A DNA stretch of 64,000 nt from Ectothiorhodospiraceae bacterium. Its GTDB lineage: Bacteria > Pseudomonadota > Gammaproteobacteria > Nitrococcales > Aquisalimonadaceae. The stretch covers positions 1 through 64,000 of the forward strand of contig JAFIFV010000135.1 of assembly GCA_020831845.1 (NCBI GenBank). Direction: 5' to 3'. Shown in pieces: positions 1-64,000 of the stretch (positions are counted from its first letter, which is position 1; each line of letters opens with the position of its first letter). The notes beneath the pieces are model-generated. The model saw only the letters and a program-made list of their open reading frames with translations, did not search any database and was not told where the DNA came from. Position numbers and translations under genes: made by a program.

Positions 1-47
1 GGCCCGCCGCCGGCCCCCCCGCCCCCCCCCCCCCGGCCGCAGTCGAC
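1..47. other. C-rich low-complexity edge
   Basis: The first 47 bases are almost entirely C and G and include an uninterrupted run of 13 C. They lie just downstream of the TAXI receptor stop codon. No gene or clear hairpin is visible. This could be a genuine homopolymer tract or an assembly-edge artefact. Confidence 0.6.
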
Positions 48-1043
48 TCATTCCTCGAGCAGGCCAGCCTCGATGAAGTAGCGCCGGGCGCCGTCGTGCA
101 GCGGAGCGGAGAGCCCCTCGGAGACCATGGTCTCGCGATCCAGCACTGCAAAGGCCGGGTGCAGGCCGCGGAACGTGTCCAGATTCTCGAAAACGGCCTT
201 GGTCACCTCGTAGACCACTTCTTCCGGAACATCCGCATGGGTTACGAACGTCGCCCCGACACCAAAGGTTTCGACATCGTTATCGTGGTTCGGATACATG
301 CCGCCGGGGATGGTGGCATGGAAATAGTAAGGCGTGTCCTCCACCAGCTTGTCCACCACGTCGCCGGTCACGGAAACCAGCCTGGCATCACAGGTGGCTA
401 TCGGCTCCTGAATGGAGCCCGAAGGGTGCCCCACCGTGAACAGAATCACGTCGATGCGGTTATCGCAAAGGGCGGAAGCCTGCTCCCGGGACGGCAGTTC
501 GGAGGCCAGCGCGAAGTCACGCGTGCTCCAACCGTATTCCTCCATCAACCGTTCCACCGTTCCGCGCTGGCCGGAACCCGGGTTCCCTATGTTGACACGC
601 TTTCCCTTGACGTCCTCGAAACCGGAGATGTCGGCGTCCGGCCGGGCAACCACGGTGAACGGTTCCGGATGCAGGGAAAATACGGCCCGGAGATCCTCGT
701 TGGCGCCATCGTCCTCGAACTGGTCGGTGCCATTGTAGGCGTGGTACTGCCAGTCAGACTGCACCACGCCGAACTCCAGGTCTCCCTCTGCGAGCGCGTT
801 GAGATTGTAGATGGACCCGGCGGTGCTTTCCGCCGAGCAGCGTATCCCGTGCTCGCTACGGCCACGGTTCACCAGGCTGCAGATGGCGCCACCGGTGGGG
901 TAATAGACCCCGGTCACGCCGCCGGTACCAATCGTGGTAAAGCGTTGCTGGGCATCCGCCGAGCCGGCTCCGAGCATCAGCGCACCGGCCACCAGGCTTC
1001 CCGCCAGCAGCATTCCACGGCGAGGTATGCGTGCTTCCGTCAT
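48..1043 (-). CDS. TAXI family TRAP transporter solute-binding protein
   Basis: This is a periplasmic substrate-binding receptor of the TAXI (TRAP-associated extracytoplasmic immunogenic) family, 331 residues. The ORF is open further upstream, but the start at 1043 ([10 protein letters not shown]) is preferred. It has an AGGAG-type ribosome site and gives a proper signal peptide with an Arg-Arg pair before the hydrophobic core (possibly Tat) and a likely cleavage after SADA. The mature protein begins with the family hallmark [20 protein letters not shown] and has the internal block [13 protein letters not shown]. Receptors of this family bind small organic acids or amino acids and deliver them to a fused DctQM-like membrane subunit. 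No membrane subunit lies to its right, and only 47 bases remain to its left, so its partner is unseen. Confidence 0.9.
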
Positions 1044-1273
1044 TGCTCCACTCCTCTGGCATTCTTGGCTGTATGTAACATCATGCCGAAAAAGCGTCCG
1101 GGGCTCCACGGGAGGGTGGGCCCCTTGAGGACGCGCGAAACCTTCAGGACTTGCCCCAAGCAGTATAGGGATGAGCGCCCGCTGCCGGGGCAGCGTCCCA
1201 TCATGGGAATTGATTAGCGCTTCCATTAGTGTATCCCCAAGGTCATGTGTGACAACGACACCGGGGAGGCAAT

Positions 1274-2602
1274 GTGAGTCAGAAAACTGCACGCGGCCGG
1301 CGCAACAACGGCCCGGACGTCCACCTGAACCTGAACGTGCGAGGAATGGGTCAGTCTGCGACGCTGGCCATTAACGAGCGCAGCGCCGAGCTCGCCGCAT
1401 CGGGCCGCCAGGTCTACCGCTTCGGTCTGGGTCAGTCACCATTCCCGGTTCCGGCGCCGGTGGAGGCGGAACTCAAGAACAATGCGCACCAGAAGGACTA
1501 CCTGCCGGTACGTGGCTTGCGCGTACTACGCGAGGCTGTGGCTGACTTCCACCGCCGCACCCAGGGCGTGGAGTTCTCCGCCGACGATGTCCTGATCGGC
1601 CCCGGCTCCAAGGAGCTGATGTTCATTCTTCAACTGGTCTACTACGGCGACCTGGTCATCCCCACCCCCAGTTGGGTGTCCTACGCGCCGCAGGCGCACA
1701 TCATCGGCCGCCAGATACGCTGGCTGGAAACCCGCGCCGAGAACGACTGGCGGCTGTTGCCGGAGGAACTGGAACGCCTCTGTGCGCAGGATCCCACCCG
1801 CCCCCGCATCCTGATACTGAACTATCCCAACAATCCGACCGGGGACAGTTACACCGCCGACGAGTTGCGGGCACTGGCCTCGGTTGCCCGGAAATACCGA
1901 GTCGTGCTTCTGTCGGACGAGATCTACGGGGAAGTACAACACCGCGGGCAGCACGTGTCCGTGGCCCGCTACTACCCGGAAGGCACTATCATCAGCAGCG
2001 GTCTCAGCAAATGGTGCGGGGCCGGTGGCTGGCGGCTGGGCACCTTTGCCATACCAGCCAATCTGCACTGGCTGCTGGACGCGATGGCGGTGGTTGCCAG
2101 CGAAACATATACCTCCACCTCGGCGCCCATCCAGTACGCCGCTGTACGCGCATTCCACGGTGGCCTGGAGCTGGAACGCTATCTGCAGCACTCACGGCGC
2201 ATCCTGCGCGCCCTGGGCAACCATTGCTGGCAGCGGCTCAGTCAGCATGGACAGCTGTCACTGCCAAAGCCCCGCGGCGGCTTCTACCTGTTTCCGGATT
2301 TCAGTCACCACCGGGAGGCGCTGGCCGCGCGCGGAATCCACAGCAGCGACGAACTCTGCGATGCGCTCCTGGAGGACACCGGCGTCGCCATGCTGCCGGG
2401 GAGTGCATTCGGCCGGCCACGCCAGGAACTCACCGCCCGCATGGCCTACGTGGACTTTGACGGTGCCCGGGCGCTGGCGGCCCTGGAGGACAGGGAATCA
2501 GCCGCGGAGCTGGACGCCCAATACCTGAACACCTACTGCCCGAAGGTCATGGACGGCGTCGAGCAGATCGTGCACTGGGTGCAACGGCTGGCTGATTCGT
2601 GA
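1274..2602 (+). CDS. class I/II PLP-dependent aminotransferase
   Basis: This is a cytoplasmic fold-type I aminotransferase of the aspartate-aminotransferase superfamily, 442 residues. Visible motifs are the cofactor-binding stretch LNYPNNPTG near residue 183, SDEIYGE near 214, and the Schiff-base lysine at about residue 246 in [15 protein letters not shown]. The start is GTG at 1274 behind GGGGAGG; the ATG two bases earlier runs straight into TGA and cannot be used. Substrate specificity cannot be read from sequence. The gene diverges from the TAXI receptor across about 230 bp that should hold both promoters, so a shared amino-acid or keto-acid role is possible but unproven. Confidence 0.88.
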
Positions 2603-2942
2603 GCGATCCACTTGACCCTCGACCTCGCGGGGGCAATGCGCCGTTTCTTTCAGACAACGCCGGCGTGTTTCCATCTCCAGCCATGTATTACCCCGCCCCG
2701 CCCTCTGCATCCCGCTCAGTCCGCGCCCGCGGGGCTGCTCACGGCCTGCACCAGGCCGCCCACAGCATCTGAGGCCGTTGGCGAGTCACGGTTCCAGGTC
2801 TCGTTGTAATCCGACGCCATCAGGTAAACGGGTGATGCGGCAGTGCAGCGTTACGGTGAACCTCGCAGTCGATAACATGGCGCCAGCGTCATGCAGGATG
2901 ATGCTGGCACTGTCGGAAATATAACAAGGGGGGAGGTCGCGC
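2603..2942. other. intergenic region upstream of cstA
   Basis: This 340-bp stretch lies between the aminotransferase and cstA. The ORFs listed here on the track look like noise. A 34-codon minus-strand ORF at 2716-2820 has GC-rich third positions but no ribosome site. The only structured element is a hairpin close to cstA, entered separately. The cstA ribosome site (GGGGGGAGG) is strong. I cannot place a confident promoter. Confidence 0.6.
2883..2907 (+). promoter_or_regulatory. hairpin in the cstA upstream region
   Basis: There is an inverted repeat CCAGCGTCAT / ATGATGCTGG around a GCAGG loop, with one position that would be a G-U wobble in RNA. One further G-C pair flanks it. It ends about 35 bases before the cstA start codon. 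It could be an operator for a dimeric regulator or a 5' UTR hairpin. No T-run follows, so it is not an intrinsic terminator. Confidence 0.35.
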
Positions 2943-4625
2943 ATGAGCGCAATTGTCATACTTCTGCTGGGGCTTGCGGGGATGGCTCTCGGCTATTTCA
3001 TCTACTCGAAGTTCATTGCCGAGCGCATATTCCAGTTGGACCCCAACTTCAGAACTCCGGCGCACGAGTTCGAGGACGGCATCGACTACGTACCCACCAA
3101 CCGATTCATACTCTGGGGCCACCATTTCACCTCCGTGGCGGGCGCAGCCCCCATCGTCGGCCCAGCCATCGCCGTCATCTGGGGCTGGCTGCCGGCCTTC
3201 CTCTGGGTGATCTTCGGCACGATCTTCTTCGCCGGCGTACATGATGCCGGTGCCATCTGGGCCAGTGTCCGCAATCGCGCCCGCTCCATCGGCGCGGTCA
3301 CCGGCGACGTCATCGGACCCCGCGCCCGAAGCCTGTTCATGATCGTCATCTTCCTGGTGTTGCTGATGGTTAACGCCGTGTTCGCGGTGGTGATCTCCAA
3401 TCTGCTGATCGCCAACCCCTCCGCGGTGGTGCCCGCCTGGGGCGCCATTATCGTGGCGCTGATCATAGGCCAGTTGATCTACCGGCGGCGGGCAAACCTG
3501 CTGACCGTTTCGATTATCGGCGTCGCAGCCCTCTACGGCCTGATTCTCATCGGCCCGCAGGTGCCGATCGTGCTGCCGGAAACCTTCCTGGGGCTACCCC
3601 AGAACGCGCTGTGGATCGTCATCCTGTTCACCTACGCGGCCATTGCCTCGCTGCTGCCCGTATGGGTGCTGCTGCAGCCTCGCGACTATATCAACGGCCT
3701 GCAGTTGTTCATTGGCCTGGGTATCGTCTACGCCGCGATCCTGATCGGCAACCCGACCGTGGTGGCCCCGGCGATCAACCCCGAGGTGCCCGCCGGCACG
3801 CCGTCCATGCTGCCGCTGCTGTTCGTCACCATTGCCTGTGGCGCCATTTCCGGCTTCCACGGGCTGGTGTCCTCGGGCACCACGTCGAAGCAGATAAACA
3901 ACGAACAGGACGTGCGCTTCGTTGGCTACTTCGGTGCCATCGGTGAAGGCTCGCTCGCGCTGGCCGCCATCCTGGCCACCACCGCAGGCTTTGCCACGCT
4001 GGCCGAATGGCAGGCGGTCTACCACGCCTTCGGCGAGGGCAGCGTGAATGCCTTCGTGCAGGGCGGTGCCGCCATTGTCGCCAACGGTGTCGGTCTTCCC
4101 GAGAGCATTGCCGTCACACTGCTCACCGTGATGGCGGTGCTGTTCGCCGGCACCACCATGGATACCGGCATCCGGCTGCAACGCTACATCATGCAGGAAT
4201 GGGGGACCATCTATAACGTCCCCACGCTGAAGAGCATTCCGATCGCCACCCTGGTGGCAGTGGGTAGCTGCGTGGCGCTGGCCTTCGGCGCAGGCGGGCT
4301 CGATGGCAGCGGCGGCCTGCTGATCTGGCCTCTGTTCGGCACGACCAACCAGTTGCTGGCCGGTCTCACCCTGCTGGTGATCACGGTGATCATCGTGCGC
4401 ATGGCCAGGCCCATGTGGTTTACCCTGCTGCCGCTTGCGTTCCTGCTGACCATGACCACACTGGCCCTGCTGATTCAGTTGGTGAACTTCTACAATAATG
4501 GTCAGTGGTTCCTGCTGTTCCTGGATGTGGTCATCCTGGTCGCCGCGATCATGGTGTTGCTGGAATGCGTGGGCGTGCTGCGCAAGCACCTTCGCGAGAA
4601 CGCGGCAACCAGGACCGCTGAATGA
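2943..4625 (+). CDS. cstA: CstA-family carbon starvation / pyruvate-type transporter
   Basis: This is an inner-membrane transporter of the CstA family, 560 residues, nearly all hydrophobic with about 15 or more membrane segments. Family features include the N-terminal stretch YVPTNRFILWGHHFTSVAGAAPIVGPAIAVIWGW, the block FFAGVHDAGAIWASVRNRARSIG, SGFHGLVSSGTTSKQ in the middle and the FAGTTMDTGIRLQRY segment near the end. It is shorter than E. coli CstA (about 700 residues). In E. coli, CstA and its paralogue BtsT are linked to peptide and pyruvate uptake, so the substrate here may be pyruvate or a peptide. It is the first gene of a four-gene operon, 9 bases ahead of the Cys-Cys-tailed small protein. 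No YbdD/YjiX homologue follows it, which is the usual partner. Confidence 0.92.
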   Translation: MSAIVILLLGLAGMALGYFIYSKFIAERIFQLDPNFRTPAHEFEDGIDYVPTNRFILWGHHFTSVAGAAPIVGPAIAVIWGWLPAFLWVIFGTIFFAGVHDAGAIWASVRNRARSIGAVTGDVIGPRARSLFMIVIFLVLLMVNAVFAVVISNLLIANPSAVVPAWGAIIVALIIGQLIYRRRANLLTVSIIGVAALYGLILIGPQVPIVLPETFLGLPQNALWIVILFTYAAIASLLPVWVLLQPRDYINGLQLFIGLGIVYAAILIGNPTVVAPAINPEVPAGTPSMLPLLFVTIACGAISGFHGLVSSGTTSKQINNEQDVRFVGYFGAIGEGSLALAAILATTAGFATLAEWQAVYHAFGEGSVNAFVQGGAAIVANGVGLPESIAVTLLTVMAVLFAGTTMDTGIRLQRYIMQEWGTIYNVPTLKSIPIATLVAVGSCVALAFGAGGLDGSGGLLIWPLFGTTNQLLAGLTLLVITVIIVRMARPMWFTLLPLAFLLTMTTLALLIQLVNFYNNGQWFLLFLDVVILVAAIMVLLECVGVLRKHLRENAATRTAE

Positions 4626-4634
4626 GGAAGCGCT

Positions 4635-4952
4635 ATGACAAACGGTGATCATCATGACAGGGACAACCCGCATGACGAGAACCGGCGCGACACGCTCCGG
4701 GCCTGGCTGGACCAGGCCCGGAGCGTCGCCGAAGAGCTGTATTTCGCCCGCTACCGTTCCACCATTGCCCGGGCCCGACGCGATCAGGACGACCTTTTCA
4801 TGCTGCTGGTATTCTCGGAAATGATGGGCGTGCCAAACCCTGCCACGTACTACACTCTGGAACTGCAACCGCTACTGCTGGAGCGATTCCATGAGTGGCA
4901 CACGCGCATGGGCATGGATCACTCACCTCTCGACCATTTCCGCTGCTGCTGA
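4635..4952 (+). CDS. small protein with C-terminal Arg-Cys-Cys tail (cory-CC-star type)
   Basis: This is a 105-residue soluble protein. The N-terminus is very hydrophilic (MTNGDHHDRDNPHDENRRD), followed by helical regions around LRAWLDQARSVAEELYFARYRS and DDLFMLLVFSEMMGVPNPATYYTLELQP. It ends LDHFRCC-stop. The length, context and final CC match my memory of the NCBI family called cory-CC-star, whose function is unknown. The ribosome site GAGGAAGCG precedes ATG. Its TGA stop shares one base with the ATG of the ArsA-like ATPase, which implies translational coupling. The last two cysteines are unusual. YbdD and YjiX, the small partners of CstA and BtsT, also end in Cys-Cys, so this may be an analogous transporter partner or a substrate for the ATPase (inference). 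Confidence 0.82.
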   Translation: MTNGDHHDRDNPHDENRRDTLRAWLDQARSVAEELYFARYRSTIARARRDQDDLFMLLVFSEMMGVPNPATYYTLELQPLLLERFHEWHTRMGMDHSPLDHFRCC

Positions 4953-5977
4953 TGAAACCGTTGACTCTGCGCAAGCTGACCAACAGGAAAGTGCTGTTTG
5001 TCGGCGGCAAGGGCGGCGTGGGCAAAACCACTACCGCGGCCGCCCTGGGTATGCTGGCTGCCGACCGCGGAATGCGCTGCCTGGTGGTCTCCACGGACCC
5101 CGCGCACTCGCTGGGCGATGCCTTCGACCGGGAGATCGGCGACAAGGTCACCGGGCTGACCGCCGGTCTCTGGGGGCTGGAGATCGACCCGGATGCACAA
5201 GCGGCCCGTCATCTGGATACTGTCACGGAGCACATGAAGCAGCTTGCCGCTCCCGAGATGCATCGTGAGGTGGAGCGGCAGATGCAGATGGCCCGGATGT
5301 CTCCCGGTGCCGTCGAGGCTGCGTTGCTGGAGGAGGTGTCCAGGGTCATGCTGGAGGGCTCCGACGAGTACGATCTGGTCGTTTTCGACACCGCTCCGAC
5401 CGGTCACACGCTGCGTCTGCTGACACTGCCGGAAGCGATGGCTGCGTGGACCGACGGCTTGCTGGCGCATAACAAGCGTTCCGAGGAGCTGGGCAAGGTG
5501 CTAAAGCACCTGACGCCGAGCGGCAGTCGATCCGACGTGCCCACACCATTTGATGAACCAGACCAGGATCCGTTCGAGGGCATGGACCGGCGCACCCGCC
5601 GCATCGCCGAAACGCTGCTGAACCGCCGGCGCCTGTTTCATCGCGCGCGGCGAGTCATGACCAATCCGGACACCACCGGATTCGTCTTCGTACTGACGCC
5701 GGAACGCCTGCCCATACTGGAAACGCACCGGGCCATGCATGCGCTGCAGCAGTTCGACATCCCGCTGTGCGGGGCAATCATCAACCGCGTGCTGCCGGCC
5801 GATGCAGATGGGGAGTTCCTGCGCCGTCGCCGGGAACAGGAAGCCCGCTACCTGGCGCAGATTCCGCAGGCGCTGCACGGGCTGGAGACGGTACAGGTAC
5901 CGATGCTGCCGGAAGACATCCAGGGTATGCGCTCACTTTCCCTGGTGGCTGCGGAACTGGATCGACTGGGGCTATGA
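4952..5977 (+). CDS. ArsA/Get3-family ATPase
   Basis: This is a soluble P-loop ATPase of the ArsA/Get3 class, 341 residues. It has the deviant Walker A GGKGGVGKTT near residues 17-26 and the family-defining DTAPTGHTLRLLTLPE near residue 145. The track start at 4895 is rejected in favour of ATG 4952, which overlaps the upstream stop (TGATG). ArsA energises arsenite efflux and Get3 inserts tail-anchored membrane proteins. I see neither the arsenite-binding cysteine set nor the CxxC zinc dimer motif of Get3, so neither function can be assumed. No ars genes are present. The coupling to cstA and the CC-tailed protein suggests it acts on one of them. Confidence 0.88.
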   Translation: MKPLTLRKLTNRKVLFVGGKGGVGKTTTAAALGMLAADRGMRCLVVSTDPAHSLGDAFDREIGDKVTGLTAGLWGLEIDPDAQAARHLDTVTEHMKQLAAPEMHREVERQMQMARMSPGAVEAALLEEVSRVMLEGSDEYDLVVFDTAPTGHTLRLLTLPEAMAAWTDGLLAHNKRSEELGKVLKHLTPSGSRSDVPTPFDEPDQDPFEGMDRRTRRIAETLLNRRRLFHRARRVMTNPDTTGFVFVLTPERLPILETHRAMHALQQFDIPLCGAIINRVLPADADGEFLRRRREQEARYLAQIPQALHGLETVQVPMLPEDIQGMRSLSLVAAELDRLGL

Positions 5978-6035
5978 GAACCGCTTCCGCGGAGGAAACA
6001 CTGACCACGAGCGACTCAGGCGGTATGATGCAGCC

Positions 6036-6314
6036 ATGGATACATTGCTGCTGATCATCATCATGATCGTCTCGCTCGCCGCGGCCTTCTACACCCACTG
6101 GCGTCTCCCCTACCACACTCCCAACGCCCGACAGCTTCGGATCGCCCGCATCGTGCTGATCTCGACCGGGCTGGCATTCGGATGGATTGCGGCGCGGGTT
6201 TACAGTATGGCCACGGAGTTGAACGTGGTACTGGTCTTCATTACCGCACTGGGCCTGATACACGTGCCCGCGGCGGGCGTGCTGTTCATCAAGAGTTTCC
6301 GGCCTGGGGAGTGA
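6036..6314 (+). CDS. small inner-membrane protein of unknown function
   Basis: This is a 92-residue protein starting MDTLLLIIIMIVSLAAAFYTHW. It has three predicted membrane helices (about residues 3-20, 34-52 and 60-82) joined by a basic cytoplasmic loop (RLPYHTPNARQLRIAR). The start is chosen because the upstream part of the track ORF is a shadow of the ATPase gene. The ribosome site is weak. It follows the ArsA-like ATPase by 58 bases on the same strand, so it is probably the last gene of the cstA operon. Its 3' end overlaps the converging thioesterase gene by 26 bp. I do not recognise a family. Confidence 0.7.
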   Translation: MDTLLLIIIMIVSLAAAFYTHWRLPYHTPNARQLRIARIVLISTGLAFGWIAARVYSMATELNVVLVFITALGLIHVPAAGVLFIKSFRPGE

Positions 6315-6759
6315 GGTCGTCCTGACGGGAGAGCAGAAAATGCCCTCTCGCCGTGGCAATAACCTGCTTCCGGCGGCTCTGCCAGGTTTCCACGGAGACG
6401 TTGGCAACCCGCTGTCCCTGGCGCACCACTTTGCAGACAGCATAGGTCTGCTCGGGACGCCCGGGCCGCAGGTAATCGATGGAGAAATCCACCACTTTCG
6501 GCTGCACCGCGCTTTCCAGATTCCACAGCAGGTGCATGATGGCGGCATGCTCCATGAAGGCGCCGATCACGCCGCCATGCAGCGCCGGCATGACAGGGTT
6601 GCCGATATTGCGCTCGCTGAAGGGCAGGCGAAACAGCAGCTCTCCGTCTTCCTCGCTGAACGCAATGCCCAGGAAACGGGCATAAGGAAAGAGGTCCATG
6701 GCTCCTGCGTAGTCACCGTCCCTTCGGGCGTTGGCGATGGCGTTCCTGATGCTGGTCAT
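6289..6759 (-). CDS. PaaI-family hotdog thioesterase
   Basis: This is a 156-residue hotdog-fold protein of the PaaI acyl-CoA thioesterase family. The segment LHGGVIGAFMEHAAIMHLLW fits the catalytic HGG and following helix of the family, and the strand VVDFSIDYLRPGRPEQTY is the typical hotdog sheet. It probably hydrolyses an acyl-CoA thioester in the cytoplasm; the chain is unknown. It overlaps the preceding thioesterase gene by 4 bases (ATGA), so the two are co-translated and may form a heteromer. Its 3' end overlaps the converging small membrane protein gene. Confidence 0.85.
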   Translation of the reverse strand: MTSIRNAIANARRDGDYAGAMDLFPYARFLGIAFSEEDGELLFRLPFSERNIGNPVMPALHGGVIGAFMEHAAIMHLLWNLESAVQPKVVDFSIDYLRPGRPEQTYAVCKVVRQGQRVANVSVETWQSRRKQVIATARGHFLLSRQDDLTPQAGNS

Positions 6760-7220
6760 TCCCGGTTCCTCTCAGGCCTGATGAGCGGCTTGCCGGTCCT
6801 CATGAAACTGCTGACACTGGTGGCCACAGGCCGTTCCCGATCCGTCGCATAGGCCACGCAGCGCACAAAACAGATGTGCCGCGTTACCCGGTGGCATTCG
6901 GCAAAGGCATGAATGGGCACGCCGGCCTCGGCGACGCGCAGATGATCAATGCGCAGGTCGAGAGTGGCGACGCCTTCCGGCGGCAGACTGCTGAAAACGG
7001 CCGCAGCACCGCTGGTCTGGTCAATCAGCGTGGTCAGCACACCACTGTGCAGGTGGCCGGTGGCCGGGTTGCCGATGAGATCGTCGCGGTAGCGCACCCG
7101 GCTGAGCAGCCAGCCGTCGCCTCCGTCCACCACGTCCAGCCCCAGCGCCACGCTGTGCGGAATTCTGCTGAAAAAGCGCTGGCCAGCCCTCCTGTAGTCG
7201 AACTGAACCGGTTCAGCCAT
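6756..7220 (-). CDS. PaaI-family hotdog thioesterase
   Basis: This is a second 154-residue hotdog protein, only moderately like its neighbour. The active-site region reads GNPATGHLHSGVLTTLIDQTSGAAA, with HSG in place of the usual HGG, and is followed by the strand LDLRIDHLRVAEAGVPI. The Asp in LIDQT matches the position of the acidic catalytic residue in this family. It is the middle gene of a three-gene unit. Its start shares one base with the DUF2750 stop and its stop overlaps the next thioesterase start. Confidence 0.83.
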   Translation of the reverse strand: MAEPVQFDYRRAGQRFFSRIPHSVALGLDVVDGGDGWLLSRVRYRDDLIGNPATGHLHSGVLTTLIDQTSGAAAVFSSLPPEGVATLDLRIDHLRVAEAGVPIHAFAECHRVTRHICFVRCVAYATDRERPVATSVSSFMRTGKPLIRPERNRE

Positions 7221-7633
7221 CAGTGCTTCGGCCGCTCTTCCGTTCCGGCGTCCAGCGCGCCATCCTCGTCGAGCGCAATGATCATTGCCTCCAGATCGGC
7301 CTGCAACTCCAGCGGCGGCACCTCCACGCCCTCCATCGACGGATCCCAGTCGGTCCCTACCAGGTAACCATCCTGGTGCATGCCTGGCAGCCAGTGTTCA
7401 AGCAATTCATCCAGCGGCACTGATTCCGGTTCGTACGCTGCCCAATCGTCTCCGGCACAGGCGCGCGCAGCCGCCTCCGACGACCACAACGGGAAAACAA
7501 GCACATCCTCGTCGCCTGCGGATGGGGACAGCGCCCAGCCCTCGGCATCCCGCAGCCCCCAGACATGGCCGCCCAGCACTACCTGCTGCAGGAACTGCTG
7601 CTGTGCTGGGTCCAGATCGGCGAAATCCTTCAT
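7220..7633 (-). CDS. DUF2750 domain protein
   Basis: This is a 137-residue acidic cytoplasmic protein matching the DUF2750 pattern: a GHVWGLRDAEGWAL strand pair, VFPLWSSEAAARACAGDDW, then VPLDELLEHWLPGMHQDGYLVG. The function is unknown. I favour ATG 7633 (MKDFADLDPAQQQF) over 7681 because domain members begin with a similar helix, but neither start has a clear ribosome site. It is the first gene of a tight minus-strand unit with two thioesterases, which may share its promoter. That promoter should lie in the 140 bp before the EamA gene. Confidence 0.75.
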   Translation of the reverse strand: MKDFADLDPAQQQFLQQVVLGGHVWGLRDAEGWALSPSAGDEDVLVFPLWSSEAAARACAGDDWAAYEPESVPLDELLEHWLPGMHQDGYLVGTDWDPSMEGVEVPPLELQADLEAMIIALDEDGALDAGTEERPKH

Positions 7634-7775
7634 TGACGTCAAAACGGTGCTCCATTGCCTCGAAAGCGCCGCGAAACGCACCCCGGGAGTGCTTGTCGCG
7701 CGCGAGTGCTGTACTGTACCCGCTGCTCGTATTGCTTGCCAATGGCAAGCAGGACCGAACCATGGAGCCCCGGAT

Positions 7776-8726
7776 ATGTTGCAGCAGCGGTCCCGTGAAA
7801 TGCTTGCCTACACCGGCGTCGTCTGCGCTGCGCTGTTCTGGGCCGGCAACGCGGTTGTTGCGCGCGGCGTGATCGACACGGTGCCGCCCATGGCGCTGTC
7901 GTTCTGGCGCTGGATGGTGGCTTTCGCGATCATCGTGCCGTTCTCGCTGCCGTATCTGAAGGCATCACTGCCCGTGATCCGCCGGCACTGGCGGATACTG
8001 CTCGTACTGTCGTTCCTGAGCGCCGGCATGTTCAACACCCTGCAATACCTGGCTGCCCACACCACCACCGCGGTCAACATCACGCTGGTGAATTCCACCA
8101 TGCCCATCATGATCGGCATCTTCGCCTTTCTCTGGCTGGGCGAGCGGCCGGGGCGACGGCAGGTACAAGGCATACTGATTGCCCTGGCCGGCATCCTGGT
8201 GGTGATCAGCCGAGGCTCCCTGGAGGTGCTGGCCAGTATCGGGTTCGCCGCCGGCGACCTGCTGATGGTGCTCGCCATCGCCTGCTGGGGCTTCTACTCG
8301 GTGCTGCTGAAGCGCTACGGCGTACCGCTGCACCCGGTGATGCTGATCACCGTGATCATCGCCATGGCCCTGCCCATCACCTTTGCCCTTTACCTGTTCG
8401 AGATGGGGCTGGGCTACTATTTCCCATTCCGCGCCGAGGTTCTGCCGCCGGTGCTGTACGTGGGCATTTTCCCGGCCCTGCTCTCCTATCTGGGCTGGAA
8501 CTACGGGGTGACGGTGCTTGGCCCTTCCCGGGCAGCGATCTTCATTTACCTGATGCCGCTGTTCGCAGCCGTGCTGGCCACCGTCTTCCTTCAGGAGCGG
8601 CTGCATGTCTACCACGCGGCCGGAGGCTTGCTGATTCTGGTGGGGCTGTACCTTGCCACGCGCGCCGGCCCCCGCGCCATGGCGGCGGAGTCTCCCGCGG
8701 CGGGCGGCTCCGGGTCCCGGGATTGA
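7776..8726 (+). CDS. EamA-family (DMT superfamily) transporter
   Basis: This is a 316-residue inner-membrane protein with about ten helices in two EamA repeats. The first spans roughly residues 8-145 (AYTGVVCAALFWAGNAVVARG) and the second 155-295 (GFAAGDLLMVLAIACWGFYSVLLKRYG). Members export amino acids, metabolites or drugs; the substrate cannot be deduced. The track ORF begins far upstream inside the divergent DUF2750 region, so the start is set at ATG 7776 behind GGAG. The C-terminus is Gly/Ala/Ser-rich and probably disordered. Confidence 0.87.
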   Translation: MLQQRSREMLAYTGVVCAALFWAGNAVVARGVIDTVPPMALSFWRWMVAFAIIVPFSLPYLKASLPVIRRHWRILLVLSFLSAGMFNTLQYLAAHTTTAVNITLVNSTMPIMIGIFAFLWLGERPGRRQVQGILIALAGILVVISRGSLEVLASIGFAAGDLLMVLAIACWGFYSVLLKRYGVPLHPVMLITVIIAMALPITFALYLFEMGLGYYFPFRAEVLPPVLYVGIFPALLSYLGWNYGVTVLGPSRAAIFIYLMPLFAAVLATVFLQERLHVYHAAGGLLILVGLYLATRAGPRAMAAESPAAGGSGSRD

Positions 8727-8841
8727 CCGCGGGCACGCCGCTCGGCGCGGACATCGCAGTGCTTCCCCGCGCAGTCACCTTGCTTTTTGGCGCGCTGATA
8801 CCAATGTTAGGAATTCAGACAAATTCACGCAGGGGGGCCTA

Positions 8842-9135
8842 ATGCGCCAACCGTTTCTTCTTCAAGCCGGCACCACGAATCCCCTGGTGCGGATACTGGG
8901 ATTCCTGGCCGGGGCGGTGATGCTCGCCGCGGCCATGTTCGTCGGCGCGTTCGTCTTTCTTGCCTTTCTCGGCCTGGCAGTCATCGGCGGGCTGCTGTTC
9001 AGCATCCGCGTGTGGTGGTTGCGGCGGCAATTTCGCAAGGCTGCCGCGCGCCACCAGCGGGCTTCCGGGGGAAAGACGAACCAGCAATCCGGATCTGTGA
9101 TCGAGGGTAGAGTCACGTCGCGTCGTGACGATTGA
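8842..9135 (+). CDS. small membrane protein of unknown function
   Basis: This is a 97-residue protein with two adjacent membrane helices (about residues 16-35 and 38-58), then a basic tail (RVWWLRRQFRKAAARHQR) and a polar C-terminus. ATG 8842 follows a GGGGGG ribosome site; the in-frame upstream extension is a shadow of the EamA gene end. It is probably an inner-membrane protein with its C-terminus in the cytoplasm by the positive-inside rule. Its 3' end overlaps the converging rnm gene by 23 bp. I do not recognise a family. Confidence 0.6.
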   Translation: MRQPFLLQAGTTNPLVRILGFLAGAVMLAAAMFVGAFVFLAFLGLAVIGGLLFSIRVWWLRRQFRKAAARHQRASGGKTNQQSGSVIEGRVTSRRDD

Positions 9136-10000
9136 TCGCCTCCATGGCCGGCGGTTGGAACTCCGCAGGCCAGTCGCTCCAGACCGGTTTCACCGTGCCC
9201 GGCATCTGACGGAGTCGGCCCAGTTCCACCCAGGGGTTCTCCGGGCCGTGAAAGTCGGAACCGACCGAGCCGCGCAGGCCATGCCGCAACGCAAAACCGG
9301 TGGCCTTCTGCACGCCTTGGGAGTCGGTGCTGCCGCTGACCACCTCGACACCCTCTCCACCTGCCGCACTGAATGCATCGAGTATGCGCCGCATCCAGGC
9401 ACCGGTGTAGCCGTAAACCGTGGGGTGGGCCAGCACCGCTACGCCGCCCGCGCCGCGGATCAGGCGAACCGCCGTGTCCATCTGCATCCAGTCCACGCAG
9501 GCCCAGCCGGGTTTGCCACGACGCAGATAGCGGTCGAACGCCTGCTGGAACCCGGAGACCCACCCACCGTCCAGCAGGAAACGGGCGAAATGGCTGCGGG
9601 TGGGAATACTGTCACCGGCCCCTTCCACCACATCCATCGCACCCGGAATCCCGGCCCGCTCGAGCCGCTCCGCAATCGTACGGGCGCGCCTGCGGCGCTG
9701 TCCCTGGTTCCAGGCCAGACCATCAAGCAGATGACGATCCGAGGGGCCGACGCGCAATCCCACGATGTGGAGATCCCGCCCTTGCCATTGCGTGGAAACC
9801 TCTACACCAGGCACCAGCGTCACACCGGCGACGGCCGCCTCCCGTTGCGCTTCGTCCAGTCCGGAGACGGTATCGTGGTCGGTCAGGGCAAGCACCTTCA
9901 CGCCCTGCGCGGTCGCCCGGCGCACCAGTGCCGCCGGACTAAGCGTGCCGTCGGAAGCCGTGGAATGGGCATGCAGATCAATGGGGGAAGGACTGGCCAT
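9113..10000 (-). CDS. rnm: RNase AM / PHP-domain phosphoesterase
   Basis: This is a 295-residue PHP-domain protein of the YciV/TrpH family, now called RNase AM. The family acts as a 5'-3' exoribonuclease (rRNA 5' maturation) and 3',5'-nucleoside bisphosphate phosphatase. Metal-binding motifs of the PHP core are visible: IDLHAHSTASDGTLSP at the N-terminus, VLALTDHDT, a central HFARFLLDGGWV, VAVLAHP, and GSDFHGPE near the C-terminus. ATG 10000 is chosen because the domain starts at once and AAGGG precedes it; ATG 10018 is a weaker alternative. It diverges from the MCE operon, and its 3' end overlaps the converging small membrane protein gene. Confidence 0.88.
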   Translation of the reverse strand: MASPSPIDLHAHSTASDGTLSPAALVRRATAQGVKVLALTDHDTVSGLDEAQREAAVAGVTLVPGVEVSTQWQGRDLHIVGLRVGPSDRHLLDGLAWNQGQRRRRARTIAERLERAGIPGAMDVVEGAGDSIPTRSHFARFLLDGGWVSGFQQAFDRYLRRGKPGWACVDWMQMDTAVRLIRGAGGVAVLAHPTVYGYTGAWMRRILDAFSAAGGEGVEVVSGSTDSQGVQKATGFALRHGLRGSVGSDFHGPENPWVELGRLRQMPGTVKPVWSDWPAEFQPPAMEAINRHDAT

Positions 10001-10179
10001 GGGCCCTTGTATCAACATTACCAGCCAGGCGCAATTTCCATTTCCTCGGCCAAGCCGCACTAGGCCGCGAGAGCGCCACGGACCCAAATCGGTCCCGGGC
10101 AGCCAGCACCGCCCTTGCGCTATGGTAGTTTCCTGGGCAATGGCGGCGTCACGACAAGGGATGTAAGCTCGGGCAGGGC

Positions 10180-11310
10180 ATGACAGAACACACAAGCGAA
10201 ACACCTGACAAACCGGGTTTCACCATGGACGGCACCAGACTGGTCTGTCGCGGGGACTGGTCCGCCCCGCAGCTTGCCATGGTGGAACGGCGATTGCAGC
10301 GGCTCTCAGGGCGGGCCGGAGATAACTGGCAGCTGGATACGTCCGGGGTTAGCCAATTGGACTCCGCCGGCGCCTTTCTGCTGGACAGGCTCAAGCGGGA
10401 TCTGGAGAAGCAGCAGGTGTCGCTTTCGATGGAAGCGCTGCCTTCCCGGCACAGGGCGCTGATCGACTTGATTGCCGAAACCGCCCAACCCGGCGCGGCG
10501 GTCGGAACCGCCCGAAAAGGGCCGTTGGTACGATTGGGTGAAAGCACCACGGAGATCGGCAGCCAGGCGGCGGGCTATCTGGATTTTGTCGGGCGTTTCG
10601 CGCTGGACTCCCTGCCCAGGCTGCTGACGCCACATCGCATCCGCTGGAAACAGGTGGTGGGGGAAATCGAGCACGCCGGCGTCAACGCCATTCCCATCCT
10701 GGGCCTGCTTGCATTCCTCACTGGCGTAGTGATCGCCTATCAGGGCGGTACTCCGCTGGAACAGTACGGCGCAAACATCCTGCTGGTGGATCTGCTGGCC
10801 ATCACCATGCTGCGGGAAATGGCGCCGCTGATGACGGCCATCATCGTTGCGGGCCGCACCGGCTCTGCCTACGCGGCCCAGATCGGCACCATGCGCATCA
10901 CCGAGGAAGTCGACGCCTTGCGCGTGATCGGCCTGACCCCGTACGAAATCCTGGCGCTGCCGAAAATGCTGGGCCTTCTGGTGGCGATGCCCCTGTTGAC
11001 ACTATTCGCGGATCTGATGGGTATGCTGGGTGGCATGGTGGTGGCAAACACCATGTTCGGCATCGGCTACGATGATTTCCTGCGGCGCATTCCGGAAGCG
11101 ATCTACCCCAGCTCGTTCTGGGTAGGGATCATCAAGGCTCCGGTGTTCGCTGCCATTATTGTCAGCATCAGCTGCTATCACGGCTTCGCGGTGCAGGGAA
11201 GCACCGAGAGCGTCGGCCGGGCCACCACGCGCAGCGTCGTGCAGAGCATCTTTCTCGTGATCGTCGCGGATGCGATCTTCTCCGTGGTGTTCAATATCGT
11301 CAACCTATGA
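10180..11310 (+). CDS. MlaE-type ABC permease with N-terminal STAS domain
   Basis: This is the inner-membrane permease of an MCE lipid-transport system, 376 residues. Residues 1 to about 95 form a STAS domain (WQLDTSGVSQLDSAGAFLLDRLKRDLE). The MlaE domain follows from about residue 120, with five or six helices and signature blocks VGEIEHAGVNAIPILGLLAFLTGVVIAYQGG, LREMAPLMTAIIVAGRTGSAYAAQIGTMRITEEVDAL and PVFAAIIVSISCYHG. In E. coli the STAS subunit MlaB is a separate protein; here it is fused to the permease. It is the first of four overlapping or abutting genes, and it overlaps the ATPase gene by ATGA. Confidence 0.92.
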   Translation: MTEHTSETPDKPGFTMDGTRLVCRGDWSAPQLAMVERRLQRLSGRAGDNWQLDTSGVSQLDSAGAFLLDRLKRDLEKQQVSLSMEALPSRHRALIDLIAETAQPGAAVGTARKGPLVRLGESTTEIGSQAAGYLDFVGRFALDSLPRLLTPHRIRWKQVVGEIEHAGVNAIPILGLLAFLTGVVIAYQGGTPLEQYGANILLVDLLAITMLREMAPLMTAIIVAGRTGSAYAAQIGTMRITEEVDALRVIGLTPYEILALPKMLGLLVAMPLLTLFADLMGMLGGMVVANTMFGIGYDDFLRRIPEAIYPSSFWVGIIKAPVFAAIIVSISCYHGFAVQGSTESVGRATTRSVVQSIFLVIVADAIFSVVFNIVNL

Positions 11311-12080
11311 ACGGGAACCAGCACGCCATACTGCAGGCCAAAGGGCTGGAGACGCGCCTCGGCGGGAACCTGATCCACCAGAACCTGGATCTGGATGTCC
11401 GGCCCGGTGAAATTCTCGCCATTGTTGGTGGTAGCGGCAGCGGGAAAACCGTTTTGCTGCGGGAGCTGATCCTGCTGCTCCGGCCGACGCGCGGCACCAT
11501 CCATCTGTTCGGGCGGGACTGCTCCCATGTATCGCCGGATGCCATGCGCAAGCTGCGGGAACAGATCGGCGTCATGTTCCAGCACGGCGCGCTGTTCACC
11601 GGCATGAGCGTAGCGGAGAACGTGATGTTGCCCATGCAGGAGCACACGCGATTGCGAAGAAGCACGCTGGAAGAACTGGCCATGATCAAGATCCGCCTCG
11701 CGGGTCTGCCGCCGGAGGCCGCCGCTCGCAAGCCCAGCGAATTGAGCGGGGGGATGGTCAAACGGGCGGCGCTGGCCCGGGCGCTGGCGCTGGACCCCGA
11801 GCTGTTGTTCCTGGACGAACCCACAGCCGGTCTCGACCCGGTCAGCGCCGGCGCCTTCGATGACCGTATTCTGGAGCTGCGCGAACTGCTGGGGCTGACT
11901 GTGGTGATGATCACCCATGACATGGATTCACTCTGGCGGGCCACCGACCGGGTAGCATTCCTGGCTGACCGCCGGGTGGTCGCCAACCAGCCGATCGCCG
12001 AGCTGACGGCCAATCCGCATCCGGCGATCCAGGCCTATTTTGCCGGCCCCCGGGCTCGCGACAGGAGGATCGAGCAATGA
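11307..12080 (+). CDS. MlaF-type ABC ATPase
   Basis: This is the cytoplasmic ATPase of the MCE transporter, 257 residues. It has Walker A GGSGSGKT at about residues 41-48, the MlaF-type FQHGALFTGMSVAENV around the Q-loop, signature LSGGMVKRAALARALAL, Walker B LLFLDEPTAGLDP and a switch histidine in VVMITHDMDSL. It powers phospholipid movement between the inner and outer membranes. Start and stop overlap both neighbours by 4 bases, so stoichiometric co-translation is likely. Confidence 0.93.
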   Translation: MNGNQHAILQAKGLETRLGGNLIHQNLDLDVRPGEILAIVGGSGSGKTVLLRELILLLRPTRGTIHLFGRDCSHVSPDAMRKLREQIGVMFQHGALFTGMSVAENVMLPMQEHTRLRRSTLEELAMIKIRLAGLPPEAAARKPSELSGGMVKRAALARALALDPELLFLDEPTAGLDPVSAGAFDDRILELRELLGLTVVMITHDMDSLWRATDRVAFLADRRVVANQPIAELTANPHPAIQAYFAGPRARDRRIEQ

Positions 12081-13024
12081 ACACCCGAGTCAGTTACGCC
12101 GCCGTCGGACTGTTCGTGATTCTCTTCGCGGTACTGCTGGTTGGCGTCGGGCTCTGGCTCAGCACCGACACCACCGACCGGGAGTATCAGCGCTACACGA
12201 TCTACTCCGAGGAATCTGTCACCGGTCTCAGTCGCAACGCCACGGTCCGCTTTCAGGGCGTCACCGTGGGCCGCGTCCAGGCCATTGACCTGATGCCGGA
12301 TCAACCCGGCAAGGTACGCATTACCGCCGACATCGCGGTCAATGCCCCGGTGCGCGAGGATACGGTCGCCCAGCTATCGTCCCAGGGGCTGACCGGCATC
12401 GCCCACCTGGAACTGCGCGGTGGCAGTGCCGACCGCGGCCCGCCACGGAGGCCGGAAGGCGAGCCCTACCCGGTGCTCACCATGACGCCCTCTCTGGTCA
12501 GCCGGGTGGAATCCGCATTGTCCGAGAGCATGCAGACGCTGGACGTGCTCTCCGACAGGCTGACCCGGCTGCTGGACGACGATAACATCGACAACCTCGG
12601 CGCCACGCTTGTGCACCTGGAGCAGCTCACGGGGACTCTTGCCCGCAACAGCGAACAGCTGGACGGGATGGTGCGGCACGGTGAGGAAATCATGGCGAAT
12701 AGCGCCGAGATCAGCCGGGAACTGATGCCGATGCTGTCGCGCATGCGGGAATCGATGGACAACGTGGACGAGATGACCGCCTCGGTCACGCACGCCAGCC
12801 GCAGATTGGGCGCCGCGGGCGAGCAGATCGGTCAGGCCACGCAGGATGGTTCCCGCAGCCTGCAGACCCTGACCTCCACCACCCTGCCCCAACTCAGCGA
12901 ACTGATGGTGGAACTGCAGGGCGTGGCTGCCAGCATGAACCGCCTGACGGACGAGATCGGCGAACGGCCGAACCTGCTGATATTCGGACGGCCGGAGCGC
13001 CCGCCCGGCCCTGGAGAAAACTGA
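12077..13024 (+). CDS. MCE (MlaD-type) domain protein
   Basis: This is a periplasmic lipid-binding subunit anchored by one N-terminal helix (about residues 8-28), 315 residues. The MCE domain covers about residues 38-118, with the typical YSEESVTGLSRNATVRFQGVTVGRV start and SSQGLTGIAHLELRGG end. A long helical tail follows (residues 140-295) with heptad-like spacing, expected to extend across the periplasm. It is longer than E. coli MlaD (183 residues) and closer in plan to single-MCE proteins with coiled tails. It overlaps the ATPase gene and lies 2 bases from the lipoprotein gene. Confidence 0.92.
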   Translation: MNTRVSYAAVGLFVILFAVLLVGVGLWLSTDTTDREYQRYTIYSEESVTGLSRNATVRFQGVTVGRVQAIDLMPDQPGKVRITADIAVNAPVREDTVAQLSSQGLTGIAHLELRGGSADRGPPRRPEGEPYPVLTMTPSLVSRVESALSESMQTLDVLSDRLTRLLDDDNIDNLGATLVHLEQLTGTLARNSEQLDGMVRHGEEIMANSAEISRELMPMLSRMRESMDNVDEMTASVTHASRRLGAAGEQIGQATQDGSRSLQTLTSTTLPQLSELMVELQGVAASMNRLTDEIGERPNLLIFGRPERPPGPGEN

Positions 13025-13026
13025 TC

Positions 13027-13638
13027 ATGCGACTGCCGGCCCTTCTGGTGTCTGCCGTGACCGTGCTGCTACTCAGCGGCTGCATGGCATTGAACGCCCC
13101 TGATACCCATCAGCAGACATGGCAGCTGGTAGCTCCGGAGTTCGGTGAGCCATCCGCTGCCGGCCCATCCACCGACGGCGTTCTGCTGGTGGCACGCGTT
13201 CAGGCATCGCCGGCCTATGACTCCAGCGCCATGGCGTACCGTGAAACCGACTACGAGATTCGCTACTTCGCGTACAACCGGTGGGCGGAACGGCCTGCAA
13301 GGCAGTTGCAGCCCATCCTGGTGGACGCGTTCGAGCAGGCCGGGCTGTTTCACGCGGTACTGGCCAGTCCGGCAAGTCTGCCCAGCAACTACCGGCTGGA
13401 AACCGAGCTTCTGCATCTGGAACACGATCAGCGGAGCAGCCCTGGCCAGGCACGCCTGGGGCTGCGCTGGCGTCTCATCGATCTGTCCGCGCAGGAGGTG
13501 CTGCTTTCCGGCTCGCGCCGCTTCGGCACTGACATGGCAGAAGCCAACGCCTCCGCGTTCACCAGTGCGGCGAATCAGGCGCTGAAAGAGGCCATTCGTG
13601 AAATCGTTTCAGAGGTGCGCGCCGCCTTGTCAGACTGA
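13027..13638 (+). CDS. PqiC-like ABC transport auxiliary lipoprotein
   Basis: This is a 203-residue lipoprotein with a signal peptide ending in LLLLSGC, so Cys19 is the lipidated residue. The rest matches the ABC-type transport auxiliary lipoprotein family (DUF330): [53 protein letters not shown] is the core strand-helix region. In the Pqi system the equivalent, PqiC, sits at the outer membrane and completes a lipid-transport tunnel. Here it replaces MlaC, which is absent. Its last 9 bases overlap the converging recQ gene. Confidence 0.88.
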
Positions 13639-15489
13639 GGAGCGGGAGGGCTCCGGCATGCTCGTCGGCTCCCGGCCCTGCAACACGTCAAGGAAGATCT
13701 GGCCGTACTTCCTCAGCCGCGCCTCCCCCACCCCCGGGACTTCCGCCATGGCCTCCAGACTGTTCGGGCGCCGGGCCAGCATTTCCATCAGCGTGGCGTC
13801 ATGGAAGATCACGTACGGGGGCACACCCTGGGCCTCCGCCAGGCGTCGACGACAGGCCCGGAGAGCCTCCCAGCGCTGCTGGTCCACCTCCGCAACGAAG
13901 CGTTCGCCGCGGCTTGCGCGCTGGCGCCGCTTGCCGCCGGTACGCGGCTCATCCTTGCGCAGATGCAGCGTCTCCTCACCGCGCAGCAATGGCCGACATT
14001 GATCAGTCAAGGCCAGCGAACCGTAACCATCGGCATCCACTCTGAGGTACCCTCGCGCCAGTAGCTGCCGGAACAGCGAACGCCAGCCGCGGGCATCCAG
14101 CTCCCTGCCGATGCCGAACGTTGAAAGCTGGTCATGGCCGAGCGAGCGACAGCGCTCGTCATCCTTGCCCAGCAGCACGTTCACCAGGTGCGCCACACCA
14201 AAACGCTGGCCTGTCCGGTAGACACAGGAAAGCGCTTTCCGGGCGGCTTCTGTGGCGTCCCATGTCGCCGGAGGCCACAGGCAGCAGTCACAGTTGCCGC
14301 AGGGCTCTGGTAGCTGCTCACCAAAATAGCCCAGCAGATGCTGGCGCCGGCAGGCAGTCAGCTCGCAATAGGCCAGCATGGCCTCCAGTTTCTGCCGTTC
14401 GATGCGCTTCTGGGCATCGGCAGCGGCGGAATCGTCCAGCAACTGCCGCAGCATGACGACGTCCTGGTGGCCATACACCATCCAGGCGTTTGCTGGCAGG
14501 CCGTCGCGCCCGGCACGACCGGTTTCCTGGTAATAGGCTTCGAGGCTTCGCGGCAGGTCCAGGTGCGCGACAAAGCGGACGTCCGGCTTGTCGATACCCA
14601 TGCCGAAAGCAATAGTGGCCACCATCACCATATCCTCGGCCGAGACGAACCGCTCCTGATGCTCCCGACGCTGCTCGGCGCCGAGGCCGGCATGGTATGC
14701 CAGCGCGTTCACGCCCTGCTCCCGCAACCAGGCAGCCGTTTCGTCCACGCGACGTCGGGAGAGACAGTAGACTATCCCTGCGTCGCCGGGGTGCTCGCGC
14801 TGGAGAAAGGCCAGCAGTTGCTTGCGGGCATTATCCTTCGGCGCCACCGTATAGCGGATATTCGGCCGATCGAAACTGCTGATGAAGCGTCGCGCCGAGA
14901 GCAACTGAAGACGTTCCGCGATCTCCTCACGGGTTCGTTCATCTGCCGTCGCAGTCAGCGCGATGCGCGGCACGCTGGGAAACCGCTCATGAAGCTGGGC
15001 AAGCTGCAGGTATTCAGGCCGGAAATCATGGCCCCACTGCGATACGCAGTGTGCTTCGTCGATGGCAAACAGCGACAGGGTGACCTGCTCCAGCAACGCC
15101 AGGTTCCGTGGCGTGAGCAGCCGTTCCGGCGCGACATACAGCAGATCCAGCTCACCGGCGAGCAGTTGCTGCTCCACCTGGCGGATTTCCTGTGAACTGA
15201 GGCTGGAATTCAGACAGGCGGCACGCACACCGGCCTGGATCAGGGCATCCACCTGATCATGCATCAAGGCGATCAGCGGCGAGACCACCACAGCGGTACC
15301 GGTGCGCACCATTGCGGGGATCTGGTAGCACAGCGATTTTCCACCGCCGGTAGGCATCAGTACCAGGGCGTCCCCGCCCTGCACCAGATGATGAACCACC
15401 TCGCCCTGCAACGGGCGGAAACTGGCGTAACCGAAAACGTCGTGCAGCACGTCCTCGGGAGCTGTTACTGGCTGATGCTGTAGTGACAT
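13630..15489 (-). CDS. recQ: RecQ-type ATP-dependent DNA helicase
   Basis: This is a superfamily 2 3'-5' DNA helicase, 619 residues, used in recombination and replication-fork repair. Helicase domain 1 has Walker [11 protein letters not shown] near residue 47 and the motif II/aromatic loop [19 protein letters not shown]. Domain 2 has [10 protein letters not shown]. The zinc-binding subdomain shows Cys in [10 protein letters not shown] and CGNCDCC. The C-terminal HRDC domain is at about residues 525-600 ([23 protein letters not shown]). ATG 15489 is preferred over TTG 15507 because AGGA lies at the right distance from it. Confidence 0.93.
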
Positions 15490-15666
15490 AGACTGCAGTC
15501 CTGGCAATTGAATGCCCGCGTCGATCCCTGCGCGGGCCGGTAATCCAAGGGAAACGTGGCCGGGTGTCCCGGACCGCGCCTAAGGTAACACAGGCATCAT
15601 GGCGCAAGCAGGCTCACCCGGGCCTTGATGCGTGCACGGAAACCGATCAGCACGTCACCTGATGCC

Positions 15667-17703
<2,037 letters not shown>

Positions 17704-17788
17704 CTACTGTCCGAAGCCTGCGTGCCGGGCCGGTCTTTGCAGCACCACCCTCTACGCCTGAGGCCGTTCCCCTGATAGACTCGCGGCC

Positions 17789-19705
17789 ATGCTGAATCTG
17801 GTCAATCTTTCGCTGCGGCGCGGGCCGCGCCTGCTGCTGTCCGGTATCACGCTCACCATCCATGCGGGCGAGCGGGTAGGCGTGGTCGGCGCCAACGGCA
17901 GCGGCAAATCCAGCCTTTTCAGTCTGCTTCTCGGCCGGTTGCAGCCGGATGCCGGTGAATACAGCCTGCCGCCACGCATCGTCATCGCCCATGTTGCCCA
18001 GGAGACACCGGCAGATTCACGCCCCGCCCTGGATTATGTCATGGACGGCGATGGGGAACTGCGCGAGGTGCAGCAAAGCCTGGAACGGGCTGAAGCCGCC
18101 GGGAACGGCGAGCTCATCGCCACGCTGCACGGACGACTGGAATCCATCGGCGGCTATGATGCCCATGCCCGGGCCGCCCGGCTGATGCACGGCCTGGGCT
18201 TCAGGCCAGGCCAGGAGCATCAGCCCGTATCCAGCCTGTCCGGTGGCTGGCGCATGCGTCTCAATCTGGCCCAGGCACTGATGTGCCGCTCGGACCTGCT
18301 GCTGCTGGACGAACCCACCAATCATCTGGATCTGGACGCCGTACTCTGGCTGCAGGAGTGGTTGTCTGCGTACCAGGGAACATTGCTACTGATTTCCCAC
18401 GACCGCGACTTCCTGGACGCGGTCTGCGGTCGCATCCTGCATCTGGAAGGCGGCGGTCTGCAGAGCTACAGCGGCAACTACTCCGCGTTCCAGCGGCAGA
18501 GGCTCGCGCGCATGGAGCAGCAGCAGGCCTTGCACCAGCGGCAGTTGGAAGAACGCGCCCGCCTGCAGCAATTCATCGACCGTTTCCGTGCCAAGGCCAC
18601 CAAGGCCCGTCAGGCACAAAGTCGCATCAAGGCTCTGGAGCGCATGGACATCGTGGCACCCGTGCAGCAGGACGCGCAGTTCGGTTTCCGTTTCCAACCG
18701 CCGCTGAAACTGCCGAACCCGCTGCTGCAACTGGAAGATGCCGCAGCCGGGTACGGAAACACCCCCGTACTCGAGGGCCTGAACCTGCAGCTCTCGCCCG
18801 GCGACCGGATCGGCCTGCTCGGGCCGAACGGAGCCGGCAAGTCGACGCTGGTCCGCACGCTGGCCGGCGTCCAGCCAATGCTGCACGGACACCGGCATGT
18901 GGCACAAGACCTGGTCATTGGCTACTTCGCCCAGCATCAGTTGGAGCAACTGGACCCGGCAGCCTCCCCCTTGCTCCACCTGCAACGCCTCGACCCGCGG
19001 GCGACGGACCAGCAACTGCGGGACTTCCTTGGCGGGTTCGCGTTCCACGGTGATGCTGCGGTGGCCGAAGTGGCGCCGCTCTCGGGCGGGGAGAAAGCGC
19101 GCCTGGCATTGGCCCTGCTGGTCTACCAGCGGCCGAACCTGTTACTGCTGGACGAGCCCACCAACCATCTGGACCTGGATATGCGGCAGGCGCTGGCCAT
19201 GGCGTTGCAGTCCTTCGAGGGGGCGCTCGTAGTGATTGCCCATGACCGCCACCTCCTGCGCATGACCACCGATCAGCTCTACCTGCTGGCTGACGGGCGG
19301 CTGGATGAATTCAGCGGCGATCTGGATGACTACGCACGCTGGCTTGCCGGGCGCCGCCAGCAGGCGACAACCAGGGCAGCACCAGAGGAACCTGCCGGGG
19401 ACCGGGTCACCGCCGCCGAGCGCAAGGAACAGCGCCGTCAGCAGGCGGAACGCCGGCAAGCCCTGCAGCCGCTACGGCAGTCCGTGCAATCGCTGGAGCG
19501 GCGTCTTGAGCGACTGGGGCAGCGACGGACGGAACTGGAGCAGCAGTTGGCGGAATCCGATCTGTACGAGGAAGCGAACCGCAGTGCGTTGCAGGCCCTG
19601 CTGCAGGAACAGGGGCAGGTGCTGCAGGAACTGCAGCAGGTGGAGGAGCAGTGGATGCAGGCCGCGGATGCCCTGGAGCAGGCCGAGAACGCAGTCAGGG
19701 AATAA
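17789..19705 (+). CDS. yheS: ABC-F ATPase YheS
   Basis: This is a soluble tandem-ATPase of the ABC-F group, 638 residues, almost exactly the length of E. coli YheS and similar to it throughout. The first cassette has GANGSGKSSL, LSGGWRMRLNLAQAL and LLLLDEPTNHLDLDAV. A linker follows (EERARLQQFIDRFRAKATKARQAQSR). The second has GPNGAGKSTL, LSGGEKARLALALL and LLLLDEPTNHLDLDMR. A charged coiled-coil tail starts near residue 540. ABC-F proteins act on ribosomes with stalled peptidyl transfer rather than in transport. Its 3' end overlaps the converging HD-GYP gene by 11 bp. Confidence 0.93.
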   Translation: MLNLVNLSLRRGPRLLLSGITLTIHAGERVGVVGANGSGKSSLFSLLLGRLQPDAGEYSLPPRIVIAHVAQETPADSRPALDYVMDGDGELREVQQSLERAEAAGNGELIATLHGRLESIGGYDAHARAARLMHGLGFRPGQEHQPVSSLSGGWRMRLNLAQALMCRSDLLLLDEPTNHLDLDAVLWLQEWLSAYQGTLLLISHDRDFLDAVCGRILHLEGGGLQSYSGNYSAFQRQRLARMEQQQALHQRQLEERARLQQFIDRFRAKATKARQAQSRIKALERMDIVAPVQQDAQFGFRFQPPLKLPNPLLQLEDAAAGYGNTPVLEGLNLQLSPGDRIGLLGPNGAGKSTLVRTLAGVQPMLHGHRHVAQDLVIGYFAQHQLEQLDPAASPLLHLQRLDPRATDQQLRDFLGGFAFHGDAAVAEVAPLSGGEKARLALALLVYQRPNLLLLDEPTNHLDLDMRQALAMALQSFEGALVVIAHDRHLLRMTTDQLYLLADGRLDEFSGDLDDYARWLAGRRQQATTRAAPEEPAGDRVTAAERKEQRRQQAERRQALQPLRQSVQSLERRLERLGQRRTELEQQLAESDLYEEANRSALQALLQEQGQVLQELQQVEEQWMQAADALEQAENAVRE

Positions 19706-20951
19706 TTGCCTCGACCGGCGAGGCACCCAGCAGAAGCTTGTGCGGGTTCAGCCCCACATCGCTGGGGCTGACCACACGCCTGATGGTCCAGTCTTCCGCC
19801 GACCCGCCCCGCGAGCGGGCAGCAAGGTCCACCATGGCTGCGGTTTCCCTCACCGCGCCGTCATAATCCCGCACCAGCATGATTTTGGGCAGCAGGCGGG
19901 TATCCGTCCCTGCGTCCACCACTACGCCCAATGCTCCGCTGCCCAGTTCCACCAGGCTGCCCACCGGGTAGATGCCCACACAGCGGATGAATTCCTCCAT
20001 CAGGCGCTTGCCGAAGGTATGCTCGGCATCCTCATACATGACCCGCAGGGCGACGTCGGTGGGCAACGCCTTGTGGTAGACCCGGTCGCTGCTGATGGCG
20101 TCGTAGACGTCGGCGATGGACGCCGCCATCAGCGGGTCGTTCAGTTCATACTCCGGCAACCGGGAGGGATAACCGTCGCCCGAGACACGCTCGTGATGGT
20201 GCCTGATGATGTGCAACGACTCCTCGGGCACGCTGCCCGCCGCCTTCATGATCCGGTAGCCGTCCTCGGGGTGGCGCTGCATGATCTTGAACTCGTCGGG
20301 CGTCAGCCGCCCCGGCTTGTTGAGGATCTCCAGCGGTGTCCTGGTCTTGCCGATGTCGTGCAGTAGCGCGCCGAGACCGATGGCCTGGAGATCCTGCTCG
20401 CCGTATCCGAGATGGCGGCAGAATGCCAGCGTCAACACGCAGACGTTCAGGCAATGCAGCGAGGTGTACTCGTCCTTGTTCTTCAACTGGGTGAGCCAGA
20501 TGGCGGCGTTGGCGTCGGCGGAAATGGATTCCACCAACCCCGATACCACATCACGCGCTTCGTCGGTATCGACGCTGCGCCCCAGGCGCACATCGCTGAA
20601 CACGTTCTTCAGATAGTCCCGCGAGCGGGCGCGCACCTGCGCAGCACGGTCGATCGCGCTACGGAACTCCGCCAGATCCCGCACCGGCGAGGGGTGAACG
20701 TAAGACTGCGCCGCCTTGCCCACAGGAACCGGAACGCTGGACAATTCGGCATCCACGAAAACATAGCGGCAGATGTCGCGCACCTGCTGCAATTCCTCTT
20801 CACTGCTGATCTTGAACCCCTGGAACAGAAACGGGGTTTCCAGCCAAGGGCGGTCCAGGCTGGCGACGTACATTCCGATTCGCAAATCGGCCACACTACA
20901 CTTCTGTTGCAACAGCGAGCACCTGTTCTGTCCCCGGAAAACCGGCAGCAT
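19695..20951 (-). CDS. HD-GYP domain protein (c-di-GMP phosphodiesterase family)
   Basis: This 418-residue cytoplasmic protein has an N-terminal DUF3391-like module (VADLRIGMYVASLDRPWLETPFLFQGFKI) and an HD-GYP domain from about residue 150. Metal and GYP motifs are present: SLHCLNVCVLTLAFCRHLG, LLHDIGKTRTP, HPEDGYRIM, HHHERVSGDGYPSRL and DVYDAISSDRVYH. Intact HD and GYP residues predict c-di-GMP hydrolysis. ATG 20951 is my choice, but a GTG just before VADLRIGM is also possible because no strong ribosome site is seen. No partner diguanylate cyclase is adjacent; a GGDEF protein lies 20 kb away. Confidence 0.85.
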   Translation of the reverse strand: MLPVFRGQNRCSLLQQKCSVADLRIGMYVASLDRPWLETPFLFQGFKISSEEELQQVRDICRYVFVDAELSSVPVPVGKAAQSYVHPSPVRDLAEFRSAIDRAAQVRARSRDYLKNVFSDVRLGRSVDTDEARDVVSGLVESISADANAAIWLTQLKNKDEYTSLHCLNVCVLTLAFCRHLGYGEQDLQAIGLGALLHDIGKTRTPLEILNKPGRLTPDEFKIMQRHPEDGYRIMKAAGSVPEESLHIIRHHHERVSGDGYPSRLPEYELNDPLMAASIADVYDAISSDRVYHKALPTDVALRVMYEDAEHTFGKRLMEEFIRCVGIYPVGSLVELGSGALGVVVDAGTDTRLLPKIMLVRDYDGAVRETAAMVDLAARSRGGSAEDWTIRRVVSPSDVGLNPHKLLLGASPVEAIIP

Positions 20952-21143
20952 CCAATGCTGCGGGCTGCCGCCCAGCGTACTGGAAGCGGCTTCCACTCAT
21001 TTCGTTGTCGAGCGTGTGTATTACGCACATCCGGGTATTACGCCCACGCCAGGCTCCCGGTTCCATGTTTCGGCGCATGCCGCGGAATCCGCTGCTGATG
21101 CACCGCTTCTCTCGATGCTAGACTAGCACACCTTTTTCCGTAC

Positions 21144-23054
21144 ATGAGACAACAAGGCTTGCTGCTAACCGCCCGAAATATATCCGTAAGCTTCGGCGCC
21201 GAGCCGGTGCTTGACCGTACCGGTTTCTCCATTGAACCCGGCGAACGAGTCTGCCTCCTGGGGCGCAACGGCGCCGGGAAATCGACGCTGATGAAAGTCA
21301 TCGCGGGCGAGATTCGTCCCGACGAGGGCGAGCTGCTGCTCAAACCCGGCGCCCGTGTGGCCAGACTCCCTCAGGAACTGCCACGGAACTACCCGGGCAC
21401 GGTCTATGACCTGGTCTCGGACGGTCTCGGTGAACTGGGCAGGCTGCTGGGCCGCTATCACCAGCTCTCGGCGGCCGTGGCGGACTCCGACTCCACCGCG
21501 GCGGTGCTGTCTGACATGGAACGCGTGCAGCAGCAACTGGAGGCGCTCGACGGCTGGACCATGCACCAGCGTGTGGACGCCGCCCTCAGCAGGCTCGCAC
21601 TACCGGGGGACATGCCTGTCCAGCAGGCCTCCGGGGGGGTCGGCCGCCGCACGTTGCTTGCCCAGGCGCTGGTCCAGCAACCGGATCTGCTGCTGCTGGA
21701 TGAGCCCACCAACCATCTGGATGTGGACGCCATCCGGCAGATGGAGGAGTTGCTGCTGGACTGGAATGGGGCCCTGCTTTTCATTACCCACGATCGCGCC
21801 TTCCTGCAGCGCCTGGCGACGCGTATCGTCGAGCTGGACCGGGGCACGCTGCGCAGCTACCCGGGCGACTACCAACGATACCAGCAGACACGCGAGGACG
21901 AGCTCGCGGCCGAGGAAAAGGCACAGCAGCAGTTCCAGCGCGAGTTGGCACGAGAGGAGACCTGGATACGCCAGGGCATCAAGGCCAGGCGTACCCGTAA
22001 CGAAGGCCGCGTGCGCGCCTTGCAGGCAATGCGCCGGGAAAACGCCGCGCGCCGCGAACGCCAGGGCAACGCGAGTTTCGACCTGCAGAACGCCGAGCGT
22101 TCGGGCCGGCTGGTAATACGGGCGGAAGACATACACCACGGATTCGGCGGAGCGCCGCTGGTTGCTGGTTTCTCCACCACCATCATGCGTGGTGACAAGG
22201 TCGGGCTTATAGGCCCGAATGGCAGCGGCAAGACCACGCTGTTGAACATCCTGCTGGGGCGCATGACGCCCAATGCCGGCCAGGTCAGACTGGGTACCAA
22301 TCTGGAGGTTGCCTATTTCGATCAGCTCCGGGAGCAACTGGACGACAGCCGTTCGGTGGCGGAAAACGTTTCCGGCGGCAGCGAGAACGTGACCGTCAAT
22401 GGTCAGAGCCGACACATCATGAGTTATCTGCGGGATTTCCTGTTCACCCCCGAACAGGCACGCGGCCCGATTACCGCGCTTTCCGGCGGCGAACGCAACC
22501 GGCTGTTGCTGGCACGGCTGTTCACCTGCCCGGCCAACCTGCTGGTCCTGGACGAACCCACCAACGACCTGGACATGGAAACCCTGGAACTGCTGGAGCA
22601 GTTGCTGGTGGACTTCCAGGGTACCGTGCTGCTGGTCAGCCACGACCGTGCTTTCCTGGACAACGTCGTTGGCAGTTCCCTGGTCTTCGAGGGCGAAGGC
22701 AAGGTGCGTGAATATGTCGGCGGTTACAGCGACTGGGTGCGGCAACGCCCCCAGGCGGCAGAATCACAACCTAAGCCGGCACGGGCGGCAGCACCGTCGG
22801 CGGTTCCGACCAAGCCCACGCAGACACCCGCCAGAGCCAAGCTCAGCTACAAGGACAAGCGCGAGCTGGAACAGCTACCCGCGGTGATCGAGCGGCTTGA
22901 AGCCGAGCAGGAATCGTTGAGCGCGACGCTGGCCGATCCGGCGTTCTACCAGCAGGCGTCGGACGCGATACAGCAAACCACCGAACGACTGGCCGCCGTC
23001 GAAGCCGAGCTGGAGCGGGCATTCGAGCGCTGGGCGGAACTGGAACAGCCTTAG
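21144..23054 (+). CDS. uup: ABC-F ATPase Uup
   Basis: This is a second ABC-F protein, 636 residues, with Uup layout: cassette 1 (GRNGAGKSTLMK, LLLLDEPTNHLDVDAI), a linker with WIRQGIKARRTRNEGRVRALQAMRRE typical of Uup, cassette 2 (GPNGSGKTTLLN, LSGGERNRLLLARLF, LLVLDEPTNDLDMETLE) and a C-terminal coiled-coil DNA-binding-type domain (KLSYKDKRELEQLPAVIERLEAEQ). The first signature reads ASGGVGRRTLL, slightly off consensus. Uup acts on ribosomes and affects precise transposon excision in E. coli. It lies about 190 bp from the divergent HD-GYP gene. Confidence 0.92.
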   Translation: MRQQGLLLTARNISVSFGAEPVLDRTGFSIEPGERVCLLGRNGAGKSTLMKVIAGEIRPDEGELLLKPGARVARLPQELPRNYPGTVYDLVSDGLGELGRLLGRYHQLSAAVADSDSTAAVLSDMERVQQQLEALDGWTMHQRVDAALSRLALPGDMPVQQASGGVGRRTLLAQALVQQPDLLLLDEPTNHLDVDAIRQMEELLLDWNGALLFITHDRAFLQRLATRIVELDRGTLRSYPGDYQRYQQTREDELAAEEKAQQQFQRELAREETWIRQGIKARRTRNEGRVRALQAMRRENAARRERQGNASFDLQNAERSGRLVIRAEDIHHGFGGAPLVAGFSTTIMRGDKVGLIGPNGSGKTTLLNILLGRMTPNAGQVRLGTNLEVAYFDQLREQLDDSRSVAENVSGGSENVTVNGQSRHIMSYLRDFLFTPEQARGPITALSGGERNRLLLARLFTCPANLLVLDEPTNDLDMETLELLEQLLVDFQGTVLLVSHDRAFLDNVVGSSLVFEGEGKVREYVGGYSDWVRQRPQAAESQPKPARAAAPSAVPTKPTQTPARAKLSYKDKRELEQLPAVIERLEAEQESLSATLADPAFYQQASDAIQQTTERLAAVEAELERAFERWAELEQP

Positions 23055-23219
23055 GGAAGCGCCCCCTCATCCGGATGGCATGCGGATTCAGGGTGCTGCT
23101 ATGATGCAAAAGAAACAAATGGCGTTTATGTAGACACCAGTGATCCAGTACCGGTGGTTGCATCGTCCTTCGCATCACGGGCGGGACGATCTCATGAACA
23201 GGCAGGGAGCCTCGCGCAG

Positions 23220-23762
23220 ATGAAGGAAGACAGCCTTTCCTTGGCCGGACAAGACCACTTAGCTGCACAGGGTAAGCAGAGCAAGCAGGCGCTGCGTGCA
23301 TGGTTGCACCTGCTGAAATGCTCCAAGCGCGTCGAGCAGGTCATGAATGACCATTTCCGAACCGGCTACGATTGTTCGTTGTCCCGCTTTGACGTACTCG
23401 CCCAACTGGACCATGCAGGGCCTGGTGGGCTCAGCACCAAGGCGCTGGCCCAGCGGCTGGTGGCGTCCAAGGGCAATATCACGCGCCTGATCGACCGAAT
23501 GGAATCGGACGGCCTGCTGCGTCGCACGCCCTGCAAGCAGGACCGCCGCGTAAGCCATATCGACATGACGAACTCCGGCGAGGCTGTCTTCCAGGCCATG
23601 GCGGGCGATCACGAAACCTGGGCCTCGCAACTGTTCGACGAACTCTCCGATGACGAACTGGAAACCCTGGTGCGCCTGCTCGACCGTGTTCGTGACAACG
23701 TGACCCGGCGGCAAAAGGAGCAACTGGCAGAGGAGCAGCGCGAGCACCGGAACCGCGCCTGA
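23220..23762 (+). CDS. MarR-family transcriptional regulator
   Basis: This is a 180-residue winged-helix regulator of the MarR family. The core reads DCSLSRFDVLAQLDHAGPGGLSTKALAQRLVASKGNITRLIDRMESDGLLRRTPCKQDRRVSHIDMT, with recognition helix SKGNITRLIDRMESDG and wing KQDRRVSH. ATG 23220 follows GGGAG; the upstream part of the track ORF has no coding character. A C-terminal charged helix may help dimerisation. No obvious target operon adjoins it, since it stands alone between uup and the converging VWA gene. Confidence 0.87.
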   Translation: MKEDSLSLAGQDHLAAQGKQSKQALRAWLHLLKCSKRVEQVMNDHFRTGYDCSLSRFDVLAQLDHAGPGGLSTKALAQRLVASKGNITRLIDRMESDGLLRRTPCKQDRRVSHIDMTNSGEAVFQAMAGDHETWASQLFDELSDDELETLVRLLDRVRDNVTRRQKEQLAEEQREHRNRA

Positions 23763-23823
23763 GCCCTCCACCGCGTCGCGTGCCCTACGCCGTGCCAACC
23801 GGGCTGATGGTAAGGTGGTCCGC

Positions 23824-25002
23824 CTAGCGGCTCAGGAAGCGCATCCCCTCTTCCAACCCCTCCAGCGTCAGCGGGTACATCTTGTCGCCGACCAGATCGC
23901 GGACGATCTGTATGGAATGCGTATAGCCCCAGCGCTGCTGCGGTTCGGGGTTCAGCCAGATTACCTTGGGCCAGGTCGCGCGCACGCGCTCGATCCAGAC
24001 CGCGCCAGCCTCTTCGTTCCAATGCTCGACGCTGGCCCCCGGATACACGATCTCGTAGGGGCTCATCGTGGCGGCGCCGACGAAGATGACCTTGTAGTCC
24101 GGGCCATAGGTGTGAAGCACGTCCAGCGTTGGGATGGTTTCCTGGTGGCGGCGGCGGCTGTCCTTCCACACGGTTTCGTAAAGGCAGTTGTGGAAGTAGA
24201 AGTACTCCATGTGCTTGAACTCCATCCGCGCCGCGGAAAAGAGTTCTTCACACACCCGGATGTGGTCATCCATGGACCCACCCACATCGAAGAACAGCAG
24301 CACCTTCACCGCATTGTGTCGCTCCGGCACCAGCTTCAGGTCCAGGTGTCCGGCGTTACGGGCGGTGGATCGGATGGTATCGTCCAGATCCAGCACGTCG
24401 GCGGCCCCCTGCCGTGCGAACTGGCGCAGACGCCGCAGTGCCACCTTGATGTTGCGGGTGCCGATCTCCCGCGAGCTGTCCAGGTTTCGGAATTCCCGCT
24501 TGTCCCATACCTTCACCGCCCGACGGTGACGGGACTCCTTCTGGCCGATGCGCACGCCTTCGGGGTTATAGCCATTGGCCCCGAATGGCGAGGTGCCGCC
24601 GGTGCCAATCCACTTGTTACCGCCTTCATGGCGTTCCTGTTGCTCCTCGAGCCGCTTGCGCAACGTCTCCATGAGCTTGTCCCATCCCCCCAGGGATTCG
24701 ATCTGGGCCTTTTCCTCTTCGGTCAGCATGCGCTCGGCCAGCGCACGCAACCACTCCTCCGGGATCTCCGCGGCCGGATCTTCGGAGAGCACTTCCAGCC
24801 CCTTGAAATAATGCCCGAACACCTGATCGAAGCGGTCGAACTGGGTCTCGTCCTTGATCAGCGCGGCGCGGGACAGGTAATAGAAATCCTCCACGCTGCA
24901 GACGGCAATGCGCTGCTCCATGGCTTCGAGCAGGGTCAGGAACTCGGTGACCGTGACCTTCAGGCCGGCTTTCCTTAGTTCGTAGAAGAAATCGATCAGC
25001 AT
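23824..25002 (-). CDS. VWA domain protein, CoxE-like
   Basis: This is a 392-residue cytoplasmic protein of the CoxE-like VWA family. The N-terminal half is helical (MLIDFFYELRKAGLKVTVTEFLTLLEAM). A VWA domain begins near residue 225, with the metal-site motif FFDVGGSMDDH (DxGxS pattern) and later VGAATMSPYEI. CoxE-like proteins work with MoxR-type ATPases in metal-centre insertion or complex assembly. The gene lies 48 bases downstream of the MoxR gene on the same strand, supporting that pairing. No carbon-monoxide dehydrogenase or methanol dehydrogenase genes are in view, so the client is unknown. Confidence 0.86.
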   Translation of the reverse strand: MLIDFFYELRKAGLKVTVTEFLTLLEAMEQRIAVCSVEDFYYLSRAALIKDETQFDRFDQVFGHYFKGLEVLSEDPAAEIPEEWLRALAERMLTEEEKAQIESLGGWDKLMETLRKRLEEQQERHEGGNKWIGTGGTSPFGANGYNPEGVRIGQKESRHRRAVKVWDKREFRNLDSSREIGTRNIKVALRRLRQFARQGAADVLDLDDTIRSTARNAGHLDLKLVPERHNAVKVLLFFDVGGSMDDHIRVCEELFSAARMEFKHMEYFYFHNCLYETVWKDSRRRHQETIPTLDVLHTYGPDYKVIFVGAATMSPYEIVYPGASVEHWNEEAGAVWIERVRATWPKVIWLNPEPQQRWGYTHSIQIVRDLVGDKMYPLTLEGLEEGMRFLSR

Positions 25003-25050
25003 GCAAACCTACCCTTGCCGCGGCAGACTGGTCGGAAAGACGCTCTGCGC

Positions 25051-25896
25051 TCAGGCATCCTTCCGCCGGGACATGAACATCAGCCGCTCGAACAACTGCA
25101 CATCCTGCTCGTTCTTCAGCAGTGCGCCGTAGAGCGGTGGCAGGAGCTTGCGCTGGGTGTTCTCGCGCAAGGTGTCGGGGGAGATATCCTCGGCCATCAG
25201 CAGTTTCAGCCAGTCCAGCAATTCCGAGGTGGACGGCTTTTTCTTCAGTCCGGGAACCTCGCGCAGTTCGAAAAACAATTCCATGGCCTCGCGCAACAGC
25301 TCGCGCTTCAGGTCTGGAAAATGCACCCCGATGATCTGCGCCATGACGTCCTTGTCCGGGAAACTGATGTAATGGAAGAAGCACCGGCGCAGAAACGCGT
25401 CCGGCAATTCCTTCTCGTTATTGCTGGTAATGATGATCACGGGCCGGTGCCGCGCTTTCACCACCTGCTGGGTCTCGTAGACGAAGAATTCCATCCGGTC
25501 CAGCTCACGCAGCAGATCGTTGGGAAATTCGATGTCCGCCTTGTCGATCTCGTCGATCAGCAGCACCGGTTGAACGTCGCTATCGAAGCAGTGCCACAAC
25601 GGTCCTTTCACGATGTAGTTGGCGATTTCGTTGACCTTGGGATCACCCAGCTGGGAATCGCGAAGGCGGGACACCGCATCGTATTCATAAAGACCCTGCT
25701 GGGCCTTGGTGGTGGACTTGATGTGCCACTCGTAGAACGGCAGCCCCAGGCCACGGGCCACCTCTTCCGCCAGCAGGGTCTTGCCTGTGCCCGGCTCCCC
25801 CTTGATCAGCAGGGGGCGGCGCAGCGTGGCGGCGGCATTCACCGCCATGGTGAGGTCGCCGGTAGCGACGTAGTTCTCGGTGCCTTCGAAACGCAT
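25051..25896 (-). CDS. MoxR-family AAA+ ATPase
   Basis: This is a 281-residue AAA+ ATPase of the MoxR group. It has Walker A GEPGTGKTLLAEE near residues 33-45, Walker B VLLIDEIDKADIEF, sensor-type ITSNNEKELPDAFLRRCFFHYISFP and a C-terminal helical lid. ATG 25896 (MRFEGTENYVATGDL) is preferred to the track start because AGGA lies 8 bases upstream and family members begin MxFEGTxxYVA. It is thought to act as a chaperone-like remodeller with its VWA partner, encoded directly downstream. Confidence 0.9.
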   Translation of the reverse strand: MRFEGTENYVATGDLTMAVNAAATLRRPLLIKGEPGTGKTLLAEEVARGLGLPFYEWHIKSTTKAQQGLYEYDAVSRLRDSQLGDPKVNEIANYIVKGPLWHCFDSDVQPVLLIDEIDKADIEFPNDLLRELDRMEFFVYETQQVVKARHRPVIIITSNNEKELPDAFLRRCFFHYISFPDKDVMAQIIGVHFPDLKRELLREAMELFFELREVPGLKKKPSTSELLDWLKLLMAEDISPDTLRENTQRKLLPPLYGALLKNEQDVQLFERLMFMSRRKDA

Positions 25897-26068
25897 GGTC
25901 AGAGTCCTGTGGGCTGCGGCAGCCGTTTCGACCACCGATCTCTATGGAAAACAGCGGAGCAGTATACTAACCATCCATCGGCCATTGCCATGTCCGGATG
26001 GCGTGACCTGTGCCTGGGGAAGGGGGCCCTTGGGAAGCGTTGATTGATCTCCCGCGCTCGCGTTACAG

Positions 26069-26716
26069 CTACTCGCCTTCGCGTTCCGGCAACAGGCCGT
26101 GCTCCATGGCGTAGTACACCAATGCAGCGACACTGCTCATCTGCATCTTCTGCATGATACGCGCCTTGTGGGTACTGACAGTTTTCACCGACAGCTCCAA
26201 CTGGTCGGCGATCTGGCCAACGGTCAGCCCGCCGACCAGGCGCGTGAATACGTCCATCTCCCGCCGGGAAAGCAGTGTATGGGGCTCCTGCTGCTCCTCC
26301 GTGAGCATGTTCAGCGCGAGTTCCTGGGTCACCTCCGCGTTCAGGAAGACCTCTCCGACCGCCACCTTGCGGATGGCCAGGACCAACTGCTCCGCGGCAA
26401 TGGTCTTTGCCAGGTAGCCCCGGGCGCCGGCGCGAATGCAGCGGACCGCGTACTGGCGCTCCGGATGCATGCTCAGCACCAGCACGGCCACTCCCGGACA
26501 CTCCTGGCGAAGCTGGCGTATGAGATCCACCCCGTTCGGCCGGGGCATGCAGATGTCCAGCACCAGCACGTCGCACCCCTCCCGCTGCAGCCGCTCCATC
26601 GTGGACTGTCCGTCCCAGGACTCCCCCACCACGTCCATATCCGGCTCCCCCGAGAGAATCTGCTTCAGCCCGTCCCGCACGATCGTATGGTCGTCGGCAA
26701 GAAATACCCGGATCAT
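26069..26716 (-). CDS. LuxR/NarL-family response regulator
   Basis: This is a 215-residue two-domain regulator. The receiver domain begins MIRVFLADDHTIVRDGL with acidic residues ADD, the phospho-acceptor Asp in DVLVLDICMPRPNG, and Lys in GYLAKTIAAEQL. The C-terminal LuxR helix-turn-helix is LSRREMDVFTRLVGGLTVGQIADQLELSVKTVSTHKARIMQKM. It resembles UvrY/GacA and NarL types. GTG 26728 is an alternative start. No histidine kinase gene adjoins it, so it is an orphan in this window. Confidence 0.9.
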   Translation of the reverse strand: MIRVFLADDHTIVRDGLKQILSGEPDMDVVGESWDGQSTMERLQREGCDVLVLDICMPRPNGVDLIRQLRQECPGVAVLVLSMHPERQYAVRCIRAGARGYLAKTIAAEQLVLAIRKVAVGEVFLNAEVTQELALNMLTEEQQEPHTLLSRREMDVFTRLVGGLTVGQIADQLELSVKTVSTHKARIMQKMQMSSVAALVYYAMEHGLLPEREGE

Positions 26717-26981
26717 CGCTCGGCCCACCCGCTAGAAAACATGACAAGGCATTCAAAAACCGCGGAGAGTGTACACCATGCCCCACCCCCGCGCCCGCGG
26801 GAAACCGGGAAGTGTTCCCGTAGTACGCCGTGCCGCAGTCCCTCGATGCCGCCGGGGAAGCGACACGCGGCCATCCGTAACGATCTCGTGGACTTGTAAC
26901 ACCGCGGACATGATGCCGACATCAACCGGACATCCTGGTCCTATAGCGTACCGGACAGGAAACGAGAGAGGAGTGATACCC

Positions 26982-27173
26982 ATGGCAAGAAAGTCCCCCG
27001 TTGAACTCCACCGCATTGCGCTCTACATGCACCGCCGCGGTCACCCCCCCTGCATCATCGCCGATATGCTGGGGCTCCACGCGGGCGCGCTGCAGCGCTG
27101 GCTGGAGCAGAAGGAAATGCAGGGCTCCAAGCCTTCCCTGAACCAGCCCTACCCGCAGCCGACGAGACGCTGA
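26982..27173 (+). CDS. small HTH-like basic protein
   Basis: This is a 63-residue protein, MARKSPVELHRIALYMHRRGH, then PPCIIADMLGLHAGALQRWLEQKE. The central part resembles the helix-turn-helix of transposase and resolvase-type proteins (IADMLGLHAGALQRWL). The start is set by a strong ribosome site, GAGAGAGGAG, 8 bases before ATG; the upstream part of the track ORF is not coding. No transposase catalytic domain or terminal repeats are seen, so it is not an obvious IS remnant. It lies 170 bp before cioA and may be a small DNA-binding regulator. Confidence 0.6.
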   Translation: MARKSPVELHRIALYMHRRGHPPCIIADMLGLHAGALQRWLEQKEMQGSKPSLNQPYPQPTRR

Positions 27174-27344
27174 GGAGGCGACCGCCAGAGCTGTACCGCC
27201 CGCACGTTTCCAACGCCTCCCAGTCACGACATGATGCGCCTCGTCGCCGGGTTGAGACAATCTGTCCAATGGTATGCCGTCGCCACAGGCATTATGATTC
27301 ATGGGCCACGCTGATGAATCGACGAGTCAGATAAGGACGGTGCC

Positions 27345-28739
27345 ATGGAGTTTGATCCGGTACTACTCTCCCGTATCCAGTTCGCGTTCGTCGTCTCGTT
27401 CCACATCATTTTCCCCGCTTTCACTATTGGGCTGGCATCGTTCATTGCGGTGCTGGAAGCGCTGTGGTTCAAGACCGACAATCCAGTATACGTCCAGCTC
27501 TCCAAGTTCTGGATCAAGGTGTTCGCCGTCTCGTTCGGAATGGGGGTGGTCTCCGGCATCGTGATGTCGTTCCAGTTCGGCACCAACTGGAGCGAGTTCT
27601 CGTACGCGTCCGCCAACTTCATGGGGCCGATTCTCAGCTACGAGGTGGTCACCGCGTTCTTCCTGGAGGCGACCTTCCTCGGGGTGCTGCTGTTCGGGCG
27701 GGACAAGGTTCCCCGCGGCGCGCACCTGTTCGCCGCCCTGATGGTCGCCATCGGCACCTTCATCTCCTCGTTCTGGATCCTGTCCGCCAACAGCTGGATG
27801 CAGACGCCTGCGGGTATCGAGATGGTGGACGGCGTTGTCCATGTGACCAGTTGGCTGCAGGCGATTTTCAACCCCTCCTTCCCCTATCGCTTCGCGCACA
27901 TGGTGCTGGCTGCCTTCCTCACCACCGGCTTCTTCGTGATCGCCGTCAGCGCCTGGTATCTGCTTCGCAACAAGAGCCAGGAATACGCCAAGGTGATGTT
28001 CTCCATGACCCTTTGGCTGGTCACCGTGATGGCGCCATTGCAGGTGCTGGTGGGCGACCTGCACGGCCTGGATACGCTGGAGCATCAGCCTGTGAAGGTG
28101 GCGGCCATGGAAGGCAACTGGGAAACCCGCAGCAACGTGCCGCTGCTGCTGTTCGCACTCCCCGACCAGCAGGCGGAGACCAACCACTTCGAGGTGGGCA
28201 TTCCCGGCCTGGCCAGCCTGATCCTCAAGCATGATGCCAGCGGCGTCGTGCCCGGCCTGAAAGACTGGGCACCCGAGGATCGCCCCCCGGTCGCAATCGT
28301 GTTCTGGTCCTTTCGCGTGATGGTCGGCATTGGCGTGCTGATGCTGACCGTGGCCGTGATCAGCCTGTTCCTGCGCTGGCGCGGAACGCTTTATGAATCA
28401 CGCTGGTTCCTGAGGCTGTGTACCTTCATGCTGCCCATGCCCTTCATCGCCGTGCTGGCGGGCTGGATCACCACCGAGGTGGGACGGCAACCCTGGGTGC
28501 TGTACGAGATGATCCGCACCGAAGATGCGGTGTCCCCCGCCCTGACGGGTGAGGCGGCCTTCGTTTCGCTGATCTCCTTCATCGTCGTCTACGCACTGAT
28601 CTTCTTCGCGGGCGGGTACTACATCAGCAGACTGGTGAAAAGCGGACCGGAAGCGGAGGACGCCCCCTCGCCTGGAAACCTGCGCCGTCCCTCGCGCCCG
28701 ATGTCGGCGGCTGACCACTACATCGATGCTCGGGAGTGA
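27345..28739 (+). CDS. cioA: cytochrome bd quinol oxidase subunit I (CIO type)
   Basis: This is the haem-bearing subunit of a bd-type quinol:oxygen oxidoreductase, 464 residues. His20 in FVVSFHIIFP matches the N-terminal haem ligand, and the FAHMVLAAF and GWITTEVGRQPW blocks are conserved. The quinol-binding Q-loop is short, so this is the S-form found in cyanide-insensitive oxidases (CioA) rather than the long-loop E. coli CydA. It is an integral membrane protein of about nine helices. A ribosome site AAGGACG precedes ATG. It is the first gene of cioA-cioB-cydD-cydC. Confidence 0.92.
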   Translation: MEFDPVLLSRIQFAFVVSFHIIFPAFTIGLASFIAVLEALWFKTDNPVYVQLSKFWIKVFAVSFGMGVVSGIVMSFQFGTNWSEFSYASANFMGPILSYEVVTAFFLEATFLGVLLFGRDKVPRGAHLFAALMVAIGTFISSFWILSANSWMQTPAGIEMVDGVVHVTSWLQAIFNPSFPYRFAHMVLAAFLTTGFFVIAVSAWYLLRNKSQEYAKVMFSMTLWLVTVMAPLQVLVGDLHGLDTLEHQPVKVAAMEGNWETRSNVPLLLFALPDQQAETNHFEVGIPGLASLILKHDASGVVPGLKDWAPEDRPPVAIVFWSFRVMVGIGVLMLTVAVISLFLRWRGTLYESRWFLRLCTFMLPMPFIAVLAGWITTEVGRQPWVLYEMIRTEDAVSPALTGEAAFVSLISFIVVYALIFFAGGYYISRLVKSGPEAEDAPSPGNLRRPSRPMSAADHYIDARE

Positions 28740-28744
28740 CCGTC

Positions 28745-29758
28745 ATGGAAATCACCATTGACCTGACGTTGATCTGGGCTGCCATCATTGCGTTCGGCGT
28801 GTTCATGTACGTACTCATGGACGGCTTCGATCTCGGCGTGGGCATCCTCTACCCGTTCGCCCCGGACGAAGAGGCACGGGATATCATGATGAACACGGTG
28901 GCGCCGATCTGGGACGGCAACGAGACCTGGCTAGTGCTGGGCGGTGCCGGACTGCTCGGTGCCTTCCCACTGGTCTATTCGGTGGTACTGCCGGCGCTGT
29001 ACTTTCCCGTGCTGATCATGCTCGTGGCGCTGATCTTTCGCGGTGTTGCCTTCGAGTTCCGTTTCAAGGCCAAGCAGTCGAAATGGTTGTGGGACCTGTC
29101 GTTCACGGTCGGCTCCACGGCCGCAACCTTCGCCCAGGGGCTGGTGCTGGGTGCGTTCATTCAGGGCTTTGAAGTAGAGGGAACCCGCTACGTCGGCGGC
29201 ATGTTCGACTGGCTGACGCCCTTCAGCATCATGACCGGTTTCGGGCTGATGGCCGGCTACGCACTGATCGGCTGCGGCTGGATCATCATGAAGACCGTCG
29301 ATGAGACGCGCGACTGGGCCTACAGTATCGCCCAGCGCCTGATGGTACTGGTGCTGGCCTTCATCACCGTGGTCAGCATCTGGACGCCGCTGATGCGAGA
29401 GAGCATTGCCGCTCGCTGGTTCACGCTGCCCAATACCCTCTATTTCGCGCCGGTACCCATTATTACCGTATTGCTGGCGATGCTGATGATCTACGCGATC
29501 CGGAACCGCAAGGATTATCTTCCATTCCTCTGCGCGCTGGGGTTGTTCGTTCTCTGCTATACCGGACTGGCCATCAGCCTCTGGCCAAACGTGATCCAGC
29601 CCGATATCAGTCTCTGGGACGCCGCAGCCTCGCCCAACTCGCAACTCTTCCTGCTGCTGGGGGTGATGTTCACCATACCAATCATCCTTGCCTACACCAC
29701 CTGGAATTACTATGTGTTTCGTGGGAAAGTGACGCGGGACTCGGTGGGCTACCACTGA
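28745..29758 (+). CDS. cioB: cytochrome bd quinol oxidase subunit II
   Basis: This is the second membrane subunit of the bd oxidase, 337 residues with eight helices. Conserved features are YVLMDGFDLGVGILYPFA near the N-terminus and APIWDGNETWLVLGGAGLLGAFP. A GTG at 28736 overlaps the cioA stop (GTGA), but ATG 28745 is better placed, 9 bases after GGGAG. The structural role is to pair with subunit I; it carries no haem ligands of its own. Confidence 0.92.
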   Translation: MEITIDLTLIWAAIIAFGVFMYVLMDGFDLGVGILYPFAPDEEARDIMMNTVAPIWDGNETWLVLGGAGLLGAFPLVYSVVLPALYFPVLIMLVALIFRGVAFEFRFKAKQSKWLWDLSFTVGSTAATFAQGLVLGAFIQGFEVEGTRYVGGMFDWLTPFSIMTGFGLMAGYALIGCGWIIMKTVDETRDWAYSIAQRLMVLVLAFITVVSIWTPLMRESIAARWFTLPNTLYFAPVPIITVLLAMLMIYAIRNRKDYLPFLCALGLFVLCYTGLAISLWPNVIQPDISLWDAAASPNSQLFLLLGVMFTIPIILAYTTWNYYVFRGKVTRDSVGYH

Positions 29759-29816
29759 CCCGCCTCCACGCCGCCTCCACGACCCGTCGCGGGACGGCCG
29801 TTATCAGCTTTCTCAC

Positions 29817-31562
29817 ATGACTCAGGCCACTCAAACCGAAGCGGACGTGACCGCCCTTGCCGGAGAGCCGGCGTCGGCGGACTCAGCCACTATCCACCGC
29901 TGTTTGCATGACTGGACCCGGCACGCCCGTCCCCGTCTGCTTTCCGCCACCCTTTGTGGCCTGCTCAACGGCTTGCTGCTGATTCCCCAGGCGTGGCTGA
30001 TCGCCTTGCTGGTCACCGACATCCTGATCCGCGACGCCGGCGTCGATGCCATGGCGACCAGCATGGTTGCCCTGGGCGTGGTCATGCTGTCCCGCGTAGC
30101 GCTGCAAGCCCTTCGCGACATGCTGGCCGCCCGTGCCGGCCAGGACGTGACAACAGCGCTGCGCCGGAAACTGCTTGCCCACCTCCACACGCTTGGACCG
30201 GCACCTTTGCGTACCAGAGACAGCGGCCAGCTTGCCTCCGCCGCCCTGGAACAGATCGACGGCATGCAGCAGTACGTGGTCCGCTATCTGCCGCAGCGCT
30301 TCATCGCGGTTGCGGTTCCGCTGGCCATCCTGATCGCGGTGTCCACGCAGGATTGGCTGGCCGGATTGCTGCTCCTGCTGTCCGCACCGTTGATTCCGCT
30401 GTTCATGGGCCTGGTGGGCATGGGTGCGGCCTCGGCCAACCGCGACCAGTTCCAGGCGCTGGCGCGCCTCAGCAGCCGCTTCATCGACCGTATCCAGGGG
30501 CTGGCGACGCTGAAACACTTCGGTCAGGGAGAGCGCATCTCGAGGGAACTTGCCGACGGCGCGGATGAGTACCGCGTCCGCACCATGCGCGTCCTGCGTA
30601 TCGCCTTCCTGTCATCGGCGGTACTGGAGTTCTTCAGTTCCGTGGCGATCGCCATGCTGGCGATCTATATAGGCCTCGGACTGCTGGACTTCATCACCTT
30701 CGGCCCTGCCCCGGCGCTCACGTTGCAGTCCGGTCTGTTCATCCTGTTGCTGGCTCCGGAGTTCTTCAACCCGTTGCGCGAGCTGGCGACGCACTACCAT
30801 GACCGGGCCAGCGCGGCGGGTGCGGCAGCCGAGCTGATTCCACTATTGTCCCTGACCCCGCAAACCGCACCGCGGGGCACCCGGGCTCTGCGTACGGACA
30901 ACGGGGTCACCGTGAAACTGCGGGGCATCTCGCTGGGCTACGGCAACGGGCGGCCAGTAGTGCAGGATGTGGATCTGACATTGCCGGCGGGTCGGACACT
31001 GCTGCTCGAAGGCCCCAGCGGCAGTGGCAAGACCAGCCTGTTGTACGCGGTCATGGGGTTGCTGCAACCCGCCTGCGGCGAGGTCCTGATCAACGACACC
31101 CGCCTGCAGGAACTCGCGCCGGACGAACTCGAACGGCAGATGGGCTGGCTCAGCCAGAGCCCGCAGCTGCTCCCTGGCAGCGTCAGGGACAATCTGCTAC
31201 TGGGAGCACCAGCGGCCGATGACGCACAACTCTGGCGAGCCTGCGAACAGGCCGGCATCGAGGATCTGCTGAGACTGTTGCCGGAGGGTCTCGATACGCC
31301 GGTGGGAGAACGGGGGGTGGGCCTCTCGGGAGGCGAGGCGCAGCGGGTCGCCCTGGCGCGCGCACTGGTCCGCTCACCCGGGTTGCTCGTGCTGGACGAG
31401 CCCACCGCCAGCCTCGATCCGGCAAGCCGGGAACATCTGCTGGAGGCGCTTCGGGCGGCGGCCGAGACCGGCATGACGATGCTCATCGCCACCCACCAGC
31501 CAGCGCAGTTTCCCTGGGCGCACAACAGATTGCTCCTGGCCGCACCGGGAGCGGATGCGTGA
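29817..31562 (+). CDS. cydD: CydD, heterodimeric thiol-exporter ABC subunit
   Basis: This is an ABC exporter half-transporter, 581 residues. A six-helix membrane domain covers about residues 35-320, followed by an ATPase domain with GPSGSGKTSLLYAV, signature LSGGEAQRVALARAL and LLVLDEPTASLDP. CydDC exports glutathione and cysteine to the periplasm and is needed for bd oxidase assembly, which fits its place 58 bases after cioB. The 3' end overlaps cydC by GTGA. Confidence 0.92.
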   Translation: MTQATQTEADVTALAGEPASADSATIHRCLHDWTRHARPRLLSATLCGLLNGLLLIPQAWLIALLVTDILIRDAGVDAMATSMVALGVVMLSRVALQALRDMLAARAGQDVTTALRRKLLAHLHTLGPAPLRTRDSGQLASAALEQIDGMQQYVVRYLPQRFIAVAVPLAILIAVSTQDWLAGLLLLLSAPLIPLFMGLVGMGAASANRDQFQALARLSSRFIDRIQGLATLKHFGQGERISRELADGADEYRVRTMRVLRIAFLSSAVLEFFSSVAIAMLAIYIGLGLLDFITFGPAPALTLQSGLFILLLAPEFFNPLRELATHYHDRASAAGAAAELIPLLSLTPQTAPRGTRALRTDNGVTVKLRGISLGYGNGRPVVQDVDLTLPAGRTLLLEGPSGSGKTSLLYAVMGLLQPACGEVLINDTRLQELAPDELERQMGWLSQSPQLLPGSVRDNLLLGAPAADDAQLWRACEQAGIEDLLRLLPEGLDTPVGERGVGLSGGEAQRVALARALVRSPGLLVLDEPTASLDPASREHLLEALRAAAETGMTMLIATHQPAQFPWAHNRLLLAAPGADA

Positions 31563-33244
31563 ACGAACTGCGCCCCTTCATCCGGCTGCTGGGCAACCGC
31601 AAGCGGTGGCTGCTGGCGGGTGCGCTGCTGATGCTCTGCACGGCTGCGGCCAACCTGGGACTGCTGGCGTTGAGCGGCTGGTTCATCACCGCCACCGGTC
31701 TGACCGGGATCGCACTCGCTGCCGGTGTACTCATTCAACTGGACATCTATCGACCTGGTGCGGGCATTCGCTTCTTCGCGGTCGGCCGCGCCGTCTCCCG
31801 CTACGGAGAACGGCTGGTCAACCACGAAGCGGTGTTCCGGGTGCTGGCCGATCTGCGGGTGTGGTTCTTCCGGCGCCTGCTGCCGCTGAACACCGCCGCC
31901 CTCGGACGCCTGCGCAACGGCGAACTGCTGAATCGCATCACCGCCGACATCAATGCGCTGGATCACCTGTACCTGCGGGTCTTTGGACCGGTGGCCGTGG
32001 CCCTGCTCGGCGGATTGGGAGGTCTGGTCTTCCTGGGCTGGCTGGCGGCACCGATGGCGCTGGGCGCTGTCGCCGCCATCATACCCGCCGCACTGCTGGC
32101 CGTGCTCATCACACGCCGCTACAGCACACCAGCCGCCAGCCAGAGCGGTGCACTCACCAGTTCCATGCGGGAGCAACTGGTCGGCGACTTGCAGGCGCTG
32201 GCGGAGCTCCGCATCTACGGCGCGGGGGAGCGGCGTTTGCGTCAGCTCCGGAATACCGATCGCCAGCGGCGCGACCGGCAGTTACGACTGGCGGATATCC
32301 AGGCAGTCAGCCAGGCCCTGATCATGCTCGGCACGCTGGGCGCCTTGTGGGCGGCACTTTACATCGGTGCCGGCCTCGTGGCGCAGGAAACCATCAGCGG
32401 ACCGGTCATGGTTGCCGTGTTGCTGGGCCTGCTCGCGCTCAGCGAAATCCTGTTGCCACTGCCTCTGGCGTTCCACATGCTGGGCTCCGTCCGCTGGTCG
32501 GCAGCCAGGCTGCTGGCCGTGGCAGACGATCACGACGCGCCCGATGCCTGCCAGGACCGGGATCTGCCGGAGAGCGGCACGCCGCCTGTGCTGGCCTACG
32601 ATCAGGTCGGCTACCGTTACCGTATCGGCCAGCCGAGCTGCCTGAATGCGCTGGACTTCCGTCTCGAATCAGGGGAGCGCGTTGCGATACTCGGTCCCAG
32701 CGGCACCGGAAAAAGCACGCTGCTGGCACTGGCCCTGGGTGAAATACAGGCCTCGCAGGGGGGCGTGACACTGGCCGGGGTGGACGTCCGCGAGTTGCGC
32801 CAGGAAGTGCTGCATCGGCAGTTCGCCTGGCTTGACCAACGCAGCACGCTGTTTGCCGGCACCGTCGCCATGAATCTGCGACTGGCCAATGCCAATGCGG
32901 ACGACAACGCGCTGTGGAGCGTGCTGGAAGCAGTGCACCTGGCCGAGGACATCGAACAGCGTGCGGGCGGCCTGGACGCCTGGCTGGGCGAGGCCGGCAG
33001 TGGACTCTCGGGAGGGCAGGCGCGGCGCCTGACGCTGGCACGGACCCTGCTCAAGCCGGCGCCGATCCTGTTGCTGGATGAACCCACCGAGGGGCTGGAC
33101 CGGGCAACCGAACGGAGGCTGCTGGCGGACATCGAGCCTTACCTGCGCAATCGCTCTCTGCTGGTGATTGCCCACGATCCCGATCGCCTGCCGCGAGTGG
33201 ATCGCTGCCTTCGGCTCCAGGACGGCCAGCTCCGCGCTGCTTGA
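31559..33244 (+). CDS. cydC: CydC, heterodimeric thiol-exporter ABC subunit
   Basis: This is the CydD partner, 561 residues, starting with GTG that overlaps the cydD stop. Its membrane domain contains the CydC-typical RFFAVGRAVSRYGERLVNHEAVFRVLADLRVWFFRRLLPL. The ATPase domain has GPSGTGKSTLLALAL, LSGGQARRLTLARTLL and LLLDEPTEGLDR. It acts in the inner membrane in reductant export for cytochrome bd maturation. Confidence 0.92.
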   Translation: MNELRPFIRLLGNRKRWLLAGALLMLCTAAANLGLLALSGWFITATGLTGIALAAGVLIQLDIYRPGAGIRFFAVGRAVSRYGERLVNHEAVFRVLADLRVWFFRRLLPLNTAALGRLRNGELLNRITADINALDHLYLRVFGPVAVALLGGLGGLVFLGWLAAPMALGAVAAIIPAALLAVLITRRYSTPAASQSGALTSSMREQLVGDLQALAELRIYGAGERRLRQLRNTDRQRRDRQLRLADIQAVSQALIMLGTLGALWAALYIGAGLVAQETISGPVMVAVLLGLLALSEILLPLPLAFHMLGSVRWSAARLLAVADDHDAPDACQDRDLPESGTPPVLAYDQVGYRYRIGQPSCLNALDFRLESGERVAILGPSGTGKSTLLALALGEIQASQGGVTLAGVDVRELRQEVLHRQFAWLDQRSTLFAGTVAMNLRLANANADDNALWSVLEAVHLAEDIEQRAGGLDAWLGEAGSGLSGGQARRLTLARTLLKPAPILLLDEPTEGLDRATERRLLADIEPYLRNRSLLVIAHDPDRLPRVDRCLRLQDGQLRAA

Positions 33245-33300
33245 CGGGGCAGCCGCACACCACGCCGGGAACTCCGGTGCGAAGGCAGGGTCTTCCGGAA

Positions 33301-33861
33301 ATGCGACTGGCCCCATTCCTGCTGCTCCTTGCGCTGTTGGTTCCGATCAGTCCCGCGTTCTCCGATACGCCGGGCTGGGCTGCCTTGCGCGACGGCCGCC
33401 ACGCGGCCCTTATTCGTCACTCCCTGGCACCCGGAGTGGGAGACCCCGGTGAGTTCCGGCTGGGTGATTGCGACACACAGCGCAACCTCTCCGAACAAGG
33501 CCGTGCGCAGGCCACCCGGCTTGGTGCAGCCTTCCGGGAGCAGGGCCTCGAAGCGTTGGCGGTCTACACCAGCCGCTGGTGCAGGGCCTCCGAGACCGCC
33601 GAGCTGATGGGCTTGGGGCAGGTAAGGCCCCTGCCCTTCCTGGATTCATTCTTCAGGGAGCGGGCCAATGGACCAGCCAGAACGCAGGCGCTGCGGAACT
33701 TCCTGCGGGAGGGTCGCGAGGGCGATTCGCTGGTCATCGTCAGCCACCAGGTGAACATCACCGCACTGTCAGGCGTTTTCCCGGGTTCCGGCGAAATCAT
33801 CGTGGTCCGCATGCTTGAAGACGACGAAATCGCCGTCGTCGACCGTATCGCCGTCCCCTGA
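33301..33861 (+). CDS. periplasmic histidine phosphatase family protein
   Basis: This is a 186-residue protein with an N-terminal signal peptide (MRLAPFLLLLALLVPISPAFS) and a phosphoglycerate-mutase-like histidine phosphatase domain. The nucleophile region is ALIRHSLAPGVGDPGEFRLGDCDTQRNLSEQG, with RHS in place of RHG, which is usual in this secreted subfamily. The second active-site His is in VIVSHQVNITAL. The track ORF starts at a TTG overlapping the cydC stop, but ATG 33301 gives the proper signal peptide. The substrate is unknown. It probably shares the cio-cyd transcript. Confidence 0.82.
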   Translation: MRLAPFLLLLALLVPISPAFSDTPGWAALRDGRHAALIRHSLAPGVGDPGEFRLGDCDTQRNLSEQGRAQATRLGAAFREQGLEALAVYTSRWCRASETAELMGLGQVRPLPFLDSFFRERANGPARTQALRNFLREGREGDSLVIVSHQVNITALSGVFPGSGEIIVVRMLEDDEIAVVDRIAVP

Positions 33862-33949
33862 TCACTGGAAAGCCCCCGACGGCGCCAGTATCCTGCTGAA
33901 GGGTACGCGGCACCGCGTCCGAATACCGCCAGCAGATCGGGAGCCGGGC

Positions 33950-34717
33950 ATGCAGATCTCCGCCTCGTCCAACGAAACCATGAAGGAAGTCGCCTCGTTG
34001 CTGCGCCAGGCCGAGCGCGTGCTGTTCATCACCGGCGCAGGCATTTCCGTCGCCTCCGGCCTGCCCACCTACCGCGGCAATGGCGGCGTCTATGCCGGAG
34101 GCGTGACCGAAGACGGCATCCCCTATGAACTGGCGCTATCCGGGCAGATGCTGGAAACCCGTCCCGAGATCACCTGGCGGGAACTGATCCGCATCGCCCA
34201 GCGCCGGAGCACCCCTGTGGTCAATGCCGGTCACCGCGCAATCGCCTCCGTGCCGGGGGCCACCGTACTTACCCAGAACGTGGACGGGCTGCATCGGGCC
34301 GCCGGAAGCCAGGATGTGATCGAGATTCACGGCAACACCGGAACCTTGCTCTGCACCGGCTGTGGGCACCGCGATACCGAGAGCGACTGGCGCTCGCTAC
34401 CCATCCCGCCACGCTGCCCGCGCTGCGACACCGTACTGCGGCCGGAGGTGGTGTTGTTCGGCGAGGCATTGCCGGAACGTGAACTGGACCGACTGGACGC
34501 CGCCCTTGCCCGCGGTTTCGACATGGTGTTCACCATCGGCACCACCAGCGTGTTTCCATACATCGCCGAGCCGGTGATCATGGCCTCGCGCCGGGGCATC
34601 CCCACGGTCGAAATCAATCCGGAGCTGACGGAAGTCTCATACTGCGTACAATATCGTCTGACCGGCTGCGCGGCGGACATGTTGCCCGGCCTCATCGCAC
34701 GACCAGACGAACCATAG
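33950..34717 (+). CDS. SIR2-family NAD-dependent protein deacylase
   Basis: This is a 255-residue sirtuin. NAD-binding motifs are FITGAGISVASGLPTYRG and TQNVDGLHRAAGS, the catalytic His is in EIHGNTG, and a four-cysteine zinc site reads CTGCGH and CPRCD. The Rossmann end is FTIGTTSVFPYIAEPVIMA. It removes acyl groups from protein lysines using NAD; targets are unknown. ATG 33950 is used because GGGAG precedes it and the upstream codons overlap the phosphatase gene out of frame. It begins a co-directional run ending at 39690. Confidence 0.9.
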   Translation: MQISASSNETMKEVASLLRQAERVLFITGAGISVASGLPTYRGNGGVYAGGVTEDGIPYELALSGQMLETRPEITWRELIRIAQRRSTPVVNAGHRAIASVPGATVLTQNVDGLHRAAGSQDVIEIHGNTGTLLCTGCGHRDTESDWRSLPIPPRCPRCDTVLRPEVVLFGEALPERELDRLDAALARGFDMVFTIGTTSVFPYIAEPVIMASRRGIPTVEINPELTEVSYCVQYRLTGCAADMLPGLIARPDEP

Positions 34718-34755
34718 CGAACCTATCTCAATGCGGGACTGGCGGGAGAGACCTC

Positions 34756-35523
34756 ATGCCCTACCTGACAATCGGCGGCGATGACATCCACTACATCGCC
34801 CATGAGCAGGATGCCGAGTTTAGCCTGCTCGGGATTCACGGCGCGGGACAGGACTGCAGAACCTGGCCGGCGTCGCTGGGCCAGTTGGAAGGCTGCAACT
34901 GCTACCTGCTGGACCTGCCCGGGCACGGCGAATCCGGCGGTTCGCCGCGAGAGGACATCACTGAATACGCCCGAGTGGTTACCGGATTCGTGCAGCAGAA
35001 GCAGCTGCAACGCGTGGTATTGATGGGGCATTGCATGGGCGGCGCCATCGCCCAGCAGATCGCGCTGGACCAGCCCCAGTGGTTACAGGCGCTGATTCTC
35101 GTTTCAACCGGCTGCCGCCTGCGCAGCGCGCCCGACTACCTGGACCTGCTACGGGATGACTACCCCAAGGCGGTGGAGCAAACCATCGCCATGATGTACG
35201 GCTCGCAGGCTCCGAGGCATTTGGTGGAGCAGGCTCGGGAGCGCTGGCTCGCCCTCCCGCAGGAGGTGCTCTACCGAGACATGACCGCCTGTGACGGCTT
35301 CGATCTGACCAACAGGCTGAGCGACATTCCGCATCCCACGCTGATCCTCAGCGGCGACATCGACCATATGACGCCGCTGAAGTATGCGCAGTTCATGGAA
35401 GACAGGCTGCCCGGCAGTCGGCTGGCCGTGATTGCCCCTTCAGGCCATATGCTGCCGTTGGAACAGCCGGGCGACATGGTCCGGCTGGTCCGCGAGTTCA
35501 TCGCTTCACACCTTCGGCAATGA
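34756..35523 (+). CDS. alpha/beta hydrolase with predicted Cys nucleophile
   Basis: This is a 255-residue alpha/beta-hydrolase. The oxyanion-hole region is GIHGAGQD and the nucleophile elbow reads MGHCMGG, so Cys93 takes the place of the usual Ser. The acid is probably the Asp in LSGDIDHMTP and the base His lies in APSGHMLPLEQP. Cys nucleophiles are known in dienelactone hydrolase; here the rest looks like the general esterase/lactonase group. The reaction is unknown. It overlaps the DUF72 gene by ATGA. Confidence 0.85.
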   Translation: MPYLTIGGDDIHYIAHEQDAEFSLLGIHGAGQDCRTWPASLGQLEGCNCYLLDLPGHGESGGSPREDITEYARVVTGFVQQKQLQRVVLMGHCMGGAIAQQIALDQPQWLQALILVSTGCRLRSAPDYLDLLRDDYPKAVEQTIAMMYGSQAPRHLVEQARERWLALPQEVLYRDMTACDGFDLTNRLSDIPHPTLILSGDIDHMTPLKYAQFMEDRLPGSRLAVIAPSGHMLPLEQPGDMVRLVREFIASHLRQ

Positions 35524-36374
35524 CCCGCTGGCACCTGGGTACCACCGGATTCTCTCATCTCGACTGGGAGCGCAGTTTCTACCCCTCCCGCCTGCCGGCT
35601 GCCGGTCGCCTGGGCTGGTATAGCCGCCAGTTCAGCGCGGTGGAACTGGAGGCCGGCGGCAGAACGCTGCCCTCCGCCGAGCGAGTGGCCCACTGGAGAG
35701 AGGCCACGCCGGAGGGTTTCCGTTTCTGCCTTATCGCTCCCAATGCGCTGACCAGCCCGCCGGGCCGACTCGACTCGCCTTCCCGGCTGCGCCAGCTGGA
35801 GCGCCTGCTGGAAGTGCTGCAGCCGCTGGGCCAGCGGCTCGCCGTGTTGCTGCTGCACTTTCCGGCCGAGTGCCGCCACGACCGCTACGGCGAGCTGCAG
35901 CGCCTGCTTGGTGTAGGCAGTGCAGCCTCTGTCCCTTTCGCCATCCAGTTCGACCACGGAAGCTGGTGGCGGCCGGACGTTGCCGAACTGCTATCCGAAC
36001 AAGGCGTGGGCTGGGCTTACGCCGACGAACCGGACCGCAGCGTGGCAACCATGCCCGTGGACCGCGTGGGCAGTTCTTCGTACCGGCCACGCCTGCCACC
36101 CCGCACCGCTGACTTCCTCTATCTCCGCTGGCTGGGAAGGTCGGGGCAATTCGGCGACCTGGGGCGGGAACATCTGAATCCCGATGCAAGGCTGCAATGG
36201 TGGGTGAGCCACATCGGCGAGGAGCTCCGCAGGCATCCCGCGCCCGCCGGGGTTTTCGGCTTTTTCAGCAACGGGTATGCCGGCCACGCGCCCGCCTCCT
36301 GTCGCCGCTTCAGACAATTGCTGGAGGGGCGGGAGACCCGGGAGGTCCTGCATGGCCAGGATCACCTGTTCTGA
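35520..36374 (+). CDS. DUF72 domain protein
   Basis: This is a 284-residue protein of the DUF72 (YecE-like) family, predicted as a TIM barrel. Recognisable parts are WHLGTTGFSHLDWERSFYPSRLPAAGRLGWYSRQFSAVELE at the start, EGFRFCLIAPNALT, and FLYLRWLGR near the C-terminus. The biochemical function of the family is not established. Its start overlaps the hydrolase stop, indicating a joint transcript and a possible shared pathway. Confidence 0.85.
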   Translation: MTRWHLGTTGFSHLDWERSFYPSRLPAAGRLGWYSRQFSAVELEAGGRTLPSAERVAHWREATPEGFRFCLIAPNALTSPPGRLDSPSRLRQLERLLEVLQPLGQRLAVLLLHFPAECRHDRYGELQRLLGVGSAASVPFAIQFDHGSWWRPDVAELLSEQGVGWAYADEPDRSVATMPVDRVGSSSYRPRLPPRTADFLYLRWLGRSGQFGDLGREHLNPDARLQWWVSHIGEELRRHPAPAGVFGFFSNGYAGHAPASCRRFRQLLEGRETREVLHGQDHLF

Positions 36375-36416
36375 CCTTGACGCTTCCGACAAAACCAACG
36401 AAAAGGCAGCAGTTCC

Positions 36417-39266
36417 GTGACAGCATCTCAAGACGAAGACACGCAACCCGGCAACCGGGAGCAGACCCTGCGGCGACTCGCCGCCATGGCCCGGATGCGT
36501 GAGCCCGACAGCGCGCAGACCGACTTTCTGGTCTTCTGCTTCCGTGCTTCGGACCCGGAGATCTACCAACATGCCGCCTATTGCCTGGGTTACTGGCTGC
36601 CCGCCATGCCCGCGCTGTTCGACTGGTTCGAGGAGTACTGCGAGTCACGCAATCAGCCCCTGTCCGAACCGCTACAACTGAACGGCCTGCGCAGCACGCG
36701 GCGAATGCTGCTGGCCCGCTGCGCCGCCGCCGTCAGCCAGCACCCGCTCCACCCTGATCTGCAGCCCCGGTGGCCGGGAATGGAGCGACTGATACCGGCC
36801 TTTCCGGAAGAGCCGGTGCTGCCCACCAGTGACGCGGATGCCGCGATACTGCTTCAGGCCCTGCTGATTCTGCGAGAGGATCCCCCGCTGCAGGGCCGCC
36901 TGGACCAGACCATCAGCTGGCTACTGGAGCAGGCCGAACAGCGCCCCTCGCTGCTGACCAACCCCGCCGTTCTACGGCACTGGACCCGCCTGGTCCTGGA
37001 TCTTGCCCGCTCCGGCCACTCCAGCTATGCGCCCCTGCAGGGGCGAGTAAAGACCTTGCTCGGGCTTGCTGGTCGGGGAAGCGTCGGAGAGCGGCTCAGG
37101 GCGCTGAACGGTATCGACGTCATTCTGCACACGGTGGTCAGCACGGTGGGGCCGCCCACCTCCTCGGTACTGGGTTCCTACATGGGGGACGGCGGGCTGT
37201 GGATACAGCTCCGGCTCTACTGGTGGTGCCAGCGCCTGACCGGGTCGCTGCCCATGCTGCCCGACGGACGTCCGGCCTCGGTGACACTTCAAACCTACTA
37301 CCAGGCAACGCTTGCTGCCGATACCGCCCGTCAGGGAAACATCCTGGGCTCGGACATGGCCGGCGGAACCGAGCAGCGGCTGCTGGCCTATGCCGCGCCG
37401 AACCTGACAGGCAGACAGCGCTGGCTCAGCAGCCCCGCCGGTGAACGGGCCTTGCAGCTCTTCCTGATCATGGATCTGATGGGGCGCGACGCGCCCCTGC
37501 CCGTGGACCCCTCCACCCTGGGCGTGGGGCTGCCCGGAGACGATCGGGACGCCGTGCTGCTGGCCATGCTCAATCGCATCGCCTCCTGGGAACAGTTGCC
37601 GGCCGCAGCTCTGGTCGACCCACGGCGCCTGCACGCGCTGCGCGACCCGGTTCTCGGGCTCGCCCTGCTGCCGGCGGCCGAAAGCTCCGGCGGCGAGCAG
37701 ACGGAAGGGCTTGAAGCGCTTGCCGATGTGGTGGAGCAGCAGCTGCGGCTGGCGCTGGCCACCGACCCGGACTTCGACGCCAGGGGGTACCTGATGCTCA
37801 GCCTGGTCCGGCGTCCGCCTTCGCGGCTCTACAGACAATTGGCCGAACTGACACGGCAAAGGCAGTATCTGGACCGACAGGGGCACGAAATACCGATCAC
37901 CCGGTGGATCCATGAACTGCAGCAAGTGACTGCCAGCCCGGATCAGGCTGGTGCCGACTGGCGACTGCTGGCTCCCCCACCTCAACCCCAGCAGGACCCT
38001 CAGGACGATCTGCTGGCAGTGCTGGAGTGGCTGGGCGCCGACCCTCACGTGCGGCCCAGGCCGCAGTCCGCCATGGCAGTGCTGCAGCAACTGCAACCTG
38101 CCGACCACTCACCGCTGGCCGTCGATGGCCATGAAGCCCAGCACGCGTCGCTGGCGGGCCTCCAGACACGAATCCACGGCATTGCCCGCCGGGTCATCGA
38201 CCTGGCCCAGCAACTGCGCCCTGCCGCCGAAACCGACCTGGAGAGCGGCAGGGAGTTGGCTCGCCAGTTGAATGCCGCGATGGGCGACCTGCGCACGGAG
38301 TTCGCCGCCCATTTGCCCGCCCCCGATGCGCACAGCGTGGAACAGGCGCTGGGACAACGGCAGACGGCCATGCAGCGCTGGGCAGCCACGCTGGACGCCT
38401 GCCAGCGTTTGCAAGCCGGACACCGTGCGGCCGAGGACGTGCTGGTGGAACTCACCCGCCACGGCGATCTGCCGGATAACCTGGTTCCCATGCTGATCCA
38501 GGCTGTCTCCCCCGAACACCAGGGCCCGGACAGCGACCCACAGGCCATACTGGACTGGGCGCTGGACCAGCGGCACCGCCTGCCGGAGCGAGTTCAGCAG
38601 GCCTGGATCCGCGGTCTTGTGTCGCACTGGCGGCAAGCGCTGGAACGGGCCATGGAACGCCAGGACGCGCATCTGGTCGCCAAGCTGGTTAGCGAGATGC
38701 GGTTCAGGCCCTTGCAGCAGCACGCCGATGCACGGGAAACCCTGCGGACCGTGCGCGACTGGTGTTATGCGCGGCTGATGCTGGGCACTGCCCGGCTGGC
38801 GGCACGTCACGGCGGCAACCGCAACCCGCTGCGCTGCATCGGAAGCTTTTTGCTGCACTACTCCGCTGTGTGGATCGGCCTGCTGGTCGGTGCCATCCTG
38901 ATGCTCGATTTCGGCGATCCCTGGAAGGCGATGGCCGAACAAGGTGACATCGGCGGCATCGCCATGACCGGACTGCTCGGCCTGGGCGGCACCCTGCTCT
39001 ACCTGCTGGTGGCCCAGCGCCGGCGCGTCAGTCCCGTGCAAGGCCAGGGAACTACCGGGCTATGGTGGCGCCTGATCAGCCGCAGTGTGGCGTTTCTGAG
39101 CATCTGCCTGGCGTTCACGCTCACAATCACATCCGGCCTCTGGCTGCTGCTTTCGGGAACCGACGAAGTGGTCCATGGTCCGATGGCCATCGGGCATATT
39201 GTGGTCTGGGCCGGTTTCGCGCTGTTCGCCGGCACCTTCTTCGGACTGGTGGCAAAGGACTCCTGA
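36417..39266 (+). CDS. large unrecognised protein with C-terminal membrane domain
   Basis: This is a 949-residue protein that I cannot place in any family. Residues 1 to about 800 look cytoplasmic, alpha-helical and rich in Leu, Gln, Arg and Pro, with an early HEAT-like helical stretch. There is a predicted coiled-coil zone around residues 580-660. The last 130 residues contain about four membrane helices (IGSFLLHYSAVWIGLLVGAIL, AMTGLLGLGGTLLYLLVAQR, SVAFLSICLAFTLTITSGLWLLL, HIVVWAGFALFAGTFFGLVA). No nucleotide-binding or catalytic motif stands out. The start is GTG behind AAGGCAG. An NTF2-like gene begins one base after its stop. Confidence 0.75.
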   Translation: MTASQDEDTQPGNREQTLRRLAAMARMREPDSAQTDFLVFCFRASDPEIYQHAAYCLGYWLPAMPALFDWFEEYCESRNQPLSEPLQLNGLRSTRRMLLARCAAAVSQHPLHPDLQPRWPGMERLIPAFPEEPVLPTSDADAAILLQALLILREDPPLQGRLDQTISWLLEQAEQRPSLLTNPAVLRHWTRLVLDLARSGHSSYAPLQGRVKTLLGLAGRGSVGERLRALNGIDVILHTVVSTVGPPTSSVLGSYMGDGGLWIQLRLYWWCQRLTGSLPMLPDGRPASVTLQTYYQATLAADTARQGNILGSDMAGGTEQRLLAYAAPNLTGRQRWLSSPAGERALQLFLIMDLMGRDAPLPVDPSTLGVGLPGDDRDAVLLAMLNRIASWEQLPAAALVDPRRLHALRDPVLGLALLPAAESSGGEQTEGLEALADVVEQQLRLALATDPDFDARGYLMLSLVRRPPSRLYRQLAELTRQRQYLDRQGHEIPITRWIHELQQVTASPDQAGADWRLLAPPPQPQQDPQDDLLAVLEWLGADPHVRPRPQSAMAVLQQLQPADHSPLAVDGHEAQHASLAGLQTRIHGIARRVIDLAQQLRPAAETDLESGRELARQLNAAMGDLRTEFAAHLPAPDAHSVEQALGQRQTAMQRWAATLDACQRLQAGHRAAEDVLVELTRHGDLPDNLVPMLIQAVSPEHQGPDSDPQAILDWALDQRHRLPERVQQAWIRGLVSHWRQALERAMERQDAHLVAKLVSEMRFRPLQQHADARETLRTVRDWCYARLMLGTARLAARHGGNRNPLRCIGSFLLHYSAVWIGLLVGAILMLDFGDPWKAMAEQGDIGGIAMTGLLGLGGTLLYLLVAQRRRVSPVQGQGTTGLWWRLISRSVAFLSICLAFTLTITSGLWLLLSGTDEVVHGPMAIGHIVVWAGFALFAGTFFGLVAKDS

Positions 39267-39267
39267 T

Positions 39268-39690
39268 ATGTATGCATCACCCGACCAGGCTGCGGATGCC
39301 TTCTACGCGGCGTTCGCGGCCCGGGATATCAACGCCATGATGGGGGTGTGGTCACAACGGGACGACATCATCTGCATCCACCCCATGAGCGATCGGCTGC
39401 AAGGCCGCGACGCCATCCGGCAAAGCTGGGCGGCACTGTTTCATGAAGCCCCGCCCATGCAATTCGCCAATCGGCGTCAGCAGATGGCCCTGCTTCAGGA
39501 CGCCGCGCTACAGACGCTGGAGGAACGCATCGTCCTGCTGGACCGGCCCGACCCTGGCCCTGGCTCTCCTCTGCTGGCCACCAACGTATTCGTCCCGGAA
39601 GAAGACGGCTGGCGCATGCTGCTGCATCACGCCTCTCCGCTGGCTGCCGACGGCGAACCGCGCCGAAGCTCCCGGGCACCGTTGCACTAG
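39268..39690 (+). CDS. NTF2-like (SnoaL/DUF4440-type) protein
   Basis: This is a 140-residue protein with a typical NTF2-like fold pattern: DQAADAFYAAFAARDINAMMGVWSQRDDIICIHPMSDRLQGRDAIRQSWAALF, then strands ending in WRMLLHHASPL. Such proteins are small enzymes or binding partners; the role is unknown. It starts one base after the TGA of the 949-residue protein, with AAGGA as ribosome site, so the two are almost certainly co-translated. This suggests a subunit or partner relation. Confidence 0.8.
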   Translation: MYASPDQAADAFYAAFAARDINAMMGVWSQRDDIICIHPMSDRLQGRDAIRQSWAALFHEAPPMQFANRRQQMALLQDAALQTLEERIVLLDRPDPGPGSPLLATNVFVPEEDGWRMLLHHASPLAADGEPRRSSRAPLH

Positions 39691-39821
39691 ATTCAGCGTT
39701 TCCCTGACAGAACACTCCGCACGCTTTCGCCCATTTTCATAGCAGACTTGTGTTTTATTGCCCGGGTAATCCATGATCGAATAATTCACTGGCAATCAAT
39801 GCGCATCTGCATACCCCGATC

Positions 39822-40262
39822 ATGGACAGCGCAGACTCCAAGACCTTCATGCCCCTGCTGCGGGAACTTGTAAACGCCTACCAGGCGTTCGAGCACTACG
39901 CGCTCCCGCATATCAAGAAACAGGGTCTGACGCCTGCCCAGTTCGATGTCATCGCGACCCTGGGCAACACCCCGGGTATGAACTTCAAGCAACTCGCGGA
40001 ACGGACGCTGCTTTACAAGACCACGCTGACCAGCGTGGTAGATCGCCTGGAGGACCGCGGCTACGTACGCCGTGTACCCAGCCAGCAGGACCGCAGGAGT
40101 ACGCTGGTACAGCTCACCCCGCAGGGCGAAACACTGTTCAACCAGGTGTTCCCCGCCCACCGCGCTCATCTGGCCAAGAAGTTCGGCCAACTCACCGAAG
40201 ACGACATCGCCCAGGGCATGCGCTTCCTCGGTCGCTTGCAACAGATATTCAGGCAGCGCTGA
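39822..40262 (+). CDS. MarR-family transcriptional regulator
   Basis: This is a 146-residue MarR-type repressor. The winged helix reads GLTPAQFDVIATLGNTPGMNFKQLAERTLLYKTTLTSVVDRLEDRGYVRRVPSQQDRRSTLVQLT. It is followed after about 110 bp by wrbA, with an inverted repeat in the wrbA promoter, so it is the likely wrbA regulator. A weak sigma-70-like pair TTGCCC / AATAAT with a 16-base spacer (39758-39785) may serve as its own promoter. Redox control through the MarR protein is possible, but a single conserved sensing Cys is not evident. Confidence 0.87.
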   Translation: MDSADSKTFMPLLRELVNAYQAFEHYALPHIKKQGLTPAQFDVIATLGNTPGMNFKQLAERTLLYKTTLTSVVDRLEDRGYVRRVPSQQDRRSTLVQLTPQGETLFNQVFPAHRAHLAKKFGQLTEDDIAQGMRFLGRLQQIFRQR

Positions 40263-40309
40263 GCCGCAAGGAACCAGCGGGCATTCATGCCTCCACGCCG
40301 GGCCGGGAG

Positions 40310-40337
40310 TTTACAAAGCGTTCATCTGTGCTATTAG
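40310..40337 (+). promoter_or_regulatory. predicted wrbA promoter
   Basis: A -35 like TTTACA is followed after 16 bases by a -10 like TATTAG, then the operator palindrome that overlaps the -10 end and start region. The wrbA start codon lies about 38 bases beyond the -10 box, with GGAG as ribosome site. Confidence 0.5.
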
Positions 40338-40352
40338 TCCTAATTTGGACTA
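40335..40352. promoter_or_regulatory. inverted-repeat operator upstream of wrbA
   Basis: A perfect inverted repeat TAGTCC-TAATTT-GGACTA overlaps the predicted -10 and transcription start. It lies between a MarR gene and wrbA. Its size and AT-rich centre fit a MarR dimer site, so the upstream regulator is the obvious candidate. Confidence 0.55.
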
Positions 40353-40374
40353 TCCGATATTGGAGTGAACGCCA

Positions 40375-40986
40375 ATGAAAGTTCTGATTCTCTACTACAG
40401 CACCTTTGGCAATGTGCACGAGATGGCGAAGCTGGTGGCCGAGGGAGTCAAGCAGGTAGATGGTGCCGAACCGGTTATCCGCACCGTCCCCGAGCTGATG
40501 CCCGATTCCGTCATTCAGGGGAATAAAGGGATGAAAGCCGGCAAGGAGAAACAGAAGGACGTACCACTGGTGACCGAGGACGACTTCCGGCAGGCCGGTG
40601 CCATCGCGCTGGGCACGCCAACACGGTTCGGTAACATGGCGGCGCAGCTGAAGAACCAGTTGGATCAGCTCAGTGGCTTGTGGATGAAGGGCGAGCTGGA
40701 AGACAAGCCCGTGGGCATGTTCGTGTCCACCGGCTCGCTGCATGGCGGCCAGGAGACCACCATACTTACCAGCCTTGCCCCCCTGCTGCATCTGGGGATG
40801 ATTCCGGTCGGCGTGCCCTACTCCAACCAGGAACTGTTCGTCACCAAGGGCGGCGGGTCTCCTTACGGCCCTGGGCACGTGGCTGGCGGAGACAACGACC
40901 GCCCGGTCGACCCGGAGGAAAGCGCACTGTGCAGGGCACTGGGCAAGCGGCTGGCAACGATCGGCAGCAAGCTCCAGAGCGGCTGA
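40375..40986 (+). CDS. wrbA: NAD(P)H:quinone oxidoreductase WrbA
   Basis: This is a 203-residue flavodoxin-fold protein of the WrbA family. The FMN-binding loop is YYSTFGNVHEMAKLVAEGV, and the blocks GTPTRFGNMAAQLKNQLDQLSGLW, STGSLHGGQETT and GGSPYGPGHVAGGDNDRP are diagnostic. It reduces quinones by two electrons in the cytoplasm, protecting against redox cycling. Likely regulation is by the MarR protein encoded just upstream, through the palindrome in its promoter. Confidence 0.94.
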   Translation: MKVLILYYSTFGNVHEMAKLVAEGVKQVDGAEPVIRTVPELMPDSVIQGNKGMKAGKEKQKDVPLVTEDDFRQAGAIALGTPTRFGNMAAQLKNQLDQLSGLWMKGELEDKPVGMFVSTGSLHGGQETTILTSLAPLLHLGMIPVGVPYSNQELFVTKGGGSPYGPGHVAGGDNDRPVDPEESALCRALGKRLATIGSKLQSG

Positions 40987-40998
40987 GCGAGGGCGGAG

Positions 40999-41979
40999 TT
41001 ACTTCGCCACGGGCAGGAAACGGTTCCTGCCCCGCTGCTTGGCCTGCAGCAACTGCATGTCCGCCCGATAGAAGAGATCGTCCAGGGAGCTGTCCCTGTC
41101 CGGCAGCAGCGTGGCAATCCCCAGACTCAAGGTGATGTGCAGCGTGACCTGCTTCCAGTACACCGGCAAGGCCGCCACCCGGCTTCGCAAGCGTTCGGCC
41201 ACCTGCTCCGCCTGCTGCTCGGAGACGCTCGGCAACACGACCACGAACTCGTCACCGCCGAAGCGGCCAAGCAGATCGCCTTCCCGCAACAACTCCTGGC
41301 AGACCACGGCTACCTGGCGAATTGCGGCATCACCGGCGGCATGGCCATGATGGTCGTTGACATGCTTGAAGTGGTCGATATCCATCATGATGACGGACAG
41401 TGGTTGAGCCCGTGCCAGTGCCTGCTGGAATTCCCGCACGGCGAGATGGGTCAGGTGTCGACGGTTGTAGCAGTCGGTCAGGGTATCCTTGACGGCAAGT
41501 TCATGCAGCATCCGGTTCGCCGCCTCCAGCTCCCGAGTCCGCTCAGCCACCAGCCGCTCCAGCTCTTCCTGGCTTCGCCGCTCGGGCGCCACCTTGCTCA
41601 GAGTGCAGAAAACACGCTTGCCGTTTCGCCCCGGCTCGGCAACGGGGATAAGCAGCAGCTCCCAAGTATGCGGAGAATGACTGAACAGCTCGGAATGATT
41701 CAAGGACATGGAACTCTGCTGTTGCAGACATTCCGGAACGGCGGCATCAAGCGCCCGCGTCAATGCGCTCGGCAGGGAGCCGGAACGCGACCCTCCGCCG
41801 ACCGCCTGGTCCATGGCCAGCAACGCCTCCATGGCCGGGTTGAGGCCGTCCACGCTCAAGCCGCCATCCAGGCGCTGGGAAACCAGAAACATGGGCGCTG
41901 TATGGGAGGACCACACATGCCGGAAGAAGGGCCACTTACGTTCCAGGCGTTCCGTCAGGCTTGATCGATGCTTCGGCAT
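40999..41979 (-). CDS. GGDEF-domain diguanylate cyclase
   Basis: This is a 326-residue protein with a degenerate PAS-like N-terminal region (about residues 20-140), a coiled-coil linker (RSQEELERLVAERTRELEAANRMLHELAVKD) and a GGDEF domain. The active site RFGGDEFVVVLP is intact, and REGD five residues upstream is a complete inhibitory I-site. It should make c-di-GMP with product inhibition. ATG 41979 follows AGGAG at 8 bases; the longer track start is not supported. It lies 12 bases from the converging wrbA stop. Confidence 0.88.
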   Translation of the reverse strand: MPKHRSSLTERLERKWPFFRHVWSSHTAPMFLVSQRLDGGLSVDGLNPAMEALLAMDQAVGGGSRSGSLPSALTRALDAAVPECLQQQSSMSLNHSELFSHSPHTWELLLIPVAEPGRNGKRVFCTLSKVAPERRSQEELERLVAERTRELEAANRMLHELAVKDTLTDCYNRRHLTHLAVREFQQALARAQPLSVIMMDIDHFKHVNDHHGHAAGDAAIRQVAVVCQELLREGDLLGRFGGDEFVVVLPSVSEQQAEQVAERLRSRVAALPVYWKQVTLHITLSLGIATLLPDRDSSLDDLFYRADMQLLQAKQRGRNRFLPVAK

Positions 41980-42138
41980 CCCTGCCACTCCTGTAACACA
42001 CGATACACGAGCCGGCGAGGAGTACCCGCCATGCGACTTAGCCCGAATATAGCCCCGCCGCGCATCAGGCGCAATCGGCAGTCTCCTACATCGGGCTCGG
42101 ATGATTCCTACACTGAGACAACCCAAGCGGGCACTGGT

Positions 42139-43485
42139 TCAACGTAGCACGGCACCATAGAGGTCGTGTGCATCGGCCTCTTCGATGAGCACATCCGCAA
42201 ACTGCCCCGGCCTGATTCCGGCGGCGCCCCGCAGGTGCACCAGACCGTCGATTTCCGGCGCATCGGCATAGCTGCGGGCAACGGCACCGTCACCGTCAAC
42301 CTCGTCCACGAGCACCTGCATGACCTGGCCGACGAAACGCGCCAGCCCCGCGGCACTGATGTCGGCCTGCAGTTCCATCAGTTCCCGCTTGCGCCGCTGG
42401 GCCACCTCCGTCGGCACCGCGTCAGGCAATTCATTGGCACGGGCTCCTTCCACGGGTGAATAGGTAAAGCACCCCACCCTGTCCAGTTGCGCCTCCCGCA
42501 GAAAATCCATCAGTTCCTGGAAGTCTTCTTCGGTTTCACCCGGGAATCCCACGATGAAGGTCGAGCGGATGACCAGTTCGGGACAGATTTCACGCCAGCG
42601 CCGTATGCGCTCCAGCACGGCCTCGCCGCCGGCCGGCCGGCGCATGGCCTTCAGGATACGGGGGCTTGCATGCTGCAGGGGCATGTCCAGATAAGGCAGG
42701 ATGGCACCATCCGCCATCAGCGGAATAAGCTCGTCCACGTGCGGATAGGGGTAGACATAATGCAGCCGTATCCAGATCCCCAGTTCACCCAGGGCGCGGG
42801 ACAGATCCGTCATGTGGCTCCGCCATTCCCGCTGCTGCCAGTGCGCCGCTTCGTAGCGCCGGTCGACGCCGTAAGCCGATGTATCCTGGGACACAACCAG
42901 TAACTCCCGCACGCCGTCCCGCACCAGCCTGTGAGCCTCTGCCAGCACCTCATCCACTCGCCGGCTGCCCAGCCGGCCCCGCAGATCAGGGATAATGCAG
43001 AAAGTGCATTTGTGATTGCAACCTTCTGATATTTTTAAATAAGCATAATGCCTCGGCGTGAGTTTTATGCCGCTGTCAGGCAGTAGATCCGTGAATGGAT
43101 TGCGGGCGGGCGGGGTCAGTTGTGCGTGCACCGCCGTCATCACTGCCTCGTAATCATGCGGACCGGTGATCGCCAGCACTTCGGGGAAACGATCACGGAT
43201 CACGGACTCCTTCACTCCCAGGCAGCCGGTGACCACCACCTTGCCGTTCTCGGTCAGCGCTTCACCGATCGCATCAAGCGATTCCTCCTGGGCCGCCTCG
43301 ATGAAGCCACAGATGTTCACCACCACCAGATCGGCTTCCTGATAGCCGCCGACCACCTGGTAGCCCTCGGTTCTCAACTGGGTGAGAATCCGCTCGGAAT
43401 CCACCAGCGCCTTGGGGCAGCCCAGGCTGACGAAACCGATACGTGGTGCGGCGTGCTGCTGAAGCTGATCGGAGCTGACGGACAT
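42139..43485 (-). CDS. rimO: ribosomal protein S12 methylthiotransferase RimO
   Basis: This is a 448-residue radical SAM enzyme that adds a methylthio group to an aspartate of ribosomal protein S12. The N-terminal MTTase domain has cysteines in [22 protein letters not shown] and [10 protein letters not shown]. The radical SAM cluster motif is [27 protein letters not shown] domain occupies about residues 375-448. Length and order match RimO rather than MiaB. It diverges from the FAD oxidoreductase gene with 130 bp between. Confidence 0.95.
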
Positions 43486-43615
43486 GCTGATACCCTATGG
43501 CGGAGACTCACGGAGCGCGAGCCCGCGTATGCTACTGGTCGCGACCGCGCAGCGCAAATCCAGGCCGCCTGTTTATTCATCATGGTCAGCAACTTGCGAA
43601 AACTTCATCCAAGCC

Positions 43616-44653
43616 ATGTCTAGAAAAGTGCTGATCGTCGGCCAGGGCCTGGCGGGAAGCCTGCTGGCGCACGAGCTCGACCTCCGGGGCGTGGATCTGT
43701 TGGTCATCGATCCAGGGCGCGCCGAAACCGCTACCCGGGTAGCCGCCGGGCTGCTGAACCCGTTCACCGGGCCCCGCTTCCAGAGCCCGGAGCCACCGCA
43801 GGCATGGTTCGCCAGCGCCGTTCGGGGCTGGCGGCGGATGGAGCAGCGGCTTTCGGCCAGGTTGCTGCAAGACATGAAGGTCTCTCGCCTGATACGGGAC
43901 GCGTCCGAGCTTGAGCGGCTGCGGCAACGGCGCGCCGATCCGGGCAACGGGACACTGCTGGGGGAATGGCTGCCGCCGGAGGCGAGCAGCCCGCTCAACG
44001 ACCCGCTGGGGCGCACAGAGATCCGTGCGGCACGCGTGGATCTCCCGCTTTTCCTGGACCGGACCCGGGACTGGCTGCACGAGCATGGCCGCCTGGTCTA
44101 TGAAGAACTCGATTACGCCGATCTGGCGTTCACCGCCCATGGCGCCGGCTGGAAGCACCACGAACTGGCGGCCGTCGTGTGCTGCCAGGGCTATCAGGCG
44201 CGCACCAATCCCTGGTTCGCCACCCTGCCCTGGCGCGTATCCCACGGCGAGTCGCTGGTGCTACGCGCGGCGGACGGGTGGCCTGGCCGTGCTGTCAGCC
44301 GAGGCCGGAACCTGGTGCCGCTGGGCGGGGACCAGGCATGGCTCGGCGCCACCTATGGCAGACAGACAGAACCGACAACAACAGCAACGGGACGGCAAGT
44401 GCTCCTCGACAGCCTCGGCGAGTTGCTCAAGGCCCCCCCGAGGGTCGACGTCGTGGAGCACCGCGCCGGTGTGCGTGCCGGAAACCGCCACGGCTTCTAT
44501 TTCTGTCATCGCCATCCTGACGAGTCACGGCTACTGCTCTTCGGCGGTCTCGGCTCCCGCGGCACACTGATCGCACCCGCATGCGCCAGCACGCTGGCGG
44601 CCCACCTGGCCGACGGCAGGCCGCTACCTGCATGTCCGGGACAACTGGCATGA
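43616..44653 (+). CDS. FAD-dependent oxidoreductase (DAO / MnmC-oxidase-like)
   Basis: This is a 345-residue D-amino-acid-oxidase-fold flavoprotein. The FAD-binding motif is VLIVGQGLAGSLLAHELDLRG at the N-terminus, followed by TRVAAGLLNPFTGPRF, the AAGxxNP block of this subfamily, and a C-terminal LLLFGGLGSRGTLIAPACAS loop. The fold is that of the C-terminal oxidase domain of MnmC, which removes the carboxymethyl group from cmnm5U in tRNA. It overlaps an MnmM-like methyltransferase gene by ATGA, which makes a tRNA role attractive but unproven. ATG 43616 has a poor ribosome site. Confidence 0.82.
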   Translation: MSRKVLIVGQGLAGSLLAHELDLRGVDLLVIDPGRAETATRVAAGLLNPFTGPRFQSPEPPQAWFASAVRGWRRMEQRLSARLLQDMKVSRLIRDASELERLRQRRADPGNGTLLGEWLPPEASSPLNDPLGRTEIRAARVDLPLFLDRTRDWLHEHGRLVYEELDYADLAFTAHGAGWKHHELAAVVCCQGYQARTNPWFATLPWRVSHGESLVLRAADGWPGRAVSRGRNLVPLGGDQAWLGATYGRQTEPTTTATGRQVLLDSLGELLKAPPRVDVVEHRAGVRAGNRHGFYFCHRHPDESRLLLFGGLGSRGTLIAPACASTLAAHLADGRPLPACPGQLA

Positions 44654-45210
44654 GGCGCGCGCCCCTGACCCTGCTTGCCCAGGAATGGATCGTCCAGGCA
44701 ATTGCTCCGGGTGACACGGTGCTGGACGCCACCGTGGGCAACGGCCACGACACGCTGTTTCTGGCAGAACGGGTGGCACCCGGAGGCTGTGTCTGGGGGC
44801 TGGATATCCAGCAGGCAGCGCTGGATGCAGCGCGAGAGCGCCTGGCGGCGGTAACGGATCTGCGACTGGAACTGAGATTGCTCGGGCATGAGCACCTGTC
44901 CAGTTTGAACACCGGCGCGCTGAAGGCGGCCATGTTCAATCTTGGCTACCTGCCGGGGTCCAGCCACACGGTGGTCACGCGGCCGGACACCACATGCCGC
45001 GCACTGGAGCAGGTCGTTGCGCGCCTGCGGCCCGGCGGCCGCTGTTCCATCCTGGCCTATATCGGCCACCCGGGGGGCGCGGAGGAAGCCGACGCGGTGA
45101 GGCAATGGTGCGCCACGCTGGAGCCCGGGCGCTTCCTCTGGCGGGCAGGCAATCCGCCGGGCACACCGGATACCGCGCCCCGGCTCCATCTGATCGAGCG
45201 CATGGAGTGA
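44650..45210 (+). CDS. MnmM-like SAM-dependent methyltransferase
   Basis: This is a 186-residue class I methyltransferase of the YtqB/MnmM family (formerly called rRNA methylase). Diagnostic blocks are VLDATVGNGHDTLFLAE for SAM binding, VWGLDIQQAALDAA, and MFNLGYLPGSSHTVVTRPDTT. In Gram-positive bacteria MnmM methylates nm5U-type wobble uridines of tRNA to mnm5U. It starts at ATG 44650, overlapping the oxidoreductase stop. It ends one base before the converging SDR pseudogene. Confidence 0.85.
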   Translation: MRRAPLTLLAQEWIVQAIAPGDTVLDATVGNGHDTLFLAERVAPGGCVWGLDIQQAALDAARERLAAVTDLRLELRLLGHEHLSSLNTGALKAAMFNLGYLPGSSHTVVTRPDTTCRALEQVVARLRPGGRCSILAYIGHPGGAEEADAVRQWCATLEPGRFLWRAGNPPGTPDTAPRLHLIERME

Positions 45211-45983
45211 CTACCAGGGGATGTCCCGACCATCCCAGGCGATGAATCGTCCGTTGTCCTCCCGACGGAGCCCACGGATGATGTCCAGCAACTGGCTGAC
45301 GGTTCGCCCGGCACTGAACAGCTTGTCCCGCGGCACTCGCTGCTGGAAAGGCGCGGACAGCCCGGTGTCGGTGGTCCCGGGATGCAGGGCCACGCAGATC
45401 AGGCGACAGGACTTGCGGCCCAGTTCCACCGAAAGCCCCCTGGTGAACATGTTCGCGCGGCCTTGGCGCCTCGATACGCGTACCAGCCGCCAAGCCGGTT
45501 GTCCTCGATGCTGCCCACGCGCGCAGACAGGTTCGCGATCACCGCGTGGTCGGCGTGGACAAGCAGGGGTTCGAACGCGCGGGCAACCAGCAAGGGGCCG
45601 AAGGCATTGACCTGGAAGCTGCGCATCAGCGTCTCCGGCCGCACGTCCGAGAGCTGTTTCTCCGGAAACATGCCGTGATTGTCGTGCAGCACGCCGGCCA
45701 CGTTGAGCAACAGGTGCAGCCTTTCCGCGCCATCCGCACGCACGCTTTGCACCGCCTGCTCCATGCTGTCGGTATCGGTCGTATCCAGGCTCAGCAGGCG
45801 CACCCTGTCCGGATCAGCCTGCCGCAGGCGGCATAGCCCTTCCGAGGCCTCCGGGTCGCGGGCACTGGCGTAGATGCGCGCGCACTGCGACCAATCAGCC
45901 AGTTGGCGGACGAACTCAAGCCCGATACCCCGTGACGCACCCTGGACCAGTACTTGTGTACCGTCCGGGAAAACCGTCGTCAT
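45211..45983 (-). pseudogene. short-chain dehydrogenase/reductase, frameshifted
   Basis: This is an SDR-family reading frame interrupted once. The first part, from ATG 45983, has the cofactor motif VLVQGASRGIGLEF, LLNVAGVLHD and the active-site YAYRGAKAA. The rest (MFTRGLSVELGRKSCRLICVALHPGTTDT) continues in another frame. The break is near 45454-45456, where a C-T-G leucine codon (expected KAALNMFTRG) seems to have lost one base. Restoring one base gives a full 257-residue SDR, and the remaining sequence is well conserved. It may be a recent mutation or a sequencing error. It is the last gene of the long Mrp transcript. Confidence 0.8.
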
Positions 45984-46444
45984 CCTTGCCCCCCGCCCTT
46001 GAGGGCCGCGGCGAGAAAGCGGTCCAGCGCATTGGCGAAGGCCTGACGCTCCCGCTGGCCGAAGCCGGCTGGTCCGCCGCTGTGGACACCGCTGCTGCGC
46101 ATGGTTTCCATGAAGTCCCGCATCGCCAGGCGCTGACGGATGGTGCCGGGCGTATACATCTCTCCCCGGGGATTCAGCGCGTGGCCACCCTTCTCGATCA
46201 CCTCCGCCGCCAGCGGTATATCCGCGGTCACCACCAGATCGCCAGGCTGCAGGCGCTGAACGATGGTGCTGTCCGCCTCGTCGAAGCCGGCGGAGACCTG
46301 TAGTGCACGGATGCTGGGCGACGGCGGCACGCGCACCGGCTGGTTGGCTACCAGCGTGAGCTGCACTCCGGTACGCTGCGCGGCCCGGAAGAGGATTTCC
46401 CGGACCACCGCCGGGCAGGCATCGGCGTCCACCCAGATCTCCAT
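45980..46444 (-). CDS. yaiI: YaiI/YqxD family (DUF188) protein
   Basis: This is a 154-residue protein of the UPF0178/DUF188 family. It begins [22 protein letters not shown] and has [28 protein letters not shown] and [12 protein letters not shown], all typical. The Asp-rich start and TADIPLA block resemble PIN-like nuclease folds, but no activity is established. GGAGGAAGG precedes ATG. It lies 16 bases after the antiporter genes and overlaps the SDR start by ATGA. Confidence 0.92.
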
Positions 46445-46460
46445 CAGCCTTCCTCCACAT

Positions 46461-48104
46461 TCAGGCTATCAGCCAGGCCAGTCCCAGCACGACAAGCAGC
46501 AATAACAAGGCCCCCACGGTGATGCCGGGCTCCGGCCAGGGTCTTCTTTCAGCAGGCAGCCCACTGTCATCCTGCGTTGAAATGGCGGACGGCGACCGCC
46601 AGCGTTCCAGCCGCGTACGCATCCATCGGCCACCGCCGATCAAGCGGCGTTCCAGCGGAGCAACCAGGTCGCCTTCCGGCAGGCCTGGCCAACGCGGCAG
46701 CAGGCGGCTGGCGACAAACGCCAGCAATCCGGCCAGTGCCAAGGGCCAGATACCATCCACCATGCTCGACCACTGCAGGCTGTAGCCGCGCAGATCCCCG
46801 GTAGCGAGCCACCATGGCAGCATCAACGACAACACAAGGACCAGCAGCCAGCTCAGGAGTTCGTGTCGGCCCGCGGGTTCCCGCGCCTGAGACTCAGGCC
46901 AGGCCACGCGCAGGAAACGCAGCAGCAACAAGCCGGTGGTCACCGATGTCAGCGTCAGCAGAAGGCTCAGCCCGTCGGGAGCCACAGTCTTGAGCGCCGA
47001 TTTGGCCAGGATCCCCGACGTCAGCGGAAAGCCCGCCAACGCCAGCACGGGCAACAGGCTGAGCCACGCCACCGGTCTGACACCCCGCTGGATCATCGGC
47101 ACGGCCAGAAACAGCAAGCCCTTGGCCAGACCATGATGGACAGCAAAAACAAGGATGGCCACGGCCAGCAGGCGATCATCGCCCTCACCGCCGAGCCAGG
47201 TGCCCACAAGCACGGCCAGCAGGCCCATCTGGCTGACACTGGAGTAGGCCAAGACGGTCTTCGGGCGCTGCTGGAAACAGCCCACCAGGGCCGCATAGTA
47301 GGCACCGAACAGACCCAGCGCGATCAGCGCTTGCCCCAGCGCGGGTACGGCGATTTCGCCCAGGGGCAGCAGGTGAATCCAGCCCAGCAGCCCCGCTTTC
47401 AGAATGATCCCCGAGAGCACGGCACTTGCGGGCACGGGCGCAGCGGGGTGGGCCAGAGGTAGCCAGACATGCAACGGCACCACCCCCATCTTCACAGCGA
47501 AGCCTGCCGCAACCAGTCCGGCGGTGATAGCCGGATGCGGGAGTTGCCGGTACACCTCTCCGATGGCCTCCACCCGGGTGTTCCCCGCCTGCGCCGCCAG
47601 CATCAGCAGGCCCGCCAGCAGCAGCACCTCGCCGAGCACGGCCAGTATCAGGTAGATCCGCCCCGCCCTCATCGCCTCCGCTTTCCCGCTGTGGACAACC
47701 AGTCCATAGGCGGCGAAGGTCATCAGAGCAAAGCCGAGATAGAAGGTGGCCACGTCCCGCGCCACCAGCAGCCCCAGGTTACCGGCCAGCGTGAGCAGGA
47801 AAAACACTGCGTAACGTCGACCGTCCTCCCCGGCAAGCAGCGTCCGCGAATGAATCGCGGCGGCACCCCACAGTACGCCCGCGAGCAGCAGCAGGCCGCG
47901 CGACAGCCCGTCCACGCCGAGTTCCGTGCCGAGCAGAATCCAGTCCAGCCGCAAGCCATCCGTGCCGAGCAGCGCAATCACGACCGCGAGCCCGCAGGCC
48001 AGTCCGGCCCCGGTCAGCGTCTTTGCCTGCACATGCCCGCCCAGGCCCAGCGTCAGGCCCAGCAGCAACGGAAGAGCCGGCATCAGCAGCAGCATCCAGT
48101 TCAT
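46461..48104 (-). CDS. Mrp/complex I-type proton-translocating subunit (third copy)
   Basis: This is a 547-residue integral membrane protein of the NuoL/M/N-MrpA/D superfamily. The ion-path block [42 protein letters not shown] contains the conserved Lys and Pro of the discontinuous helices. A later helix has [16 protein letters not shown]. The tail after residue 440 has two or more extra helices and a basic loop. It most resembles HyfB/NuoL-like chains. It is the last antiporter subunit of the operon and overlaps its upstream neighbour by ATGA. Confidence 0.85.
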
Positions 48105-49597
48105 GGTGCGTACTCCTGCCCGACGATAAATGTCACCCAGGACAAGGGGCTGAGCGGGAAGCCGGCCAGTATGCCCACGCCCAGCGCAGAAATCCCGGTG
48201 AGCAATGTTGGTACCAGCAATCCCGGGCCGGGCTCACCAGCGGTGGCGATCGCCTTCTCCCCAGACTCGCGAAACCAGGCACGGTGCAGCAACGGCAGAA
48301 AATAGATGGCATTAAGCACCGTGCTTCCCAACAACACCAGCAACACCCAGGGCGCTCCTGCCTGAAGCGCCCCCATACCCAGGTACCATTTGCTGACGAA
48401 CCCCGCCAGCGGTGGCGCCCCCATCATGCCGAAAGCACCGATCGTGAACATCGCGGTAGTCCAGGGCATGCGCCGGCCTATGCCATTCAACTCGTCAATG
48501 CTGTGGATGCCGCTGTTTTCCGCGTAGTTGCCGGCACAGAAAAACAAGGTGATCTTCATCAGACCCTGGTGCACCAGGTGGACCAGGCCTCCGATGGTGG
48601 CCAGCGGGCTGCCCAGTGCCACGCCCAGTGTGATGTAGGAAACCTGGCTGACGGTGGAATAGGCGAGCCGTCGTTTCAGATCTGTCTGGGCGATGGCACG
48701 TACCGAACCGTAGATGATGGTGAACGAAGCGAGTAACGCCAGCACCGTGTTCATCTGCAGGTCGGCCACCAGCGAGGTGCCGAATACGTCGTAGACCACA
48801 CGCACCACGCCAAAGGCTCCCGCCTTGACAACGGCAACTGCGTGCAGCAGAGCGCTGACCGGCGCCGGCGCAACCATGGCACTGGGCAGCCAGCCATGCA
48901 GCGGCACCAGCGCCGCCTTCACCCCCAATCCACCGATCAGCAGCAGGAAGATGGCGATCAGTGCAGTACGATGCTCCGGGGCCAGATGCTCCAGCGTGCC
49001 CCCCGCGACGAAATCGCCGGACTGGCCCAGCGCGGCCAGCCAGACGATCCCCAGCAGTAGCACCACGCCGCCGCCAAGGGTGTAGCGCAGGTACATGCGG
49101 CCCACAGCCATGGCCTTCGGCCAGCCGTTGTGCACCACCAGAGGCCAGGTGGCCAGCGTGAGCAGCTCGTAGAAAATGAAGAAAGTAAACAGATTCCCTG
49201 CCGTGGCGATCCCCATCGTGGAGGCTACGCACAGGCTGAAGAACCCGAAGAACCGCGCCCGGTTCGGGCGGCGTTCCAGGTAGGCGATGGCATAGATCGT
49301 CGTCACCAGCCACAGCAGCGCCGAGAGCGTGGTGAACAGCATGGTCAACGCATCGGCGTGCAACACCAGGTCCAGGCCCGGCAGAATCGGCATGGTGACC
49401 AGAAATGTGTGCCCCTGGAGCACGCCATAGCCCATGACCCCCACCAGCAGCAGCTTCAGCACGGCGGCGGCCAGGTTCACGGTGATGCGCAGGCGGTTAC
49501 GGTCCTCCCCGGCCAGGAAAACCAGCAGCGCCGCCAGCAGCGAACTCAACAGCACCCACAGCGGCAGCGCTTGGTAGATACCTGCTCCCGTCAGCAT
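48101..49597 (-). CDS. Mrp/complex I-type proton-translocating subunit (second copy)
   Basis: This is a 498-residue membrane protein of the same superfamily, closer to MrpA-core/NuoL. Key block: GGLGVKAALVPLHGWLPSAMVAPAPVSALLHAVAVVKAGAFGVVR, which includes the HAV histidine typical of NuoL/MrpA. It also has RRLAYSTVSQVSYITLGVAL. It probably supplies the MrpA core function, since no full-length MrpA is present. It lies 3 bases after the mnhD stop. Confidence 0.85.
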   Translation of the reverse strand: MLTGAGIYQALPLWVLLSSLLAALLVFLAGEDRNRLRITVNLAAAVLKLLLVGVMGYGVLQGHTFLVTMPILPGLDLVLHADALTMLFTTLSALLWLVTTIYAIAYLERRPNRARFFGFFSLCVASTMGIATAGNLFTFFIFYELLTLATWPLVVHNGWPKAMAVGRMYLRYTLGGGVVLLLGIVWLAALGQSGDFVAGGTLEHLAPEHRTALIAIFLLLIGGLGVKAALVPLHGWLPSAMVAPAPVSALLHAVAVVKAGAFGVVRVVYDVFGTSLVADLQMNTVLALLASFTIIYGSVRAIAQTDLKRRLAYSTVSQVSYITLGVALGSPLATIGGLVHLVHQGLMKITLFFCAGNYAENSGIHSIDELNGIGRRMPWTTAMFTIGAFGMMGAPPLAGFVSKWYLGMGALQAGAPWVLLVLLGSTVLNAIYFLPLLHRAWFRESGEKAIATAGEPGPGLLVPTLLTGISALGVGILAGFPLSPLSWVTFIVGQEYAP

Positions 49598-49600
49598 CGC

Positions 49601-51052
49601 TCACCCGCCCCCAAGGGGAATTTCCCCGAGCAGTGTGAGCAACGGCCTGGCGGTAAAGCCAAGCACGATGGAGAGTACCGCCAGCGTCAGCGCAGACCAG
49701 ACCATCAACGGTTGTGCCGGCGTCGGCGCGCGATCCACGCTTGGCCCAGCGTGCGCCTCCATGAACGCGTAGCGCATGACCCTGAACACATAGCCGGCAG
49801 CCAGCAGGCCGCCCACCAGCACGGTGGCCACAATCCACCAGAGCCCTTGCTCCAGCGCCGATTGCAGCAGCAGCCACTTGGCAATGAAGCCGCCGCTGGG
49901 CGGTAGCCCCATGATGCTGACCGAGGCAATGGCGAACGCCCCGAGGCTGAGCGCCAGCGGCCGCCCCATGCCGCGAAGTTCCGCAACCCGATCATGCCCC
50001 AGGTGGTACAGCATATTGCCGGCCGCCAGGAACAACGCCGCCTTGGCCACACCGTGGGCCAGACCGTGATACACCGCTCCCTGCCAGGCCGAGGCAACCG
50101 CCAGCGGGAAGAACAGCAGGATGTAACCCAACTGGGCGACGGTGGAATAGGCAACGACCAGCTTGAGGCGTGGCTGCCGCATGGCCTGGATGGAACCGAG
50201 AATGATCGCCGCTGCGCCCAATGCGCCCAGCAACTGGGCCACCCAGGGTGCCGAGAGAGGCAGTTGCAGGGGGCCGGCCCAGAGACGCAGCAAGAGGTAG
50301 ACGGCGGCCTTGACCACCAGGGCTGACAACAGCGCACTGACTGGTGCCGGTGCACCACCGTGGGCCGGGGGCAACCAGAAATGGAACGGCACGATTGCCG
50401 CCTTCACCAGCAGTCCGGCCACGATCAGCGCCGTGGCCACCCCCACCGGCCAGCCGCCTGCCGGCAAGCGCTCGCCGATCAACTGCAGATCGAGCGTCCC
50501 GGTCATCCCATAGATCAGTGCCACGCCGCCCAGATAAAGCAGCGATCCGAAAAGCGCCAGCAGCAGATAGTTCAACGAGGCCGACACCGACTGCCGGCTA
50601 CCGGCAAGCAGCACCAGCGGTATCGCCGCCAGCGTCACCAGTTCCAACGTCACATAGACGTTGAACAGGTCCGCCGACAGGAACAGGGCATTGAGCGACC
50701 CCCACAACAGCAGCCACAGGGTCCAGAACCGGTTCGCGATCTCTGACTTGCCGGCGAACTGCCCCACCGCATGCAACGACACCAGCGCGCCGACGACGGC
50801 TGTGAGCAGTATCATCAGCGCCGCGAGACCGTCCGCATGCAGACGGATTCCCAACGGCGGTTCCCAGCCGGCCAGCGCGTGGTCCAGGGTCCCCTGGCTG
50901 CCAACCGCCATGACCAGCAACAGGCTGATCGCCAGTGACAGCAAGACACCGCTCAGGGCGACCGGCGAACGCGCGCCGCCGCCGGACAGGAACACACAGA
51001 CCCCGGCCAGCAATGGAACAAACACCGAGAGCGGCAGCAGGGCATCACTCAT
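49601..51052 (-). CDS. mnhD: Mrp antiporter subunit D-like
   Basis: This is a 483-residue membrane protein of the MrpD/NuoN group with about 14 helices. It has AGLLVKAAIVPFHFWLPPAHGGAPAPVSALLSALVVKAAVYLLLR and KLVVAYSTVAQLGYILLF, both conserved in MrpD. The start is ATG 51052, inside the mnhC 3' end (8-bp overlap); the longer track ORF is a shadow. It takes part in Na+(K+)/H+ exchange across the inner membrane. Confidence 0.88.
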   Translation of the reverse strand: MSDALLPLSVFVPLLAGVCVFLSGGGARSPVALSGVLLSLAISLLLVMAVGSQGTLDHALAGWEPPLGIRLHADGLAALMILLTAVVGALVSLHAVGQFAGKSEIANRFWTLWLLLWGSLNALFLSADLFNVYVTLELVTLAAIPLVLLAGSRQSVSASLNYLLLALFGSLLYLGGVALIYGMTGTLDLQLIGERLPAGGWPVGVATALIVAGLLVKAAIVPFHFWLPPAHGGAPAPVSALLSALVVKAAVYLLLRLWAGPLQLPLSAPWVAQLLGALGAAAIILGSIQAMRQPRLKLVVAYSTVAQLGYILLFFPLAVASAWQGAVYHGLAHGVAKAALFLAAGNMLYHLGHDRVAELRGMGRPLALSLGAFAIASVSIMGLPPSGGFIAKWLLLQSALEQGLWWIVATVLVGGLLAAGYVFRVMRYAFMEAHAGPSVDRAPTPAQPLMVWSALTLAVLSIVLGFTARPLLTLLGEIPLGGG

Positions 51053-51335
51053 CGTCGCCCTCCTCGTCCCGCGCCTGGCGGCGCACCAGGGCCAGGCCAA
51101 ACGCGGTGGCGCTGACCGCGATCACGATCCCGGTCAACACCATGGCATGGGGCACCGGATCCGGCCCGCCGGGCAGACGGCGGGCAATCACGATCAACGC
51201 CAGAAACACACCGTTACCCAGCACGTTGACCGCGAGCAGCCGCTTCAAGGGGTGCATCTGGACGATCAGCCCGAAAAAGCCCAGGCCGATCAGCGCAGCG
51301 GCCGCAAGGGCGTAGACATCCAGCCCGGCCATCAT
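51045..51335 (-). CDS. mnhC: Mrp antiporter subunit C
   Basis: This is a 96-residue, three-helix membrane protein of the MrpC/NuoK family. MHPLKRLLAVNVLGNGVFLALIVIARR and VPHAMVLTGIVIAVSATAFGLAL are the typical second and third helices. A short acidic tail ends the protein. It overlaps both neighbours in the Mrp chain. Confidence 0.9.
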   Translation of the reverse strand: MMAGLDVYALAAAALIGLGFFGLIVQMHPLKRLLAVNVLGNGVFLALIVIARRLPGGPDPVPHAMVLTGIVIAVSATAFGLALVRRQARDEEGDDE

Positions 51336-52261
51336 GCCGGCCCCCGCCGCAAGCCCCGGCTGCCCGTATACAGAAGCACCAGCGTTATCGCGATGGACAC
51401 CGCGAGGCTGTATTCCACGATCAGCATCACTGGATAGATCAGCGTGGGTGGATACGCCATGAAAGCACCCTGCAGAGGAATCAGCAGCAGGCCTGCGAGC
51501 GAGAAGACGGTGAGCCCCAGCACCAGCAGCATACGCAACGGCAGGGAATCGCCGGTGTCACCGCGCAGTCGGCCGGCCAGCGCGAGCAGCACCCCGGCAG
51601 CGGCCAGCACCGCTCCACCCTGGAAGGCGCCGCCCGGGCTGTGGGTGCCGGCCCAGATCAGATAGGCTCCCACCAGCAGCATGACCGGAACGAACACGCG
51701 CAACGCCACCGGCAATAGCTCAGTGCCCCTGGAGGCATCGTCCCCGCTCAGCGACTCCATCAGCGGAACCCTGGCCAGCCATGTGCCCAGCAGTGCCATC
51801 AGCAGCACGCCCATCTCCAGCAATGTGTCGTAACTGCGGAAATTGAGTAGCACGGCGGTCACCGGTTGCTGTGTAGCGGCCTCGTCAAGCCGCTCCAGCG
51901 CCAGTGCGCCGGCAGCCTGCTCCGATACCGGCAACTGGTGCAGGGCGATACCGACCAGCACGGCCAGCACCATTCCACCCCCGGCGGCAATCACCTGCAG
52001 CGCCCTCCCCGGCTGTCGATGATCGCCGTCGGGACTGCCCATGGCGCGCCAGGTACCCAACAGCAGCACACCGAGCAGACCGGCGCCAATGGCGGCTTCC
52101 GCCAGCGCCAGGTCGGGCGCATCCAGCCGCGCCCACGCCAGCGCCATCAGCAGGCCGAACACTATGAACAGTACGATGCTGCGAAACAGATCCGTCAGCA
52201 GCAGGCAGCGCCAGGCCAGCACCACCAGAATCAGCGCCGCCAGTGTATCCACCACGATCAT
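51332..52261 (-). CDS. MbhD-MbhE-MnhB fusion subunit of Mrp antiporter
   Basis: This 309-residue membrane protein combines three pieces. Residues 1-75 match the MbhD/DUF4040 part of the MrpA tail (VFGLLMALAWARLDAPDLALAEAAIGAG). Residues 85-165 resemble the MbhE part, including VLLNFRSYDTLLEMGVLL. The rest is an MnhB domain with LIWAGTHSPGGAFQGGAVLAAA and PVMLIVEYSLAVSIAI. In usual Mrp operons the first two pieces form the MrpA C-terminus and MrpB is separate. It therefore fits with the split MrpA in this operon. It overlaps both neighbours. Confidence 0.85.
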   Translation of the reverse strand: MIVVDTLAALILVVLAWRCLLLTDLFRSIVLFIVFGLLMALAWARLDAPDLALAEAAIGAGLLGVLLLGTWRAMGSPDGDHRQPGRALQVIAAGGGMVLAVLVGIALHQLPVSEQAAGALALERLDEAATQQPVTAVLLNFRSYDTLLEMGVLLMALLGTWLARVPLMESLSGDDASRGTELLPVALRVFVPVMLLVGAYLIWAGTHSPGGAFQGGAVLAAAGVLLALAGRLRGDTGDSLPLRMLLVLGLTVFSLAGLLLIPLQGAFMAYPPTLIYPVMLIVEYSLAVSIAITLVLLYTGSRGLRRGPA

Positions 52262-52548
52262 TCGCGGCGCCCCCTCTGCCGTTCCAGCAGGCTATGGCGG
52301 GCGATCAGATGACAACCCACGGTGGCAGCACCGATGGCCAACAACCAGACCAGGGCAAGCAGGGCGGCGATACCCCATGAGGAAGACAGCAAGGCGATGC
52401 CCAAGCACAGCAGGCCCAGACCCACATTGTCGGCCTTGGTGATAGCATGCAGGCGGGAGTAGACATCGGGAAACCGCAGCAAGCCAACGGTTCCGGCCAG
52501 GTAGAACAGCAACCCGGTCAGCAGCAAGGCCACTCCCGGCAACGTCAT
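52258..52548 (-). CDS. mnhG: Mrp antiporter subunit G
   Basis: This is a 96-residue, three-helix protein of the MnhG/PhaG family. VALLLTGLLFYLAGTVGLLRFPDVYSRLHAITKADNVGLGLLCLGIAL is the diagnostic stretch (RxPDxxxRLHAxTKAxTLG pattern). ATG 52548 overlaps the mnhF stop; the longer track ORF upstream is a shadow. Confidence 0.92.
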   Translation of the reverse strand: MTLPGVALLLTGLLFYLAGTVGLLRFPDVYSRLHAITKADNVGLGLLCLGIALLSSSWGIAALLALVWLLAIGAATVGCHLIARHSLLERQRGRRE

Positions 52549-52808
52549 GCATCGCCCTCCCCGTTGCCGCGGCGTACGAACGCCACCGCCACAAGAAACG
52601 CCAGCAGGGCGAACAACAGGGCCACAACCATCAATGCCCGCTGCTGGAGCAATGCCCCCAGAACAATCAGAAGCCCGACGGTAGTGGTGCCCAGCAACTG
52701 CACGGCCAGCATGCGGTCCGCCTCGCCGGGCCCCAGGTAGACGCGCCAAAGCCCCAGCGCGAGCTGCACCAGCAGAAACAAGGCCGCGGCACCGAGCAGC
52801 GCGTTCAT
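52545..52808 (-). CDS. mnhF: Mrp antiporter subunit F
   Basis: This is an 87-residue protein of the MnhF/PhaF family with three helices. YLGPGEADRMLAVQLLGTTTVGLLIVL contains the conserved GP-DR block, followed by the third helix and a basic end. It overlaps mnhE and mnhG by 4 bases each. Confidence 0.92.
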   Translation of the reverse strand: MNALLGAAALFLLVQLALGLWRVYLGPGEADRMLAVQLLGTTTVGLLIVLGALLQQRALMVVALLFALLAFLVAVAFVRRGNGEGDA

Positions 52809-53281
52809 GCAGCGCCCTCCAGCGTCTCCCCGAACATGTCCGCCACCAGCGATTCGATACGCCGAAGGTCTTCGTCAACGCTGTCCAGGATGGCATGGAT
52901 GCGGGCCTGGTCACCCACGATATCCGCGCCCAGCGTCCCTGGCATCAGGCTGATGGTTCCGAGGAAGACGGCCCGGGCCGACGCATCTTTCAGCCGCAAT
53001 GGATAATCGAGCCAGTGGGGGTGCAGCGGCATCGACGGCCTCAGCGCACGCCAGGCCACATCAACCCCGCCCATCACCGAGCGTTGAAGGAAAACCGCAA
53101 AGAAGCGCAACACGGCAAGGGGCCTGAGCCGTGCCAATCGTGCCTGGACAAACCAGGCGCTAAACGCGGCGGCGAGCACCGAGACCAGCAGCCCGTGGAG
53201 CAGGGACTGCCCTTCTGCAAGCGCGGCCCAGACCAGGAACAAGCCCGCGATTGTTGTCAGGAACCACCCTAGTCGCTGCAT
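52805..53281 (-). CDS. mnhE: Mrp antiporter subunit E
   Basis: This is a 158-residue protein of the MnhE/PhaE family, with two N-terminal helices then a cytoplasmic part. The block FLGTISLMPGTLGADIVGDQARIHAILDSVDEDLRRIESLVADMFGE has the conserved SLTPGT-like turn (here SLMPGT). ATG 53281 is inside the HIT gene 3' end (13-bp overlap) and has no strong ribosome site, so translation is probably coupled. Confidence 0.88.
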   Translation of the reverse strand: MQRLGWFLTTIAGLFLVWAALAEGQSLLHGLLVSVLAAAFSAWFVQARLARLRPLAVLRFFAVFLQRSVMGGVDVAWRALRPSMPLHPHWLDYPLRLKDASARAVFLGTISLMPGTLGADIVGDQARIHAILDSVDEDLRRIESLVADMFGETLEGAA

Positions 53282-53736
53282 GAAACCCGGCTTCGATACA
53301 CCTCTCGCAGGTGCTCCACCTCCTGTTCGGAATAGGTCTCTTCGTCCTGCAAGCGCCCCCACACCGGCGCTGGCCAGCAAGGGTCGTCCCGGCGCCGCCC
53401 GATCACATGCACATGGAGCTGGGAGACCACATTACCCAGTGCCGCGACATTGACCTTGTGGAACTGCTGTCCTTCCCGAAGCGCAGCGGACAGCCTGTCC
53501 ACCACACCGTCGAGTTCCCTGCGCAGCATGGGCGGCAGTTGATAGAGTTCTTCGCAATGGTACCGGGGAACCACGATCAACCAGCGCACGGCCGCATTTC
53601 TGTTCAGCAGAACCAGACAATGCCCGTACTCGAACAGCGGCCAGGTATCCGCCGCCAGCCGGCTGTCCAGGGAGAAGGTTGATCCGCCGGCGACCGGAGC
53701 GCCGGCGGAGCTGTTCGGCGGCCTGCTGTCTCTCAC
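53269..53736 (-). CDS. HIT-family nucleotide-binding protein
   Basis: This is a 155-residue histidine-triad protein. The active-site motif is SQLHVHVIGRR, preceded by VNVAALGNVV. The N-terminal part FEYGHCLVLLNRNAAVRWLIVVPR is the nucleotide-binding strand region. Family members hydrolyse or transfer nucleotidyl groups; the substrate is unknown. It overlaps HPF by 4 bases and mnhE by 13 bases, so it is translationally tied to both. Confidence 0.88.
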   Translation of the reverse strand: MRDSRPPNSSAGAPVAGGSTFSLDSRLAADTWPLFEYGHCLVLLNRNAAVRWLIVVPRYHCEELYQLPPMLRRELDGVVDRLSAALREGQQFHKVNVAALGNVVSQLHVHVIGRRRDDPCWPAPVWGRLQDEETYSEQEVEHLREVYRSRVSCSD

Positions 53737-54104
53737 CGATCGTCTTCCGGCTCCTCCTCCGACTCCGGCTCCGGAACGGCATTCCTGGCGGCTGAGCGGT
53801 TGTCCAGCTTGCCATAATGCGTGGAGAGCACGCTCTCCAGGCGGCGCGAGGCGCCGCTGACTGCGGCGTAGGCATCTTCATGCAAGGACTCGGCAACCAC
53901 AGGCCCCTGTCCCCTGGGTCGGGCCTCCAGCTTGCAAAGCTTGTTGGCTCCACCCTTCGGACCGTTGACATCGGTGAGGTAAACCTCGATTCGGGTGAGG
54001 CGTTCCCCGAAACGCCGTTCCACGCTCTGAAGCTGCTGTTTGATATGCGCTTCCAGCGCCTCGGAAAGTTCTACGCCCTGGCCTGCATTCAGTTGAAGTT
54101 GCAT
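53733..54104 (-). CDS. HPF/RaiA-family ribosome-associated protein
   Basis: This is a 123-residue protein with the S30AE fold: MQLQLNAGQGVELSEALEAHIKQQLQSVERRFGERLTRIEVYLTDVNGPKGG, then KLEARPRGQGPVVAESLHEDAYAAVSGASRRLESVL. It is a short type without the long-HPF C-terminal domain, but has an acidic tail. Such proteins bind the 30S subunit in stasis. GAGGAGA gives a strong ribosome site at ATG 54104. It is the first gene of the 12-gene chain ending with the SDR. Confidence 0.88.
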   Translation of the reverse strand: MQLQLNAGQGVELSEALEAHIKQQLQSVERRFGERLTRIEVYLTDVNGPKGGANKLCKLEARPRGQGPVVAESLHEDAYAAVSGASRRLESVLSTHYGKLDNRSAARNAVPEPESEEEPEDDR

Positions 54105-54266
54105 GCTGTCTCCTCGCTTGCTTGCCGTTGCAGACGCCGGGGAGCCCTTGGGCACCCCCCTATAACGTACATGAAGATCGCACAGCGTGCCTTTCAAGGG
54201 GAGCATCGGAGCTCCGCACGATCAGACAGCAGCCCTGCACAGAAGAATCAACTTCAAAAAAATCTC

Positions 54267-55394
54267 TTAAAGCTTGAATTCTTCGAAGAATTTTTTGGCC
54301 TTATCCAGCCAGGACTGGCTTTGAGGGTTGTGGCGGTCGCCGCCTTCTTCCAGCGTCTCCGCAAAACGCTCCAGCAACTCCTTCTGCTCCCGCGTCAGAT
54401 GGACAGGTGTTTCAACCACCACGCGGCAGAGCAGGTCACCCTGCGGGCCACCGCGCACCGGCTTCACGCCTTTGCCGCGAATGCGGAATACCTTCCCGCT
54501 CTGGGTGCCTTCGGGAATACGCAGCGTGACGCGACCGTCCAGCGTCGGCACTTCCATCTCGCCACCCAAGGAGGCGATAACGATGCTGATGGGTACCTGG
54601 CAGCGAAGATGCTCGCCATCACGCACGAAGATGGGGTGGTCCTTCACCAGCACCTGCACATACAGATCCCCCGGGGGTCCGCCTCGTTCGCCGGGCTCGC
54701 CCTCACCGCTCAGTCGGATGCGGTCACCGGTATCGACACCGGCGGGAATCTCGATGGACAGCTCGCGCGTGTGCCGGACCTTGCCCTGGCCCTCGCAGCT
54801 CTGGCAGGGGTCGGTGACGATGGTACCGGTCCCGCCGCAGCGCGGGCATGTCTGCTGGATGGAGAAGAAGCCCTGCTGGACACGGACATCACCATGGCCG
54901 TGGCAGGTGGGACAGGTTTCCGGTTCGCCACCGTCCCGTGTCCCCTTGCCGTCGCAGGCGTCACAGTGCTTCCAACTGGGAACCTTGATACTGGTGCTCG
55001 TGCCGTGAACGGCCTCTTCCAGCGTCAGTTCCATGTTGTAGCGCAGATCGGCGCCACGGTAGACACGTTGCCCACGAGCACCGCCACCGAAGATATCTCC
55101 GAACACGTCGGAGAAAATATCCGAGAAGCTGGCGCCGCCGGGCCCGCGCGCGCCACCGCCCATGCCACCTTCCACGCCGGCGTGACCGAACTGGTCGTAC
55201 GCCGCCCGCTTCTGCGGGTCGGAAAGCACCTCGTAAGCCGTCTTGGCTTCCTTGAACCGCTGCTCCGCATCGGCATCGCCGGGATTACGGTCAGGGTGGT
55301 ACTTCATGGCCAGCCGCCGATACGCCCTCTTCAGGTCCGCCTCGGTGGCGTTCTTCTGAACCCCCAGGATCTCGTAGAAGTCGCGCTTTGCCAT
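54267..55394 (-). CDS. dnaJ: chaperone protein DnaJ
   Basis: This is the type I Hsp40 co-chaperone, 375 residues. The J-domain (residues 4-70) has [16 protein letters not shown] with the HPD motif. A Gly-rich segment follows ([19 protein letters not shown]). Four zinc-finger repeats are visible: [32 protein letters not shown] and [10 protein letters not shown]. The C-terminal substrate domains end in KKFFEEFKL. It stimulates DnaK ATP hydrolysis. It lies about 140 bp after dnaK, with a hairpin between. Confidence 0.96.
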
Positions 55395-55477
55395 GGCTAT
55401 CGCTTTCGTTTTCCGGCCTCGGCACTGCCCGGCGGAAGCCGGAACGGGCGGGCGGGTTGTCGTTGGTTACCGGGACG

Positions 55478-55510
55478 CAGACGGGCGCAGGGTGTGCCTG
55501 CGCCCGTCTG
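55478..55510 (-). promoter_or_regulatory. strong hairpin in the dnaK-dnaJ intergenic region
   Basis: There is a perfect inverted repeat with 14-bp arms (CAGACGGGCGCAGG and its complement) around a 5-base loop, 26 bases after the dnaK stop. There is no T-run on the transcribed side, so full termination is unlikely. It may protect the dnaK 3' end or partly attenuate transcription into dnaJ, lowering DnaJ relative to DnaK. Confidence 0.65.
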
Positions 55511-55536
55511 TCACTGCCGCTTCCGCACGGAACGCC

Positions 55537-57462
55537 TTACTTGCGCTCGTCGTCCTTCACTTCCTCGAACTCGGCATCCACCACATCGTCATCGGCCTTG
55601 GACTGCGTGGCCTCGGCATCGCCCTGCTGGCCCGGCTGTTCTCCGGCCTTGGCGTAGGCCTTCTCGGCCAGTTTGCCGGCATGCTCGGCCAGCGCCTGGG
55701 TTTTGGCGGTGATGGCATCCTTGTCGTCGCCCTTGGCCGCCTCTTCCAGTTCGGCAATGGCCTTTTCCACGGCTTCCTTTTCCGAGGCGTCGACGTTCTC
55801 ACCCAGGTCCGTCAGGCTCTTGCGAGCGCTGTGGATCAGGTTGTCCGCCTGATTGCGCGCCTCCACCAGTTCACGCAGCTTGCGGTCTTCCTCCGCATGC
55901 GCCTCGGCGTCCTGCACCATCTTCTCGATTTCATCATCGCTCAGCCCGCTGGAGGCCTTGATGACGATGGACTGTTCCTTGCCGGTGGCCTTGTCCTTGG
56001 CGGCCACGTGCAGAATACCGTTGGCGTCGATGTCGAAGTTGACCTCGATCTGGGGCACGCCGCGGGGGGCGGGCGGGATATCGGAGAGGTCGAACCGGCC
56101 CAGCGACTTGTTGCCGCCGGCCATTTCGCGCTCGCCCTGTAGCACGTGCACAGTCACCGCGGTCTGGTTGTCCTCGGCGGTGGAGAACACCTGGCTTGCC
56201 TTGGTGGGGATCGTGGTGTTCTTCTCGATGAGCTTGGTCATCACGCCGCCCATCGTCTCGATACCCAGCGACAGCGGGGTCACGTCCAGCAGCAGCACGT
56301 CCTTGACGTCGCCGCCCAGCACGCCACCCTGGATCGCGGCACCCACCGCAACGGCCTCATCCGGATTCACATCACGCCGCGGCTCCTTGCCGAAGAACTG
56401 CTTCACGGCTTCCTGCACCTTGGGCATGCGGATCTGGCCACCGACCAGGATGACCTCGTCCACTTCCGAAGCCTTCAGGCCGGCATCCTTCAGCGCCACC
56501 TTGCAAGGCTCGATGGTTCGTTGCACCAGGTCGTCCACCAGCGACTCCAGCTTGGCGCGGGTCAGCTTGATGGCCAGGTGCTTGGGACCGGACTGGTCCG
56601 CCGTGATGTACGGCAGATTGATCTCGGTCTGCTGGGCGGAGGACAACTCGATCTTGGCCTTCTCGGCGGCTTCTTTCAGGCGCTGCATGGCCAGCTTGTC
56701 GCCGCTGAGGTCCATGCCCTGGTCCTTCTTGAACTCGGCGATCAGGTAGTCGATCACTGCGCGGTCGAAGTCCTCGCCGCCGAGGAAGGTGTCACCGTTG
56801 GTGGACAACACCTCGAACTGCTTCTCGCCGTCGACGTCCGCAATCTCGATAATGGAGATGTCGAAGGTGCCGCCGCCCAGATCGTAGACGGCCACCTTGC
56901 GATCACCGCCTTCCTTGTCCAGGCCATAGGCCAGCGCGGCCGCGGTGGGCTCGTTGATGATGCGCTTGACCTCAAGGCCGGCGATCTTGCCTGCATCCTT
57001 GGTTGCCTGGCGCTGGGAGTCGTTGAAGTACGCCGGCACGGTGATCACGGCCTCGGTGACGGTTTCACCCAGGTACTCTTCCGCCGTCTTCTTCATCTTC
57101 TGCAGGACACGGGCGGAGATTTCCGGTGCTGCCATCTTCTTGCCACGAACCTCGACCCAGGCGTCGCCGTTCTCCGCCTTGACGATCTTGTACGGCATCT
57201 CCCGCACGTCACGCTGCACCACGTCTTCCTCGAAGCGCCGGCCGATCAGGCGCTTCACCGCGTAGAGCGTGTTTTCCGGGTTGGTGACGGCCTGGCGCTT
57301 CGCCGGGGAACCGACGATCACCTCGCCGTCTTCGGCAAAGGCCACAACGGACGGTGTGGTGCGCTCGCCTTCACTGTTCTCCAGCACGCGCGTCTTGCCG
57401 CCTTCCATGACCGCTACACACGAGTTCGTGGTGCCCAGGTCAATACCGATGATCTTTCCCAT
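55537..57462 (-). CDS. dnaK: chaperone protein DnaK
   Basis: This is Hsp70, 641 residues. The ATPase domain starts [21 protein letters not shown] and has [16 protein letters not shown] and [17 protein letters not shown]. The linker [19 protein letters not shown] leads to the substrate-binding domain, and the C-terminus is [11 protein letters not shown]. The Gly in GGQIRMP replaces the usual GGxTRMP Thr by Ile. The ribosome site GGAG precedes ATG. It can be transcribed from the CIRCE-controlled promoter and from a possible internal sigma-32 promoter. Confidence 0.97.
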
Positions 57463-57524
57463 GTCTATGCTCCATTCAATGCTTGGCCGTCTCGCGACGA
57501 AACTGAAACTTGTTGATGCTGACT

Positions 57525-57552
57525 AGATTAGGGCGCCGACGGACTTTTCAAG
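57525..57552 (-). promoter_or_regulatory. possible sigma-32 promoter for dnaK
   Basis: On the minus strand, CTTGAAA (perfect sigma-32 -35) is followed after 13 bases by CCTAATCT, matching CCCCATNT at 5 of 7 specified positions. The -35 box contains the grpE stop codon TGA. The leader to dnaK would be about 55 bases. Confidence 0.45.
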
Positions 57553-58162
57553 CCTGTTCGTCGATATGCCCGCCCTGCTGCTGGTCCGCTGCGCGGGACA
57601 CCACCACCATGGCGGGCCGCAGCAAGCGATCGCTGAGCTTGTAACCCTTCTGCACCACATGAATCACGGTATTGGGCTCGTGCTCGGCGGATGGCTGCAT
57701 GGCCATGGCTTCGTGCTCTTCCGGGTTGAACCGCTGACCCAGGGGGTTCACTTCCTGGATGCTGAACTTGTCCATCGCCTGAGTCAGCATCTTCAGCGTC
57801 AGCTCGGAACCCTCGGTCAGCTTTGCCACGTCCGCGTTCGCCTCGCGCGCCGCGGACAGGCCCATCTCCAGGCTGTCCCGCACTGCAAGCAGCTCGGTCG
57901 CCAGTTTCTCGACACCGGTCTTGCGTGCATTCGCCACGTCCCGCTCGGCCCGGCGACGCACGTTCTCCAGTTCCGCGCGGCTGCGCAGAAACTCGTTCCA
58001 GTTCTCTTCCGCCTTGGTCTTGGCCGCCTCCAGTTCCCGTTCCAGTTCCTGGATGCGTTCATCTTGCGGAGACTGATCGATGGGCTCGTTCAGAGCGTCC
58101 TCATCCAGCCAGGGCTCCTGGCGGCCGCTCTCCTCACCCGCCTTGCGCTCGTTATCGGACAT
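57548..58162 (-). CDS. grpE: nucleotide exchange factor GrpE
   Basis: This is the 204-residue nucleotide exchange factor of DnaK. An acidic disordered N-terminus leads to a long coiled coil (RIQELERELEAAKTKAEENWNEFLRSRAELENVRRRAERDVANAR) and the beta domain with NPLGQRFNPEEHEAMAMQP, NTVIHVVQKGYKLSDRLLRPAMVVVS. ATG 58162 is preferred to the track start, with GGAG upstream and the normal length. It lies about 96 bp after hrcA. Confidence 0.95.
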   Translation of the reverse strand: MSDNERKAGEESGRQEPWLDEDALNEPIDQSPQDERIQELERELEAAKTKAEENWNEFLRSRAELENVRRRAERDVANARKTGVEKLATELLAVRDSLEMGLSAAREANADVAKLTEGSELTLKMLTQAMDKFSIQEVNPLGQRFNPEEHEAMAMQPSAEHEPNTVIHVVQKGYKLSDRLLRPAMVVVSRAADQQQGGHIDEQA

Positions 58163-58258
58163 GTCCTGACTCCACGATTTTCCTTTTCGCCATAACGGCA
58201 GTACAAAACCACCCGGCAGCGCGGGGCTGTCGGACAAAGCTGAAAACTATGTGGGGGA

Positions 58259-59323
58259 TCAGTGCTGCTGATTCAAGGCGGCGCCCAGCAGCCGGGCGGT
58301 CATGTCGACAATGGGAATGACCCGGTCGTACTGCATCCGCGTCGGGCCGATCACGCCCAGCACGCCGAGCACCTGACCCTCCGCCGAGTAGGGTGACGTC
58401 ACCAGGCTGCAGCCGTCGAACACCTCGTAGCCGGACTCCTGCCCGATAAAGATCTGGATGCCGTCCGCCGCCAGGCACTGGTCAAGCAGATGGAGGATGT
58501 CGCGGCGCTCGGAAAACGCATCGAACAGGCTGCGCAGCTTCTCAACATTGGCTGACAATTCCTGGAAATCCATAAGGTTTGTCTGCCCGGCAACCACGTA
58601 GCGGTCATCGTCCGCCGTGGCTTGGTCGAACACCGTCCCCCCGACGGTGACCACGCTCTGCATCAGCTCATCCATGCGCGCGCGATCGCGCTCCATGTGA
58701 CGGCGTATCACCTCCCGCACATTCTCGATCGCCTGGCCGGCGAAATGCTGGTTCAAGTAGTTGGCGACGCGCTGCAGCTCGGCCTGGGAGTAATCCCGGT
58801 CCAGGTGGACCACGCGATTCTGCACCTCGTGCTCGTTCACCACCAGAATGGCGAGCGCCCGCCGGTCGGACAGCGGCAGGAACTCCACCTGCCGCAGCGC
58901 CACGCCGCGTCGGCGCGGCAGTGTCACCACGCCGGTCAGGCGCGTGAGGCCGGAAAGCAGGTTGGATGCGGTATCCACGAGCGTTTCGGAATCGGCGTCC
59001 TCGCGGACCTCCAGCTTCATGTCCACACCGGCATCGTCGGTGAGGCGAAGCGGTTGTACGGTGAGCAGGCTGTCGACGAAGAAACGGTATCCCTTGTCGG
59101 TGGGAATGCGTCCTGCGGAGGTATGCGGCGACTTGACGTAGCCCAGCTCCTCCAGGTCCGACATCACGTTGCGGATGGTGGCAGGGCTCAGATCCAGACC
59201 GGATTCACGCGTCAGTGTGCGCGAGCCCACCGGCTGGCCATCGCGAATGTGGCGCTGCACCATCAGCTTCAGCAGGTGCCGGGCACGCTCGTTCAACAGA
59301 TGATCTGGCTTGCTGTGGCTCAT
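58259..59323 (-). CDS. hrcA: heat-inducible transcription repressor HrcA
   Basis: This is a 354-residue repressor. The N-terminal winged helix reads LLKLMVQRHIRDGQPVGSRTLTRESGLDLSPATIRNVMSDLEELGYVKSPHTSAGRIPTDKGYRFFVD, and the central GAF-like domain follows. It binds CIRCE with help from GroEL in known systems. ATG 59323 is used because the longer track start would lie in the operator itself. It heads hrcA-grpE-dnaK-dnaJ and represses its own operon through the adjacent CIRCE. Confidence 0.96.
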   Translation of the reverse strand: MSHSKPDHLLNERARHLLKLMVQRHIRDGQPVGSRTLTRESGLDLSPATIRNVMSDLEELGYVKSPHTSAGRIPTDKGYRFFVDSLLTVQPLRLTDDAGVDMKLEVREDADSETLVDTASNLLSGLTRLTGVVTLPRRRGVALRQVEFLPLSDRRALAILVVNEHEVQNRVVHLDRDYSQAELQRVANYLNQHFAGQAIENVREVIRRHMERDRARMDELMQSVVTVGGTVFDQATADDDRYVVAGQTNLMDFQELSANVEKLRSLFDAFSERRDILHLLDQCLAADGIQIFIGQESGYEVFDGCSLVTSPYSAEGQVLGVLGVIGPTRMQYDRVIPIVDMTARLLGAALNQQH

Positions 59324-59343
59324 GGCTGCTATGGTAACGCGGA

Positions 59344-59370
59344 TTAGCACTCACGTCAGCAGAGTGCTAA
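59344..59370 (-). promoter_or_regulatory. CIRCE operator of the hrcA operon
   Basis: A perfect CIRCE element: TTAGCACTC, 9 bases, GAGTGCTAA, located 21 bases before hrcA. The arms extend to 12 perfectly paired bases when flanking GGA and TCC are counted. It overlaps the predicted transcription start, so HrcA binding would block the promoter. Confidence 0.97.
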
Positions 59371-59374
59371 TCCG

Positions 59375-59403
59375 AAACTATCAATAGCCCTGAGAACTGT
59401 CAA
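59375..59403 (-). promoter_or_regulatory. predicted sigma-70 promoter of hrcA operon
   Basis: On the minus strand a perfect TTGACA -35 box is followed after 17 bases by TAGTTT. The predicted start point falls within the CIRCE sequence immediately downstream. Confidence 0.6.
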
Positions 59404-59504
59404 CTTGGCGGCACACGGCTTCTAAACGAACCGCCCTCTCCGCTACACTCAGCACTTCCTGGGGAACCGGCGCCCTCGATTGCGCCCCGGCAGGCACGAG
59501 AACC

Positions 59505-61178
59505 ATGCTAAGCCACCTGCACATACGCGACTTCACCATCGTCCGGAAACTGGACCTGGAATTCGGCCAGGGGATGACGGCCCTGACCGGGGAGACCGGT
59601 GCGGGCAAATCCATCCTGCTGGACGCGCTGGGACTGGCACTCGGCGACCGCGCCGCCGCTGACACCGTTCGTACCGGCGCCGAAAAAGCCGAAATCTGCG
59701 TCACCTTCGATCTCACCGGGCTCGATGACCTCCAGCAATGGCTGGTGGAGCATGACCTCGATGCGGACGATGACTGCATTATCCGACGTGTGATCCAGGC
59801 CAATGGCCGCTCCAAGGGCTATATCAATGGCAGCCCCGCTCCCATGGCGCTGTTGCGCGATCTCGGCGAGCAGTTGGTGGACATTCACGGCCAGCACGAG
59901 CACCAGTCGCTGATGAAACGGGAGATGCAGCGGGCGTTGCTCGACACCTATGGCGATAACGAGGCTCTGCTGGAGCAGGTTCGGCGGATCACCGAGCAGG
60001 CGCGCGGCCTGGAGGAAGAGCGTCGGGCCCTGACCGGCGGCACTGACGATCAGGAAGCGCGCAAGGAACTGCTGCGTTACCAGGTGGCGGAACTGGAGGC
60101 GCTTCAGCTTGAGCCCGAGTCGATCGCTGAACTGGAGGCGGAACACCGACGTCTGGCCAATGCCGGCAGCCTGATCCAGAGCGCCCAGCAGCTGGTGGAA
60201 ATGCTCTACGAGGGCGACCCCTCCGCCCAGGGCATGCTGGCCCACGCACAGCGGGAGTTGGAAAACCATCTGGAGGTGGACCGCGTCTTCGCCGAGGTCC
60301 ACGAGATGATCAGCAATGCGCTGGTCCAACTGGAGGAAGGCGTGGACACGCTGCGCCGCCACGCCGACGGCATGGACATCGATCCGGCGCGGCTTGATGA
60401 ACTCGAACAGCAGCTCGCGACATTGTCCGATCTGGCCCGCAAGCACCATGTCCGCCCTGAGGAGTTGCACGGCATCCGCGACCAACTCGGTGCCGAACTG
60501 GCGGACCTGGAAAACGCGGACAGCCGTCTGCTGGAAATCGACCGCGAGCTGCAGACGCTGAAACAAACATACGACGCACTGGCGGGGGAACTCACGGAGC
60601 GCAGGCGCAAGGCAGGTGAAGCACTGGCAGCTCAGGTGACTGCCTCGCTGAAGGAACTGGGAATGGCTGGCTGCGGTTTCCGTGTCGGCCTCTCTGCGGC
60701 CGAGGGCACGGGCTTTCTGCGCTACGGGCGGGATCAGGTCACGTTCGAGATCCGCACCAACGCCGGCCAGCCCTTCGGGCCGCTGGCGCGCATTGCCTCC
60801 GGCGGCGAGCTTTCACGTATCAGCCTCGCCATCCAGGTGGCGGCGGCAGACAGCACCCATATACCCACGCTGGTGTTCGACGAGGCCGATGCCGGCATCG
60901 GGGGCGGCGTGGCCGAGGTGGTGGGCATGAAGCTCCGGCAACTGGGTCGCAGCCACCAGGTGTTGTGTGTCACGCATCTGCCGCAGGTGGCATCCCAGGC
61001 GCACCACCACCTGCAGGTCAGCAAGAGCAAGGGGGGCGAAACCACTTCCACCAGCGTCACCGCGCTGGACAGGGAGTCCCGTGTTCAAGAAGTGGCGAGA
61101 ATGCTGGGCGGCATGGAAATCACCAACGCCACCTTGAACCATGCCGAGGAAATGGTCGCCCGCGCGGAGGCGGGTTAA
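59505..61178 (+). CDS. recN: DNA repair protein RecN
   Basis: This is an SMC-like ATPase for double-strand break repair, 557 residues. Walker A is LTGETGAGKSILLDALGLALG (residues 27-47). A long coiled coil covers about residues 155-370. The C-terminal half has the signature ASGGELSRISLAIQV, Walker B TLVFDEADAGIGGGVAEVVG and VLCVTHLPQVASQA. It diverges from hrcA. No convincing LexA box was seen upstream. Its stop codon TAA is part of a 34-bp palindrome. Confidence 0.95.
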   Translation: MLSHLHIRDFTIVRKLDLEFGQGMTALTGETGAGKSILLDALGLALGDRAAADTVRTGAEKAEICVTFDLTGLDDLQQWLVEHDLDADDDCIIRRVIQANGRSKGYINGSPAPMALLRDLGEQLVDIHGQHEHQSLMKREMQRALLDTYGDNEALLEQVRRITEQARGLEEERRALTGGTDDQEARKELLRYQVAELEALQLEPESIAELEAEHRRLANAGSLIQSAQQLVEMLYEGDPSAQGMLAHAQRELENHLEVDRVFAEVHEMISNALVQLEEGVDTLRRHADGMDIDPARLDELEQQLATLSDLARKHHVRPEELHGIRDQLGAELADLENADSRLLEIDRELQTLKQTYDALAGELTERRRKAGEALAAQVTASLKELGMAGCGFRVGLSAAEGTGFLRYGRDQVTFEIRTNAGQPFGPLARIASGGELSRISLAIQVAAADSTHIPTLVFDEADAGIGGGVAEVVGMKLRQLGRSHQVLCVTHLPQVASQAHHHLQVSKSKGGETTSTSVTALDRESRVQEVARMLGGMEITNATLNHAEEMVARAEAG

Positions 61179-61208
61179 GGAAGCGTGAATACTTCAGCGC
61201 TTCCTTAA
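61175..61208. repeat. dispersed palindromic element, copy 1 (recN/bamE junction)
   Basis: This is a 34-bp palindrome with arms TTAAGGAAGCGTGAA and TTCAGCGCTTCCTTAA around a 3-base centre and one unpaired G. It contains the recN stop codon in one arm and the bamE stop codon in the other. A copy in inverted orientation lies at 62068. It can act as a bidirectional transcription end or 3' stabiliser. Confidence 0.85.
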
Positions 61209-61561
61209 GAATCAGCTGCCCAGTTCTCGGGCGCCAGGTCGCCCTGCAGGTCGACCAGGCGTTCGCTGTCGTCGAACAACACGGTGAGACGCTGCGGTTC
61301 ACCACCCCCGCCGGCCTGCTGGGTGTGGATATAATCCCAGCGGTTGTTCCGGAACATGTCCTCGATCGCGGGGGAACCCATCACGTAGCGCACCTGTCTT
61401 TTCGTCATGCCGGGCCGCAACTGGGACACCATGTCCTCGGTGATGATGTTGCCCTGCTGGACGTCCGGCTGGTACACGAACGGCAGGTTGGAGATGGAAC
61501 AGGCTTGCAGGGTGAAGACGCTGCCCGCTGCAAGTAATAGAATGGTCATCAGGCGAAACAT
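61205..61561 (-). CDS. bamE: outer membrane assembly lipoprotein BamE
   Basis: This is a 118-residue lipoprotein of the beta-barrel assembly machine. The signal peptide ends FTLQAC with the lipidated Cys at residue 21. The core matches the SmpA/OmlA fold: VQQGNIITEDMVSQLRPGMTKRQVRYVMGSPAIEDMFRNNRWDYIH. It diverges from fur, as is usual in many gammaproteobacteria. Its stop codon is supplied by the palindromic element. Confidence 0.94.
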   Translation of the reverse strand: MFRLMTILLLAAGSVFTLQACSISNLPFVYQPDVQQGNIITEDMVSQLRPGMTKRQVRYVMGSPAIEDMFRNNRWDYIHTQQAGGGGEPQRLTVLFDDSERLVDLQGDLAPENWAADS

Positions 61562-61651
61562 AGACGGGTTACCTAAAATCCACTAGGGCGTGCCGGGGCA
61601 ACGATCATAACGCATGACCGGCCCGAATGGCACGAACACCGGGGGAAAGAC

Positions 61652-62071
61652 GTGCAGACGAAAGATCTCAGAAAAGCGGGGCTCAAGGTCACCCTGCCCA
61701 GAATGAAGATTCTGGAGATGCTGGAAAGCAGCAACAACCGCCACCTGTCGGCGGAAGACGTCTACAAGGGGCTGATGGAGTCCGGTGAAGATATTGGCCT
61801 GGCAACGGTCTACCGCGTACTGACTCAGTTCGAGTCTGCGGGCCTGGTGCAGCGTCACCACTTCGAGGGCGGGCAGTCCGTGTTCGAGCTGGATGAAGGC
61901 GAGCATCACGACCACATGGTCTGCCTGCGCTGCGGCGCCATCGAGGAATTCTTCGACGAAGTCATCGAGAGCCGTCAGGAGAAGGCGGCCAAGGAACATG
62001 GTTTCCGGGTCACCGACCACTCCCTGATCCTCTACGGGCAGTGCAAGGAGTGCCAGAAGGAAGAGAACTAG
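61652..62071 (+). CDS. fur: ferric uptake regulator Fur
   Basis: This is a 139-residue metalloregulator. The DNA-binding domain is LRKAGLKVTLPRMKILEMLE...DIGLATVYRVLTQFESAGLVQRH and the metal-binding C-terminal part has GEHHDHMVCLRCG and CKEC cysteines. It represses iron-uptake genes in the presence of ferrous iron. The start is GTG at 61652 behind GGGGGAAAG. Its TAG stop lies in the second palindromic element. Confidence 0.96.
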   Translation: MQTKDLRKAGLKVTLPRMKILEMLESSNNRHLSAEDVYKGLMESGEDIGLATVYRVLTQFESAGLVQRHHFEGGQSVFELDEGEHHDHMVCLRCGAIEEFFDEVIESRQEKAAKEHGFRVTDHSLILYGQCKECQKEEN

Positions 62072-62101
62072 GAAAGCGCTGACGTATTCACGCTTCCCTA
62101 G
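62068..62101. repeat. dispersed palindromic element, copy 2 (fur/rnfH junction)
   Basis: This is a 34-bp palindrome whose reverse complement matches copy 1 at most positions (shared core GGAAGCGTGAATAC then TCAGCGCTT). The ends differ, giving CTAG in place of TTAA. It contains the fur TAG stop and the rnfH TAG stop. No long T-run follows on either strand. Confidence 0.85.
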
Positions 62102-62409
62102 CCTCTCCGCTGCGCCCGTTGCTTGCGGACCTCCTTCGGGTCAACGAGCAGCGGGCGGTAGATCTCCACCCTGTCCTCCGGCTGTAGCGGCCGCTGCAGC
62201 TCCACCACCGTACCGTAGATGCCCACTGCCTGAGTGCGAAGGTCGATATCGGGAAACTGATGCAGGATGCCCGAGCGCATGATGGCCTGCTCCACCGTCG
62301 TCCCTCGCGATACCGTGAGCGGCAACACCACCTGCCTGTCCGGCAGTGCGTAGGCCACCTCCACGGGGAAATGCGCGGACGCGTCTGGGTCAGCCGGACT
62401 TGTGGCCAT
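62098..62409 (-). CDS. rnfH: RnfH family protein
   Basis: This is a 103-residue protein of the RnfH/UPF0125 ubiquitin-like (beta-grasp) family. It has VEVAYALPDRQVVLPLTVSRGTTVEQAIMRSGIL, then VGIYGTVVELQRPLQPEDRVEIYRPLLVDPKEVRKQRAQRR, which is the conserved end. ATG 62409 is used; it lies within the ratA 3' end (20-bp overlap). It is usually found next to ratA, as here; the function is unclear. Confidence 0.92.
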   Translation of the reverse strand: MATSPADPDASAHFPVEVAYALPDRQVVLPLTVSRGTTVEQAIMRSGILHQFPDIDLRTQAVGIYGTVVELQRPLQPEDRVEIYRPLLVDPKEVRKQRAQRRG

Positions 62410-62833
62410 ACACCTCTCTGGCACGTTGTACGAAGGAATCCACCAGCCGGTTGGCAAGCTGGTCGAACACCCGGCCGAAGGCCATGCGCACAATGGCGTT
62501 GGAGAACTCGAACTCCAGATCCAGCGACACTTTGCTGGCGTCCTCGCTCAGATCCTGGAACCGCCAGTAGCCGTCCAGCCGCCTGAACGGCCCCTCGACC
62601 AGTCGGATTTCCAGCATCTTGCCCCGCTGTACCCGATTCAGCGTGGTGAAGGACTTGCTCACCCCGCCCTTGCTGATGGTCACGAACGCCTTTCGCTCAT
62701 CATCATTCGTCGACAAGATGCCGCTGTCGGAGCACCAGGGCAGGAACTCCTTGTAACGATCAACATCATCGACCAGATCGAACATCTCCCTGGCGGAGTA
62801 ATTCACCAGGGCGCTTCGGGAAATCGTAGCCAT
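62390..62833 (-). CDS. ratA: RatA/PasT family START-like protein
   Basis: This is a 147-residue protein of the COQ10/START-like family. It begins MATISRSALVNYSAREMFDLVDDVDRYKEFLPWCS, has GPFRRLDGYWRF and ends VDSFVQRAREVYG. In E. coli RatA has been described as blocking 70S assembly, though a ubiquinone-binding role is also proposed for the family. It is upstream of and overlaps rnfH. smpB, often on the other side, is not present here. Confidence 0.93.
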   Translation of the reverse strand: MATISRSALVNYSAREMFDLVDDVDRYKEFLPWCSDSGILSTNDDERKAFVTISKGGVSKSFTTLNRVQRGKMLEIRLVEGPFRRLDGYWRFQDLSEDASKVSLDLEFEFSNAIVRMAFGRVFDQLANRLVDSFVQRAREVYGHKSG

Positions 62834-62846
62834 CCAAACAAGCCTG

Positions 62847-64000
62847 TCAGATAAATCCGAAATTGGCGGCGACCACCAGCACGATCAGCGCCGGGACGCA
62901 CAAACGGAGCAAACCATACCACACAAGGAAGCCCCAGCCCCGTTCCCAGCGCATGGTATAGCGCAAGGCCTCGGACGACAGCACCCAGCCAACGAACAGC
63001 GCAATCATCAAGCCGCTCAGCGGCAGCAGCAAATGCGTTACCAGCAGATTCACCAGTTGGAACGGGGTCAGCCCGGAGAGCCCCTGCCAGTTGAGTGCCT
63101 GCGAAAGCACCAGCAACAGCGCCAGCAACCATAGGCCGATACCTGTTGCAATGGCAGCCTGCCCCCGGGTTACCCCACGGCGCTCGATCAACGGCGTCAC
63201 CACCGCCTCCAGCAGGGCAACCCCTGTGGTCAACGCGGCCAGGGCAAGTACCAGATAGAAAAGCGTGGCCATCTGATTGCCCCACTGCAGTTGCCCAAAC
63301 GCCACCGGCAAGGCCTGAAACACCAATGTGGGGCCGCTCATCATGGCAACCCCGGCATTGCTCAGCAGCGCCACCACAATCACTGAAGCCATCACGGCCG
63401 CCAGCGTATCCAGTAACACGACGCCGAATGCGGCCGCCAGCGGCGAGGCGCGCTCCGGTAGATATGCGGCCATGGCGACTGCCGCGCCGGTCGCCACCGT
63501 CAAGGTGTAGAAGGCATGCTGCAGGGCGGCCACCAGTGCGGCCGAGTCGATCCTGGAGAGATCCGGGCCGAGCACCGTGGACAACGTTTCCCGCAGGTTG
63601 CCAGCCATCAGCATGAGCACCAGCAGGCCGAGAAACAGTGTCGGCACCAGGGCCAGCGTGGCCGGTACCAGGCCGTGTTTCACCCCCTGGGAGACCACGC
63701 ATACCAGCACCGCGATGAATATGGTCACCCACAGCAGCGAGCGTTCCACGTCGCCCTGCAGGTTCTGGAACAGTGACAAGGTGTCGATGACGTCCAGTTG
63801 TGCCATCGCCCCCGTCATCGAACGAAATGCGTACCCCAGTGCCCAGGCACCCAGCAAGGTCAGCAGCAGCAGCAGCACAATGGCCGCACCCAGGCCGATG
63901 CGCGCCACCCAGGCCCATTGCAGGGTACGGCCATGCAGCTGCGCCAGGTCGGCATAGGCCGATACCGGGTTCTGCCTGCCGCCCTTGCCCACCAGTATCT
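62847..64000 (-). CDS. sodium-dependent NSS-family transporter (5' end outside window)
   Basis: This is the C-terminal 383 residues of a neurotransmitter:sodium symporter-like protein. The frame is open to the window edge, and the track GTG at 63992 sits within the GKGGRQNPVSAYADL loop that follows helix 2 in this family, so the true start is beyond the right edge. About ten membrane helices remain, including LQHAFYTLTVATGAAVAMAAYLP, which matches the helix 6 sodium-site region. It would import an amino acid or a similar solute with Na+. It ends 14 bases before ratA. Confidence 0.85.
   Translation of the reverse strand, partial: ILVGKGGRQNPVSAYADLAQLHGRTLQWAWVARIGLGAAIVLLLLLTLLGAWALGYAFRSMTGAMAQLDVIDTLSLFQNLQGDVERSLLWVTIFIAVLVCVVSQGVKHGLVPATLALVPTLFLGLLVLMLMAGNLRETLSTVLGPDLSRIDSAALVAALQHAFYTLTVATGAAVAMAAYLPERASPLAAAFGVVLLDTLAAVMASVIVVALLSNAGVAMMSGPTLVFQALPVAFGQLQWGNQMATLFYLVLALAALTTGVALLEAVVTPLIERRGVTRGQAAIATGIGLWLLALLLVLSQALNWQGLSGLTPFQLVNLLVTHLLLPLSGLMIALFVGWVLSSEALRYTMRWERGWGFLVWYGLLRLCVPALIVLVVAANFGFI

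Follow-up and report, generated by a model that had tools for sequence, protein, structure and literature searches.

In E. coli, a single protein, MnmC, joins an oxidase that converts cmnm5U into nm5U to a methyltransferase that makes mnm5U. Stand-alone nm5U methyltransferases also exist, in two different families: MnmM (YtqB) of Bacillus subtilis, Staphylococcus aureus and plants, and orphan MnmC(m) (DUF752), which has been shown in Aquifex aeolicus and is found in Bacteroidota. Like MnmM, an orphan MnmC(m) needs an oxidase partner if its precursor is cmnm5U. According to Cho et al. 2023, the MnmC(o)-like enzyme was unknown both in organisms with MnmM and in those with an orphan MnmC(m), for example Bacteroides. 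The partner of MnmM in Firmicutes is now given as the radical-SAM enzyme MnmL (YtqA), which is listed beside MnmC for the cmnm5U-to-nm5U step (PMC12548931).

The DNA analysed here (the window, 64,000 nucleotides of a gammaproteobacterial genome) carries a pair of genes that invites comparison with these systems. On the forward strand, a gene for an FAD-dependent oxidoreductase of the DAO fold (345 aa, 43616..44653, ATG at 43616 and TGA ending at 44653), a proposed MnmC(o)-like cmnm5(s2)U34 oxidase, is followed by mnmM, for an nm5(s2)U34 tRNA methyltransferase (186 aa, 44650..45210, ATG at 44650 and TGA ending at 45210). The two genes share a stop/start overlap, ATGA (44650..44653, forward strand), which recurs in most homologous loci and probably couples their translation. 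A longer oxidase frame could start upstream at 43484; the homologues start near 43616. The 130-bp intergenic stretch in front of the pair (43486..43615), presumably its promoter region, is shared with a divergent gene on the reverse strand (42139-43485) that resembles rimO, encoding the ribosomal protein S12 methylthiotransferase.

We hold it to be very probable that these two genes form a split counterpart of MnmC, equivalent in function to the bifunctional protein, and that their oxidase represents a distinct family of cmnm5U34 oxidases feeding either MnmM or an orphan MnmC(m). The reactions proposed for the pair are the two of E. coli MnmC (a fused MnmC(m)-MnmC(o) protein), in the same order; unlike MnmC, the pair consists of two genes, and its methyltransferase is MnmM and not a PF05430 protein. 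As in the MnmL-MnmM operon of Firmicutes, a gene for cmnm5U processing would stand beside mnmM, except that an unrelated flavoenzyme occupies the place of the radical-SAM protein.

The 186-aa protein matches the YtqB/MnmM family PF06962 (E 3.5e-35, Pfam) and passes the curated cutoff of the NCBIfam equivalog model NF053511, tRNA_U34_MnmM (170 bits for a cutoff of 135). The open reading frames, Pfam and this model thus bear out the preliminary description, which had seen here an oxidoreductase of the MnmC-oxidase fold overlapping a gene of the MnmM family by ATGA. The protein (METHYLTRANSFERASE) aligns over its full length with the MnmM/YtqB structures 8h0s, 4pon, 8h1a, 3lby and 3mti. It retains D34, N97, Y100, Y137 and H140, the counterparts of D34, N101, Y104, Y141 and H144 in B. 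subtilis MnmM (catalytic residues and residues in contact with U33/U34), whose mutation abolishes the activity of that enzyme (PMC9976899). Charge-reversal mutants at K11 and K110 of the B. subtilis protein are likewise inactive (PMC9976899), and at these two positions the window protein has Q11 and H106. Position 11 has no fixed lysine in the family, being mostly histidine in relatives from the class and histidine in the S. mutans structure 3lby, while position 110 (B. subtilis numbering) is mainly lysine among the class relatives. As it keeps the majority of the catalytic and tRNA-contact residues that were tested, the protein is, as far as sequence can tell, a true MnmM, orthologous by the equivalog model to that of B. 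subtilis, S. aureus and plants; what sets it apart from these is its FAD oxidase partner.

The association of the two genes is not particular to this locus. In 12 of the 14 other MnmM-positive genomes of our Gammaproteobacteria sample, a homologous oxidase lies directly 5' of mnmM, and the arrangement is therefore far above chance. The two genes overlap or abut in the 11 of these loci where the spacing was measured (-14 to -1 nt). A scan of the genome collection for the oxidase family yielded 80 named loci in several phyla; mnmM begins at most 100 nt downstream of the oxidase gene in 42 of them, overlapping it in 38, and lies at distances of 722 and 2,678 nt in two others. In one Omnitrophota locus the order is reversed, with mnmM directly upstream. 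Linked pairs were found in Gammaproteobacteria, Nitrosomonas, Zetaproteobacteria, Verrucomicrobiota, Planctomycetota, Kapaibacterium and Omnitrophota, and 11 further oxidase-positive genomes without linkage have mnmM at a distant site.

In an uncultured Schlesneria (Planctomycetota; L157:2977-4668), oxidase and MnmM form a single open frame of 564 aa, in which both domains are recognised (MnmM at 191 bits, DAO at E 4.4e-24). The order of the fusion, oxidase then methyltransferase, is the opposite of that in MnmC. The fused form is known from one metagenome contig only, and a related Schlesneria locus (L164) has the two on separate genes. A second candidate fusion, an open frame of 680 aa (L076), was rejected: only the DAO domain is recognised in it, the front part belongs to no family, and it is probably just a long open frame. 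As a separate observation, two genomes of Verrucomicrobiota type (G257, with loci L209 and L231, and G259, with L210 and L227) have a PF05430 protein (48-55 bits) in addition to MnmM, one of these proteins lying within a long open frame of more than 650 aa.

Co-occurrence was examined in 229 genomes of Gammaproteobacteria. MnmM scores over its cutoff in 15 of them, spread over 13 families of the sample, and the oxidase family is present in 15 as well, its members being clearly delimited (269-539 bits, the next match having 116). Both are found together in 14 genomes (Fisher p 2.7e-20). The MnmC(m) domain is present in 54 genomes, none of which is positive for MnmM or for the oxidase (p 0.025), and searches of the 14 other MnmM-positive genomes in the sample gave no mnmC. 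These p-values take no account of shared ancestry. There are two exceptions to the co-occurrence: G155 (L081) has MnmM without the oxidase, and G034 (L092), a complete genome, has the oxidase and a TIGR01212 protein without MnmM or MnmC(m). G079 has both genes, but unlinked. A split two-gene route had been presented in the preliminary description as something unusual in a gammaproteobacterium. The pair is indeed there, but it is no one-off, since the 15 MnmM-positive genomes nearly all have the oxidase and several other phyla have the pair too. The underlying idea, replacement of MnmC by two genes, gains support from the near one-to-one co-occurrence, the fusion and the fold of an N-CH2-COO(-) oxidase, tRNA nucleosides remaining unmeasured. 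In about 160 of the 229 genomes, searches whose sensitivity was not checked gave neither MnmM nor a clear MnmC methyltransferase of the PF05430 type; in many of these the pathway may stop at cmnm5U or nm5U, or proceed by other means.

The oxidase family is also present in Bacteroidota, where its company is different. Tests on 18 oxidase-positive genomes of Bacteroidota type gave MnmM in none and an orphan MnmC(m) in 16 (70-84 bits). A sample of 198 Bacteroidota genomes, drawn separately, again shows an association of oxidase and MnmC(m) (53/22/22/101, p 1.6e-13). It is only partial, 22 oxidase-positive genomes being without PF05430 (not all of these were searched for MnmM). One sampled Bacteroidota genome without MnmC(m) has the oxidase gene followed by an adjacent mnmM (L248). 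Orphan MnmC(m) differs from MnmM in its methyltransferase family and in being usually non-adjacent to the oxidase gene with which it co-occurs. Bacteroides lacks mnmC(o) though mnmC(m) is present (Cho et al.), and the activity that is missing there may be supplied by the oxidase family.

What is the oxidase itself? The window protein matches DAO (PF01266, E 3.9e-26, Pfam) and reaches no curated NCBIfam cutoff, which leaves it unnamed there; NCBIfam (June 2026) has no model for the family. An AlphaFold2 model built with 78 sequences has a pLDDT of 95. In a Foldseek comparison with the PDB, the top-ranking matches of this model are glycine oxidases and iminodiacetate oxidase, at a TM of about 0.80; MnmC (0.78-0.81) and sarcosine oxidase come next. 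These are mostly oxidases acting on N-CH2-COO(-), the very group that has to be removed from cmnm5U. By HHalign, the family matches E. coli MnmC across the entire oxidase domain (probability 98.1%). Features in common with the E. coli enzyme are the DAO fold, a G-[SAT]-[KR]-G motif similar to its G-S-R-G, and an arginine equivalent to MnmC R567 (R287 in the window), which is invariant in all 78 sequences of the family.

The window's own copy has some peculiarities. Four residues of the FAD domain that are more than 98% conserved in MnmC were compared (G518, R567, G578 and G619); the window oxidase retains G244, R287 and G316, and has H298 at the equivalent of G578, where 76 of 78 relatives have glycine. 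Within the same short segment near the flavin site (residues 288-301, positions 44477-44518), it further shows A288 where 77 of 78 relatives have proline, H292 where 69 have aspartate and Y295 where 73 have proline. The window's copy may thus be impaired or specialised without the family assignment being wrong, and our argument is carried by the class- and phylum-level data and not by this single protein. One may go further and suppose that, in this particular genome, the oxidase is decaying or altered and that MnmM mainly uses nm5U made directly by MnmEG with ammonium. MnmEG is able to produce nm5U in this way (PMC3936742), G155 has MnmM but not the oxidase, and P288, P295 and G298 are lost in the window's copy. 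Nevertheless, the frame is intact and its overlap with mnmM retained, the invariant residues R287, G244 and G316 are still present, and the structure model is confident throughout, with pLDDT above 90 over the altered blocks. We regard such a decay as unlikely, though it is the alternative that we would set aside with the least assurance.

A second possibility is that the oxidase works in small-molecule metabolism, as a ThiO/DadA-like glycine or amino-acid oxidase, and merely shares an operon with mnmM. The ThiO model TIGR02352 does score slightly above the MnmC model TIGR03197 (MnmC_Cterm) on the window protein (66.7 versus 57 bits), and the top PDB folds are glycine oxidases. But both scores are far under the curated cutoffs (250.8 and 174.2 bits, respectively), and the same is true of the family: each of the 12 class members examined hits both the MnmC1 and the ThiO model (E <= 1e-5), with scores, among the matches listed, of 57-91 bits for TIGR03197 and of 66.7 up to 107 bits for ThiO. 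A maximum-likelihood tree of 76 proteins separates three clean groups, the oxidase family (support 100/100), MnmC(o) (100/99) and ThiO-like proteins (99/96). The ThiO label of the last group is based on motif and similarity, without a family scan. The G-[SAT]-[KR]-G motif moreover stands in place of the GHFRNG-type motif of the ThiO-like sequences, and small-molecule metabolism would leave unexplained the linkage, the fusion and the 14-of-15 co-occurrence with a tRNA methyltransferase. On clade, motif and cutoff we reject ThiO itself, and the broader idea of an unconnected amino-acid oxidase appears to us quite improbable. ThiO and iminodiacetate oxidase remain informative as the closest solved folds, with the same type of chemistry on N-CH2-COO(-); they differ from our oxidase in their small-molecule substrates, their separate clade and their flavin-site motif. 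The relationship to the MnmC oxidase that had been inferred beforehand stands as far as the fold is concerned. It does not extend to a detached MnmC(o) domain, a reading that we reject on the separate clade and the score far under the TIGR03197 cutoff. The tree being unrooted, it cannot be told whether MnmC(o) or the ThiO-like group sits closer to the family.

The rest of the window's genome (4.69 Mb in 158 contigs, 89% complete) was searched for the other enzymes of the pathway. Neither the MnmC methyltransferase domain PF05430 nor an over-cutoff match to the MnmC oxidase domain TIGR03197 was found in this assembly. The preliminary description had asked whether mnmC lies elsewhere, and the matches examined as candidates for it, L001 (the best TIGR03197 match, 70 bits), L002 and L004, turned out to be DAO proteins some 415-431 aa long and were rejected. 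With a chimeric E. coli MnmG/MnmE/MnmA query, MnmE (65% identity) and MnmA (66%) were found; MnmG had no match in the assembly, whose completeness is 89%. As MnmG is required to make the substrate, its absence is likely an assembly gap, and for the same reason the absence of mnmC from this genome alone has limited weight. A classical bifunctional MnmC (L066) is present in G072, another genome of the sample and a member of the same order. That a radical-SAM MnmL gives nm5U to MnmM as in Gram-positives, the FAD protein making a different or further change to the wobble base, is the least credible alternative: an abstract in J Bacteriol of 2024 is said to place mnmL beside mnmM in Firmicutes, and TIGR01212-family (MnmL/YtqA) proteins occur in G001, G034, G090, G186 and partly G067, but none matches in the window's genome, on which MnmL as partner there was rejected, most genomes with oxidase and MnmM lack one (including Methylomonas LW13, Methylobacter tundripaludum, Nitrosomonas and Methylovulum), and the family includes members other than MnmL (the E. 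coli one is such), so that its presence proves little.

Returning to the split equivalent of MnmC, the route could run as follows. MnmE and MnmG (with MnmA for s2) would place a carboxymethylaminomethyl group on the wobble uridine, giving cmnm5(s2)U34. The FAD oxidase would then oxidise the N-CH2-COO(-) arm, and hydrolysis of the resulting imine would release glyoxylate and leave nm5(s2)U34, which MnmM would N-methylate with SAM to mnm5(s2)U34. Oxidase and MnmM would be produced from one overlapping transcription unit. The same clade of oxidases would serve Proteobacteria, Verrucomicrobiota, Planctomycetota, Kapaibacterium and Omnitrophota that bear MnmM, and Bacteroidota with an orphan MnmC(m). 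What the analysis shows is the identity of MnmM, its linkage and fusion to the oxidase, their co-occurrence, the exclusion of MnmC(m) in the class, and the fold and clade of the oxidase. The substrate and chemistry of the oxidase are inferred, as is the methylation of nm5s2U in tRNA by MnmM, there being no biochemistry and no tRNA-mass data. Independent working in E. coli (PMC3936742) makes a two-protein route plausible.

On a wider scale, we are inclined to add this unnamed DAO-fold clade to MnmC(o) and MnmL as a third kind of enzyme that processes cmnm5U34. In Gram-negative phyla it would be what MnmM is usually paired with, and in many Bacteroidota it would play that part for orphan MnmC(m); it would hence be the unknown oxidase of lineages that were described as having just a methyltransferase. 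Its independent fusion to MnmM would mean that a bifunctional enzyme of the MnmC type arose a second time. This broader proposal is probable, if less secure than the function of the pair. MnmL resolves the question of the missing oxidase for Firmicutes; if the proposal is true, the present family does so for many Bacteroidota and for those Proteobacteria, Verrucomicrobiota and Planctomycetota that bear MnmM, and the same wobble modification is attained by at least three combinations of oxidase (or its equivalent) and methyltransferase. The literature searched contains no mention of an FAD oxidase with MnmM; it did not cover the 2024 report of Jaroch et al. (J Bacteriol), whose abstract reportedly speaks of fusion proteins and alternate arrangements of the components, and part of the oxidase-MnmM finding may already be known through it. 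The question can be tested directly in genetically tractable methanotrophs and by complementation of an E. coli mnmC deletion.

Finally, the gene that follows the pair, on the reverse strand (45213-45983), encodes a short-chain dehydrogenase with a frameshift. The frame is lost at about 45450-45470, soon after the YxxxK motif, and the remainder lies in a different frame, which makes it either a pseudogene or an assembly error.
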